Of a stretch of 64,000 bases of DNA, positions 1 through 64,000 are shown piece by piece. Position 1 is the first letter of the stretch; every line of letters starts with the position of its first letter. Both the position numbers and the translations under genes were made by a program. The notes beneath the pieces were generated by a model that saw only the letters and a list, made by a program, of their open reading frames with translations, had not been told where the DNA came from and ran no database searches. The stretch lies in contig CM055107.1 in NCBI GenBank assembly GCA_029204225.1, positions 15,372,900 to 15,436,899 on the forward strand, written 5' to 3'. The stretch is from Diphasiastrum complanatum. Taxonomy: Eukaryota; Streptophyta; Lycopodiopsida; Lycopodiales; Lycopodiaceae.

Positions 1-700
1 AGAGTTGTATACACAACAGTTTCCAAATGAATAATACATCAGCATCACAAAGCATGAAATTGCACTATCATCAACAAGGCAATTCTCAAAATCAAGAAAA
101 AAAGGAAAGATAAATGCTGAAGGCTGATAGAACATACTACATAGACTGCCACACCCGCAGCAAGACCTAGCAACTCTAGATCTGGAGAGGAAGGGAACTT
201 TCTCAATAGTGGACATTGGGATCTACACTACTGTTCCTCTCAAGCACAAAAGAAAACTTCAATAACGTATTAGTACAGGTGGTAGTTGCTTAAAAAAAAG
301 AAGTATTACAAACGTTAAAAAAAATGAGTTTTCTTGTTTATAGACAACCAATGGGCTGGGGCATGTGGGAATATGCCCCAAGTTTGAAAGCCCTATGGCA
401 GGTCAATATGTCAGAAGAAATAGATGCGAGGAGGCTGAAATGGTTGCTCTAGGTGTGCACAAAAGGCTAGTATAGGGTTGGAGGTAGTTGAGCTTTGCTT
501 GCAGATTTGGCTAAGGTTTTGTTAAAAGGATTTGAGTAACTTTTCCTAATACAAGAGTAAAGGATTTGAGATAAAATACAAGAGTAAAGAGTTTGCTTAC
601 TGCAAGAGAGAAACGTTTGCCTGGCATAGCAAGAAAATAGAACTTTCAAGGAATAGCTTCAAGTTTTATAATAGCATGATAGTTTCTAAACGGTAAGCAC
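1..700. other. No gene seen; probable intron of the CASPL5A gene
   Basis: Both strands were read for the second CASPL exon and for other coding signal. Only short AT-rich chance frames were found. On the minus strand this stretch lies downstream of the donor at 709, so it is most simply intron 1. Confidence 0.5.
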
Positions 701-709
701 ATCAAGTAC

Positions 710-915
710 CAGAAAGCTGTGACGGTTGAAAAGTCTTGAATTGAGAGCATCATACTGAAGGAAACAACCGCAAAACAGAATTGAAGCAGTCGTAGCAAAA
801 GCGATCCTTTTGTTCCAGGCATTCCTTGCAAATGCTTCATTCCGAATCTTGGATGTGCGTCTCGTACTGCGGGAGGAACTCCGACCGGATGCACTGCGGG
901 ATGACTCATATCCAT
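710..915 (-). CDS. CASP-like protein 5A, first exon (partial gene)
   Basis: CASP-like proteins are four-helix plasma-membrane proteins related to the Casparian-strip scaffold. The exon starts at ATG 915-913 with MDMSHPAVHPVGVPP, the typical N-terminus of the CASPL5A group, followed by the LQGMPGT motif and the first transmembrane helix (LLRLLQFCFAVVSFSMML), ending in SIQDFSTVTAF. A GT donor (GTACTT, 709-704) splits a Cys codon (TG|C), so the next exon should begin with the usual YLV segment. No such exon is visible in positions 1-700, so the intron runs off the left edge. The family call rests on remembered homologs. Only the cytosolic N-terminus and first membrane helix are present here. Confidence 0.85.
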
Positions 916-1487
916 GATGATCTTAATACATCCACGATGATCTGACAGTATCATACGCCTTGCAAATTCTATAATGACTCCAAATAGTCTGATTCCTTCT
1001 CACATGTTGGAATGTTCATCTTCACCATACACCATTGCAAAAGCCCCTTGCTTCCAGTTCATTCTAAAAGATTCATGATTGAATCGATCTACATCGACTC
1101 CCTCAAAACAAACGTACACGATATTCATCTGTAAAGAACCACATTCAATAAAGAATATTTGTCAATTGACACAATGTAAAACCGAACTCTAACAAGCGTA
1201 TGCATCTCATTGAGTGTCATTTTTCTTGATATCAACGTAAATAAGTAAACACAGGTTGTCTATAAATCATTATAATCATATAGAGACCACCACAGAAAAA
1301 TGAAAAAGCGTATTCCACCTGCGACCATGAACTTGATCACATGCCATGTAGAAACTCATGGGGATTACTCGGTGCATTGAGTTCCTTCATACTCTGCAAA
1401 TCTTCCCAGGTTTTCTGAAGTTTCCAATTCTGCTAGTTACAAAACCATTATAATGGAAAACTTCTTGGTAAATGGCTGGAATCCTCG

Positions 1488-1815
1488 TCAAATTTCAAGC
1501 ACTATTAAATGAAAATTCTCTTCAAGATAATGGCTGTCAATTGTCAAATTTCAAATGCCGAGTCTCATGGCTGAACGATACTTTGCATTCCGTTATTACG
1601 ATACAAGCAAAAACATTCAAATGGCAAACTTATTATAGAATGGCTATATCTTTGTCAAATTTCAATTGTCATTATATCACGGCGAGATAATACTTTGCTT
1701 TCAATCACAAGCGAAAGCGTTAGAATCGAAAACTGCTCAGCAAAAATGGCTGAATCTTTGTCGAATTTCGATTCCCGTCACACATAATGAATGGATAGTA
1801 ATTTGCTTTCAAAGA
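1488..1815. repeat. Degenerate tandem repeat, about 105-110 bp period
   Basis: The phrase GTCAAATTTCAA recurs near 1489, 1543, 1652 and (as GTCGAATTTCGA) 1757. ATACTTTGC and TTTGCTTTCAA segments recur at the same offset. Spacing of the last three is about 110 and 104 bp. The two open frames crossing it (1472-1690 and 1666-1980) have no family features and are best explained by the repeat. Confidence 0.45.
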
Positions 1816-1980
1816 TCATCACGCCGGCTGCTGCTTGCGACCAAAAAACTGATGCAGGATTGTCTGTTAAAGAGCCAAATTCAACAATTACTGTACGAAA
1901 AGATGCGCCCTCCCAGAGTTGGCCATAATATAGATCGACGGAATAACAAACGAAAAGAATCTTTCAAATGCCTCGATTGA

Positions 1981-3540
1981 ATCAACAAATGCTGGCATGA
2001 CTTAAGCAAAAACGGGATCGGAAATCTATGAAGAAAGGTTGTCTTGCTTGAGCTGGCAAGCCACCTACCTACCTGCCAACGAAGGCGGTCTCACCTCTTC
2101 GAGAGGTCACCTCCTAGGACCTAGGAGACTACGTGTGAGATCCCCAACCCCCCCCCCCCGGGTTGAGGCAGGTTCCTCTCAAGGATGCTTGTGGGTGCCA
2201 TTTGAGAGATTCAACACCCGCCAATCAAAAGGCATCGGGTTCTCATGAAATTAGCTCCTCTCGTAGGCTAGTGCGGGCCTCGATTGAGGCCAGTCCCATA
2301 CACGTCCAATTGCTAGTCACGAGCCTAAATGCTTGTATTAATTAGGGTGGTTTCAGAGTAGTGGCAAGTCCTTTTGTCTGGCCCTTTGACTTGCCGCCCA
2401 TTTTTTGAATTTTCGGTTGTGAGTTGACGAGCAATGGACCACCCCCTTTTCAGACTTGGCTGGCAAGTGCCAAACGAAGGGCCGCAATCTAATTGACCAG
2501 TATGAACCCCTACGATATGAATGGTCCATTTTTGCGAAGTTGCCCCTGGCAACTCAACATGCCACCTCATCTGCCACAAGGTTAGTCTAAGGGAGACCGG
2601 GCTTAGAAGGTACACATTTGAAGAAATGCCCGTCGCGAAGGCTAATGCATTTGTCAATGAGAAGGCGTGGTAGCACGTTCACATACAGACATGGCTCAAA
2701 GTTAAAAGAATATGTACGTTTGTAGGCATTAACCCAACACCCACCGCATGTCGAAAACCTAGGGCCTCACTCCATGCGTTAGTACGAATGTGGGAACAAA
2801 TGTATCAAGTTGCATATGTGATGAATCCAAAATAATGTACCATTTTGAGAGCAGTCAAGATGTGAACCTTCTAGGCAGGTTAACAATAGGCTATTTTGAC
2901 GAGTGCAATAGTTTCACTACGACATGAATTAGTGCAATAGCTTCATTACAACACGCATTACTGTCATTTCTCTCTATCATGTCATATATACGACATATAG
3001 ACCTTGAAAAACTTGTAGACCTTGCATATTGCAAAGCCAAGACAATGTGTTCAAGAGTTATTGGAAATATGGAAGTTTGATAGAATTAAATTTGAAGGCC
3101 TGCTTTGAAATCTAATTTGCTCCTACCTTGTCAAGTAGGACAATTTATTGATGTATTGCCTTGATGGTTAGGTAGTTAATCTAGACACAACCTTGCACTA
3201 TGTATCTATCACATATGACACTAGTGTTGCACCATCACCACCACCAACAACAAAGTGTGTGTACATGTGTACCATATGCATATGCATATTACTATAATGT
3301 TATAAGACCAACATGTTGAGTAGGGTAAAAGTGCTACTTACCTACTATGGCATAGGCACAAACTTTGCTGTTGTGTCACATTGAAGATTGGAGCCTTTGA
3401 GTTCCATTTAGGCTTGACCACCAACTCTTGATATACAATGTATATTTGTTTAAATACAAAACAAGCCTTGATGTACAATTAACTCACATTTACAACATTG
3501 AAAGAAAGAATGAAATTCATTTTGTAAGTTCATACTTTTA
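1981..3540. other. No gene recognised
   Basis: AT-rich sequence with a C-tract near 2147-2159 and short chance frames. I see no domain, RNA gene or repeat that can be named. Confidence 0.4.
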
Positions 3541-3541
3541 C

Positions 3542-3543
<2 letters not shown>

Positions 3544-3638
<95 letters not shown>
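3544..3638. repeat. (AG)n microsatellite, 95 bp
   Basis: Uninterrupted GA/AG dinucleotide run. It creates an Arg-Glu frame that is not a gene. Confidence 0.98.
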
Positions 3639-3640
<2 letters not shown>

Positions 3641-4439
3641 TGTGTAACCTAAGAACTTTTAGTGCCTACAGAAAATACATGATTAGAACAGAAGCCTAAT
3701 GATTGATCATTTATTCCATGCGCGTCCATACAATAAAGTAGAAATGTTCATAAAACCTTATCAATCTATGTCCTAGCAATAAAGCAATGGTATAAGTTCT
3801 TATGTCCATTAAGGCAATTGATGAGACTTGGGAATACTCTTATTTGTAATTAGGAGTTTGTTGTCACAAACAAATCTTGAGTAATGTATACGTAAAGTAC
3901 CATACCCATTGTAGCCTATCATAATGGTCCATAAGTCCTAGTAAGAACCAAATTCACATATCTCAGGTCCTATAAATAATCTAGGATCACAAATCTGCTA
4001 TCTTGAGACCTAGGACTGATGAGCAATTTCTAATTGTGATTAGGCATAAGTAAATGTCTAACCTTTTGTTATATATATGGTCATTTGCGATTATCTTTTG
4101 TTGTGAATATAGCTTCTCATGAAAAATCTAAACACTCTTAACTTCCAAGAAAATAAGAACTTAATAACCTGAACCTAGCATCAATGATTGAAAATGTTGG
4201 AGTTCAAAAAAAATTGGAGCATATACATGCATTCTATTAACAAAAAGGACATCTCATTTCACTCCTAGATACATTAAGAGTCAAGTCAATATTTCATTTT
4301 TCTAAATTCAAAAGTTCATACAAATTTTGTGAAACTAACTAGCCAATCTTCATAAGGTGAACACACAATCGGTTGATGAGAACATTTGTTATTTCCCATT
4401 GATAGAGTCAACATTTACTCAACCTTAAGTTTTGGAGTT

Positions 4440-5405
4440 GTCGACACCAACTGAATTGTGAAAGCATTTAACCATAACCATTGTCTCATACCATCATCCA
4501 TTGTTCTTGACTCTCATTGGCACACATATGCATTTTGGCTATGCATCTGTTTGTACCATCCACTAGATTTCGAGCTTCTAAATGTATCTTTATCCTCAAG
4601 GCATAAATGACCGCAAAGAGTTCATGTTGGGCTAGGTCCAACAATTTTCTTTCAAAAGCAACTGGTTCTACCATATTGTTAAAGTAATATTCTTACAACA
4701 TGGTCACTATCATCCATCTCTTTCAAAAGCAACTAGTTCTACCATATTGTTAAAATAATATTCTTACAACATGGTCACTAGCATCCATCTCAACAAAATA
4801 GAATTTGTTTAGATCAACTATGTGTTGTACTTGTGTAGTAGATACAATACTCCAAAGCCTAAAAGCTTTCATTCGATTCAATGGTCCATTATACTAGTGG
4901 ATGATTTTACTATTATTGCTAGTCTTATTCAATCTCTTTAGAACATTTGTTAAAGACAATGCCAACTAGACATATTCCTTAATGAATAGATTAAAGAACT
5001 TGAAGCCTAAAAAATATTTTATTGAAAATTTATTTTCAAGATAGACCACTCTTGTACCTTATGAATCTTTTTATAATAGATCTCAATACCACAACAAGAT
5101 ATGATATAGCCTCGGTACTTGAGTTTTGATTAAAAAAGCTTACATTCTAATTCTTCAACATAGAGCTTTCTTGCCTTCCAAATATAAGATGATAAAAAGT
5201 GTTCTTCTCCTCCTCAAGGGTCCAGCTATAAACCAAAATGTCATCAAGTAAAAGTTAGAATTCATTACATGAGTTCTCGAGTACAAAAGGGACCTATAAG
5301 AAATGCCACTTAGGATGGACAAATTCATCAAAATTAAAAAATATAATACAAGAAGTGCCTGCCCATAGTAGTTAGAATGTGAAACCGCTCTGGTTACAGT
5401 CATGG
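4440..5405 (-). mobile_element. Gypsy RT/RNase H relic
   Basis: Reading on the minus strand, fragments in several frames follow Ty3/Gypsy order: a decayed RT end, then near 4815-4770 a piece resembling the RNase H start (YFVEMDAS), then PVAFE and HELFAVIYALRI near 4670-4590, which match the RNase H 'PVAFESRKL...E.LAVI.AL' region. Many stops and frameshifts are present and no LTR was found. A 53-bp stretch (TCTTTCAAAAGCAACT...) is locally duplicated near 4650-4700 and 4718-4770. Confidence 0.55.
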
Positions 5406-5450
5406 CTACGGTTATGGTTAACTAAGGTTTCTCTCAGGAGAAATTAACTC

Positions 5451-5760
5451 TCGGGAGAAGAGAGAGTGGGGCAAGAATTGAAAAGAAGAGTGCCAACTAC
5501 ATTACACTATAGATTTAGCAAGCTAGAGAAAAATAAATGGACGTCATTATAACATTTGCATCAATTAGCAATCACCATCTTTGAATGCTACATAAAATGC
5601 TTACATCTCTCAAGAGAAAAGAGAGATGGCAAGATTTGAGAAATAAGAGCGCCAACCGAATACACGGATTAAGCAAGCTCAAAAACAAAAAAATGAGTGG
5701 CATGGCAACATTTGAATCAAAGATCAATCTCATTATTCAAGTGCTGTGTGAAATCATAAA
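5451..5760. repeat. Two-copy tandem duplication, about 155 bp
   Basis: Copy 1 (about 5451-5606) and copy 2 (about 5607-5760) share a series of matching words: CTCTC..GAGAAgAGAGAG, GGCAAGA.TTGA, AGAG(T/C)GCCAAC, GATT(T/A)AGCAAGCT and AACATTTG.ATCAA. The duplication abuts the first recognisable sequence of transposon copy A and may lie in its left end. Confidence 0.6.
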
Positions 5761-8110
5761 CTGGTACTTCGAAATGTATAAAGACGCTGATTATATTACA
5801 TTTATTTATTTTTGGTTGAACTGATATTGATTGTACTCTACTTTTTCTTCTTACAATGAAAAAATTCATCTCCATATAGATCTTCTTGAAAAATATGCTT
5901 ACTCACAACTATTGAAAGGTGTTGACTTGATAGGTAAAAAGGTAAAACAGAAAAACGAAAGCGAGATCAACACAAATATTCATAATTTGTCATCAATAGG
6001 AAGCAATCAAAAAAGGAGAATTTATGCATTTAAGTAGTTTTCAACTTCTGGCCTTCGCAATCTTTTTTATACTTCAAGAGTTCATACCTTATGTTGTTTT
6101 TGGAAGATTGTAAATTGTAACATTAATCATTTATTTTAATTTTCTCTGTTTAATAGATGTGAAAGAAAATGCTTCTATAGGCAAGTCTTTGGGCTCTGTG
6201 TTGACAACAAAATAAACTGAATCATTGATTACCAATAATCGAAACAGTCATGTTAAGATATAATTGTTGATTCAGTACACAAAATGATTGAAGTACACAA
6301 AATCCTTGACAACACTATAGTCCTAGGAGCATGTGATTTTGCTAGAATAAGCAGAGATGCTTATGGCACCATACTTAAGGTTATCAAAGAGGCTTTTACG
6401 TTGGTTAGCATTAAGAAATTTCCTATTCCACAACCATTTTAAATAAAACCAGAACGTGATACATTGAATAGAGGAATTCAAAAGATTATTGGTGTTCCAT
6501 TTTATATCGAGGAAATACAATGATCAAAGGACAAAAAATCCATGTCTTACAATCAATCAAATAGCTTGTTTGTAAATATGAATATGTTATTAAGATTTAT
6601 TATACATTTCCATGATATTTCCACGGAAAAGGTAGACAATAAGATAGTCTTGGTACTGAAGTTAGATGAATCAGAACTTATTAAAGGACAAAAAATGGAG
6701 AGAGTGAGTATAACACTCATGAATGGAGCTCTTCAAAAGACAAACAATCAAAGAGATTTCAACTTCAATGTTCAGTCCGAGAATGACATCTAGTGGTTGG
6801 CAACCTTTGAGGTATGATTTCTTATAAACTAAAAATTAAAGTATTTTACTTGGATTTGATATTGTTATCAATTGACTAGTTTTTTGTCTGTCCATTTTTT
6901 AGGTTTTAATAGAAGATTATGACATTCTATCATGGGTGTTTAGCAAAACACCATATCTTAGAATTATCAAAGAGCATAAGGATGGGGAACTTTTCAATGT
7001 ACCTAGAATAGGAGACTTCAAGGTAGAGTGGCATTTGGTTAGTGATTTGAAAACTTTAAAATGTATGTTCAATGTTTCCCATGGAGCAACCTCCAAAAAT
7101 CCATGTTTATATTGTATGAAATCATCAAATGACATGACCAAGAATACAAGAATAACAAGAGACAAAGAGGATCCAAATTGGAACCTATTCTGCCAATTCC
7201 TCTATAAAATGTGCATATTTGCACTCTCCAGCCTGAGGTTAGAATAATCAAAAAGCTTGTGTGATTTCATGTTATATGCTTGGAACACTAAGCCAGAATC
7301 ATCTTCCAATGAGGCTATTTCTAGATTAGAAGATGTTCTATCTAAAGTAGGTCTCCATAAAGGACATGTGGAAATACAAAAGGACTTTAAGCTTTCAGGG
7401 GAAACAATGTACCCTGCAAGCCAAGCATTGGCAAAGCAAAGGTGAGAATATTTTTATCTAACCATTCAAGAAAGCCATCTAAGACACATTACTCAGTTTA
7501 AAAGACATCATAGCTTCTACTCAAGATTTTGAGCAGAAATGATCAAGAAGTATGAAAAAAATTAGATGATATGGTTAAAATATTACGAAAGAAAAGATTT
7601 TCAAACAATGACTTGTGACTGCTCCAGAAAAGTTGTGTTGAGTTTGTAGATGCAGTTAAAGTGGCATGGGGAGCAAATCATATCACACATTACATGGTAA
7701 GCATTTAAAAACAAATATCAAGTTACCATTTTATTTCAGTTTTTGAAGTTTACCTATTGATAGAAATGATTTACATTTTACAGCACATCTTACAACACCA
7801 TTCCATATCCTTAGCAGAAAATCATGGAAGTTTGAGTATATGGTCATCACAAGGGATGGAAAAATCTCATTGGCAAGCAAGAGCGGCATTTCATAAAAAC
7901 AAACAACATGGTGGCCTCAATGATAGACACAAATATATCTTTCAACTATTTCAATGGTTCTATCAACGAGCACAAACACGACATGAAACAAAATCTACAT
8001 ATTAAATCAATTTCAGAGAGGCATGCAAATTTATACATCAAGGGAGGTAGATTGACAAACACAACATTGTACTATATATTTGCAATTGTATTGAAAAAAT
8101 ACATTTCCAA
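5760..8110 (+). pseudogene. Transposase-like gene of copy A (decayed)
   Basis: Pieces in order: a Lys-rich N-terminal part ending QKRRIYAFK at 6037; a likely intron; then from about 6166 GKSLGSVLTTK, followed after stops by NRGIQKIIGVPF and KGQKMERVSITLMNGAL. After a probable intron (about 6812-6902) comes an open stretch, 6936-7247, with FKVEWHLVSDLKTLKCMF and the Cys pair NPCLYCMKSS. Further on are VGLHKGHVEIQKD and finally, near 7815-7975, ENHGSLSIWSSQGMEKSHWQ and FQLFQWFYQRAQTR. The W-C-x2-C segment and the later HGSL...QGxEK segment recall an unclassified family of transposase-like proteins known from animals and plants; that link is from memory. Stops and frameshifts show the gene is dead. 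Confidence 0.55.
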
Positions 8111-8124
8111 CTGATTGGATATGT

Positions 8125-8250
8125 CTATATATCCTTGCCATCTTCTTTTTCTTTTTCTAATACCAGTTGCATTTTGTTGTCATGGAAGAATTCTCTTCTT
8201 GCAAATGGATCCAAAAGATAAGTATTTCTTTTTCTCGACATAATTCTATG
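8125..8250 (-). pseudogene. C-terminal fragment of the convergent transposon gene (copy A)
   Basis: The frame reads RKRNTYLLDPFARREFFHDN and ends KEKEDGKDI. It aligns with the end of the minus-strand gene in copy B (SKRRSTRFLDPYDRKKFLHDH). It lies just downstream of, and convergent with, the transposase-like gene, exactly as in copy B, which is the main evidence that both genes belong to one element. The rest of the gene is missing. Confidence 0.6.
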
Positions 8251-8469
8251 CAAGTTGCACACAAAGCAAAATGAGCAGATTGGAGAATAGTATTCTTGGG
8301 TACAATTGAGCGGTATAATTGGCCCTAGTCTCATGATTGGACACAAAACAATAACATAGTAATTCTACTTGTATTCTAACTCTCTTCCTAAACACAAAAT
8401 TACTTTTGCAAACAACCCTATAGCGTGCTAAAGTTAAACAATTGTAAGAGTACACAAAGCTTTGATCTA

Positions 8470-8830
8470 AACTTATCAGACTTTTCTCTCACAAGTGGTT
8501 TTGTAAAAATGTAGACTAGTTGCTCATTTGTACCACAATGAATAATATCTATCTACCTGTTCTACACCCTTTTATGAATGAAGTGGAAGTGAATCTTGAT
8601 ACATTTCATCCTGGTGTGATACACTAGATTCCTAGCCAACTGAATGTCAGTCCAATTGTCGCTATATAAAGTACTCTATCCTTGTTCCAAACCAATTTCC
8701 TTCATGATCTGTCTTAACCACATGGCTTCTTTAGCTATGTTGAACATTTCCTCATACTCGGCTTCTATCTTCTACTTTTCACTAGACCAAGAAAAGTAGC
8801 TACCACCAATTCTTATTTTAGACACACATG
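8470..8830 (-). mobile_element. Copia RNase H relic
   Basis: On the minus strand the order is EAEYEEMFNIAKEAMWLRQI, LYSDNWTDIQLARN, HTRMKCIKIHFHFI, then CGTNEQLVYIFTKPL. This is the Copia RNase H signature (SxEAEY, AxxEAxWLR, DNxxA, TKHIxxxxHFxRE, TxxQxADxxTK) with several substitutions and stops. No LTR is attached. Confidence 0.75.
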
Positions 8831-9279
8831 TTGACAAGACATGCAAATGTCATGTAATCCAATCATAAACTATGTGCCTCTATTATAGTTGACTTATTAA
8901 ATAGATTATTATCTAAAGATTGAAATGCTTCCATTCCAAGTAATAAAGGAGAAAAAAATCCCATCAATTGTTCCCTTTAGTTAGAAAATAGTGCTGTTAT
9001 GTCCCTAATTAAATTAGGTCAAGTAGCGATTAATGTCATTTCAACGAGTTCTACAAGAGGTATGGGACTCAATTTGGATTGACATAGTCAATAATTTATA
9101 GTAATGCTTAGGAAACCATGATTAAAGATCGGGTTTAGAACTATGTGCCTAGAAAGTAGAGAAAAGATCGGGTTTAGAACTAAACCTTAAGATGAGAAAT
9201 TACCTAAGGAGGTCTTAGATTCTACGAGTTTGACGTTAACGGTTAGGGATGAAAGAAACCTTTGTAAAGTGATTATGCT

Positions 9280-11009
9280 ATGGCCAAGGAGGAGCTTCAA
9301 GGAGTTGAAGACCAAGAGGATCTTGCTCAAGATCCAAAGGTGCCAAGAAGATCAACAAGAGTGAGGGCCGAGCCATCAAGCCTCACTTATAGTGACAAAG
9401 GAAAGCAAAGGGAAGATTCTCAACTACACACCTCTTATTTTTTCTTGACTACTATGCTTGAAGAACCAACATGTTTTGAAGAGGCAATTAAGTCTCAAAG
9501 TTGGAAGGATGCTATGCAAGTAGAGTTTGATGCTTTGTTGGAAAATCAAACTTGGGATCTTGTTAATCTACCTTATGGAAAGAAGCCTCTTACTTGTAAA
9601 TGGATATATAGATTGAAGTATAATCAAGATGGTTCCATTCATAATCATAAAGAAAGACTTGAAGCAAAAGGTTTTTTACAAGTCAAAGGCATAGATTATG
9701 ATGAAACCTTTGCTCCTGTTGCAAAGCTTGTAACCATTAGATTGATCATATGCCTTGCTACTTCTTTCAAATGGGAGCTCTTTCAACTTGATGTGACAAA
9801 TGCTTTCTTGAATGGATTCTTGGAGGAGGAAATTTACATGTACCAACCCGAGGGCTTCATCAAAGATGGAGACGAAGACAAAGTGTGCTTTTTGAAGAAG
9901 CGTCTTTATGGGCTCAAGCAAGCACCTAGAGCTTGGTACTCTAGGTTGCATTCTTATCTTATTTCCATTGGATTTGTTGTAAGTTCTTATGAACCATCAT
10001 TGTACTACAAATGTAATGATGGAAAGATCATCATTTTGGTTTTATATGTTGATGATATAATTCTCATAGGCAATGATCATGATGGCATTATAGATGTAAG
10101 AATTTCCTTGTCTAGTGAGTTTAAAATGGTAGATCTAGGACTTCTAAAGTCATACTTGGAATAGAAGTTACTAGATGCAATGATTTTACTTTCATATGTC
10201 AATCTAAGTATGTTGGATCCATCTTAGAAAAGTTTGGCATGAAAGATTGTAAAGGAGTTGAAACTCCCATGGAACTAAATGTAAAAGTTTCTAAGGAAAG
10301 TGATGAAGCATCCTTTGAGGAAATCACTACCTATAGAAAACTTATTGGTTCCTTGATCTATTTGACCATCACTAGACCAAATCTTAGCTTTTGTATTGGC
10401 AAATTGAGTCAATACATGCAAAGTCCACTAATATGTCATTGGAAGATTGCCAAAAGAGTGTTAAGGTACATCTCGACTACTAGAAACTTTGGCATAGTAT
10501 ATCAAGGGATTAATCTTTGTTTCAGAGCATACTCGGACTCAGATTTTGCAGGTGACAAAGTGGATAGAAGATCCACAAGTGCCTTTGCTACATTCCTATG
10601 TGGAGGAGTCATATCTTGGCTTTCCAAAAAGCAAGATACTATCTCCCTTTCATCAACCGAATCTGAGTATAAAGCTATGACAACAACAACAAAGGAGATC
10701 CTATGGCTAAGAAGACTATTGGAGGAGCTTCAAGTGATCAAGGCTGAAGATATTCCATGCATTTATTGTGACAATCAAGCAGCCCAACAACTTGCCAACA
10801 ATCCAATCTTCCATGCTCGAACCAAGCACATTGAGATTTCACATCACTTTGTGAGAGAGAAGGTACAAGCAAAGGAGATCAAGCTCATCCATGTTTCATC
10901 TTCAGATTGTATTGCTGATATACTTACCAAACCATTGGCAAAGGATAAATTTGTGAAGTTAAGATTAGCAGGAGTTGTAGATAGATGTATACTAGATTTA
11001 CCAAGCTAG
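9280..11009 (+). pseudogene. Copia pol fragment (RT-RNase H) with one frameshift
   Basis: The RT starts in the connection region (PRRSTRVRAEPSSL), with the hallmarks WKDAMQVEFDALLENQTWDL, KARLVAKGF-like KERLEAKGF, TFAPVAKL, FQLDVTNAFLNG, YGLKQAPRAWY and the catalytic LYVDDIIL. A one-base deletion near 10146 (CTTCTAAAG where the sister copy has CTTCTTAAAG) ends the first frame at 10164. The second frame carries the rest: GVETPME, GSLIYLTITRPN, SDSDFAGD, SLSSTESEY, DNQAAQ and FHARTKHIEISHHFVREKV, ending before the polypurine tract. Apart from that one indel it looks fairly young. Confidence 0.88.
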
Positions 11010-11023
11010 ATTTTGAGGAGGAG

Positions 11024-11864
11024 TGTGAAAATGTCAAAATCATGCTTGATCTAGGCCAAAATCATGTACATATTATGTTTACACATGTGTGGAGCCTGAT
11101 CCCACGTGTGAATTAAATGCATTTATCATTTAGATGAGTCATATAGGTTGTACATACCATTTCATTTGAGATCTAGTGGCTAAAATGGCCAAAATCTAGT
11201 TTTCTAGCTACATGCCACTTGGCATCATTTTATTGGTAGGAAAAGCTATTTCACATGGATAGCAGTGATCTCACACGTGCCAAGGATTTCTCACATGTGT
11301 CAAAACATCAATAGTAGGTGAGATCCAGCTTGTAGTAGATATTTGTGCAAGTCCCTATAAATTAGGAAAATTGCCTAAAATCAAGGGAGGTGGCTAAGTG
11401 AGGAAACTTGGTCCATGTGCCATATTGATGATTATTGGTGGATCCTTTGATGAGTAGGCACTCTCACACATGCCAAATCAGCTGAGTAAGCATCAGCTCT
11501 TGTGTATATATGGTGGCTCATTTGGCCATAATTGATATGGAAGCTAAATCTTGGTTTTGGAGCAATTCTAGTGTTTTCTCTCTATTTGTCTTGTGTTTTT
11601 ATGCATTGATTGGGTTCTAAGCTTAGTATACTTTATTCTCAGCCTACTGTCCGTACTCTGACAGGTTTTCACACGTGTGAAACCAGCAAGTACAAGTTTT
11701 GATCAATAATGATTGTTCTTGTTAGATTTATTCATCTAGATTTGATCTAAATGCTATCTAATCTTGTGTAGATTGATAGGTTGGTCTAATCTAACATCCA
11801 ATCACACTTGTGGATCTGATTCAGATCTATTCTTGGTCCATTTTGTTGTACTTTGACATTTACA
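11024..11864 (+). repeat. Copia family A 3' LTR, 841 bp
   Basis: Begins TGTGAAAATGTCAAA directly after the polypurine tract and ends TTTGACATTTACA, giving TG...CA ends within a short imperfect inverted repeat. The second half matches, in reverse, 61536-61887. ACACGTGTGAAACC-type G-box words occur in it (about 11672-11686). Confidence 0.85.
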
Positions 11865-13900
11865 ACGTTGGGACATCGTTAGTAATGTGCTCCTACTTTA
11901 AAAAAATCACACACTATGTGCATACATTTTTGGTTGAGTATGCTTATAAGCATTTACATAGAAAGAGGCTTAAATAGCGATGGACTGCCTCCGTGATAGT
12001 GTGTTGGAGCGCAATCTTTCAACACATATTTTTGTCTTTTGCATATGCATTGGTTTTATGGAAGACCATCACTTGTGGAGCAATGATGAACCACCTCTAA
12101 TCTATTTCCAGTTTGAGCAACACAAACAATTTTCTGCACTTTGGTAACATTTAAAATCTCAAAATACAATCATAACTTGAAAGCCATTGTTGAACTAGGC
12201 GTCAATTACGTAGACCACCAAAGGAATTGGGAGGTTTAATGTCTAGCTAATGTGGCCACTTGGTAAAATATGCAAATCAATAAACAAAATTATTGAAAGA
12301 GACCATAACGTTAGAATTGAACTCATGTGATCATTCTTTTATTTACTTTAACCCTTTATGTATGATGAATGATTTTATTTTTTAAATTTCCATATACACA
12401 TACAAAAATTATTTGACAAGATTTCCAATATATTGATATGATTTGTTTCAGATGCTTAAGATCCTAAACAGTGTAAGTTGACTACCATTCCTCTTCAATG
12501 GTGGATAATATCTACTTTCACAAATTCTCATTTTGCATGCTCGATACATGTTACATGTTGATAAAAAAAGAAAAGATTGGAGTTGAGAACCAAAGATTTA
12601 ATATTCCTTGTGTCATATATGTATAACTACACATAAATGGGTAGCCTGATATTTTTAGTTTTATAAAATATCTAGAATACAACATGATTTATAGTTTTAC
12701 ATGACAATAGATTGTATTTACCTCTTTTAAAATTGATGCAACTATTGGAAGGTTTCTAAGCAAAAAGTTAATATCAAAGTAGTTGAGAACGTGGATATAC
12801 TAATTTCAAAAATAAAATGAAACTTGTCTTTGATTTTTTTTTATATTGTATGTGTGATGTGTGCATTAAGAATGTTACATGTATTCATGCTTTTTAGTGA
12901 AGCAATCAACACCATGTATGTTTTGCAATTATTAGTCCAATTTCATGTGTACATAGTAGTTACTAGAAAGACATCCCTACACATCTCTTTATTGAAAATA
13001 CATATAAGATTCTATGTGACAAATGGCATCTTCTTGCTTGTCCCAGAAATTTTAAAATATCTATAATTATGTTTTTCCCCAACCATAGTTGAATTGGATA
13101 GGAGAGTTACATTGAAAATCGAGACCATGCTCAAATCCAAATTCACACATGGAAGGACTGCCTAGGAGCTTGTACTACATAAACTAAGTTTTCAAATGGT
13201 TTTTGGATTTGACCCATCAACTAACAAGTTTTTCAAGTTGGCCATTGGGAATGTTGTAGATGTTTCTATTAATTACTCATTGTATACCTACTTGGTGTGC
13301 CTTATATGGCACAAAATAAATTTCAAAATAATTAAAGCATATATACCTTCAAATTATATATCGTATACATAAATATCATACTTGAAGTTATCAAAGAACC
13401 TGTTATCAATCTCTAAGATAACTGATGAGGGCTACACTACTACTTTCTTAGTGAATAAATATCATACTTGAAGTTATTCTTATGAAAGGTGCATTGAAAT
13501 ATAGCAAAAACGCTCTCTAACGAGATTATCTCTCTTTCAAGCTATAAAAAAATTGGCTACAAATGTTGGCCAACTTGTAAAGCCTATGGAGCATGATTCA
13601 AAATTCACCATCACATGTATTTATTTTACTACTCCACCTTATCATTATTTTAAATTAAGATGTTCTCCTGGATTCAAAAAATCAAGGACCTTCCATAGAT
13701 CGCAAAGAAAAAATGACCACAAATGATACAATTAAAAAACAATAGTAAAGACATTATCCTCCTTGAAGCCCCTAAGTAATGCATCAAAAAGAGAAGATTT
13801 ATTTGTGTCCTACACTTGGCGTGGACAACCCTCCTTTCAAGACAATAATATTGAAGATAAAGTATCGTGGTGCAATTAAAGCTACTATGGCCCTTTACTG
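11865..13900. other. No gene recognised
   Basis: AT-rich intergenic sequence with only short frames such as 12824-13066, which has no recognisable features. No repeat was resolved by eye. Confidence 0.4.
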
Positions 13901-13929
13901 CACTTTCTTTGTATCAAATTAAACTTGTT

Positions 13930-14480
13930 CATATCCGTCTTGCATTTTATTAAAACCAATGGCAAAATACGTACCTTGTGGTAGATCGTCAATCATCATA
14001 GTTGTCTCCCTAATCTACATCAACATAGCCTCGATTCTCAGGTAGATTCCCCTTCTTCCTATATACTAGACCATAATTGGAAGTGCCCTTAACTAAACCT
14101 CTGAAACAATTCCTTGACATATTTAGCTTGTGTAAAGCCTATCTCATCTCATTTTTGCCATACTTTGACTCCACGACAATAAGGCATTAGGTTAAAATCA
14201 ATCATCTCAAATTGATTTTGAAGATCTATCTTGATCATTTCCACGACATCTTGATTATTTCACGTACTATTCAAGTCATCAACATAGAGAGCAACCAAAG
14301 CAATCACATCTTCAAAGCATAAGATATAGAGATTAGGATCTGAGTGAGAACTTGCCATCCTCTCATATCGAATGTATGCATCAATCATGTTGTACCATGC
14401 ATGTGATGTTTGCCTTAGGCCTTAAAGCACCTTCTTTATATGACATATTTTATGCTTTTGCACCAACCGGAGGCTCCACC
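13930..14480 (-). mobile_element. Copia RT relic
   Basis: Minus-strand fragments, broken by many stops, follow Copia RT order: EEPPVGAKA and KEGALRPKANI (resembling the 'LKKALYGLKQAP' area) near 14475-14400, an LYALKM...LLWLLSMLMT segment corresponding to the YVDD area near 14330-14270, and a VKVWQK piece matching 'YFLGVEV' near 14165. Strongly decayed; the frame is lost several times. Confidence 0.5.
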
Positions 14481-15129
14481 AAATCCCATGTATCATATTT
14501 GGTGATTGAATTAATCTCATCTTACGTAAATTTGACCCATATGTCATCATCTTTAGCCTCTTAAAAAATAGATAATTCCTTGCTTTGGATGATGTCACAA
14601 TGAGATGATATCTCAATGAATCTATTGAGGTGTGTTGTGCATTGTAGATAACAATGTCTTTAGGATAATAGATAATAGACTCAGTTCAATTCAAGTTTTC
14701 ATGTAAACAAATAGAATTATTCAAATTTGCTAGAAATCAAAATACACATGCGGATCAAACAATTGCAATGAAGGAAAGGACTGATTAAGACAAAAACATG
14801 TGTATAGCAGATCTAAAACAATAGCACATGAATAGGAATTCAAAGTAATCAAATGATTGCACTACTACATCACTCCTGATTTCTTACATACGTGTGTGCA
14901 TACTAATGTCTTTAATCTATTTAATTATATACATGCATTGAGCTGATGTTGTAAACTATGTAATGTCTAAACTATGTGTTTAAAAGACAGGTCATGGGTA
15001 ACTATGTCATGGGTGTAGTTGTCATCTGATCTGTTGTGATTCTACAATAGTTCGACTAAAGTTGATGATGCAATAAGATCATGTTTGGACTGGGTAGGTG
15101 ACAACAAGCTTCAATTCAAGCGGCACCTT

Positions 15130-15308
15130 GAAAAATGTCAATTAACATTTTTCAATGTGAGTATCTCGCCAAGTTGCATGTCCAAAATGTCGATTGACAT
15201 TTTGGTGATTGGCCCAAGCAATTTAGAACAAAGTAAAATGCCGATAAGTATTTAACTTCATGTGAGGCTCCTTATTAAGTCTTTCGGAAAATGTCGATCG
15301 ACGTTTTC
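15130..15308. repeat. Three related near-perfect palindromes
   Basis: Palindrome 1 spans 15130-15153 (GAAAAATGTCAA/TTAACATTTTTC, one mismatched pair). Palindrome 2 spans 15182-15205 (CCAAAATGTC GATT GACATTTTGG, perfect 10-bp arms). Palindrome 3 spans 15287-15308 (GAAAATGTCGA/TCGACGTTTTC, one mismatched pair). All share the core AATGTC(G/A)AT(T/C)GACATT. Less perfect relatives may lie at about 15236 and 15388. Confidence 0.8.
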
Positions 15309-16099
15309 AACCATGTAAAACTTCAAGTACTTATGGAAGAAATTGCGATAGATATTTCTGGTTTGTGCAAAATCACATGTAAAAATGCAAAGAATGTTGA
15401 TTGGTACCCTCTTCTTTGTATTTCTATAGCTTCACCTTTGTGTCTTTTTAGAGATTTCAGTTCGTAAACACTTTCCTAATAAACTGAAAAACTTCTAAGA
15501 AAAATATTTACAAGTGTACAATTGATCATTTATTGATCATCATTGCTAAAATATTTTCCGACATAATCATGTAATCTATGGATTCTCCAATTATTTGCTA
15601 ATACTTCTTCTAGAATTAGAAGGTATGTATTAGGCCTACTAGACACATGATTATATCATTTCAAGGATTTTAATTTTATATGAGGAATGCTACCTAAATT
15701 GGAATTGATAAATCTAATCGTATAATGAAATCTTATTTTCCAAGCAAGACATGCATGCTTTTTCGAAATACAATGAGCATTGTAGTTATGACCCAATTGT
15801 TTTTCTCTTGAATGTACCAGATATCCAGGAGCTTTGTATAATTGAGGAGATCATAAACGTAGATTGCTGCTATAGTAGCCAAACTTGATATCACAAAAAA
15901 TCATATGAATGTTTTTATCACTAACTGCTATCTACTCTCCTGTTTCCTGTAAAGTCAAACAAAATATTATGGGCAATCTCTTAATCAGTTCAAGAAGAAC
16001 AATCAGAGATACACTGCACAAAAGGTCGAAAGAAAATAACACAGCACTAAAGCTACTATTTGATCTAGCTGTAACTTCATCTGATCCTTGAGTAATTTC

Positions 16100-17457
16100 T
16101 CAATCATGTAGTGGAGGGGATGAAAGTAGCTGGAGAGTAAATGGATCACTGAGTGCAACGACATTTACTGCATCCGGCTCTGGCATCAATAGTTGCAACC
16201 CTGGGAGCTCAGCTTCCTGCGTCACACACACATTGATCAGAATTAGCTCAAAAATTATTTGGATCAGACGAAAAGGCTCATAAGGTGAATGTGGCAATGA
16301 TCAACTTGCTACTAGTGTTCAATCAAACACGGCTTGAATTATATTCAAAGGGATTGTAAACACCTCTAATCCATCTCCAATTAATGATCATCATTACTTC
16401 ATGCACAGAAGTACACGGCAGTGTTTTAGAATTGACCTTCAACTAATGTAAAGAAGTTAACTTCAGGGAAGGTTATCAGGGAGCTTACAAACAGGAACAA
16501 TCCTCCAATACTGATGATCACGATCCTTGAGCCACCTATATAAGATCAATCTAGTCCCTTGCTTAATATCTCCAAGCTTCTTGGCTCTATGATCAATATC
16601 AAGGTTTAGGGCTATGTTATTGTACATGCGGATGGTGCGATATCTCTGACCAAAGTCCTGACTCGTACTCCACAAGATATCATCCTCAAATTCATTCTGC
16701 TTGAAATGGATTGAATCCACCTACGCAGAGCATGTCCCACATATTGTGATCATGGGGTATATATCTCAACTTGTGAATGTTGCAGATAGTCTTTGTCTGA
16801 TTTCTAGCTAAGTTTTAGCTAAAGTCAAGCTTTGGAAATAAATGTATAACCTGATCACATTCAGAATGCCCATGTCGTAAGGCTCTTCCGGTGGCTTTAT
16901 TAATGAGAGCAAAGGCTGGAAAGCCTGCCGCATCTTCCAGCTTTGATCCCCAGGATTTGTCTTTTACCCATTTCTGCAGTACAGTTTTAAGCACGTTCAT
17001 TAAGCAAAAAACAGTACACAGACACACATATAAGCTTCTTTGCATTACCTGACGAGGATCGGAGACATTTATAGGAGCCATGGCCACTGTGCCATCCTCA
17101 TAGCCAGTCAAGTAGAATTCAGGTGCAGCCTTACAAAACACCCTCACTAATTCCTCTTCAATGGCTACTGGTGGGTAGATCGTCGGAGATATGGCTGGAT
17201 ACAGTGGATGAACGACCACTGGAGCTACGTTGCAAAATTGATCTGCACCCATGTTCCCAAGCATTCCAGCATGAACACACATGTGTCACAACTAGTCTGA
17301 GATCGTCTATGCAGAACCTGTTTAAACTAATCTGTCTGATAGACGGAGTATCCTGCAATGCAGTACTCAATTTCATGTCTACACCATATGAAAAAAGATC
17401 AAAATCTGAAAAACTACGAAATGGGTCATCACCTTGACCGTATGGATTCGCTGCCAT
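16100..17457 (-). CDS. Euonymus-type (EUL) lectin gene, four or five exons
   Basis: EUL proteins are nucleocytoplasmic beta-trefoil lectins that bind glycans and are often stress-responsive in plants. Likely exons: the lectin start (17049-17242 or up to 17282) with VVVHPLYP and VRVFCKAAPEFYLTGYEDGTV; 16851-16973 with KWVKDKSW and GFPAFALINKATGRALRH; then 16720 downward with ILWSTSQDFGQRYRTIRMYNN and WRIVPV. Splices CAG|GTAATG (17049), CTGCAG|AAA (16973), CAG|GTTATA (16851) and GTAG|GTG (16720) keep phase and preserve the family's spacing. A probable last exon, 16100-16216, gives a tail absent from the plain EUL domain (ELPGLQLLMPEPDAV). A frame starting at ATG 17457 (MAANPYGQGDDPF) may be exon 1. 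The exact start and the last two junctions are unsure. One EUL domain makes it S-type. Confidence 0.85.
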
Positions 17458-17499
17458 CCTTGAATAGCTGCAAAGGAACTGCGAGTCCAATCTGGTTTT

Positions 17500-19600
17500 G
17501 CTTCTACAATTAAAGAGACTATAGGCCAGTATCCTCCAAGTACCTAGCTGATCACATGCATTCTAATCTTTATGTTCTCAAATGCTTGATAGAAGCTCAG
17601 CTTCAAAAGTCTTGCTACCTGGCAGTAAGACATAGCCATGGAATATCTTTTGAGCTGGAAACTGTGATTCATCATCAGCATCTTGCATATAGATTCAAGC
17701 ACTACACAACAGAATAATAATAAGTCAATCAGTTAACACCTGCATAAAAAAAAGCATTTTTAAGATCCAGCACAAAATTACCAACTACATTGGGCTGCTG
17801 GCCAGGAGAAGGTAAACCAGCCACACCACCATCACCTCACTCCATAGCCCAAAAGCTCTCCTCCTTGGATTATTGAAACTAATTCAGAGTCAGCCCATTT
17901 ATTTTTTCCAGCCATTTAGTACTCTACATCAATGTTTCACAAATCTCAATACCTGACCAATGGAGAAATTTATCTTCTATAGAGAATGGATCTTGAAATG
18001 AAAGTGACAAATGAGAGTGACACATGAAGTAAATACTTTGGTGAATATGACATTTATGCCATTTGAGCATAGTCCTCATTTAAAGTATTATGATAGATAT
18101 GTACTTTTTTGTTTGCAACATGTGCCTTTGTACTAGCAACATAATTTTTTAAGGAAAAAATTTCCTACCAACAATATCACCTATGTTATAGTTATGTAGA
18201 CACTAGTATGTAGGACATTTACAAGTTGGCCTAGCCAAGTCCATAGCTTTCTAAGCAAGTGATGCTTCCCATCCACCTAGGTTGGATTCTTTACCACTCA
18301 TCAACTTTGCAAAGAACATCCTTATCCAACTTAGGTACAATGGGAACCACATTATTATGTAGAATATTTACATTCTACATTCACATTCAATCCAAGCAAG
18401 TTCATAGTTCCCTTTTGATGACGCTAGCGAAGAAATTCAAAGTCGTTTTCTTTTTGCCAAAAACCTAATTGGGTACTAGACTCTTGCCACTAGCAAATAA
18501 TGGACAACATTTACTTTTGTGCATCTAGGGGCTCAAGCCCAATGTATTAGCCTAGAAAGGCAAGGCAAACAACCCCCAAGGGCAAATACATGCAATGAAC
18601 CCTAAAGGCAACTTCTGGACTTTCATTCAAATTGCAACAAGCCTTGAAAGGTGGCCTTCAAACTTTGTCATAGCACTATTATGTACAGGCATATAACAAC
18701 TTACATTACATGGTAGTATCGTTATTTAGAAAAGAATGTTGGTCTACAACGATAGATCACTTGGGTGCAACATGTCAGTGTCCTATTGAAGTAGGGCAGC
18801 CCTTGCTTTTTGACCCGTGGCTGTGCGTACAACTGATGTGTGTTGATGTTTTTCGAACCACATCTTTGCACGTGCATATTTTGATGATGACACAAAGCAT
18901 GTCAATCACCCCAATTGTATTGGGGTCTATGATGGTAAAGATGACCCGACTTGTATAATGTTATAGAGGTGGATCTCCTTGAGTGGGTAATCATTGTGAA
19001 AGTTTATCCACTTAACAACATGATTCTATATTAAACTTATATAGTCCAGTCATCCCCAGCTCGTATTATTACTAGCGATAGGCCAAATCCTGACCTTACT
19101 GTATCAAGGCTTCTGTCATTCTGATCAGTTTGTTGGTATTGGTCCATCTTTTTTTTTTTTACAACATCCATTATATATTGAAATTTAGCTATATTAATCA
19201 AACTGCACATAGCCAAACAAGAAGCGCTCGGACCCGTAAGGTATAAGAGCAATTCCATGCCATACAAATGCTTGTACTCGTTGTATATAGACAAACATGC
19301 TATGTATAGGGGTCGTGGCTCCTGAGCATATCCATGAGTATACAAGTGATGTAACTATTTATAGCACGTAAAACCTAAATGTGCAGTACGAACAAGTAAT
19401 ACAATACCTATCTCCGTATATATAGCCTAGAGTTTTACCATATCATTCATAATAGGATTAGGACAATTCCATGTCGTTCCAATCCCTATGAGTGAAATTA
19501 CTCTTGCACAAATCCATGAGCTTTCAAGAGTATTTAGTTGTTAAACCCTAGCTTATTCGATCATATACCAATATGTGCATAGGTTCAAAAGCTAATTTTA
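17500..19600. other. No gene recognised
   Basis: Upstream flank of the lectin gene, then AT-rich intergenic sequence. Short frames at 18259-18468, 18710-18958 and 19037-19345 (minus) show no domain features. Confidence 0.4.
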
Positions 19601-19619
19601 ACAAAAACCGTTCTTTGGC

Positions 19620-20405
19620 TTAACGCAATTGTTGTATGTCTGGGTAGCGAATACTAGGATGTTTACCTGCACAGATAAAGCATCCGCATATTACGGGAAA
19701 TTGTTGCGTCGTAAACACAGCTTGGTTTGGATCGTAGATCGGGGCATTAGGATCATACATATAATATACCACCGGTTCAGAGGAGTATCCTGGTGGAGTA
19801 GTGTCGTCCAAACAATAAGTTGTTGGATCTATGGAATTTGGATTAAAAAAATACACAGCTGGTTGTGAAACGGGTTGATTAACGACAAACTGTTGGCGTG
19901 GTTGGAAATGATCGGGTGCAGTTGGTCGTGGTTGATAAACTCCTGGTAGTGGCATGGATTGTTGTGGAGTGAAGAGGCAGTAATGATGAGACATAGGTCT
20001 GGATGCTAATGGGAAATGGGTTTTCCGTTGGGGGCACTCATTAGCAGTGTGATTCTGCGAACAGATAGGACACCCAACATTTTCTCTTACTGGAAACGAT
20101 TTATCAGCAATATTTTTCATAGCGTTTTGGAAATCAGCAGTTAGTTTGTCCATGTGAGTTTGTTGAGCTTTCTGCCAAGTTTCCATTTGATGTAGAAGTT
20201 CTGAAGATTGGGCTGTATTCTCAATTTTTTGGTTGTGAAGATATTGGGGGAGTTTGGAATGCTTGTCGCGATAATCAAAGTCTTTATCGGACCCGTCGTC
20301 TTCTTCACGAATGGCATCAGTCGTGAGCAACAAGGAAATAAACAAATTGTACAGAGAGTGAGAACTGTAGTGCACTTGTCTAACAAAACTTGCATTCATC
20401 AACAT
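19620..20405 (-). CDS. Gag-like protein with zinc knuckles (retroelement fragment)
   Basis: A 261-residue frame from ATG 20405. The N-terminal half is hydrophilic and helical (ELLHQMETWQKAQQTHMDKL). A Cys/His knuckle follows, CPICSQNHTANECP (C-x2-C-x4-H-x4-C pattern), then a long Gln/Pro/Tyr-rich region, and a second Cys motif near the end (CGCFICAGKHPSIRYP). Zinc knuckles with a low-complexity tail suggest a nucleocapsid-like gag piece. No protease or polymerase lies next to it and no LTR was found. A host zinc-knuckle protein cannot be excluded. Confidence 0.5.
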   Translation of the reverse strand: MLMNASFVRQVHYSSHSLYNLFISLLLTTDAIREEDDGSDKDFDYRDKHSKLPQYLHNQKIENTAQSSELLHQMETWQKAQQTHMDKLTADFQNAMKNIADKSFPVRENVGCPICSQNHTANECPQRKTHFPLASRPMSHHYCLFTPQQSMPLPGVYQPRPTAPDHFQPRQQFVVNQPVSQPAVYFFNPNSIDPTTYCLDDTTPPGYSSEPVVYYMYDPNAPIYDPNQAVFTTQQFPVICGCFICAGKHPSIRYPDIQQLR

Positions 20406-20937
20406 TGATAATGTACCTTGACAATTGCAATATTCCTTTTTTTTTGTAGAGTAATGTGACTTACTCTAGCATGCCCTTGTCAAAACAAGACAGGGTGGGT
20501 GACACTAAATCTACCATCATTGATAGCAGATGTTGTAAGATATAGCTTGAGATGCAGGTATGGTTGAGGTACTATTGTCCTAAGGAACTCTCTGAACAAG
20601 AGATTCAGAACCAAATCTCTATCTGGATTTCCGAATCCAAGAAATATTGTGTATTGGCACATTGAAAATCTTATTAGCATGTGGAAAGACAAATAGATTT
20701 GAGGTTGTAGAAGGGGAAAAAAACTGTCAATTCCCTTTGGAGGTTGCTCTTGATTGGACATTGTAGCAGATGATGGAATATTGGTTTTGATTTTCTTTCG
20801 ACAAGGACTCATTTCATATTAGTGTCTTTTGCATTATGGATCTGGTGTATTGGACAGTGATGTAGAAGTTTACAAGAAACTTCTCGATTAAGCAGCAGGT
20901 TTAACTGTTGGTTGCTCGTGTTGTTGTCGTGAGGATC

Positions 20938-21192
20938 CTATTGTGATTCATAACTGACGTGACGAGCAGGTAGGATCTTAGTTGGTTGTTTCGGACAGTC
21001 TTTGAAACTGTGTTTTCTGATACAGTTAGGACACTCAGCATGGTACTTGGTCTTGACTGGACAATCAGCCATGAAGTGGCCAGTTTCACCACAGATGAAA
21101 CATCTGGTGTGCAATGGCCCTTGTATAACAGCATAGCCATCTTGTATGGCTAATGGTTTTGGACTTTCAGGTGGATATTCATGATAAGTCAA
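20938..21192 (-). CDS. Zinc-knuckle ORF, likely gag fragment
   Basis: 84-residue frame with a canonical CCHC knuckle, CFICGETGHFMADC, followed by a second, CPNCIRKHSFKDC. It lies upstream of the 19.6-20.4 kb gag-like frame on the same strand. Together they look like two segments, or two diverged copies, of one gag-type gene. A frame between them (20480-20812) has no features. No start context or splice sites could be fixed. Confidence 0.5.
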   Translation of the reverse strand: MTYHEYPPESPKPLAIQDGYAVIQGPLHTRCFICGETGHFMADCPVKTKYHAECPNCIRKHSFKDCPKQPTKILPARHVSYESQ

Positions 21193-21413
21193 GGCATTTC
21201 CAGACTATGATGATTGTTTTTCATATTGTTGAACTATATGTGCTTGGATAGGCCGATATGAAGGACAAGCATCAGCAAATGTGTAGCCCGGCAGTGTGGG
21301 CACCATAGTGGTTTTCGCCCCATAATAGTCAAACTCTTGGACCCACCATCCAATGTAAATGTAGTGATGCATGAACATAAAATTTGAGAACCACTTTACA
21401 ATCCTTCTCGACA

Positions 21414-21566
21414 ATGGACAAACCTCTTACGTATTTCATAGATGAGTACGAAGGCGAGTTGGTATCCATTTTTGCTGAGCAAGTTCTAGGAAAAATAAGT
21501 AAATACCCTATTAAACATTATGGTTGCAAAGGCAACCACTTTATTTTCAAGTGCCCAATAAGATAA
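21414..21566 (+). pseudogene. Degenerate zinc-knuckle fragment
   Basis: The frame ends HYGCKGNHFIFKCP, which fits a C-x2-C-x3-H-x4-C knuckle whose first Cys has become His. It is on the strand opposite to the gag-like frames nearby. Probably a relic of another retroelement gag. Confidence 0.3.
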
Positions 21567-21599
21567 ATGGACAAGACTACATGTCATTTTAAAAAAAAA

Positions 21600-24300
21600 T
21601 GTGGTTTTGGTTATTTATCTAAACTATTTTGTCAAGAAGGAAAGAGATTTCAAAGATGGACCTTTGGTGCCAACTAATTTGTTAAGTACGGAATCCAAGA
21701 ATGATTACACTAGAATCTCATTATACCATTTCACGAGTCTAGAAAAAAAAACATTGAAGCCACCCCTAGAATCTCATCAAGAAGCTAGTGGGAGATCCTC
21801 TAGCTCATTATAAGTGGGAAAGTATCCTAGCCCTACGGTCACCAAAGAGAACTTTAGAATAATGAAAAAGTGAGTAGAAGCCTCCTAAGGTCTCATACAA
21901 ATCTATGGTTGTCCAATCAAATTGCACCTCTTGAAAAAAGCTAGAATCTAGGAAAATGCATTCTAACTTGAAAACTTGCCTATTTGCCTTAATGGCACTT
22001 GAGATTATGTACAAGCTAACATAGGACTATGCTTCACACGGGGGAACAGTGTCCACACGTGTGGAATGACATTATGTACGTAAAATTGGCCTAATCAAGC
22101 TATATTTTGCCATATTTCTCACATTTCATGTACCTTTTATGTAGACAAAATACAACATATGTAAAGAGCATGAAACTTGATATTATGATATCTTTATTAT
22201 CTACTGAGGAATAATCGATGGCCAAAATGAAAGCACACCTATGCCTACCTCCAAACTAATTGCTTTGCACTTATCTCTATCTCATATTGATCTTTCACAC
22301 TATTTCTTAAATCCATTTTTGGTTCCACTTGAGAGAATGTATTTTTTCTATACTTAGCCTTAATTATCAAAGTATTGTTCCAAGCTCATTTTTTGTGGAA
22401 ACCTCAAAAACCTTTAAGTTTAGAACAACATCATTGTTGCAACTCAGTTTTTCCAATTTAAAAACTATGGAATAAACTTTGTAGACACCAAATACCCAAA
22501 ACATAAACCTAGCATTTCATGTTTGTTTAACATATAGTCAATAAAATATACTACCAAAATATATAATACGCACCAAATTATCAATTTAAAAAAACCATTT
22601 ACCCTCCAACTAACAACTATGAATTGATATGTCTACAATCTATGAATTGATTTTAATCTACAATCTATCTGATTTAGTATTAATATAAATTTATTTGTCA
22701 TCTATGTTTCCCAGTGTCTCTCTTTACTTTTTTTCACCTATTTCTATCTTAATCTCTCATTTTTATTTATCTCTTTAAATTTCTCAAATAATGAAATTCA
22801 CGTTAAAATTGAACCCTTAAATGAGTTGGAAGAACCAAATTTTTAATTTCGTGCAATCTTTTTTTTGTCTCAAAAAATCTTATGTGGCACTACCATGCCC
22901 TTAAGAAACCCTCTAAAGATTTGCCATGCGTGGCAATTATCTAGGAACATTTTACCAAATTTTATGCTCGCCAATTGTAAATTGACCCCCCCACAACACA
23001 CAAGATACTTAGACATGCGTATGGAAAATTGAACTTGGCAAAGTACACTCACAAGCCGAGCCCTTATCCATCGCACAACATACCCCTTTGAAAAGCAACG
23101 CAAGATGAGATGGTAAGGACACATGGCAAGTTGAGGTTCCAATATGCAAGTGATAGATCTTTTGCAAAAGATTTGTTGACAATTTCTTTTTAGATTTTCG
23201 AGCCAATGTCGCCTCAACCTTTCATTGTTTTTTTTTGCACTTCATATCCAATGACTTGTTGCCACACAAAATATGGACCTTCTACGTGCTATGTGGCAAC
23301 GAGCTAGTGCTATCACATGATAATATCATTGCAAGGTCTAGTTTTCTAGAAACTTCCAAGGGAAAAGTACAAGAAAAAAAACTTACACATTGTCATTACA
23401 CAAGGAAGATCCTTCCCACAAAAATATAGAGATATATATCATTTTTTCTCTTAGGAGAATTTGTTCCCTGGATATAATAGAATATTGTCAAATTTTGTGG
23501 CATATTGTGCATCTATATCATAGGTAAATTATGCTATGCTACTATTTGATGTGTCTCTCCACTCTCTTATTAAGTGTCAGGACCACCAATTCTGTCTCCA
23601 CCTCTTCAAATGAGAATCAACTTTTTCTTTTTGGAATGTTTAGTGATTCATAAAATAATATGAACTATTTTATGAGAGCCCTTCAACATTTCTATGACCT
23701 AGGCCATAAGGTCTATTCTTCACAAGTTAATGCACATCAAGGGCACACTTAAAATGAGCTTTTCCTTCAATGTTTCTACCATTTAGAATTTCAAAGAATA
23801 CTAAATTTCATAATTTCCATTCTTTAGCTAAAACATGTAAGAAGACAACAATCTATTATGTCAAGGAAGGACTCATATTATTTTGAGAAAGCTCCATTGA
23901 CGAGAATAATATACTAAGTATGATAAAAGATCCAAATAAAATGATACAATTATTTTGAGAAAAGGTTCAGTTAGCTACTACATGAACAAATCGATGAGTT
24001 TTGTTTTACATTACGTTTTCAGAATATGAGACTTAGATGACAACATGATAGCTAGCTATTACTAAAATATATCCCCGATTTGATGTGGGAAAAGGGATTT
24101 CTATTGCACTTAGGAGTAAATCTATTATTGGCTATCTACATGAGAGTGAGATTCTTTTGGTGGAATGTGCTACTACAAGGTGGCTTCCAAATACATCGAC
24201 AAAATGAGTTTACGCGTGAAAAAGTTTGCAAAAAGACATATGAAAGTTGAATATTGTAGGCCGGCAATGAGACTTCTCACACACAATATTTAGTAGCAAA
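21600..24300. other. No gene recognised
   Basis: AT-rich sequence with short frames only (for example 21601-21813 plus, 22870-23217 minus). I could assign none of it. Confidence 0.4.
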
Positions 24301-24350
24301 AATGCTCATCAACAAACACTTCTGCGTGTCATCATTCCTCCATCCTCCAA

Positions 24351-24358
24351 TATAAATA
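24351..24358 (+). promoter_or_regulatory. TATA box of the small secreted peptide gene
   Basis: TATAAATA preceded by CCAA, 149 bases before the ATG at 24508. Spacing suits a plant core promoter with a 5' UTR of about 120 bases. Confidence 0.5.
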
Positions 24359-24507
24359 TTATCCTATTGAATCTAATAGTTTTCATCTTTGATTTGTAAC
24401 ATTTTGACTAAGTTTCTTTGCTTGGGCTTTGATCCCACATACCACAAGTATCTTAATCGATTTCAACTCATACTCATCTCAACTTTCACAATAATTTCTA
24501 GAAGTCG

Positions 24508-24795
24508 ATGGCTGCTTCTACGCCCATGCACATTAAGACTAGGATGGTGGTAATCATTGCCCTTGTTTTACTACTCTCTATTATTTCAGTGCAGGCAGTT
24601 CGACCAACTCCACGGTCACTACAGGATGATTTAACCGGCGATCCAACCCAAATTTACAACTCATTGGTTGATCATGTGCAAAACATTTTGGGAGATTTGA
24701 ATAATGATAAGACGTCATCAAGCCCTATGTCTATTGCAGCGATGTCATCAAGCACTACGTCTATTGCAGACGATAGCAGTGGATCACAAAATTGA
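24508..24795 (+). CDS. Small secreted peptide, family not recognised
   Basis: 95 residues, apparently intact. A clear signal peptide covers residues 1-30: a Lys/Arg-containing start, a hydrophobic core (VVIIALVLLLSIISV) and an AxA-like cleavage site before VRPTPRSLQ. The mature part is about 65 residues, acidic and Ser-rich, without Cys. Near the end a 30-base direct repeat (24714 and 24744) encodes SSSPMSIAA then SSSTTSIAD. It resembles neither a Cys-rich peptide nor a clear CLE/RGF/CEP precursor, although the short mature region would suit a signalling precursor. Single exon; AATAAA-like signals follow near 24903 and 25018. Confidence 0.6.
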   Translation: MAASTPMHIKTRMVVIIALVLLLSIISVQAVRPTPRSLQDDLTGDPTQIYNSLVDHVQNILGDLNNDKTSSSPMSIAAMSSSTTSIADDSSGSQN

Positions 24796-25098
24796 GGCTT
24801 TGATTGACGATGTCTCTACTACTTTATTTTTTGAAGATTAATTATCTAGTAAGGTTGTTGCTTTAACTTGTGCCTTTGTCCTTATAAAAAAACAATCTTT
24901 AAAATAAACAAATAGACTAGAATTTAAAGATTTTTGGATCTGAGGATTTTTACTATTGGCTAGATTGAAGTGTAATAAATGTCTATATCTGCTTACTTGT
25001 GTACCCATAAAGATGGCAATAAATTATTTTCAATAAAGTAAATGACCTTTAGTACTTATTTAGAGAAGTGGCTTTTTTAAGACTTGTATTCATTGATG

Positions 25099-25103
<5 letters not shown>

Positions 25104-25151
<48 letters not shown>
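25104..25151. repeat. (CT)n microsatellite, 48 bp
   Basis: Uninterrupted CT dinucleotide run. It causes the Ser-Leu repeat in the frame 25068-25364, which is not a gene. Confidence 0.97.
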
Positions 25152-25155
<4 letters not shown>

Positions 25156-26137
25156 ATTTCACCATCTTAAGTGAAAAACTCATAGAATTTGCACCTTATG
25201 CTACCAATGCAATGAATGCACAATTTCAACACTTTGATAAGGCAATGCCAATCTTTCCATTGGAAAAGGTCATCCTTACTTGTACTACAATTATGATGAA
25301 AATGATCCCACTCTCAATACTCTCTTGTCTTAATCTTTCACAAAATGAAGCACAAATTGCTTGAAAAATTGTCTTCAATATAGTTATTGAAGTTGTCTCT
25401 AATATGCTGAAGGGCATTCAACTTGAGCCAAGAAAATTGATTGTTGGCATGGATCATTATACAAGAAATAAACCTCTAGGCATCATATTAGACATTCAAG
25501 GCAAATATAAGTAATTTGAGACTATTCATAGTCTCAATTTATAAATATCAATTTTAAATATCCAAACAAATGATGATCCCAAAAGAGTCACATAGCATGT
25601 CACCAACAATTTTTTTTAACATCTATCCTTTTAATATGATTTTGTGATCATGGTCTTAGTAGTTATCATAAACAATTTGCTATATAAATGACGAAAAAAA
25701 AAATTCATAGACAAACCCTTTACACTTTGTATATCAAGTTGAAAGTTATGAAATCCAAAATTGAAAAAATATCAACATTAGAATCGAGCACCAAGAGTAA
25801 AGAACAAAATTTCAATTGTTTCCAAGATGAAACTTTAATTAAGAAAATGTATCAAACTTTTTTTATCATTAGATTGAGGCCCATAATGTTGTCTAAAAAA
25901 CATAATTTTAAAAACTGACATTTATTGTCCCGAGTCAAAAACAGATTTCCATAGCAAGTCAATTTCCAAACTAAAATTAAGCTATCCACAACACTTTTTG
26001 TAAGAGAAAAAGGCTCATCTCACAGGAAGGCCAAATGAAAGATGACACTAGTTACAGCCAAAGTCTAAACTTTGCTCAACTAATCTACAATAACATCCAA
26101 AACATAGCCATCCACATTTATGCAAGCGACTATAAAT

Positions 26138-27220
26138 CTACAAAAATCTTTCTCTTTGCAATTTTTTCAGCAATTCATGAATATGCCCCGAAATTTCCTG
26201 ATGAGTAGCTATAGGCCTTTTAGAACCAGTAACAGTTGCTAATACCATTGCTTTTCCCCTAGAAAATTGTCTCTTGTTGGTTTTCCATTGTTCCAGTTTC
26301 AAAAGTTGATCTGTAGATAGCTCTTCATAAATTGATTTGCCCTTGATTGATCTTTCTTCAATTTTGTTTTCATGCACAGGAGATGGGAGTCCTTGATGCC
26401 ACGGTGTTTTCAACACTGGTTGCAAATATCTGTACAGTACATGTTTCATTTGACCAACACGATGTAATGCTATGACTGATTGGATGTCATGTTCCATTTT
26501 CACTGCCTCCAAAAGTGGCCATAGGCTTTTCATCAAAAAGTCATCTGAAGTTAGATCGTCACAACCGTCAAATACATGTGGAAACAAACAGTTTCTTGCA
26601 TCATTCATGCAAGCTTTGTAAGGCGAGTCATCTATGAGGATTGTGTTTTGACAATGCAATTTTTGAAAATGTTTCCAAACTTTGTCCAAAGGTTTGAAAT
26701 TTGCACGTACATCCTTTTTATCTAGTCTCTTTAAGTCACTTTCGTAGCAACTTTCTTGAGACCATAGCATAAACAATGACAACTTGCCACCAAGTTTTCG
26801 TTCGATATAGTTATATGTTTTCAAGACATTTCTAAATACCATAGTTGACCAAATTCTAACCTTGGCTATTGAGACCAACTTTTTTAAAAACTCCAAGCAT
26901 CCAGGTCGAAGTTGCAACCATTTCCCCTCATAATACTCAATGTTCGAAAGACTTGGCTTTTTATCCCAACGTTTGATTAGTACTCCATTCAAATCCAATA
27001 TAACATACAAAGGATCATTTGATGGATCTTCACGGAAGAAAACCTGTGGTGAATGATCTTGAACACTCGGGATGTCATGAACACTCAAAGTGGAGTCTTG
27101 ATTTTGTGTGATCTCTAAATACTGATCGTGACTTGATCTCAAATTATTGATAGAAGAAAATTCATCCATCACCAGGTAATGTTTTTTTTCATTATCCACA
27201 GATGAATTAGCTCTAAACAT
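26138..27220 (-). CDS. FCP1/SCP-like phosphatase-domain protein, altered active site
   Basis: An intact single-exon protein of 360 residues starting at ATG 27220. FCP1-homology proteins are HAD-fold phosphatases acting on RNA polymerase II CTD and similar substrates. Motif I, expected as DxDx(T/V), reads D76-L-N78-G-V: the nucleophile Asp is kept but the second Asp, the general acid, is Asn. Motif II Ser/Thr (VRIWSTM, about 121-127) and the acidic motif (ILIDDSP, Asp197-198) are present. An N-terminal extension of about 65 residues is acidic and Ser-rich; the C-terminus is basic (QWKTNKRQFSRGKAM). Intact and intronless, it may be a member of an expanded family or a retrocopy. Catalytic activity is doubtful. 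Confidence 0.85.
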   Translation of the reverse strand: MFRANSSVDNEKKHYLVMDEFSSINNLRSSHDQYLEITQNQDSTLSVHDIPSVQDHSPQVFFREDPSNDPLYVILDLNGVLIKRWDKKPSLSNIEYYEGKWLQLRPGCLEFLKKLVSIAKVRIWSTMVFRNVLKTYNYIERKLGGKLSLFMLWSQESCYESDLKRLDKKDVRANFKPLDKVWKHFQKLHCQNTILIDDSPYKACMNDARNCLFPHVFDGCDDLTSDDFLMKSLWPLLEAVKMEHDIQSVIALHRVGQMKHVLYRYLQPVLKTPWHQGLPSPVHENKIEERSIKGKSIYEELSTDQLLKLEQWKTNKRQFSRGKAMVLATVTGSKRPIATHQEISGHIHELLKKLQRERFL

Positions 27221-27324
27221 CTTGCTTAAACATTATGCTCAAACACACAAATCGAGTTTGACAAATCATTTGGCATTAATAATTTGCATGTACATTCTGA
27301 TAGAAAATATTTGAAAAAATATAC

Positions 27325-27615
27325 TTCCAGCAGTGCTCGACTGGACCAAAGTTTGTGACTACAATATCTTCCTATCTGATTTAGGCAAAGTATTCAATTG
27401 AAAGACAAGGATTTGATCAAACTCAAGCATTGTTTGAGTAGGTTAACAATAAACTCTCAAATGATAATCCACGTTTGATAAACTCGAGCAGTGCTCGAGT
27501 TGACCAAAGCTATGCGGCTTCAATATGTTGCTATTTGATAAGCTAGAAAAAGTATTCCACTTAATCTGGTAAGAATTTAATTACAATTGAGCACTGCTAG
27601 ACTAGACCAACAATA
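27325..27615. repeat. Diverged palindromic repeats around GAGCAGTGCTC
   Basis: 27481-27501 is a perfect inverted repeat with 10-bp arms and a one-base centre (AACTCGAGCA-G-TGCTCGAGTT). Related words are CCAGCAGTGCTCGACTGGACC near 27330, CTCAAGCATTGTTTGAG near 27422 and GAGCACTGCTAGAC near 27588. The sequence after the first and the perfect copy also matches (GACCAAAG...CAATAT.TT.CTATTTGAT), so this is a direct repeat of about 153 bp that contains a palindrome. Confidence 0.65.
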
Positions 27616-27976
27616 CACATCCAAAACAAAAAAAACTTATTCACATATACATCCAGAATAAAAAAAACTTTTAAAAATATGTATTCGGTATAAGTGTTTC
27701 TATATAAAAAGTGTTCAAACCACGTTGTGTCAAAATTGAGCATTTCTGGAGTTATTAATAGAATATGATCCCACACGAGTTGACTACCCCATGTAGCCAC
27801 AATTTTTTGTTATTCTATTTTTAAAAAGTATTTAATTAAAGACATATAATTGATTAAACTCAAATAATTCTCAAGTAGGCCAACCCTAAATTCAAAAACA
27901 AAAATTCACAACTATATTCAGTATAGAAAAATTCTTGATAATATGATTTCAAGGCAGGTGTCGTTCAATCTAAAGT

Positions 27977-27978
<2 letters not shown>

Positions 27979-28060
<82 letters not shown>
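27979..28060. repeat. (TC)n microsatellite, 82 bp
   Basis: Long uninterrupted TC run, with a short (CT)7 echo at about 28140-28154. Confidence 0.97.
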
Positions 28061-28063
<3 letters not shown>

Positions 28064-28396
28064 TTTTATAACTGTTGTTTTATATGTTTTATGTTGATGC
28101 AAAGTGTGCAATGAAATAATGTAAAGCATATTGCAACCCCTCTCTCTCTCTCTAACTTCAGTTGTTTTTTATTGCTGCAAAGTGGGCAATGAGAAATTAC
28201 AAAGTCTAAAAACAACGTTTTTACTTGTGTCTTGTAAAAAAAACTAAATAACAAAATAGATAACATCAAGTAATTCACTGTCACAACTTTACAAATTTTT
28301 ATTGTACCTTATTAGCTTCAAATACCTTCATTGATATCTTGCAATTGCCCTTCCTTGTCAAGGCATTGCTCTCTCGTGGGCCTTGTCTCAACAGAT

Positions 28397-29311
28397 TCAA
28401 AGAGTCCATGTCTCAAATGACTGAAATCTAGGGCTTGCGTATGATATCACCCATGGCTCCAAGCTACAGCTTGCAACTTTATGCTCGACGAAGTCATATT
28501 TTGCTTTTATAGTAGATCGAACAATCGGCTCTTGTTTTGACATGTCTTTTTGATGCATCTTCACACCAGGAAGGGCATCTACTATACATGTCATCAATGA
28601 ACGCATCATTGATCTGATACCTCTTGAACATATCAAGTTGTGACAATGTCACCCCATATTCCTCTCTTATGTGGTCTTCTATGGCCATTGCCATGTTCCG
28701 TCTGTTTTTGGTCAACTCACAAAACTCTTTCAAAGAGGAAAAGCAGTAGAGTCTTTTTATCAAATACAATGGATCCAGCCAAAATTTTGTCAAACAACAT
28801 GTTGATTCTGTTTCAAGCAAACCTTGCAATGGTTGTAGAAGATAGGGTGTAATGGATTTGAGCTCATTTTTTGTTTCCGGCTTTAGTTCTCCCTTTGAAT
28901 TTCTCAGAGCACCATCCACCCATTTTTTCTTTACCCCCATCCATTTTCTCCAAACAAGAACAACACACAATAACACTTCTTTGGCTCCTTCCGACGCATC
29001 ACGTCTTCCATCATAGACTTGAAGGCCTACAAAACAAGAAAATGTTTGTAAATAGAAGAAATACATCGAACTATTAGGAAAAGACAGAACTTAAACTTTA
29101 TACAAAAAAAGTTTACCTTCCACTTCTCGCATGTCCGTCCACCTCCGATTGGGCATTCTGGACGTCCCCAAAACTCCCATTGTTGTCTAGCCTGATGTAG
29201 CAACTCAAGCAACGAGCTTTTCAATTTGTACTCGTCATTTAGCTCATTCAATGCTCGAGACGTTTGAACACACTCCACCAGAGTCACCAAATGACTCAAA
29301 ATACGGATCTC
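28397..29311 (-). pseudogene. Unidentified gene, probably decayed
   Basis: I do not recognise the family. An upstream exon (about 29311-29117) reads LVTLVECVQTSRALNELNDE and ends GGGRTCEKWK with a good donor, AAG|GTAAAC. A second block starts after TTGTAG near 29027 and is coding-like in more than one frame: AFKSMMEDVMRRKEPKK in one, VWRKWMGVKKKWVDGAL and LKPETKNELKSITPYLLQPL in another, then IEDHIREEYGVTLSQLDMFK. A further frame change near 28590 leads to VKMHQKDMSKQEPIVRSTIK, ending at 28397. No ATG opens the first exon and at least one frameshift is needed, so a pseudogene is likelier than a live gene. The protein would be helical and basic. Confidence 0.4.
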
Positions 29312-29319
29312 TAGAGAGA

Positions 29320-30280
29320 AGCTATGGACAGAGAGTATTCCTCTCTGATCAAGAACCAGACATGGGCACTAACATCCCGAAAAGTAGTGTTCCAAAAATT
29401 CTAAACATTGGAAAACAAAACCCTAGAAATTCAGACTTCAAATCGTTTAACATATCCAAATAGTGACTTGCAAAACATCCATTGAAATCATAATACATTT
29501 TGGGTCCATAAGCAAATGGTTTTGATTCTTTAATGTTTGAGGTAGATCAAAACTTTTCAAAAGAGGATTTCTATTCTTTTAGGAAAGAATCTTGGTTTTG
29601 TAAAACCTTGTTCACAAGTAAATGTTGTGGTTGATAGGGTAATGGTATATGTATAACAATATCAAAGTTCTATTAGTGTCTCTACAACTGAGGCTTAAAA
29701 TGTGTCTTGAAGAGTATGTGTTAAAACGTGTCTTGAAGAGCACCTAAGGGCACATGTTGAAAAAGGCTATGTGTTAAACCTAAATGGAGTTTCTTATTGC
29801 TCTCATACTTAGAGAGTTAGATAGAGGCAAGAAACTGGACCAACAACAAAAATACATGTGCATTTAACCCTAATCCTAAAATAGCCGTAGCCCTAGATCT
29901 GACCTACTATTCAATTCCCAAAATAGCATTACTTGAAATTTATCACTATTCTGACAAAATTTCAAATTGCACTATTAATTAAACAAATCAAAGATTCCAC
30001 ATATTCATGATTGTACATAATCGAAAGCATTTATGATTACATTTGCACATTTCGAGAGTTTCTAACAGTAAGTTCCTACATCTATCAGTAAGTATCTGAC
30101 ACAACACACATTGTAACAAATAGCACATGTTCTAACAACATTTCAAATACTTTTAGCATTTCCAAGATCCACAATTACTGATTGGTATGTCATTTCATCA
30201 CCAATTCAAATGTTTGACTAAACCTCTTTTCCTAAGCTAAAAATGAAACCTTCTGTCAAAAACAAAAATACTGCTCTGCA
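29320..30280. other. No gene recognised
   Basis: AT-rich sequence without coding or repeat signal that I can name. Confidence 0.4.
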
Positions 30281-30282
30281 AT

Positions 30283-31215
30283 GGAGATGGAGACAAACAT
30301 TGTCAAAGGAGTGCAAACCGAAGTTCAGTCTTTGAGGCAAGAGTTGCTTAGGAATCAGGAAGAGAAAAGCAGGTTAATAATGACCGAGAAGATAAGTCAG
30401 CTCAATGCACAAAAAAAAAATTAAGTAAAAGTTTGGCACTTGATGTTGACCAAGTCCAGAAACTGCAAGAGGAATTACACTCACTCCAAGCACGCACAAT
30501 AGATCTCACATGTAAACAACAAGCTGATTTTGAGACTTTGCAGCACAAGGAACTTGAGAATCAAAGGCTTCAAAAACAGCTGTCTACCTTGCTAGAAGCA
30601 AATAGCTTGTTGACAAATGAGCTTCAAAGACGGGTTGGAGAGCACAATACTCTAACCGAGAAGATAAATCAACTTCAAGTAGAGTTATTAAAGCTGGAGA
30701 ATAAGAACAAGGCTGTGGAAGAAGAGTTATTAGCTAAATCTGCCAGTTTGCAGAAATTAGAGGGAGAACTATCATGCTTGCTCACAGACAAGCAGTCTTG
30801 GACAGATCAAACTTGTAGAAGATTTTCAAGAAGATCTTCAGAACTTGTAGAAGCAAAACGAAGAATTGACCTTTCGATTAAATTCTGAAGGAGAGTGGTC
30901 TAAATTTTATGAGCGTGAAGTTCAAAGAGTAGAGCAGAATGCAGTTCAGGTACAAGAGGAGTACAGCACCTTTGAGAGAAAAATCAGAAACAAAAAGAGG
31001 AGTTGCAACAAAATCAGAGTGAGATTCACTGCCAACAAGAGGAGAACAAGGAACTGGGTGAGAAATTCACTATATCACATGAGGAACTAAAATTGAACTT
31101 TCAGCTTACTGTAGAACATTTACTGAAGAAAAGTTGCATGCTTGACAGAAGCAAAATTATGATCTTTCTATTGATGTTGAAGCTGGGTCAAAGCAGAGAA
31201 AGACATCTATGACAC
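30283..31215 (+). pseudogene. Long coiled-coil protein, broken
   Basis: From ATG 30283 the frame reads METNIVKGVQTEVQSLRQEL. A poly-A run near 30412-30421 is one base out of phase; beyond it a 151-codon frame (30433-30888) continues as heptad-rich helix (VQKLQEELHSLQ, ENQRLQKQLSTLLEAN, KINQLQVELLKLENKN). Downstream pieces in other frames (KQNEELTFRLNSEGEW, QKEELQQNQSEIHCQQEENK) carry on the same pattern with a stop between them. Repeated Leu/Glu/Lys heptads indicate a golgin- or filament-like coil. Several frame breaks indicate a pseudogene, although the homopolymer shift alone could be a sequencing error. Confidence 0.55.
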
Positions 31216-31257
31216 TTTTAAGGTTTATGAGAGCCAAAATTTCTGGGCTGGCAGGAG

Positions 31258-31980
31258 GTTATAACAAAAGTTAACTTCGTATGTGCGGAAGGAAAACTTG
31301 TTTTCACATACTGTCGTTGCGAAAATAAATTGGACGTTATGAAAAGGAGGTTCAAATTGGAGAATGATAGGAAAACCAGTAACGGCGGGGCTCCTTCGGA
31401 CTGGCCATGGTTTCAGAAGATGGAGAGCATAACGGGGAGAAACCCTAGGTATTCTAGCATACCTGGGAGTATTGCCAGCGGAGAGCGTTAACGCCTCCTT
31501 CGAATAAATTTCACAAAGGAACGTTAGGGTCTGGTCATGGAAGTGAGAGACCAGCGATGGCATCCTGCGCAATGCAACTAGCTCTTAAAAAAGAGATTTG
31601 TCATGAAGAAGAACGACAAATATATAATTCTGGTACAATTTCTGCTTTATGCAATCAAACAGATAACAAGACTAATATTTCAGAGCCCGAGGTTTCTCCC
31701 AAAGGGTTTCGTAAGAAAAGGAAAGATTCTTTTCATAATCCTGGTCGGCAAGCGAAGGAGGTGGCACGTTTAGTGATTGAAGCTCTTGAAAAGATCGAGC
31801 TAAGGAGGATCGAGGTGATGAGAGACATGGAATTTAGAAGACACGAGACACAATTGTAGATAGCAAAGATGATTATTGAAAGCAACATGCAGAGGAATGC
31901 ACGGTTCTATAATCATCAGTACAAATCAAATTGTATGGATCACAAGAACATAAATAGGTACTACAGTGTTGGAATTTGAT
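31258..31980 (+). pseudogene. Trihelix/SANT-like transcription factor relic
   Basis: Trihelix (GT) factors bind DNA through a three-helix Myb/SANT-like domain. The plus-strand frame from about 31258 reads ENKLDVMKRRFKLEND, then NGGAPSDWPWFQKMESITG, matching the third-helix region of such domains (K.D.LKKRYK.E......G..S.WPWF..M). The frame then breaks. The C-terminal part resumes at 31557-31859 with a basic motif (GFRKKRKD) and the family's helical tail (KEVARLVIEALEKIELRRIE), and after a stop continues as IAKMIIESNMQRNARFYNHQ. The N-terminal two helices are missing. It lies directly behind the coiled-coil relic on the same strand; whether the two were ever one gene is unknown. Confidence 0.5.
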
Positions 31981-32765
31981 AGCTTATCTACAATATTAGG
32001 AGAAACCTATGAAAAGGCCTCAGTCTTGCTAGTAAACATGCCTTTTAGATGTGATTGTCTTAGATGATTGTTTCATTTAAACTAAAAGTTGGCATTGCAG
32101 ATATTCATTGAATTGTGAGAGAAGATAACCAAGTTGTTGAAGGGAGCTGGTTGAGAGACTTGTTAGAAGAGTTGTTGATATGGCTACCTTTTTTAGAATC
32201 ATTGTTGCTAGTGGGAGGGAGCTAACATAGCTATGAGTTTTGAGGAGGCCTACTGCTATGAGTAGTACTCGATGACCCTATGGTAGGCTTAGGAGAGGGC
32301 AAGGCTCATGGACTTGCACCTAGAGTTGGGGCCATGAGGCAGCGAAAATAGTAAAACTGCTCTTGGTCCCCAACACATCCATCATAGGACATAGCCCCAA
32401 GACTTGGTCTAGGAGTTTAGGTATCTATGTCGACATGGTCAAAGGCAAAGATAGGCCACCTACCAATGGCAAGGGTAGAGGGTGACCAATAGTGTAGTCA
32501 GTTTCCTCTTCAAGCACTATTGCAGCAATGAGTTGCCAAACACATTCATGTATTGTATGTACACTTGATGTACATTTTACTAGCCACTATAATTTGATAT
32601 TTATGATTTAGATATTGCTATTGATGAGTATTTGTTCTAATATTTTAAAGGTTTTATATGTTGCAATGTTGGTTTAGGCCTCAAAATAAATTAATGAATG
32701 TAATGCATGCAACTATTCCCTCTTTGCCATCACTCTCTGTCTCTTTGACTAACCCAAAGTAGCCC

Positions 32766-32769
<4 letters not shown>

Positions 32770-32849
<80 letters not shown>

Positions 32850-32856
32850 CCCCCCC
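32770..32856. repeat. (CT)n microsatellite with C tract
   Basis: About 77 bp of uninterrupted CT followed by a run of C to 32856. Confidence 0.97.
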
Positions 32857-32910
32857 AAATAATCCTTAAAACTCTTTGTATTTGCATCTGTGTCTATCTA
32901 GCTCTCTAAA

Positions 32911-33051
32911 ACTTCTCTACGTTTGCTTGCCTCTATAGATGTTTGCGTCTCTTATCTACTTCTCTACGTTTGCTTGCCTCTATAGATGTTTGCGTCTCTT
33001 ATCTACTTCTCTATGTTTGCTTGCCTCTATAGATGTTTGTGTCTCTTATCA
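32911..33051. repeat. 47-bp tandem repeat, three copies
   Basis: Copies start at 32911, 32958 and 33005, each beginning ACTTCTCTA(C/T)GTTTGCTTGC and ending in TTGCGTCTCTTATCT or a close variant. They sit just beyond the CT microsatellite. Confidence 0.9.
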
Positions 33052-33631
33052 ATCGACTTCTCTATATCTGCCTCTATATCTATCCATCCGAATGCCTCTC
33101 TCTATCTCTATTTATGTATTTGTCAAAGAGATAAGTAGAGAGAGGCAAAGAAACTATCTAGGAGACATCAAAAGTGCTATTTTCTATGTCAAAATAGTTC
33201 ATTTCAAAAAGCCCAAATGTTATCACCTTTTTTTTTTTGCAGATTGAAAAAGAAAAATAATCATCATAAAATTGAGCATTCCGATTTTTGGGATTTTTCT
33301 AGGCCACATGTTGAAGGGAACTGTGCTTGGTTGGAATACACAATTATAAATTCAAATAAAGGGCAAACAAGAACAAAAAAAATGTGAGCAATTAAGTGCA
33401 CTTCTTCATCCTAGTGTTAATTTTCATAGGTGAAAATCAAAGTTGCAACTAGAGTGACCAATGGAGTTACTCTGCTAAAACAAACTGGACGATTAAACTT
33501 ATATATTATCAAAATATAATAATTAGCCTACATTTAGCAACTAAAAATTCGCTACAATTTGTGTCATGACGAACAACCGCAAAGCATTTTATCACAACAA
33601 TCAAGATAAAAATGTAGCTAGATGGCACTGG

Positions 33632-33790
33632 TGAACTCGGCTCGGTCGAGATGGAACTGGCCGTGTCGGCTCGGTCCAGGTCTGACTCAGGGGCTCGGTT
33701 GAGAGGTGAATGGTAGGGCTCGGTCGAGATCTGAGCAGATGGCTCGGTTCAAAGCTGAGCAAAGGGCTCAGCTCAAAGCTGAGCAGTGTA
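33632..33790. repeat. Minisatellite, about 24-29 bp unit, six copies
   Basis: Each unit starts GGCTC(G/A)G(T/C) and continues in the form CGAGATCTGAGCAGAT. Unit length is 24-29 bp and the last two are most alike. On the minus strand it yields a repeated SFELSPLL/SFEPSHLL frame, which is not evidence of a gene. Confidence 0.75.
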
Positions 33791-33974
33791 AACAACGGTT
33801 TGCAAACAAAGTGTGGTGGAAAAATGTTGTGGCAAGGAGGGATGGAAAAGATGGTATTTGAAGGATGGATTGCCTTCCACAATAGTGAAACTAGAGCCGT
33901 GATTGGTGCTCCAGTTGCACTACCCCTCAACATGTCTTTGTGCAGAAAGAAGAATCAGTACCACAAGATCTAGC

Positions 33975-36220
33975 TAACCCAATACAAAGTTTTAATTACA
34001 AAACAAAGGATGGTACAAATGCTACCTCAGCATAAACAAAAAGTTGTTGATAAAAGTACTGTAGAAAATAAATGTACATTTAGCAACTAACTACTCGACC
34101 TTTAAAAAATGGACTCAAACTACACAAATAGAACAACATAACACACAAATAATAAAAAGCAAGAAGACATCACAAACATGATGTACCTATAATAAACCAC
34201 CAAGGAACTTGAGATTTTCAAGGAAAGCAAAAATATCCAAAAAGCAAAAACAAATGCAACTACCCAAGTAGGTGGCAAAAAACAGGATATTGAAGGAAAA
34301 AGAAAAGCTCTTTGAGGCCTCACATCATGCAATGGTATATATTGAAGCTTTACATTCTCAATAAATCTCATCATAATCAAGACCATGACAATGTTGACTG
34401 ACTTATTGCTTATAACCTTTTTGAAGTAATTGTCCCATGGAAAAGAGATCAATACAAAGGAGAGACTCCTTTTGTAGAAATAAGTTATACTTCCAATTAT
34501 TCATCTGAAGGTGTCTCAATCAATTTGTGAAGAGGAAGAGAGCAAAGTTATCAACCAATGGACAGTAGAAGTGAAGAGCATGGCATTGTGCCAAGCTCAA
34601 AATGACAACACATTGCAGAGAAATTAACAAAAGACAAAGATTCTAATGAAGCCCTAAGCAAAACATAAGGGCAAGTACTTGAAAATAAGCAAGTACTTGA
34701 AACAAGCTAAAAAATAATAAGACAGAATTTTGTTGGCTTTGTGAAAAAATGTGACAAAAAACGATTAGAGTAGATAGAAGTGGTTGAACCCCAAATCCTA
34801 CGTAAAGAAACCGAGCCAAAGCTAGACAAAAGAAAAACTAGGGTGGAAACATTGCAAACATTTGTAAGTAGCAACAAACGAGAAGGATAAGTTAATGATC
34901 ATGAAAAATACCATAACACAGAGACCCACATAATTGACAACTGGCCACAAATGGAAGCAAGCCACCTCATTGAACTAGGGCCAAAGAACACCAACTTCAT
35001 CAAAGCCTTTCTTCCAAAGTCGGAGGGTTTGTTACTGATTGAGATCTAAGACACTGTGGGGAAAAAATTTTGCACTGCTGCAAGTAAAGTCATTCACCAG
35101 AAGTTTATCATGATTCATCGACAACTCTATTGTTTAACCAGTATGAACTAAAACTTATGCCCAGTTTCTGAAGAAAAGAACTTAAAAAATGATCAATGGC
35201 AACAATCTCCTCTTTTTCTTTCCTCCCCACATTTCATCTGTACCAGTTAAGCCGAAGTGAAATTGAAATCATTGTAGATCAAAGTAAATCAAGAACAAAC
35301 TAGAGTATGCATTATTACATACTGGCATATATACAAAAGTTCTTGCAGGCAACATAGTCCGTCCTTTTTCAAGTCATAAGTACTAGAAAGACTGAAAAAT
35401 GTGAGTGTGCGTGTGACATGTAGGATGTTTGGGGAGTATTCCCATTATAGCAAAATGGCCAGCAGCGGCAGTGAGCTCCCTCTCCCTCCTGGTTTGGCAG
35501 TCAAACAGGGAAGTTGCTGCTTCTGTTGTGCCGGGAGGAACTTTTATAAGCTGCAGAGAGAATTTGCAGGATACAATAAAGCATTTCAAATAAAACAAAA
35601 TGTACTCACTCACGGTAATGGTCACCACCTTCAGCCCCCACCACATGTGGAGTTAGTTGCCTCCAACAGGGGGCAGACCTGAAGTAAGCTAAACTGACAG
35701 GATATGTGGGTTGGCTTGTCATTTTTATGTACATTAAATGATTCCAAGCATCTTCTAACGCAATGCAGCTTCAACAATCATATATATTTTGCCTCCAATG
35801 GTATTATCTACCAGCATCGCCCAAATGGTTAATTCCAGATTTACATATTTGTGAGATGGTTATATGATTAGAACTTTATGTACAAAAAATAAGGTCTAAG
35901 TTATTATATGTACAAATGCAACAATGTGGTATTCTAAGAGAACCACATATTAAAGAATCATGTAAAATGTAAGTTATTTTGGTACTATCTGCGTCATGAT
36001 CTTAAAAGGGTTTCTGCTAAAAATAATGAGAGCCATTGCTAAATTATGGCTTCAAAAATCAGTCGGAAAGGGGGATTCCGTCAATCTGAATGACAAAGTA
36101 AATAGAAAACAGTTTACAGAGATGACTTTGTGCCACCCATTTTCCAAATCCTCAAAGTGTTGCCCAATCCAACCAATAACAAAAGAAAGCCGCCTTCATA
36201 AACATCGTTCTCCAGTAGAA
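33975..36220. other. No gene recognised; includes PDX2 3' flank
   Basis: A-rich sequence. The last few hundred bases before 36224 should hold the PDX2 3' UTR on the minus strand, but I cannot place its polyadenylation site. Frames at 34120-34452 and 35383-35682 show no family features. Confidence 0.4.
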
Positions 36221-36223
36221 TCC

Positions 36224-39200
36224 TTATTGAGTTTCCAAGCTTAGATAATCTGTGCCCCTAAAAACAGGAAGATCCTTCAGTTGAGAACGTGATTTTACAA
36301 GTGGGTTTGTTTGCTTTGGTGAAACATTTACTAGATCTCCAGACTTCTGTACCATCTTCAAGAAATAACTATGCCTGCACAGTACACACAGCACAGATAT
36401 TAGTCCTCCAGAAAAATCTAACCTCATCCATTCATACAAAATCTATTTGTCCTTCTCTGTTCATTGATATATAAAAAACAAAAAACTTCTTCTGTAACCA
36501 CATAACGCTTGAAATGGGTATCTTTGCACTCAATAGTTACCATCGTGTATCCGAAGTCAGTTCTGGATGAAAAGCAGTTGCCAAAAGGTTTCCTTGCTTG
36601 ACAGCAACAGCAACACTTTGTCCTTCCAGGCGAGCCTCCTGTCATTAAGAATAACTTGTTAGATTAGATTATTGTTTCAGAATTTGTGCAACCAGGGACT
36701 TTCTACGTCGTACAGAGGAGAATTACATTACATTGAAAGTCAATTTCTTCATGATAATTGCTATAGCAGTCAAGAAAGAATGACAAACCTCATCTCCTTC
36801 AAGGGATAAGGTTGAAGAGACATCATAGTAAGCCAGCACTTCCACTGATTCTCCTTTTTGTATGATGGCAGGCGCACGAATAAAAACAGCACGAAAAGAA
36901 GAAGGACCACCTTCACTTTGTACTAAAGAAGGAACAGGAAGCTCTGCTTCAAAGCTGTTGAGCTGCATGGCAATAATACACATTAATCTCTCTCCCGCAT
37001 GTCACATTAATGTGTGGATGATGCGGTTGATACAATTGCGATCCCATCAATCCTGTTGGGTCTTTGAAGGCTTTAATAAAGCATTTCATACAGCGGTGGG
37101 CCCTTTATCTCGCATCCAATAAAATCCGCACTTTTCTTATCTAATTCAAATTCATGCATTTGATGTCTTTTCCTCCAAAATATTTAAATCAGGATATTCC
37201 CGTCTACTAGGCAACCAAGAAAATGACTTGATTTTGTGTAGTAGAAGGTAGGGTGCCAGAAATTGCCATCTTGCTAGCTTCTGACAATATTGACACAAAT
37301 AGTGCACTTCCGTATAGATTTTGATATTACTGATCTTCCCACAACATGGCGATCCTGATGTGCTTTGCAGATCTTCACTCTAATATGTACAGGTTTACAA
37401 TCTTATAGTCATTTATAGTTCATTGATACAGTATTCATAGATTGAGTCTATAACTTGGTATCATAGCTTCTTCTTGTTTATAACTTGGTATTAGAGCACT
37501 TTCCTAAGCAACTGGATGTTCTCTGTTTTTTTATAGTTATTATGTGCAGATCAATGGATCTTCATTGATTGCTGCCAGATCTTCATCACTTTGGTGGATC
37601 TTCAGCTCTCTTGCTGCCTATTGTGTCCATCGCTGCCCCATCTGCTCTCTTCTTTCCCTCTCTCTTGCTGCCTCCATCATTGCATCTCTCTCTTCTCTTT
37701 CCTCTCTTCAGCGCTGCTCATCTTTGTTCTACAACTCACAGCCAGCGCTCTACTCCAACGATCTACTGCAACCCGTGATCTACTTCAGCCAGTGATCTGC
37801 TCTATCCAGCAATCTATTTTTGTGGATCTTTCTGGTTGCACATTTGGTAAATCTCCAGATCCTTGGACTCTTTGCTGCCAACTTCTTGTCTCTTTTTTCG
37901 CTCCTGCCTGACCTGCACTCCTTCCTACCCGATTTTCATGTCATTTGTTTGTGTTATTTCTCCATTTGTTTTCGGTTTGTAGTTTTAAGTTTTACCTTAG
38001 TTTCATTTTAATGTGCTTCCATTTTCTTCTTTATGTTTGTAACTTCGTATTAAACAAAACAAAAAGGAAAAGAAAAAAACCAGAAATATTCATTCTTCTT
38101 AAGATCCATCGTTTTCATTCAGATCCATTCGATTTATTTCCTATACTTTTATAGATTTTTGTACTTGATTCTCATTTACCTTCTGCTTCATTTAATGCCT
38201 ATTTCTTTTACAGTGATTTTTCTAGTTTCTTCATTAAACTCTGTTTGTCCATTTCTTTTCCAATTGTTTCTTTCTCAATTTTCTTCTTACTTAATTCTTG
38301 TTTCCCTTTGAAAATTCTTCCAGTTAATTTGATATACTTTTGTTTTCGATTTTACTTGATTCTCCTTTACCTTCAAAAATTAAAAATAAAATTAAAAAAA
38401 CTAAACACAGTGCTTGGAAAATCTTCTGTTATGACTTCTGATTTTCGGTCCCTATCCCCTTTACAGTTTCTTTTTGTTTATTCTGGTCATACAACCTTTG
38501 CGCCTGTGTTTAAGAAGTGGTTGACATGTCTTCAGTATTACTTTCACACTTATTGCCATAATTGTACTGATGACGCAGTTTTCCTATTAGGAGGTTTTGC
38601 TAAGTCGGAGTGGTTGGTCATACGTTCTCATCCATCTGTCTCTGAATGGCCAGTCTTTCTACATGTGCTTCGCCTACTTCTATCAGAGACAGATGGCCAG
38701 GCCAGTCGCCTACTTCTATCATCCCCCGATGAGTGAGCTTTTGAGTGTCCTGTACATGAGAGTAGTGTCATAGATATTGTCGTCCTTTTGAGTGTATTTT
38801 TGAGCTTCCTTATGAGCGAGGTTCATTTTTATTGTGAGAGCGAGTTATAGTTGAGATATTCATTGATATACCTGAGTCAGTTATTGTCTCACATTGTGAG
38901 TTCGAGCCACATCTACAAGTTATAGTGAAACGTTGTAGCCTATGCTAATTGTTCAGATACTTTTCCTGGTTCTATGGTTACTCCTCTAGCAGATCTACAT
39001 ATGTCAAATGGTTTTACATTTCATGATGGTTTGCATGCTCTCTAGCTTTTGCGATCCTTCTAGATGACTATGTATGTGTCCTTTAATATCCTTGTGCTTT
39101 TATATATGAATTTGTTTTAGTCGATGCTGGTGTTGTACACTCTTGGGCCTTATGGATCCCTTGGAGTGTTGACTCCAATTTCCTGGATACTGCTATACCT

Positions 39201-42200
39201 TCTTGGGCCTTGTGGATAACTTGGCTTGCTGCACAGATGTCCATACCGCTTGGTGATTACATAGCTTATGATCTGGTTTAGTCTTTCTTTAGTCATCAGG
39301 TAGATTAGTCCTCTGCTATTGCTTGTAGGGCTTTAGCCATTAATTATGTTAGCTGCTCTTGGCCATTCTTACAGGGGATTGATTGATTCTGTCTCTTATA
39401 GTCATTCATTCATTGATACAGTATTCTAAATCAAGTCTATAACTTGGTACCACAGCTTCCAGCTCAGCATTTGCACTTTCATGGCAAATAATCATGTAGC
39501 ATAGCATTTTCTAACATTAGCCACATCACACTGACATTCTGCAATGGCATTTGCAGCATATACATTTTTGCTGTTTTATATCGTGTGACACAAGCAGTAG
39601 CTATGGTTCATAGCCCACATCAAGGACAAAGATATCCATTTCACTTATTTTCCCATGCTCCTTATTATGCCCCCATTGAGATTAAAGCTTTTCAAACTAA
39701 GGGAAAGTTAAGGGCACTTTTACATTTCTAGGCCTGCCTTAATAATTAAGCACTACCCAGATAAGGTTGAAGGATCTAAGCTCTAATCTGGTAGGTTCTT
39801 GGAAAGTCCCCTTAAGGGACTCCAGACTAGTAAAAACAGATTCTCGACTAGTCATTCTAACTATTGATTTTGACGTGTATCTTTATACGAGATGCTAAGC
39901 AGTGTTCTTTTGTAGGAGGAAATGCATGCCAGTGTCTTTGTTGTATGGTGTTCATTATTGAAGATTCACATGTGATGCCATATCTATGATGTGGATTTAT
40001 AACTGTGATAAAACAATAGATGATGGGCTTTGATTCCTCCACAGTTGCAAGCATTAGAATTGCAAGTTGTAAGGTCGTATCTGATAGCTAAATTGCGATT
40101 GGTGCAGCTGGTAGTTCAGATCTTATCTTTACTAGATCCATCAACAGTGTCAATGTCAACTTTCACTGGCAGGATAGCAGAATTCCTTGAACACACTACT
40201 TTGCTATTAGTAACTTCTGCAGCCACCTCAACTTCGACAACCCCCCACCCTGGCAGGGGCTTAGGCCCTGATTCAAAGTCAAGTGCTTGATGGGATTCAC
40301 ACCCCCAGCCAGTGAGCCATGTTAGGCCTTTAGTTGAAGGTAGTTGATTACATCTGATTTGTTTTATGTTAAAGTTCTGTTTACAGGAATGGACGAAGTA
40401 TGGAAGCAAAAGGCCCCACCATCACCTCAGATGCATCATGCTTGTAATTGAACTTTAAAGGTAGTTACAATCACTTCATAGATTAGCAATTTAAGAAAAG
40501 CTTGGGACATTTTAGCAATTATTTCAATTCCTGTCAGTTGAGGGAAAAGTTGTAAATCAATCTGTACATAATTTTAAAAAATAATAATCATAGATAGCAC
40601 ATTTTACCACTTTTTTCTAGAATTTCTCCCTAGTTATCACCCTTTTGTATTGGGATTATGGATTCGAAAACATTGGCTGAGAAGTTACTCACCCTCTTTT
40701 CACACCCATTTTCCTACGTCACTGCAAGGGGAATATGGTGATCAAAAAATCCCACAATGAATGTTCAGTCAGTTGCATATTTAACAACCACAGTTCCATA
40801 GTGTATGGAACAGACATACAGCGTACACGTTTTGTACACATATCAAGTTATCTTTGGGGACATTAGTCTGCAATGTTTCTTTTACATTATAAAAAAAATC
40901 AAAATCATTTTCCCATTCTGTACATATGGAAAAAACCTTACACTAACAAAAAGTACAAAACAGGTACCTGGGAACAATGCATGAAATTCAAATGCCTATA
41001 CATCATAGTGATAGGACTTACGTCTATATCAATGCATACCTCATCAATCATCAACTCAAGAATATTAATGAGAACTTGAGTAAATTCAAAACGTAGCAAA
41101 AACGCCAGCTCCCTACATATAGAAACAACCAACCTGGCTACCAAAAAAGTTACGATGTACAGTGCAGTCTAGACCTCCTAGAAGGGCTTGCCCTCCTGCT
41201 TTTTGTCCTGCAAAAAACAGAAACCTTTATCGTTAATTTGAGTCAACTGTCAGTGATCAGCATGCCCAACACTCATAGTCGCCAAAGGACAATAACGTTT
41301 ATGTTTTTTTCAAGCCACTCTTAGCGCAAGATTTACCAATAAATATAAGCTTAAAGAAAAACCTCAATTTGGGGCTGGCAATAGGACTTACCAACAGCTC
41401 TATCTGCTAAAAATATTAGGCCTGCACACGTCCCCCAAATAGGTTTTCCAGTGATTTCAAATTCCTTGAGTGCAGGAAACTGCAAGCACCAAAAAGATGA
41501 AACAAATGATGGTTCAAGCGAAACAGTTTTAACTTTTTGCAACCACTAGCTGAATCCAAAGTCGATTACACCATGTATCATAGTTACCAAGGTATCCTGT
41601 TTTACCAAGAAATATGTTGATTGCTTCTATAACTACACTACACATCCATCTAGGATCATGTTATTTTTTCAAGTGTCATAAATAGCAAAGCATTAGCCAA
41701 CTCAAAAGAAAATCCAGGAAACAGATAACTCAACAATCAGGATAAGTAATCAAAAGAGGGGATTGAATTTATCATAAACTTTGCATATATATCTAAGCAT
41801 AGAATTTCAAACATTGATCTTATATTAAGTATACTAAAACATTAATTAGTATACTAAAACTGTCAATCACAAATTTTCACATTAATTATTATACTAAAAC
41901 TGTCAATCAGTACTAGACTCCAAAGGAATGTTTACATTTGCAGGGTACTTTGATGACTAAATGTTATACTTCTTCTTCAAGTAACATAAAAGAGAACAAT
42001 GAGTAATAATCCAAGGTCAAAGGCAGAAACACATACAAGCTTGTACTGTTCTGCAAGCTTAGACATGGTGGTGCTTTCCCCTCCAGGAATAATCAAACCC
42101 AACAGTCCTTCAAGGTCCTCAGGCTTTCTTACTTCGACTGCCTCCACTCCTAGCTTTTTAAGAGCTGCATCAGTGTAAAAAGTTAATTGTATCCAGTTTT

Positions 42201-45200
42201 TGAAACTCATGGAAAGATAAAACCACCCCACCTTTCTAGAATGAACTTTGGCTAGGACCAGACAGGTTCTTTTAAAGCAATTCCAAGAGCACTTGCAGTT
42301 TTGGAAAAAAATCCTTGAAAAAGGGACTCAAAGTCAATGTGCTAGAAATAATCGGAGCAAAGTGCTCCATGCTACTCTAAAGAAGTGCTTAAGCAAAGGA
42401 TCAAGCTCAGGGGCATCAGAATCTTTATGAATAATGATCTTACTTTTATTCATATAGAGGAACGCAATAGAGCTTTCCAAGAAGCCAAGGGACGAGTAAC
42501 AGGTATCCCACAGACGATTGAACAAGTATTCTGGTGGGATGAACAAGCTCGACACTTTATTACTTACCAATGAGAGTTCTTGGACGAGATATTGGACTAG
42601 TGTAGGATGTTTATATTGCAGCATGTTGTTTCCCACCATAGACTTCTATATATGCAATTAGTGCAGGCTTATCACCATACATTGACATCTTAGCAAATCA
42701 AATCAAGGACATGTTTTTGTTAGTGGGAGATTTTAATGCTAGGAACGTAGGATGCTAGATTGGCATACATATCATAGTTGTGTCGAATCGCGATTCATTG
42801 AAAGAACCGCCATTCGAAAGACCTTTTCGAAAAGGTCCGGTTCGAACCGTTTTTTGACTGTTCGAACCATTTTAAAAAAAAAAAAAAAAACTCGTCGCCT
42901 CCTCGCGACCTCCTGCTCCTGCTCCTCGCGACTGCTGCTCGCGACCTCCTGCTCATGCTCCTCGCGACCTCCTGCAGCCTGCTCTTTACCTGCCCCTGGG
43001 CCCTGAAGCTTCCCAGATTTCCGCGCCTGAGGGAGAGAGAGATCCGAGACACTGGGCAGAATATAGATCCGCGAGTCTGGAGAGAAATCCGAGAGAGAGA
43101 GAGAGAGAGGGGTGGAGTTGTGTGAGAGGCGTGGAATTGTGTGTGTCACGTGTGGCTGTTCAGTGTGTGTGACTGTTGACAAATGTGTGTGTGTGTGTGT
43201 GTGTTAAATGTTTGACAATGTGTGTGGGTGTGTGTTTTTGTGTGTGTTTGACAAATGTGTGTGTGTGTGTGTGACAATGTGTGTGTGTTTTGTCATTTTC
43301 GTGAAATTCGAATCATTGAACATTTGCTGATTTACCACTAAATAACCATGCACATGGTACATTGGAATATGACATATGTAATATGTAATATGTATGTTGT
43401 GACATTAATGTTTTAAAAAATAAACCCTAAAATCGATTCGCCGGTTCGAACCTGGAGAAGTTGATTCTTTCCCGATTCAAACTCGATTCAAACACGGTTC
43501 GAAAAGGCGATTCGAAAGGTACCCTCAAACATTGATACATAGGTGTGGAGACTAAAGTTTTACATATACACACTTTGGACATCAGAGAGTTAGGTATCCA
43601 AAGGGCCTCAATAGAAAGAGATGGATGAGTTACATCATAAGGAGAGAAGCCATTGCACCTAGGAGAGGCACATGAGTTGGTCATATCTAATGGCCCATTA
43701 AGATGGCCGACATTAGGAGAATTCACACGCCACCCACATAGTGAAGGACATAGCATGGTGGACTATCTCATGGATCCAGTGACCTTTATCTCATGTGTCT
43801 TGGATTTAGTCATTACCACCACCACTCTATTAGATCATTCTTTCCTTTCTTTCTACATGAGATCCCTGACGACTCGATCATCTCCATCACACAACCCCCG
43901 TCTATATTATCATGCTCCTCAGTCTACTTTCAGTAAGACTCGAATCCTGGTGTCACTTCTTAGACATATGCCAAATGATAGCCTCCTTGATACACAAGCA
44001 GATCAGATCTACAATCTTCCAGAGTGTAGGCAGACACTGATGACCTATGTTCTTAAATTTGTTTGAGCATTCAACAAGAATGAGCCAGTGTGCGGAATAA
44101 AGGTAAATAGCTGAATATATGCAAACAACGATCAGACATCCAAACATTCGAGATCATTCAAGATAAAATAACGTGTGCATTACAGCTACTGCATTATCAA
44201 TGATCCTTTCTAGAGCGCTATGTGACAAACCCACCCAGCGCGTCGGCGCGAGAGATACTTTGTCTCTTGCAAACTATAGCAGATAGTCTCGCTACTAGCG
44301 GACTCTTGGACATCGGCTGGCAATTCTATGCCTAGCTCACATTGGTGTTCAACCAATCTGATATTCCCTACTGATTCTCTCGTGTTCGATCTGTTTATAT
44401 GGAAAGAGAGAAAAAGGTTTAAGTTAACCAGTGATTACAAGAATAGCTGGTTAGGCACGTTCTAACGGTACTCAGATTGCCTTCAGCATCATCCGTGGAG
44501 GTGGATGTCCTCCTGGTACTTAGCTTGATCTCCTTTGTACTTGGAGCGTGAAGATCCGTCGTCTTTCGAAGTCTTCGGGTGTTTTGAGCTTCGTGGCTTC
44601 CTTCGGCCTTCGGCTCCCCTTGGAGGTCCTTTGGTCTTCGAACTTTGGATCTTCGTCTTCGAGTCTTCGTTCGTTTGACCTTCGTGTCTTGCTTCGGTGA
44701 AACCGTTATGTGGCGGTTATGGTCAGGGGCGGTTACTACCTGTGGGCAGTTCCTTTGTATTTCTGCAGACACAAACTCGAAAGCTATCAAAGCTTTGTGG
44801 CTAGAAACATTTAGTTTCTTCAGCTCCCTCTCAAAGCGTGGTAGCTTCATGATTCCCAGACTCGTCCTCTGCCTCTCGAACATCCCTTTATCTAGTGGCT
44901 GAATAAAGAAGTCCGCTACCATCTGTTTTGTTCCAATGAAGGTGGTTTTCAATTCCTTTCTTTCAACTAGGTCCCTTATCGAATGATACTTGATTGCAAT
45001 GTGTTTCGTCCTTCGATGAAACACGAGATCCTTCGTCAAGTGTATGGCAGATGTATTGTCCATTTGCAGGATTAGAGGCTCGTTGGTGGTTTCACCCAGT
45101 CCGTCAAGGAACTGTCTGAGCCATGTGATCTCGTTGGCCATCTTGGCGGCTACGACATATTCTGCTTCGCAGGATGACTGAGCGGTGATGGTCTGCTTCT

Positions 45201-48200
45201 TGCTGACCCAGAGAATGGCTGCCTTTGCTGCAATGGTGCACCCTCCTGAGACACTTTTAAAGTCGTCCTTGAGTGATGCCCAACTTGCATCGCTGTAGGA
45301 GTGCAATTGGAATCCGGCATCACGAGAGTAACACAGCCCGAAATCGTTCGTTTTCTGAAGGTACTGTAGGATTCGCTTCGCAATCTTCCAGTGCATAGAA
45401 CCTGGGTTCACGTTGAATTGGCTCATCCTAAACACGGCATAAGCAATGTCGGGGCGCGTGTTATCTGCTAGATACATCAGTGATCCAATTAGCCTCCTGT
45501 AAGGCGTGTGTTGCAGGCTTCCTTCTCTTCGTCGTTTTTCGGACTATCTTCGTTTGTCAGAATTGTTCCTACAAGCATTGGGGTGTTGGCCCCTTTGCAA
45601 TCTGTCATCCCGAAATCATCTAGGATCTTCTGGATATACCTGGACTGATGAAGGTATAGCTTTCCTTTGTCATAGTCGTGGTCGATTTGCAAGCCTAGAT
45701 AGCATCTGGCTTGTCCTAGGTCTGTTATCTCGAAATGTTTCGAGATGTTGCTCTTCACTTCAGCAATCAGCTCTTCGCTTTTGCACAGAATCAATGTGTC
45801 GTCCACGTAGACAAGAAATATTATGATCTCTTCATTTGTGACCTTTACATAAACATTGCAATCAGCTATCAGTGGTTCGAACCCCAAGGATCATAAAGCA
45901 TGATCCTCCTTCTTGTACCACTGTCGCGCGGACTGCTTCAAACCGTAGATGCTTTTGTGCATTCGGCAGGCATAGGTGGCAAGTGATTCGCAAATGCAAT
46001 CGGGAGGTTGGTCTCATCAACTATATGAATCCTGAGGTCGTAAGCGACTGCATATGCAAACAGTAAACGTAGGGACAAGATTCCACGACTATTGCAGAAA
46101 TCAGCGAAGTGATTCAAGATATATTCTCCGCCACGATCAGTCCTGATCTGTTTGACTTTGCTTCCTGTCGTCAATGAAGGTGATATAGTATTTCGAGCCT
46201 CCTACAGAGATCACGTCGAAGCGTCCGCAGATGTCCGAATGTACTAGCTCCAGAAGCTTTGTTGTTCTGAAGGAGTCCCTTGTAAAGGGAGTTCGGGACA
46301 TCTTCCCCATCATGCATTTCATCACAGAATGTCGAGTTGGTTGCACTGCTAATGCTTACTCCTATGATCGCTCCATGATGGCTTGCCTGATACAGGGCCA
46401 TTGGGTTCATGTGGCATAGTCTCCTGTGCCATAGAACATCTGTAGATTCATGGGCTTGGTGTGCTTGATCTGTTGGTAGGCGCACCTTCAGATGGTACAA
46501 GTTGCCTTTTCGTCTTCCTTGTGTGACGAGTGTATTGGTACTGGCGTCAACAACATTGCACGTTTCGTTGAAAAACGTCACCCGCATTCCTGCGTCTGCT
46601 ATTCTTGCAACTGAGAGCAAGTCTTGCTGTAGTGTAGGTACGAACAGAACGTCGTCCAATCATCGGTCCTTGTCGTTCGTGTTGAGCCATAGCGAACCAG
46701 TGCCATTCACTTGGTGTCTTGATCCGTCTCCAAGAACTATGTATCTGGATGGATCTGTGCTGCGAAAGTCAGCCATGATTCATCTAGATGTAACGAAGTG
46801 AGAGGTTGCTCCAGAATCGAGAATGACCTCTTGTGTGCCATATATTGAGGTTGCACACATATCTACACATAGGTAGGCTGTCGAATTTCCATTGTTCGAC
46901 CTTTCTTCGCCCATCTTGGAGCTTTCGGGTTCTTCCACGTAGGACGAACTGTTGTGGTTCTCTCGTTTGCCTTAAGGCTGCTTGTTCCTCGGATTCTGGC
47001 AACAATCCATAGCTGCATGACCTTTCTTGTGGCAATGGATGCATTCAATCTTTGGGTTCAGCCAACACGTATCGACTATGTGGCCTTCTCGCTTATATCT
47101 TACGCATGTTTTCTTTTCGCCGTCTTGCTGTCTTGGCTTGCCTTTGCTCTTCCATTTGCTTTTGGTGCCTCCCTCCATTTGTTGATCTCGATCCTGCTTT
47201 CGGTCTGACTCCCTCTTAGGCTTGAACGGTTTCTTCGACTTCTCCTTATTGCTATAGAGAGCCTGATCAGAGGTGTCCTTGTGATCAAGTTGCTCATGGG
47301 CTTCGACTTCTTCTCGAATCTTGATTACAGCTTTTTCGAGAGTCATCTGTGGATCTTTGGCTAGCAACGTTCGGGTAGTCTGGAAGGATCTTGGTAAAGC
47401 TCGTAGCAAGTAGGTGAGTTGCTTCTCTGTTGAGACTGCATTGTCTTCTCCAGCGTTGTGTAACGAAAGGAACAGATCCTTCATCTTTCTGATAAAGGAT
47501 GTGAGGTCTTTGCCATCCCATCGTAGGTTCGTCAGCTGGTCTTCGAGAAGCATTATCTAGCTTCGTGACTTTGTCTAAAACTTGGTAAGCAATGCATCCC
47601 ACATCTCGCGTTAGAGAGTGTCGCAAGGTCAAGCGTTAGGCTGTCTTCGATGGAGGAGGGTAAGACAACTACTGCCTTGTCGTTCCTTTCTCTCCATTCT
47701 CGTAGCTCCGGTGCCATCCACCCAGGACCATAAGTTTTCTCCTTTCAAGATGAGAGATGTCTTTACCTTCCATGCTAGGAAGTTGGACCCAGATGAGTCG
47801 AGGATGGTGCAGATATTCGACTGTATGCTGCTTATAGACGCCATCGTTGTGAGCTATGTTTTTCAACTTGTTTTTTTGGCTCCTTGTTTTGATTGTATGA
47901 TCTCCTGGATCTGATAGCTTTTGCTGAGCTCCAATTAGCTTAGAAGTTGTTATCAACTCTGATACCACTGTTGGGAGAGAACGGTTTTGGGAATGGATAC
48001 ATGAAACACAACCGCAAGTATTCTTGTTCGTGTCCGCTCTTTGCCTGGAACCTCTATTGCTTCTCTGGTGCAATTGATATGTATCTTAGCACGAAACAAT
48101 CGGGTTCGCTATACCCAGATAGAGTTCGATTCTGAATGACGGCTACTGCCTTCTAGATCAGATCTACAATCTTCCAGAGTGTAGACAGACGCTGCTGACC

Positions 48201-50772
48201 TACGTTCTTAAATTTGTTTAAGCATTCAACAAGAATGAGCCAGTGTGCGGAATAAAGGTTAACAACTGAATATATGCAGACAACGATCAGACATCCAAAC
48301 ATTCGAGATCATTCAAGATAAAATAACATGTGCATTAAAGCTACTGCATTATCAATGATACTTTCTAGAGCGCTGTGTGACAAACCCACCCAGCGCATCG
48401 GCGTGAGAGATACTATGTCTCTTGCGAACTATATCAGACAGTCTCGCTTACTAGCAGACTCTTAGACATCGGCTGGAAATTCTATGCCTAGCTCACATTG
48501 GTGTTCAACCAATCTGATGTTCCCTACTGATTCTCTTGATTACAAGAACGGCTGGTTAGGCACGTTCTAACGGTACTCAGATTGCCTTTAGCATCATCCA
48601 TGGAGGTGGACGCCCTCCTGGTACTTAGCTTGATCTCCTTTGTACTTGGAGAGTGAAGATCCGCCGTCTTTCGGTCTTCGGGTCACAGGTGTTTCGAGCT
48701 TCGTGGCTTCGTCATCCCTTCGAGGTCCTTTGGTCTTCAAACTTTGGATCTTCGTCTTCGTTTGTTTGATCTTTGTGTCTTGTTTCGGTGAAACCGTTAT
48801 GTGGCGGTTATGGTCAGGGGCGGTTACTGCCTGTGGGCAATTCCTTTGTATTTCTGTAGACACGAACTCGAAAGCTATCAAAGCTTTGTGGCTAGAAACA
48901 TTTAGTTTCTTCACATTGGAGATAGTCTGATCATATACATATTTGGGAGTACTTTTCACGATTCCTATCTTTAGCTTGAGACATGTAATTTCTAATTGAC
49001 TAGGGAAGGGAAGCGACACACTCATCCTTGGTTAGTCTGAAAGGTTTTTGTTTCAGGAGGAATATTTGTGACTCGAGGAGTAAGTGTCAAGTCTTTGACG
49101 CAGTGGTATCTCCTTCAACTAGGTATGCAACGAAGGCATGGTGCATAGGACTTTCAAAATTTGACTAGGCCATTTTCTCATTTCTTCAGGTCACTATGTT
49201 GTTGCATATGATATATAGCCTTCATAAAAGAATCATGACTCAAGGAGAGACAGGAACCCTCTTAATAGATTTCTCTCAAATAGAAACCTTCACTTATATG
49301 TCATGATCTACACTTATTCTCCTTAAGCACCTATAAAACACAAAGCTCGGAGCAAGATCCTAACAAAAGAAAATCAAATTTCCATTAAGTAAATAATGGA
49401 TAATACAAGGCACTCTCCTCCACCCCTACTACAAGAGAGAATTGCAAGTCTCCCTTATCCAAGCCCTCTAGCAAAAGTAGGGGAGGGGGAGTGGGAGAAG
49501 TGTTTCTGAGAACAATCATCTTGTCCAAGCTCTCTTGCAAGGGGAGTGGGAGAAGTGTTTCTAAAATCATCTTGTCCAAGCCCTCTTGCAAAAAAATAGG
49601 GGAGTGTGAGGAATGCTTTTGAGAATCATTGTGGAGCTGTATAAGCCTTGGCCCATTATGCACTCGACTACCAAAATGATATGCTCATACTCATATCTGT
49701 TTTTGGGTAATTAGGTTCCTAACCCATGAAAGGCCATGCCACAAGTTTCTGAGGCAATATTGCATTGCATGTTCACCATTCTTCGCATGCACGAGTACCA
49801 AGATAGTCCAATTAACCATGGTCCCACGATTTGAGTACTGAGCTATGGTCTATATTTGACTTCAAGGACTTGAACAATGCTTATCATGCTAACTAGTCAG
49901 CTATCCATACACCATACTTCCCAGCCGTACGGAATGAGCTCATTTGAATGAGGTATTTCTTTGTTTCTTTTATTTCATTTCGTACTTATGAAATGAATTT
50001 CAATCTCTTTTCTATGTTAAAGAATAAAAGATTTCAAAACAAAATTCAATCTATGAGCATGAAGCGAATGCACGCAGTAGAAATGGGTATCTTTGCTGAA
50101 TACCAGGCATGGTCCATAAGGGTAACTAGTCCACGAATTACCATGTCCTTGGACTACTCTTAGTGGTCAGTCCTCTAGCCACAAGGTCAATGGTCCTACT
50201 GTTACTCAACACCCATGTTGGCCGCCGATTAGAACACACAGTCCTGATATTCGCACGCTACTTAACAATAAATCATGCATGGATGCAAGTGATAATCTGT
50301 TAAATATGCACAAAAACCATCAACAGAGTAATGTATTTATTACCATACGAGATAATAGCTGAAATGATAATTCGGGTTGTTAGCACTTGTTTAAGTCTCC
50401 ATTACAGGTAGTGCAATGGGCAACAAGATTAAAAACAGTAAGAAAAACTGTTCACAATTTCCATTGCGGAAACCAAAACGGAACTGCTTCATGCAGTATA
50501 GTCCACATGCTTGCTCCATCTCAAGATTTCGCTTCCATTTATCAAAACAAGCATGTTTCTGATGGAAACCAAGCCATACACAATTTGCAAACAGAATTGA
50601 AGCATTCATTGGCCAAGAAAAACTGAAACAAATCAGCTTGCTGCAGCAAGGATTGCGAAAAAATCAGCGTTTCTGACATGAAGGCGTAAGACAAGGCAAT
50701 TTTCAATGAGGATAGCGCACCAACAGTATGCTCGTGGAAGGCTCCCTGGAGGGCTAGCACCCCCACCGCCAT
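36224..50772 (-). CDS. PDX2: PDX2, glutaminase subunit of pyridoxal 5'-phosphate synthase
   Basis: PDX2 releases ammonia from glutamine for the PDX1 subunit, which builds the vitamin B6 coenzyme in the cytosol. Seven exons, all with GT-AG borders and matching phase: 50721-50772, 42037-42164, 41392-41479, 41134-41207, 36789-36962, 36541-36638, 36224-36374. They total 765 nt, giving 254 residues, close to the usual plant length of about 255. Seen in order: [26 protein letters not shown] (oxyanion strand); [16 protein letters not shown] with nucleophile Cys78; [36 protein letters not shown] with His196 and Glu198 of the triad. The C-terminal tail is plant-type. No frame breaks, so the gene appears functional despite introns of 8.6 kb (intron 1) and 4.2 kb (intron 4) filled with transposons. 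Confidence 0.95.
37397..39465 (+). mobile_element. Possible non-autonomous LTR-type element in PDX2 intron 4
   Basis: A stretch of about 70 bp at 37397-37468 (CTTATAGTCAT...TTCATTGATACAGTATTC...AGTCTATAACTTGGTATCA) recurs in direct orientation at 39395-39461. The end of each, TTGGTATCATAGC or TTGGTACCACAGC, resembles the initiator-Met tRNA primer-binding site TGGTATCAGAGC. The space between is pyrimidine-rich with no polymerase domain, and the 38245-38736 frame has no recognised motif. A degenerate TRIM/LARD-type element would explain this. LTR limits could not be set. Confidence 0.35.
40240..40335 (-). mobile_element. SINE-like sequence with tRNA-type promoter boxes
   Basis: On the minus strand an A-box-like TGGCTCACTGGC (about 40322-40311) is followed by a B-box-like CTTTGAATCAGG (about 40280-40269), close to GTTCGAATC with a likely C-to-T change. 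This is the arrangement of tRNA-derived SINEs. The 3' end and target duplications were not resolved. It lies within PDX2 intron 4, on the same strand as the gene. Confidence 0.35.
42900..42980. repeat. Short GC-rich tandem repeat
   Basis: Units built on CTCGCGAC(C)TCCTGCT(CCTGCTC) occur about three times within the hAT-like element. Its minus-strand frame is Arg/Ser-rich and not a gene. Confidence 0.6.
43180..43310. repeat. (GT)n-rich tract
   Basis: Interrupted GT dinucleotide runs separated by TTTGACAA(A/T) words, within the hAT-like element. Confidence 0.85.
44000..44822 (-). repeat. Copia family B 3' LTR, truncated
   Basis: Matches 48155-48913 of the other LTR and ends with the same TTTCTTCA before the polypurine tract. 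The first 186 bases found in the other LTR are missing. It has about 50 extra bases near 44385-44432 not in its partner. Confidence 0.9.
44823..47844 (-). pseudogene. Copia family B gag-pol, internally deleted
   Basis: Gag begins [20 protein letters not shown], continues in shifted frames to [12 protein letters not shown] and ends in knuckles [14 protein letters not shown] and [14 protein letters not shown]. The protease motif LDSGATSHF lies near 46830, the GAG_pre-integrase ([10 protein letters not shown]) near 46430, and the integrase D and D/NGGEY motifs ([18 protein letters not shown]) at 46237-46100. Near 46000 to 45887 the sequence jumps straight into late RT ([11 protein letters not shown]), so the integrase C-terminus and first half of RT are deleted. 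RNase H ([32 protein letters not shown]) runs to the LTR. Confidence 0.85.
47969..48913 (-). repeat. Copia family B 5' LTR, 945 bp
   Basis: In plus-strand reading it starts TGTTGGGAGAGAACGG, next to the primer-binding site after one spacer base, and ends TTAGTTTCTTCA. TG...CA ends are present. Confidence 0.9.
49459..49640. repeat. Tandem repeat, about 60 bp, three copies
   Basis: Each copy contains CAAG(C/C)(C/T)CTCTTGCAA, then GGGGAGTG(G/T)GAGAAGTGTTTCT and AATCATCTTGTC. It lies within PDX2 intron 1 to the right of the Copia element. Confidence 0.7.
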
Positions 50773-50879
50773 CTCTCCCTCCCTCGCCGCCTCTCTTCCG
50801 CCCAAAGCTTTTGTGTGTATTACACAGTTTGCTTTGCATTTTTTTGTGTTGGTGAATTAATTCTATTTTTTTTCTTTTT

Positions 50880-51005
50880 CTGGGACCCTCATGGATCTCC
50901 CTTTTGAACTCCTGCCATTTTGTGACGGGGACGCGAATCGAGCTCGTGACCACAATCCCAAAAGTAGGCGTCTTTCCCAACCCACCACTTACTCCAGGAT
51001 TTTTT
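50880..51005 (-). mobile_element. SINE-like sequence upstream of PDX2
   Basis: The minus strand reads AGTGGTGGGTTGGGAAAGAC (A-box area, weak) then, about 35 bases on, GGTCACGAGCTCGATTCGC, a B-box-like GCTCGATTC, followed by CGTCCCCG. A tRNA-derived SINE is the likely source. It lies about 110-230 bases upstream of the PDX2 start codon, so it may form part of the promoter or 5' UTR. Confidence 0.35.
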
Positions 51006-52304
51006 ATCTCATAAATTCAAGCTCAGGTGGTCTTTTAGAAATTGGTTAGTGTGGGGGCTATGTATATGGTGGGGTTTTGGGTGGCCCTTAGTGGATTGAC
51101 CATGCTCCTAGGGACTGGTAGTATGCTACCTTAGCTCTAGCTTCATCATTGGGAATGGGATGAGAGACCGAACGTGTATTTTGCACAACTGCTATCTTGA
51201 TAGTTGTAGATGGCGACTTGTAGGGTGGAATAAGCATTCATCATCAAGTCTTTGAGATCTTTGTATCAAGGGGGGGTCCCCACGAATGTTGTGATAGTCT
51301 TGGTGCAAAATATGATGCTCCAAGCTTGTAGAACGTGTCCCCACCTCCCTGATGGGCCTCAAATGCACACACTCACACGTGCGGGCATTTGGGCCCAACT
51401 CAATCATTTGGTGTCGCATGGTGGGGTTAAGCCAGCCGAACACTTTTGGGTGCCTGCAAAGATTGGAGTCGTCTCAAGGGTTTTGATCACCCTCAAATCC
51501 GCACGGCCTTGAAATTTCATGGGCATGCAATCTTAAGCATGGTTTTTTGCACACTCCCACGAGCACACAAGAATGGGTATTGATTTCAATTCTATTAAAC
51601 AAATAAATTTTACAGATTTTGCTTATGGGATAGTAATCGAGGCTGCCAATGCACCATGTCATTGGTGGCTGCTCGGGCACCTCACAAAAACAAAACACAA
51701 AAACAAAAAAAAAGGTGTGTGTGACCATGTGCTAGGCTCAAACTGATGTGTGCTTCTAAGACACGAGGCCCGTACGAAGTTCATAAGTGGGGTCTATAGG
51801 GTGTTCCATTGATGTCTTTCCCATGTCTAAGTTTCACATGATCAATCTATGGTTGAAATCTCAAAGCAGTTTATAAGATACTTCTCAATGGTCCATATCC
51901 TTATAAAAGAAATTGCTCCACTTTTTAGATACAATGAGACTTTTTTCAATATATAATTCAAAGAGCTTAAAGTTCTGATATGCAATCTCCCTATTAACCA
52001 TTAATTTGTAAAAAATGAGTTTGCTACTCTAGGTCCAAGTTTAGCACTACCTTCTTGCCATATTTTCACCTCGCAAGAAGGCATCTAAAGCCTAGAAAAT
52101 CCGTGAACTTATTCCAAAAAAAGTTGCCAAACTTGCATTATAGATCTAAAGAGCTTGGCCATTGACCTCTCAAATGTCTTGTTCCCTTGTAGACCTTTAG
52201 TGCATGGGATGGAGAAAATGCCACTATGTGATGTGACAAATATTCCTTCGGAAGTATGGACAAAAAAAAAACTATCTATACTGTCATAAGAAGAAGAGGC
52301 TACA

Positions 52305-53260
52305 TTGAGACCTACACAATCAAAGAAGCTTTATGTTGTGCTTAAGATAAAATTGTTGAGACCACCTAGTAACCAACAAGAAACAAAAAATGTGTTAGAA
52401 AGGTTAGTCGGAGCTGAAGCCTATAGTTTCTTAGAGGGTTTAGTGGCTACAATCAGGTGCAAATTGCCCCTGAAGATCAGCACACAATAATATTTTCCAA
52501 TGAGTGGGGAACATATGCCTACAAGGTGATGCCATTTGGATTGTGCAACTCTTCTAGCACCTTCCAACGAGTGATGAGCTATGCTTTCAAGGATTTCCTA
52601 AGAAAATATCTTGAATTTTTTATGGACGACTTGTGTGTTCACTCCCCTCGGACCAAGCATTTATCCTGCTTGGAAAAAGTGTTCATATAGTGTCAATTAT
52701 TTGGCATATCTCTAAACCCCGCCAAATGCCAATTCTTAGTCACACATGGCACAGTGCTAGCCCATATCATTTTGAGACATGGTATTGCCATCGATGTAGA
52801 CAAGATCTGCGTAATACTTGATTTTCTATAATTTGAAACTATGCACGAAGTATACATCTTTATAAGCCACTGCAATTAGTATAGGAGGTTTGTCTTAAAT
52901 TTTGCCAAGCTGGCCCGTTTGATCTACCAAATGACCATCCAACTCGAATGGACAGCTGAAGCTACTGAGGTTTTTCACAAACTTAAGAGAGCCTTAGTAA
53001 TTGCCCCAATCCTACATCCACCGATAACATCCTAGTTCGTTTTGGATGTCCACTCAAATTCGTGAGTGATCGTGGAATGCATTTCTTAAATGAAACTATC
53101 ACTCACTTGTTATCCTCATATCTGGTTGTCCATAGGGAAAATACTCCCTATTATCCACGATGCTAACGGACAAGCAGAATTGTTGAACAAGATTCTATGT
53201 AGCATTATCACAAAAACGGCAGAGGCCACACACTCGGATTGGAGGGTCATCCACTAAGTG
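52305..53260 (+). mobile_element. Gypsy fragment (RT, partial integrase), plus strand
   Basis: After a decayed start, an RT segment reads QIAPEDQHTIIFSNEWGTYA, KVMPFGLCNSSSTFQRVM, catalytic FFMDDLCVHS and NPAKCQFLVTHGT. Near 53025 it jumps directly to the integrase core, GCPLKFVSDRGMHFLNETI and HRENTPYYP, then NKILCSIITKTAEATHSDWR, so RNase H and the integrase N-terminus are deleted. Multiple stops. No LTR was found. Confidence 0.85.
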
Positions 53261-54169
53261 ACCATGCTTGTGATATCTGTTGTAAATGGGACATCACGGT
53301 ACAATGGATAGTATAACGCGACGACTGAGACGTATTTGTGGAAGACATGATGGAAAGAAACAGAAAGTAATAGGTGCATGAGTATATCAGAAAACAGTAC
53401 AGAAAGTTTTGAAGGCTTTGGTCGTTGGAAAAATTGGCAAGATCTTCGCTAGCACAAGTGAGGTATGAATCAAATTTAGCCAACTATATAGGTGAATTTG
53501 GAGGGTTCATTACACTGAATAGGTGTTTGGCTGATCAATTCTGAACAAAAATTTGTAAGCTTGTTCAGTACTGTGAAAATAGGCTATACAAATCTCAGCG
53601 AAGCTTTTTGAGGTGTTGAAGCCATCCAGTGAACGTTTTCCAGGGCTAGCAAAGGATGAACCTTTGCCAAAGAGGGTCTTTCGCCCAAATGTTGTCATAA
53701 ATGCAACTTTTCAAGATCTAAACCTATAGCCAACCTAATTTTGACATTTTAACACCATCTCACATGTCAACGAAGGTTTCTGAGGTAAGTAAGGTGCTCG
53801 GCAAAGGTTCCCAAAATGGCATTTTGCTGCGCATAGGTACTTTTTTTGGAAAAGAACCTTCGCTCAAGTCAGTATAGATATATCTGAAGTGGATGTACAA
53901 TCTGAAAGCTCAGCGAAGATTTCCAATACTGTATAGGGAACATATGACCGAAACAATGATTTTATAAGTCATTTTCCATCAAAACTATCTATTTGAAAAT
54001 ACTTCAGTTTCTCTTTTTTCCATTCTGATGACTTTTTTGACTTTTGCTCATCAGTCTTTTCTCATTTTTTTTTACTGTCTTTTTCAAAAGAAATTAACAA
54101 TTAAGTAGGGAAAACAAAAAATTGAAAACAAATAAAAATAAAAATCATTTGGATCATGCTTGCTGAACT

Positions 54170-54785
54170 GGCGGAACAGACTGCCAAAACTTGCGTAATC
54201 GGCTGCCATTCACAGGAGTATCAAACCGTTTTCCGTCCAAGTGCTCAAGAATCACTGCTCCATAGTTCAGGATTTCCTTAACTTTATACGGCCTTCATCG
54301 GTAACTTCAATTTTCTCTTGATCAGCTTGGTTTTGTACATCAGTGTGAGATCTCCTGCTTTTAGACCTTTCCGTGTAATCGAGGATCATGCCATGTCTTA
54401 CGGCGGGCTTTCTCTGCTGCTAACGCATGAACTGCCATCAATCTTGTTTCACACAATTTGTGCAACGCTTCATGACGTAGTTGTAAAGACTTATCATCAT
54501 TTAACCGTTCTATTGCTGTTATGCGTATAGATGGTATTAAAAATTCAATTGCCATGACAATATTTTGACCATAAACCAGTTGAAAGGGTGTTTGATTTGT
54601 ACTACTTTTGTAAGTGGTTCTGAATGCCCATTATTTTGCATGCAGTTTATGTTCCCAATCAGATCGACTCGCTTCAACTGTTTTCGTCATAATAGTGCAG
54701 AGAATCTTATTGGAAGATTCAGCTTGGCCATTCCCTCTGGGATAATAAGCATTAGAGGAGTTAGAAACATCAAAAGGGCCATCTA
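54170..54785 (-). mobile_element. Gypsy integrase C-terminal fragment, minus strand
   Basis: Reading leftward from 54780: NAYYPRGNGQAESSNKILC, TIMTKTVEASRSDWEHKLHA, NQTPFQLVYGQNIVMAIEFL, RLMAVHALAAEKARRKTW, then (frame-shifted) YKVKEILNYGAVILEHLDGK. This is the Ty3/Gypsy integrase catalytic end and C-terminal domain. It resembles the 53.1-53.2 kb fragment but runs the other way, so the two are separate insertions or one rearranged element. Confidence 0.85.
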
Positions 54786-55059
54786 AGAAATGCCACGTAG
54801 GACCAAAAAAAATGCCGTATTTTAAAACTCTAACGGACTTTTAGGTCCAGTTTAGCTTAACCTTGCTAGTAATGTGTAGTTAACATGACACGATTATGAC
54901 GCATGCAACTGCGACTTCAAGAACCTATGACGCTCATTAACTAACTTTTTCAAATTTGAAAATGAGATTGTGTCCCTCATTTTAACTAGTGAGAGAATAA
55001 ACATAGAATCTCAGGTACGCCATGGATGAAGAATAGTGTCTATTTTCTTTCTGGTCTGT

Positions 55060-56540
55060 CAGCTGATGTTTGCAGAGATGTCTCAGTTTCATCTACACAT
55101 TGTTCTCCCTGCCGAGAATGCTCTGATAGCTAAAAGAGGAGTAGTGAAAGAATCCACAGTTTCTCCACTTGATATGATCGCTCATAGAATCAACCAAAGA
55201 AAGAATTACGATTGTGAATTGACAGAAGTTTGTATCCATTGGATCTGATCTCGATGCAAGCTCCACAATTCCAATCCATCACACAATTAATAAAGTTTTT
55301 GTGTGACGGAGAAAACGGTTTACCGGGTTATTGTGAAAGATTGACGACTTATGGTGTTGCAAACTCAGTTCGAAAAATACAGAGTTTAGAATGTATGTTA
55401 AATGGTTTGCTTGCTGACTATAGAGAAAAAGAGCTCGTATTATTACAAACAAAAGAAGATAATGCAAGTTTACATAATATTATGTTAAATTTGAATGCAA
55501 GTAATGATCAATTCCAACAAGTTGTTCAGACATTACATATATCAAGTGACCAGTTAAAAGAAGAAACTCGCATACTAGATAAGAAATTAAAAAGAAACAA
55601 GCGAAAAAGAATTCTGAAGGACATTGATGAGCTTTCGCTAAATGGAGGCCAACGGAAAAAAAAGATTTAAGCATTCAAGTAAGGATTTGATTTGAATCAG
55701 TTTTATTTTAGTTTTGTGAAGTAGCATGACATTTATTATGTGTCCTATTTGGGTTTCTTGATTTTCATAATCATTTGCAGATCAGCATTGGTTGCAAATG
55801 AGCATCTGAAGGACAATGACCTGATCGGAAAATCACTAAGTTCGGTATTGACAACCAAGTCCACAAAGTCTTTATTGGACAATAATCGGTATTCTCGAAT
55901 CAAGTCCAAAGTCACTGAGGCTTTGATGAACGAGGTCGGTAAGGTAATCGACCGAACGTTAATTCAGGGAGCATGTGATTTCTCAGGTATTAGCAGGGAG
56001 GCATATGCTAGTATATTTAAAATTATTAAAGAGGCTTTTGGACAATTGCATGTAAGAGAATTTCCCATTCCTCGCCCTTTTTAGATAAGATTGGAGAGAG
56101 ATGTATTGAATAAGGGTATGCAAAACGTCATTGGAATCCCTTTTCACATCAATGAGATTTACAATTCAAAGTCTGGCAATTTGTCATATAGTTCTACCAA
56201 CAACTTATTTGTGGATTTGAATCATTTATTGAGATTTATATTGAAATTCTATAATATTACAAATGTTAGTATGAGCAAACTTATTTTGGTGGTCAAGCTA
56301 GGCGAATCGGAAGTTATAAAAGGACAAAAGTTGGAAAGAGTAAGTATTACTCTCATGAATGGAGCATTGAGCAATGCAACAAACTCAAGGGATCTCAACT
56401 TCAGTGTGCAATCAGAAAACAACATATGGTGGCTAGCATGTTTTCAGGTTAAAAATGGCAGCTATTCCAATGGTTTTATAGACGAGCTCAAGTTCGATAC
56501 ACAACAAGATCAATTGAATATCAAAGATTCAAAAAAGTAA
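55060..56540 (+). pseudogene. Transposase-like gene of copy B, internally deleted
   Basis: The N-terminal exon starts after TTTGCAG (55075) with MSQFHLHIVLPAENALIAKR. It shifts frame near 55245 to a helical, basic part (QFQSITQLIKFLCDGENGL, LKRNKRKRILKDIDELSL) with a stop where copy A has Tyr. A likely intron (AA|GTAAGG to TTTGCAG) runs to about 55780, then DLIGKSLSSVLTTKSTKSLL, GACDFSGISREAYASIFKI, an in-frame TAG at 56083, and ERDVLNKGMQNVIGIPF. KGQKLERVSITLMNGAL and WWLACFQ follow. At about 56448 it jumps to a late piece, QLFQWFYRRAQVRYTTRSIE, so the central part with the C-x2-C pair kept in copy A is deleted. This copy cannot encode a full protein. Confidence 0.6.
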
Positions 56541-56644
56541 ATAAATTTATAAGCCAAAATTAGATTGATGGCATTCAATAAAGATCAAATGCGTGTGATC
56601 AAAAATTCTCAAATTTCACATGCATTAAATTGAAAAGAGTACAA

Positions 56645-58176
56645 TCATTTTTTTTCATTGTCTCTAAGGACAATTTTTGTTGTGTGGTCATGAAGGAACT
56701 TTTTCCTATCATACGGATCCAAAAATCGAGTGGATCGCCTTTTGCTCAGATCTATATATCCTGATAGAATTGCCAGAGCAGATGATCTCATAGGAACATT
56801 TTCTAGCACGTAATTGAACACTTTAAGAGCAACATCTCTTTTGACAAAAATGATTCTAAATGTATTTTTTGGATATTTATGGCCTTGGGCAAAATAAGAT
56901 AGGGCCGTGATGGCCATGATTAAGGCTCCCGCATTCACAAAAAACCTTTCATGAAGAATACAAATTTCTTTATTTACAAAATGTTTCAAATAATGAGCCA
57001 ATGAGGCATCCTCATGTCTTCCGCCTTGTCTCTCTCTCAATCCTCCATGCCTGCTAGCAAAGGCATCAACTTCAACGATTTTCTACAACACATAATAAAG
57101 TGTTAGTCAAACTAGCAGATCAATTATCAGTTACACTTTAAATAGTAAATGATTTTTGTGAGAAGGTATACTTACCAAATCCCCCTCGTCAGTTTGGATC
57201 ACACAAGCAGCTTCTAAATTGTGACCAGCAATAATGGTGGATTGCTGGTCAGCTGGAATAGTATATATGGGAGGTGGCTGATACTTTTTCTAAAAAGCCA
57301 AAAACACCTCCTCACTCGGCATATTAGCCTCATATGTCCTGCTCTCAGATAGCATCCTTTGAAGGGCATCTGTGCCACTTGCCCATTCTACCTGGTCCTC
57401 ATAGTCGATGCCATCATGAGATCGTCATCATCAAAGTCAATAAAATCATTAAATTCAGAAATCATCCTTGACATAAGAGATAATATCTTATCTTCTCTGA
57501 GATCCATTACGTCTTTGATGTCGCTAATGGACAAGAATGCAACATCGTCCATATGGTAAACAAGGAGGTCCATCAGGGTTCTGCTCTGGTCAATCTCGCT
57601 CATAATAGATAAGGGAGAGATAGACAGAGAACGAGCCTTGGCAGGAACATATTGCTGTGCTTGTCTGGCTTTCTCTACATCTCCTAAAACCTCATCAATA
57701 ATGGAAACCTCTGAAGCCACATGAGTGATAGGGGCAGACAAACCAATCATGGACGACCCAGAAGATTCTGCCTCGTCAGAGATAAGAGCAAATAAGAAAA
57801 ACACGAAGGCCATACCCTCCTGAACGAAGTGACATACTCGATTGTGTTCCTCACAGGGTATGACACGTTTAAACAGATCGATAAATTTGACAAACTTACG
57901 ATCATGCCTTTGCTTGACACTAGGCTGAGCATGAGTCAAATCTGTGAAATGCACAAATTTCAGGCCGTCCATCAGAAGGGTACCCTGTTTCAAGCACTCA
58001 TGAAAATTCTTGTACAGTTTGGGCAAAAATTCCTTGTGCTCAATAACAAATCTCTCTATGTCAAACTGAAAATCGAAATAGGACAAAAAATGGGCCTGTC
58101 TATTGGTAATCGCAGCATCAACAAGGAAAGAACTAAGAGCTCTATCATAGATCGAACTACTAGAAGAGGAGGCCAT
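56645..58176 (-). CDS. Convergent transposon gene, unknown family (damaged)
   Basis: Not a family I recognise. It begins at ATG 58176 with a Ser run, followed by an open frame of about 260 residues (SFLVDAAITNRQAHFLSYFD; later an acidic region with IDFDDDD). Near 57400-57430 the coding sense moves by one frame to EWASGTDALQRMLSESRTYE, which meets a stop near 57291 and resumes as KKYQPPPIYTIPADQQSTII and ends QTDEGDL|GTAAGT. After an intron, the last exon (about 57084-56645) reads KIVEVDAFASRHGGLRERQG, ALIMAITALSYFAQGHKYP and FLDPYDRKKFLHDH. Full length would be near 490 residues. Only its end survives in copy A. One frameshift and one stop suggest recent decay. Confidence 0.55.
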
Positions 58177-58429
58177 ATCGATATGAGACGCCGATTAGCA
58201 AGGGGAAATCAATAGTGTAATCCTGGATACGTGATGGCGATATACACTTTACATGATGCCAGATATCAGAACTATGCACCAGGGGAGCAGCGCGACTATG
58301 GAACGATCTGTTGGACGCGTGGTAGTGATATTATATGTACTAATTTAGCAGCAGGTCGGTTTCTTGGACTCAATATGTGAGACTAAATTCCAAAAACGAC
58401 ACCCAAATATATAGTCTAATTCTAAGCAT

Positions 58430-58775
58430 CTGAACCGTACACGTGTTTCGGAAACGTGCCGTCAAAATTGCCACACGTGTGAAACGACGGCCCAATCATT
58501 GGCATGACACATGTACACTTCAGATCCTGACACATGTGCTTGCACGTGTATGCCAACCGTACGATCGTACGAAGCAGTCATCTCGTGATGCATGTGTGGC
58601 CCAAATCATGACACATGTCCTCGCACATGCATGCCAGCCGTATGATCATCCGGATTGCTGATGTCCTGACACGTGACAGGTTCGTGTGATGATACGTGTG
58701 ACCACATGTGCGGGGAGTGGAGGTGTCACATCACACGTGTGAATATGATGGGACGTTCTACAGGTATAAAAGGAC
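58430..58775. promoter_or_regulatory. Divergent promoter region rich in CACGTG/CACATG, with TATA box
   Basis: Five CACGTG (G-box) cores (near 58440, 58472, 58543, 58672, 58735) and several CACATG/ACATGT words lie within about 300 bp. Two diverged direct copies start at 58528 and 58609 (period 81), each TGACACATGT...GC(A)C(G/A)TG.ATGCCA(A/G)CCGTA. A perfect 14-bp palindrome, CGTACGATCGTACG, spans 58558-58571. TATAAAAG at 58765-58772 would drive the plus-strand H3-like/protease cassette. The region lies between divergent starts at 58176 and 59022. In plants G-boxes bind bHLH and bZIP factors; binding here is inference. Confidence 0.55.
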
Positions 58776-59021
58776 GTTTTCGGCTCATATTTTAGTTTCG
58801 GATTTCTTCGTTCCCTAGTTCTCCTCAGGTTTCTTCATTCAGTTCCACTCCTCGCTATACGCATATCACTACCACATGCCTAGAGACTCACATACCAGTA
58901 CAGATTTCCCCTCCGCGCGTCATGGCGATACGCCAGCTGCCATATCGCCATTATGTGCCTCCCCTATCGGATATGCACTTTTCTTTCTCATTGGCGCATC
59001 ATATCGATACCTTAGTTTGAA

Positions 59022-59465
59022 ATGGCCCCTACCAAGCAGACAACACGCCTTACCACATTTGCCCCACCTCCTCGCCCTCCTATACAAAGGGCAGTGGGCA
59101 CTGGTAGGAGAGTAGGTCAGCCCAGAAGACCATGGTTAAGGGATATCATGAGACTTCAGAGGACAATGAATCTTCTGATTCCCCGTGCTCCGTTCTACAG
59201 ATCTGTGAGATTAGTGACAAGGTCACTCTCACATGATGTTCATTGGAACATAACAGCCCTGGAAGTCCTCCATACTGCCTATGAGGACTTTCAAGTCAAA
59301 TTCTTTGAGGACTCCACGCTTTGCACAGTGCACGCTAAGAGAGTTACCCTCATACCTCAGGATATGCATCTTGTCATGAGGCTGAGGAGTACATATGATC
59401 AGGTCTTTAAGAGTGGCTTCACCTCTAGGCCACCACCTACAAAGAGAGGGTATGTTCCTCAATGA
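59022..59465 (+). CDS. Divergent histone H3-like protein
   Basis: 147 residues from an ATG in good context (GAAATGGCC). The N-terminus MAPTKQTTRLTT mirrors the H3 tail start: the equivalent of Lys4 is kept, Arg2 is Pro and Lys9 is Leu. The tail is then shortened, Pro/Arg-rich and lacks a Lys27 equivalent. The histone fold follows: RRPWLRDIMRLQRT and LLIPRAPFYRSVR (alpha-N and alpha-1), then FFEDSTLCTVHAKRVTLIPQ (residues 94-113), with the family's FED..LC..HAKRVT signature. Spacing from the loop-1 Asp to FED equals ordinary H3, without the longer loop 1 of CENP-A. A 25-residue C-terminal extension (GFTSRPPPTKRGYVPQ) is not typical. No internal stops. Its stop overlaps the next ORF as ATGA. 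Confidence 0.8.
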   Translation: MAPTKQTTRLTTFAPPPRPPIQRAVGTGRRVGQPRRPWLRDIMRLQRTMNLLIPRAPFYRSVRLVTRSLSHDVHWNITALEVLHTAYEDFQVKFFEDSTLCTVHAKRVTLIPQDMHLVMRLRSTYDQVFKSGFTSRPPPTKRGYVPQ

Positions 59466-59668
59466 AGAAGGAGAAAGTAGACCAAGCCCACCAGACCTGC
59501 CAAGCAAAGGGTGGTACTCAGCGAATCACCATCCCCCCTCACATCTCTCGTCCTTTGGTTGGACCATCACACCACTCTGCAGTGCGTTCTTCTCCTCCCA
59601 CCACTCCTAACTATTCAAGTAGTTCCTCTTCCATTCCCTCCATTCCATCCACAATAACAAGGATATGA
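59462..59668 (+). CDS. Pro/Ser-rich linker ORF
   Basis: 68 codons starting at the ATG inside the ATGA that ends the H3-like ORF and finishing in a second ATGA that starts the protease ORF. It begins basic (MKKEKVDQAHQTCQAKGGTQ) and turns into low-complexity Pro/Ser/Thr sequence ending PSIPSTITRI. No domain. It may be a linker of a once-continuous H3-protease protein separated by two frameshifts, or a true middle cistron. Confidence 0.4.
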   Translation: MKKEKVDQAHQTCQAKGGTQRITIPPHISRPLVGPSHHSAVRSSPPTTPNYSSSSSSIPSIPSTITRI

Positions 59669-60588
59669 CCTCTATTGTAGATAAAATAATATCGGATCTA
59701 GATATAAGTTTAATAGGTGATTTTTATAAGGATCTTTGTGTAAGATTTCTTGTTGATCTTAAAGATTCATTTTTGGATTCTGAGAGGTATATAGTTTTTG
59801 ATGAGTATGTTGCCAAAAATATTGATAAGCTAGGACGTCAATTTTCTTTTTGTCTAAGTTCAATTAATTATGTAAATCACATAAATAAAGACTTTTGTGA
59901 TGCCCTGAAGGAGAAGACAGCAGATACATTAGATCCAGTTGCGGAGGCTGGTTTGATGTATTTTGTAAATAGGCGTAAATGCAATGATACTAAGGACATT
60001 GGAGTTGTGCTATCTTTTTTTGCACACAGTCTTCATAGTCCAACTGAGGCGACGAAGTATCTTCTCCATACAACCTCGGAGACCAAAGTCTTTATTATTC
60101 CATACTGCCAAAAGTAAGTAATTACATAGAATATATTCAAGTAATATTTTTAATAGGTATTGTAATTCCTTCCATTTAACTAATTATCTCTTGTTTGTAG
60201 TAAGCATTGGAGTATGCATATAATCTCCCTTAGGGAAGATTCAGATGGGATCATTAATCCCATATGTTTAAAGATGAATTCCTTGAGCTCTACCCATGCC
60301 GAAATGGACGTGATGTACAGCAGAATGTTGTCATTTTTGCCAAGGCCAGATGGGGCCACTGTAAATAGCCACTTGGAGATTGTTGATGCAGAAGTAAGTA
60401 TTTCTCATTAAGTATTTGATAGGTAATATGATTTGTTTTTTTCAAAGTGCACAAATAACCTATTATACGTTTTGTAGTTGAAGTCAGCTAAGCAAGATGA
60501 TGGACATAACTGTGGATGGTTCCCCATCCGCAATATACAAGACTTCTTAGAGTGGTACATCATGCAATCCGGGGCTTCAGATATATGA
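59665..60588 (+). CDS. ULP1-type (C48) cysteine protease
   Basis: C48 proteases cleave SUMO or similar modifiers and are frequent cargo of plant Mutator- and CACTA-type transposons. Three exons: 59665-60113, 60201-60393, 60478-60588, with AAA|GTAAGT/TTGTAG and GAA|GTAAGT/TTGTAG borders. They keep frame and give 250 residues. Seen: KVFIIPYCQN then catalytic His152 in KHWSMHII; the position normally held by the catalytic Asp (Y-D-S) reads M-N176-S; Gln220 and nucleophile Cys226 stand in QDDGHNCGWF. The first 140 residues are helical and unassigned. A further acceptor near 60707 suggests an extra 3' exon, but the frame ends at 60588. Apparently intact. Confidence 0.75.
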
Positions 60589-61172
60589 AAGGTAAATTGA
60601 CTACTGAATGGCCTAACTAAATTATTTTCGATTTGGTTCCTGATCAATCAGGCCCTTTGTAAAGATATTTTTTTTGACTTTTCAACTTGGTTATTTTGGA
60701 TTTGCAGTATAAATGTCGAGCATTTACAATGAATGAGATATATGAGTTTTCAACAAATGTTGGTGAACTTATTATCTCATGCAACATCCAGTCCAGCTGC
60801 GGATACGAGAGGGCAATCAAGTCCACAACTGACACTAGTACAGGGTGGAGATAATCCATAATACTTTGAGTTATAAATAATAGATTAAATAGAGATATAG
60901 ATTTTTGATGTAATGCCCTGTGAATAATTATGGGCATATAGAAAGATAGAGACAATGGGGTAAAAGCATCCATTGTAAAATACAGGACGCACATGTACAT
61001 TCTCAAAAAATGAGAAATATATTGATATTTATGAGAGTTTTTACAAATATTGTATCATGATTGCTCTATTATTTGATTTTCTTTACATGTCTTTTACGTA
61101 TCTGCACAAACATACATTAATCAAATTACAGTTAGTGATCTGAATATTGACAAAAAGGATAATGAATACAAA

Positions 61173-61505
61173 TTAATATACAGATTCATAAATTTGACAT
61201 ACCAATTTTCCATCCAATATAAAGCTGAAATATTCCAGAATATCTTGCTGTAAAAGTGTCAGTTCCGTTCTAATGTAGAATAAGGTCCAATCCTGCTCAA
61301 CCTCAATAGTAGTAAGTAAATCCCCATTTGCCATGATATCAATGCATATACGATCAGTGTGTCCAATGTTGTCTAGATCTTGATCTAATGGGGCCCAAGT
61401 ACCATTGTGTTCTTTCCATGTCTGATAATGAAACACCATACTTAGCATTTGCTTTTCTATACTGTATCTAAATGATATGGATATAACGTTTGATTCTACA
61501 AGCAA
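61173..61505 (-). CDS. Ubiquitin-like fold exon, partial gene
   Basis: An open minus-strand stretch with a beta-grasp pattern: strand RICIDIMANG, strand LLTTIEVEQDW, helix TLFYIRTELTLLQQDI, strand FSFILDGKL. It is followed by a GT donor (GGAAAATTG|GTATGT, about 61200), so the frame after KL is intronic. Upstream sequence (HYQTWKEHNGTWAPLDQDL) lacks a clear start. The Copia LTR beginning at 61536 lies just upstream and may have cut the gene. I cannot name the family. If it belongs to copy B, a ubiquitin-like protein would sit beside a C48 protease. Confidence 0.4.
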   Translation of the reverse strand: MLVESNVISISFRYSIEKQMLSMVFHYQTWKEHNGTWAPLDQDLDNIGHTDRICIDIMANGDLLTTIEVEQDWTLFYIRTELTLLQQDILEYFSFILDGKLVCQIYESVY

Positions 61506-61535
61506 TATCTACAGTGGATCTTATATCCCAACCTT

Positions 61536-64000
61536 TGTGTGCAAAAAGTACAAAAAGGACGAAGAGTGGATCCTAATCTGATCCTCAAGAGGGATTGGTT
61601 GTCAGATTACTTGATCTATCAATCTACTTCAGATTAAGATCAATCTAGATCAATTCTAGACAGAAAATCCTAACAAGAACAATCATTAATTGAAGGTAGG
61701 TGTACTTTCTAGTTTCACACGTGTAAAACATTGTCTGAGTACGGACTCCAACCTGAAAATCAAGTACACATTGATAGAACCTCAAAACCATCAAAACAAA
61801 TATAGACAAATGGAGAGAATCACTCAAAATTGCTTCCAAAACCAAGATTGGTGTCTCACATTGATTATGGCCAAATAAGCCTCTATATATATTTGTTGAG
61901 TTGTTTGATTATCAAAATATATGCATGGAATGTCTTCATCCTTGATCACATGTAGCTCCTTCAAAAGCCTTTTAAGCCAAAGAATCTCCTTTGTTGTTGT
62001 TGTCATAGCTTTATATTCGGATTTTGTTGATGAAAGAGAGATGGTATCTTTCTTTTTGGAAAGCCAAGATATAACTCCTCCACATAAGAATGTAGCAAAT
62101 GCACTTATGGATCTTCTATCCATCTTGTCACCTACAAAACTTGAGCCCCGAATATGCTCTCAAACAAATATTAGTCCTTTCATAAACTATGCCAAAGTCT
62201 TTTGTAGCCGAGATGTACCTTAACACCCTTTTTGCTCCTTTCCAATGACATATTAATGGACTTTGCATGTATTGACTCAACTTGCCAACACAAAAACTAA
62301 GATCTGGTCTAGTGATGGTTAAGTATATCAAGGAACCAATAAGCATTCTATAGGTAGTGATGTCCTCAAAGGATGCTTCATCACTTCCTTAGAAACTTTT
62401 ACACTTAGTTCCATAGGAGTTTCAACTCCTTTACAATCCATCATGCCAAATTTTGCTAAGATTGAGCTAGCATACTTAGATTGACATACGAAGGTAAAAT
62501 CATTACTTCTAGTGACTTCTATTCCAAGTATAACTTTAAGAAGTCCTAGATCTACCATCTTAAATTCACTAGACAAGGAAACTTTTACATTCTTGATGCC
62601 ATCTAGATCATTTCCTATGAGTATAATGTCATCAACATATAGAACTAAGATAATGATCTTTCCATCATTACATTTGTAGTACAATGATGGTTCATAAGAA
62701 CTTACAACAAATCCAATGGAAATAAGAGAGGAATGCAACCTAGAGTACCATTCTCTTGGTGCTTGCTTGAGTCCATAAAGACTCTTCTTCAAGAGACACA
62801 CCTTGTCTTCTTCTCCATCTTTGATGAAGCCCTCGAGTTGGCACATGTAGATTTCCTCTTCCAAGAATCCATTCAAGAAAGCATTTGTCACATCAAGTTG
62901 TAAGAGCTCCCATTTGAAAGAAGCTGCAAGACATATGATTAATCTAATGGTCATAGGCTTTGCAACAGGTGCAAAGGTTTCATCATAATCTATGCCTTTG
63001 ACTTGCAAAAAACCTTTTGCTACAAGTCTAGCTTTGTACTTATGAATGGAACCATCTTGATTATATTTCAATCTATATATCCATTTACAAGTAAGAGGCT
63101 TCTTTCCATAAGGAAATCAACAAGTTTCCAAGTTTGATTTTCCATTAATGCATCAACTACTTGCATAGCTTTCCTCCAATATTGAGACTTATTTGCTTCC
63201 TCAAAACTAGTTGGTTCTTCAAGCATAGTAGTCAAGAAAGTCTAAGAGTCCACCTTTCCTTTGGCTTGGAGAGATTCATCAAAAAGTACATCTCTACTAG
63301 CAACAATTTCTTTTGTAATTATAGAATCATATATCCTATAAGCTTTCTTACTTTCACTATAACCAACAAAGATGCCTTTGAAAGAAGTGGCATCTTTCTT
63401 TTTCCTTGTTTCTAAAGGAATATGTACATGACAAGTACATTCAAAAACTTTCAAATCACTAAGATTTGGCTTTTTGCCAAACAATACTTCATAAGGTGCA
63501 AGTCCTTTAATGGCACTATTAGTCATATTATTACAAAGAAAGTTTGCACATAAAATAGCCCTAAAATGAAATAGGAAGAGATGCATCTAATCTCATAGCT
63601 TTAGCACACTCACATAGTGTCCTATTCTTTCTCTCAGCTACTCCATTTTGTTGTGGAGTATATGTACAAGTAAACTCTCTCTTTATGCCATTAGTTTCAC
63701 AAAACTCTTTCATCCTATTGGAGATGTACTCCCCTCCATTATCACTTCTTAATACTTTCAACCTAGTATTAAGTTGCTTTTCCACAGGAGTTTTGAACTT
63801 TTCTTAGACAAGAGATAAACCCAAGAGTATCTTGATTTATCATCAATAAAAGTGACATACATAAGAGCTCCACCATTTGATTCATGTGAAAATGAATGAA
63901 CATCCGAGTGTATAAGGTCAAGAGGAGAGTTAGATCTTATCAAATATCTCTTGAAATGAAGCTTATGAGATTTGGAGAGTCCACAGGCTTCAAAAGCTTG
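61536..64000 (-). mobile_element. Ty1/Copia retrotransposon, family A, partial
   Basis: Runs off the right edge. 61536-61887 matches the second half of the 11024-11864 LTR in reverse, starting TGTGTGCAAAAAG. The rest of the LTR and the end of RNase H are deleted: coding resumes at 61888 after CIYFDNQTTQQ. RNase H and RT are read leftward from 63071, then integrase from 63943. Very similar to the 9.3-kb copy over RT. Confidence 0.9.
61888..64000 (-). pseudogene. Copia family A pol (integrase-RT-RNase H), partial
   Basis: Integrase: PLDLIHSDVHSFSHES, TFIDDKSRYSWVYLL, RSDNGGEYIS and TYTPQQNGVAERKNRT supply the D-D-E residues; the fold then runs to FVGYSESKKAYRIYD. RT: KARLVAKGFLQVKGIDYDE, LQLDVTNAFLNG, YGLKQAPREWY, catalytic LYVDDIIL and VILGIEVTRSND, without the deletion found in the 9.3-kb copy. 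RNase H: MLIGSLIYLTITRPD, KDTISLSSTKSEYKAM, ending after DNQTTQQ. Frame breaks lie near 63760, 63570, 63110, 62340 and 62130. Confidence 0.88.

Follow-up and report, generated by a model that had tools for sequence, protein, structure and literature searches.

Here, we describe a DNA transposon of Diphasiastrum complanatum that carries, in a single gene, a histone H3-like domain fused to a C48 (ULP1-type) protease domain. The copy under study lies in a window of 64,000 nucleotides (Table 1). The element is bounded by terminal inverted repeats (TIRs) with CATTA ends, has a transposase of the RAG1/Transib fold and presumably moves by cut-and-paste; judged by its sequence, the H3-C48 fusion appears to be an old, selected component of the element. 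A sequence-only reading of the window had proposed a transposon at 54900..61510 with an H3-like gene and a C48 gene as cargo. Both domains are indeed there, but as one fused gene rather than two, and the element, itself upheld, starts at 54750, the window copy running to a cut at 61538.

Table 1. Features of the histone-protease transposon and of Copy A, in window coordinates
Feature	Position	Strand	Basis or remark
Histone-protease transposon, damaged copy	54750..61538	+	left end preserved, right end lost; homology to fetched copies begins 54744-54750
Left TIR CATTAGAGGAGTT...AAAGGGCC	54750..54784	+	matches reverse complement of right end CATTACAGGAGTTCTCAAACTTAGAAGGGCC
Gene 1, RAG1/Transib-like transposase, N-terminal exons	55081..56468	+	tblastn consensus pieces 55197-55679, 55725-56468; start codon 55081 by eye
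Last transposase exon, remnant past internal deletion	56459..56560	+	91% by tblastn over consensus residues 63-96, last-exon piece
Gene 2, convergent gene	56648..58191	-	two exons 58191-57137, 57079-56648; relatives in sister families
Divergent promoter (putative)	58436..58775		CACGTG-type (G-box) array and TATAAAAGG box, TATA-like
Gene 3, H3-like N-terminal domain	59022..59396	+	PF00125; PDB H3
Gene 3, basic linker and N-terminal half of C48	59397..60117	+	same exon as H3 in open copies; frame broken in window copy
C48 exon 2, KHW motif	60196..60378	+	97% to consensus
C48 exon 3, Q...CGW motif, then stop	60478..60588	+	81% to consensus; stop by eye
Gene 4, 3' part	61173..61538	-	cut by foreign sequence at right; 96% to consensus residues 172-273, second exon
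Copy A, truncated member of related family	5263..8241	+	CATTA left end, transposase, gene 2 tail; TIR at 5263

The left boundary is identical in 8 further copies (L010, L012, L015, L017, L023, L025, L026 and L028), and TIRs flank both sides in 8 copies. The termini read CATTA in the element's own family (family 1) and at the left end of Copy A. A TIR, which the sequence-only reading had failed to find, is present at 54750 and pairs with the right end in inverted orientation. That reading's report of no target-site duplication (TSD) holds: by eye, 0/8 two-ended copies have a flanking direct repeat of at least 2 bp. The empty site of L023 permits a duplication of at most 1 bp; an empty site for L028 was sought in the sister copy L021, where the left flank found no match. 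The window copy has no right end because other sequence cuts in at 61538, where it breaks off; homology to the fetched copies stops at this point, and nine other copies extend ~1.17 kb beyond its equivalent, all to one sharp end. The window copy also lacks ~1.1 kb at 56459 (junction 56459-56467) that L026 and L028 retain, so that most of the transposase catalytic region is gone and the catalytic exons are mostly missing.

Of 694 first-look candidates, 40 H3-like places were scored, all 92-100% identical to the window ORF (window included). The 23 copies analysed were gathered through an H3 query. Four of them (L010, L023, L026 and L028) carry the full set of four genes, at no less than 75% coverage, between two preserved ends; there H3 and C48 recur within the boundaries that enclose the transposase and convergent gene, the outcome that the sequence-only reading had named as support. 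No copy seen was intact throughout its genes. A sister family keeps the order transposase, convergent gene, H3-C48, with the fusion likewise present, and this repetition sustains the reading of a transposon with H3 and C48. The outcomes named as speaking against it (gene pairs ending short of the H3 side, or H3-like and C48 genes elsewhere only as host genes without the pair) were absent from the copies examined, all of them found through H3. A third relative, at C4, has the transposase and gene 2 without H3 within the ~6 kb covered. What had been taken for a second copy at 5.7-8.25 kb is a related gene pair at 5.26-8.24 kb, from a different but related family and not the same element. The transposase pieces of this Copy A (6159-8041) are 41-67% identical and its gene 2 tail (8241-8158) 43%; it was rightly described as truncated before the H3/protease side, none of which it retains.

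H3 and C48 are one gene, since a single open exon spans H3, linker and C48 in 3/23 copies (L017, L019 and L026), which rules out separate genes. The window ORF ends after 147 aa; exon 1 of L026 is open over 365 aa. As anticipated, the ORF at 59022-59465 is H3-like, matching Pfam Histone (PF00125, E 2.9e-20) and solved histones H3 (best E 2.7e-20), and the H3 part has the H3 histone fold, an HAKRVTxMPxD region and the MARTKQTAR tail start, the last in its exact form in just 4/23 copies (12 copies have Ala and 10 have Thr at residue 7). Its consensus is identical to canonical H3 at 40/89 core residues. The 134-residue H3 part has only 4 lysines, K4 being the single one in the tail, where canonical H3 has 14 lysines in all and 8 in its tail; 22/23 copies keep K4, and all 23 have leucine at position 9. 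The sister-family H3 starts MARTKSTARA, its tail carrying two extra lysines beside the fold. A nine-row tree contrasting descent from CENH3 with descent from H3.1/H3.3 joined the element and sister H3 (94/97). In a protein database search for homologues of the fusion, 1/1446 candidates passed, a Perkinsus histone-domain protein.

The ULP1-type domain was likewise recovered: the three C48 exons of the copy consensus, spliced by eye, reach 30.4 bits (E 4.3e-7) against a PF02902 cut-off of 20.7. Exons 2 and 3 by themselves fall short of it at 18.2 bits, and the spliced domain, searched by sequence against the PDB, returned nothing up to E 10. In the readable family 1 copies, aligned by eye, His and Cys are each present in 16/17 and the Gln codons in 16/17 and 15/17; all 17 read Asn where the alignment places the Ulp1 catalytic Asp. 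The aligned His is seemingly absent, again by eye, from the single sister copy, itself decayed with stops. Given the Asn and this apparent loss, the C48 domain may be inactive.

Between the two families, identity at the three codon positions is 0.64/0.70/0.37 over 121 H3 codons, with 65 residues identical. Within the family, nonsynonymous/synonymous changes in the H3 part number 69/23 when confined to a single copy and 42/30 when shared (Fisher p 0.029, uncorrected for multiplicity). The linker and C48 N-terminal half (single 124/40, shared 68/30, p 0.31, uncorrected) show no significant constraint within the family, nor do the transposase pieces and gene 4 in the same uncorrected tests. The sister-family fusion and the codon-position pattern speak strongly against a recent passive capture.

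The predicted transposase-like gene is present, as is the convergent gene. For the transposase, Pfam and PDB searches gave no sequence-level match to RAG1/Transib, NCBIfam gave no match, and Pfam had no relevant match for its pieces or four relatives, a hAT domain also being absent. The relative P0003 has the RAG1/Transib fold (RAG1-type RNase H transposase fold), with its DDE triad and zinc pairs at D411, D508, C528/C531, H761/H766 and E785 in RAG1-like spacing; their RAG1 counterparts are 600/708/727/730/937/942/962. Both D residues and C531 are invariant in 10/10 alignment rows and C528 is kept in 9; the H..H and E region is reached by just 3 rows and kept in all 3. The fold, triad, CxxC and HxxxxH pairs match those of Transib/RAG-like transposons. 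The element differs from these (ProtoRAG, AanRAGL) in that their 5-bp TSD is seen in none of 8 copies and no RAG2-like gene was recognised among its four genes. CACTA (EnSpm/CMC) elements have CACTA-type termini and a 3-bp TSD, and here too the element differs, with CATTA termini and no TSD in 8 copies; we know of no CACTA structure with which to compare the transposase. Transib/RAG-like termini begin CAC, in contrast to CATTA here. The AanRAGL TIR is one example (PMC9435367).

Genes 2 and 4 have no Pfam match. The gene 4 C-terminus had been suspected to be ubiquitin-like, an idea that its model (pLDDT 42) is too poor to support. The putative divergent promoter sits between the H3-C48 gene and the convergent gene, not between H3 and protease as first supposed. 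The matching consensus interval holds 11 CACRTG/CAYGTG sites (mean 1.0, maximum 6, in 1000 crude shuffles), and its repeats are also visible in the window copy.

Histone H3 as cargo is not unheard-of, contrary to the sequence-only reading: hAT elements of Dothideomycete fungi (Pyrenophora H3L; Pseudocercospora) carry captured H3 (PMC6710886, PMC3538342). As described in the relevant parts of these papers, they too are TIR DNA transposons with an H3-like gene in tens or hundreds of copies; they have a hAT transposase, an 8-bp TSD in Pseudocercospora and an H3 there inactivated by RIP, and the same parts mention no protease fusion. The present element, in contrast, has a RAG1/Transib-type fold, no TSD, a plant host, as copia-type polyproteins read by eye also indicate, an H3 fused to C48 and signs of constraint. 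Among plant DNA transposons, the Kaonashi (KIU) genes of VANDAL/non-TIR MULEs carry Ulp1, and VANC-type proteins act against silencing (PMC13317346); there the transposase is of MULE type and the fusion partner of Ulp1 is a VANC-type gene, whereas here C48 is joined to a histone. An Ulp1-family peptidase is also borne by Cryptons, C48-bearing ones being named in oomycetes and CryptonS; these are tyrosine-recombinase elements, and the portion of PMC3212892 used mentions no histone. In the open-licence literature we found no histone-protease fusion in a transposon, and 'histone' occurs 0 times in a 2026 review on gene capture in plants.

What might the role of the fusion be? Our preferred reading, held tentatively and at somewhat less than an even chance, is that the fusion acts in nucleosomes or chromatin to counter silencing of its own transposon. 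The H3 part would pair with H4 and be built into, or dock on, nucleosomes; its tail could be modified or recognised at K4 but at none of K9, K27 and K36; and the C48 domain tethered to it would strip or bind SUMO-type modifiers in its vicinity. Wherever the fusion is expressed, silencing of the element would thereby be blunted and transposition favoured. It is possible, though doubtful, that the fusion forms an anti-silencing nucleosome of a mobile element, a transposon-made H3 variant with K4 but no K9/K27/K36 marks placing a SUMO protease in the nucleosome, so that chromatin holding it would not be silenced in the usual way.

Another option, unlikely but credible, is that the fusion is a cofactor rather than an anti-silencing factor: bound to H4, nucleosomes or the transposase, it would direct integration or rid the transposition complex of SUMO. 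That it shares its ends with the transposase, in an order identical in the sister family, fits this, as does retention of the K4 part of the tail, RAG2, the partner of RAG1, reading chromatin through a PHD finger that recognises H3K4me3; against it, the 8 insertion sites, few as they are, revealed by eye neither a target motif nor a TSD. A non-cutting C48 could instead be a SUMO reader that brings the fusion to SUMO-rich silent chromatin. The Asn in every readable family 1 copy and the missing sister His suggest as much, but Asn also occupies that position in papain-type enzymes, the one sister copy is decayed, and the retained His, Cys and Gln codons of family 1 argue against it, making it rather improbable. 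That a host histone gene was merely captured and carried without function, as in the fungal hAT elements (PMC6710886), seems very unlikely even with a full open exon 1 in only 3/23 copies: the fusion is in frame, it is conserved in two families whose codon positions bear the mark of constraint, and its H3 part has a lower nonsynonymous/synonymous ratio for shared than for single changes. Taken by itself, its frame broken, the window copy could even be read as an error of annotation or assembly in which host H3 and C48 genes happen to sit beside a transposon; copy alignments refute this, as H3 lies inside the element at many genome places, flanked by a TIR at either end in 8 copies, and recurs in the sister family.

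If the fusion does counter silencing, it would be a natural test of a parasite opposing SUMO- and H3K9-dependent silencing from inside the nucleosome. For RAG1/Transib-fold elements outside animals, the fusion also adds to the cargo known so far. The Pyrenophora paper asked whether captured genes such as the transposon histone are under selective pressure. Here the answer appears to be yes, for a histone fused to a domain of chromatin-modifier type and retained as two families diverged.

We find that the damaged DNA transposon of the window carries its histone H3-like and C48 (Ulp1-type, SUMO-protease-like; Pfam PF02902) sequences as one gene. The sequence-only reading had placed an H3-like ORF and a ULP1-type protease in the element, and both are present, though as a fusion rather than as two separate genes: in copy L026 a single exon stays open for 365 codons, running from MAHTKQT through the H3 fold and a basic linker into the C48 domain, and it is likewise open in L017 and L019 (3 of 23 aligned rows in all). 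Because the frame of the window copy is broken after 147 codons, the fusion appeared there as two ORFs, the one encoding a genuine H3 fold by comparison with known histones. Two further exons contain KHW and Q...CGW motifs (GT/AG splice sites chosen by eye); the spliced C48 domain exceeds the Pfam C48 cut-off, exons 2 and 3 alone fall below it, and the C48 domain had no match among PDB sequences. The majority consensus of the first-family copies (the window element and its fetched relatives) is 9056 bp long and holds four genes.

Positions of the element's genes and associated features
Feature	Sequence	Position	Strand
Gene 1 (transposase)	consensus	397-2904	plus
Gene 2 (convergent gene)	consensus	4539-2992	minus
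Gene 3 (H3-C48 fusion)	consensus	5365-6950	plus
Gene 4 (right-hand gene)	consensus	8732-7511	minus
H3-fold ORF	window	59022-59465	
CACGTG/CACATG-rich segment	window	58436-58740	
Gene 4, C-terminal part	window	61173-61538	
H3-like pseudogene	L015	7514-7801	
Third relative (C4)	L025 with L038	8404-10000 with 1-993	
Host-like ORF	L037	807-1844	

Copies were sampled from the 1.74 Gb assembly containing the window, where all 40 scored places (out of 694 first-look candidates, window included) have 92-100% DNA identity to the H3-like ORF. The alignment comprises 20 of these 40 places with flanks, the short, unplaced L006 and L007, and the window. Some rows are probably duplicates of single insertions (right flanks are common to L019 and L027, and deletions to L012/L006 and L014/L007), so that independent copies number fewer than 23. 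With the left part of several rows lying outside the fetched sequence, 16 of 23 rows cover the whole C48 span, nine of these also covering at least 80% of gene 2, and four are complete at both ends with each gene covered to 75% or more: L010 (8961 bp), L023 (8791 bp), L026 (9017 bp) and L028 (9063 bp). Among these copies, all located through H3, the proposed check supports the reading: the four have shared termini with H3, C48, transposase and gene 2 between them.

Nine rows including the window share the left boundary CATTAGAGGAGTT...AAAGGGCC, the left part of the others being truncated or outside the fetched sequence, and the right end in other copies reads CATTACAGGAGTTCTCAAACTTAGAAGGGCC as the reverse complement of the terminal sequence. 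Judged from these sequences, the two ends are terminal inverted repeats, which had been missed earlier; the window copy loses its right part at 61538, where other sequence takes over. The earlier failure to find a target duplication is repeated here: by eye, none of the eight two-ended copies (L010, L012, L015, L017, L023, L025, L026, L028) has a direct repeat of at least 2 bp, L015 having a left flank of only 7 bases and a changed right terminus. At L023, the joined flanks match an uninterrupted paralogue without added bases at the junction itself; a single extra base lies about 10 bases off, which excludes any duplication longer than 1 bp at this site. The L025 comparison is too diverged for an exact reading.

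The fusion is not confined to one family. A sister family on C10 (L037 and the start of L028), with transposase pieces 58-72% identical to the first family, has transposase, gene 2 and H3-C48 in the same order and orientation; its fusion starts MARTKSTARA and is 37% identical over 383 columns, in a decayed copy whose aligned stretch contains four stops. L028 itself seemingly sits inside a sister-family element, between the N-terminal transposase exon and the next (L028 and L031 junctions), and a host-like 345-codon ORF, glycosyltransferase-like by eye, adjoins the sister element. A third relative, on C4, is more diverged; it carries transposase and gene 2, and the 6 kb inspected beyond them showed no H3. 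Copy A (window 5263-8241, plus strand), taken earlier for a second copy of the same element, is a member of a further related family; as noted earlier, it is truncated before the H3/protease side.

Between first and sister families, identity at codon positions 1/2/3 is 0.64/0.70/0.37 in H3 (121 codons), 0.42/0.48/0.33 in the linker (90 codons) and 0.53/0.59/0.41 in C48 (142 codons). Within the first family, the amino-acid-changing fraction of the H3 part is lower among shared (42/30) than single-copy changes (69/23; p 0.029, or 0.0096 without CpG-type changes), these and the following p values being uncorrected for multiplicity, with duplicate rows scored as shared. C48 exon 2 shows the same tendency (p 0.022; 0.19 without CpG), and the corresponding values for gene 2 are 0.039 and 0.19. 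Gene 4 (p 0.098), the transposase pieces (p 0.49 and 0.098) and the stretch combining the linker with the N half of C48 (p 0.31) show no significant difference.

The H3 part has a consensus tail (MARTKQTARLTTFAPPPRPPVQRAVGTGRRVGRPRRP) whose residues 1-9 are identical to canonical H3, with exact MARTKQTAR in 4 of 23 copies, Ala at residue 7 in 12 and Thr there in 10, K4 kept in 22 and Leu at position 9 in all 23; the sister tail has Ala at position 9 and two additional lysines adjoining the fold. Against a typed canonical H3, the 134-residue part has 4 lysines versus 14, and K4 as the only tail lysine versus 8. Just outside the L015 copy lies a further H3-like pseudogene (45% to typed H3; two stops, LLLPRAPF motif). 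The consensus interval separating genes 2 and 3 has 11 CACGTG-type sites within 300 bp, followed by a TATA-like box; 1000 crude shuffles of the segment averaged 1 such site and never exceeded 6. Dense palindromes occupy the window counterpart. The segment looks like a regulated bidirectional promoter.

The sequence-only reading knew of no histone H3-like cargo, but PMC6710886 and PMC3538342 describe H3 captured by fungal transposons. Plant MULEs carry Ulp1, in some cases within VANC-type anti-silencing genes (PMC13317346), and 39 Transib-like proteins are reported in plants (PMC9435367). H3 capture and Ulp1 cargo are each known already; for a histone-protease fusion in any transposon, we found no report in the open-licence literature.

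What might the fusion do? The anatomy of the element suggests a chromatin-facing accessory protein. We favour anti-silencing, in which an H3 part with K4 as its only tail lysine and a SUMO-directed C48 part would jointly oppose silencing. A role in targeting or complex-clearing during transposition is a serious rival, as is a C48 part that acts as a SUMO-reading pseudoprotease, in support of which all 17 readable copies have Asn at the position that an alignment by eye matches to the catalytic Asp. In its C-terminal part (IDIMANGD...FILDGK), gene 4 resembles by eye a ubiquitin-type or doublecortin-type fold; this part has no Pfam match, and its structure model is too poor to judge the fold. 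If the resemblance is real, the C48 domain might have this part as its partner or its substrate.
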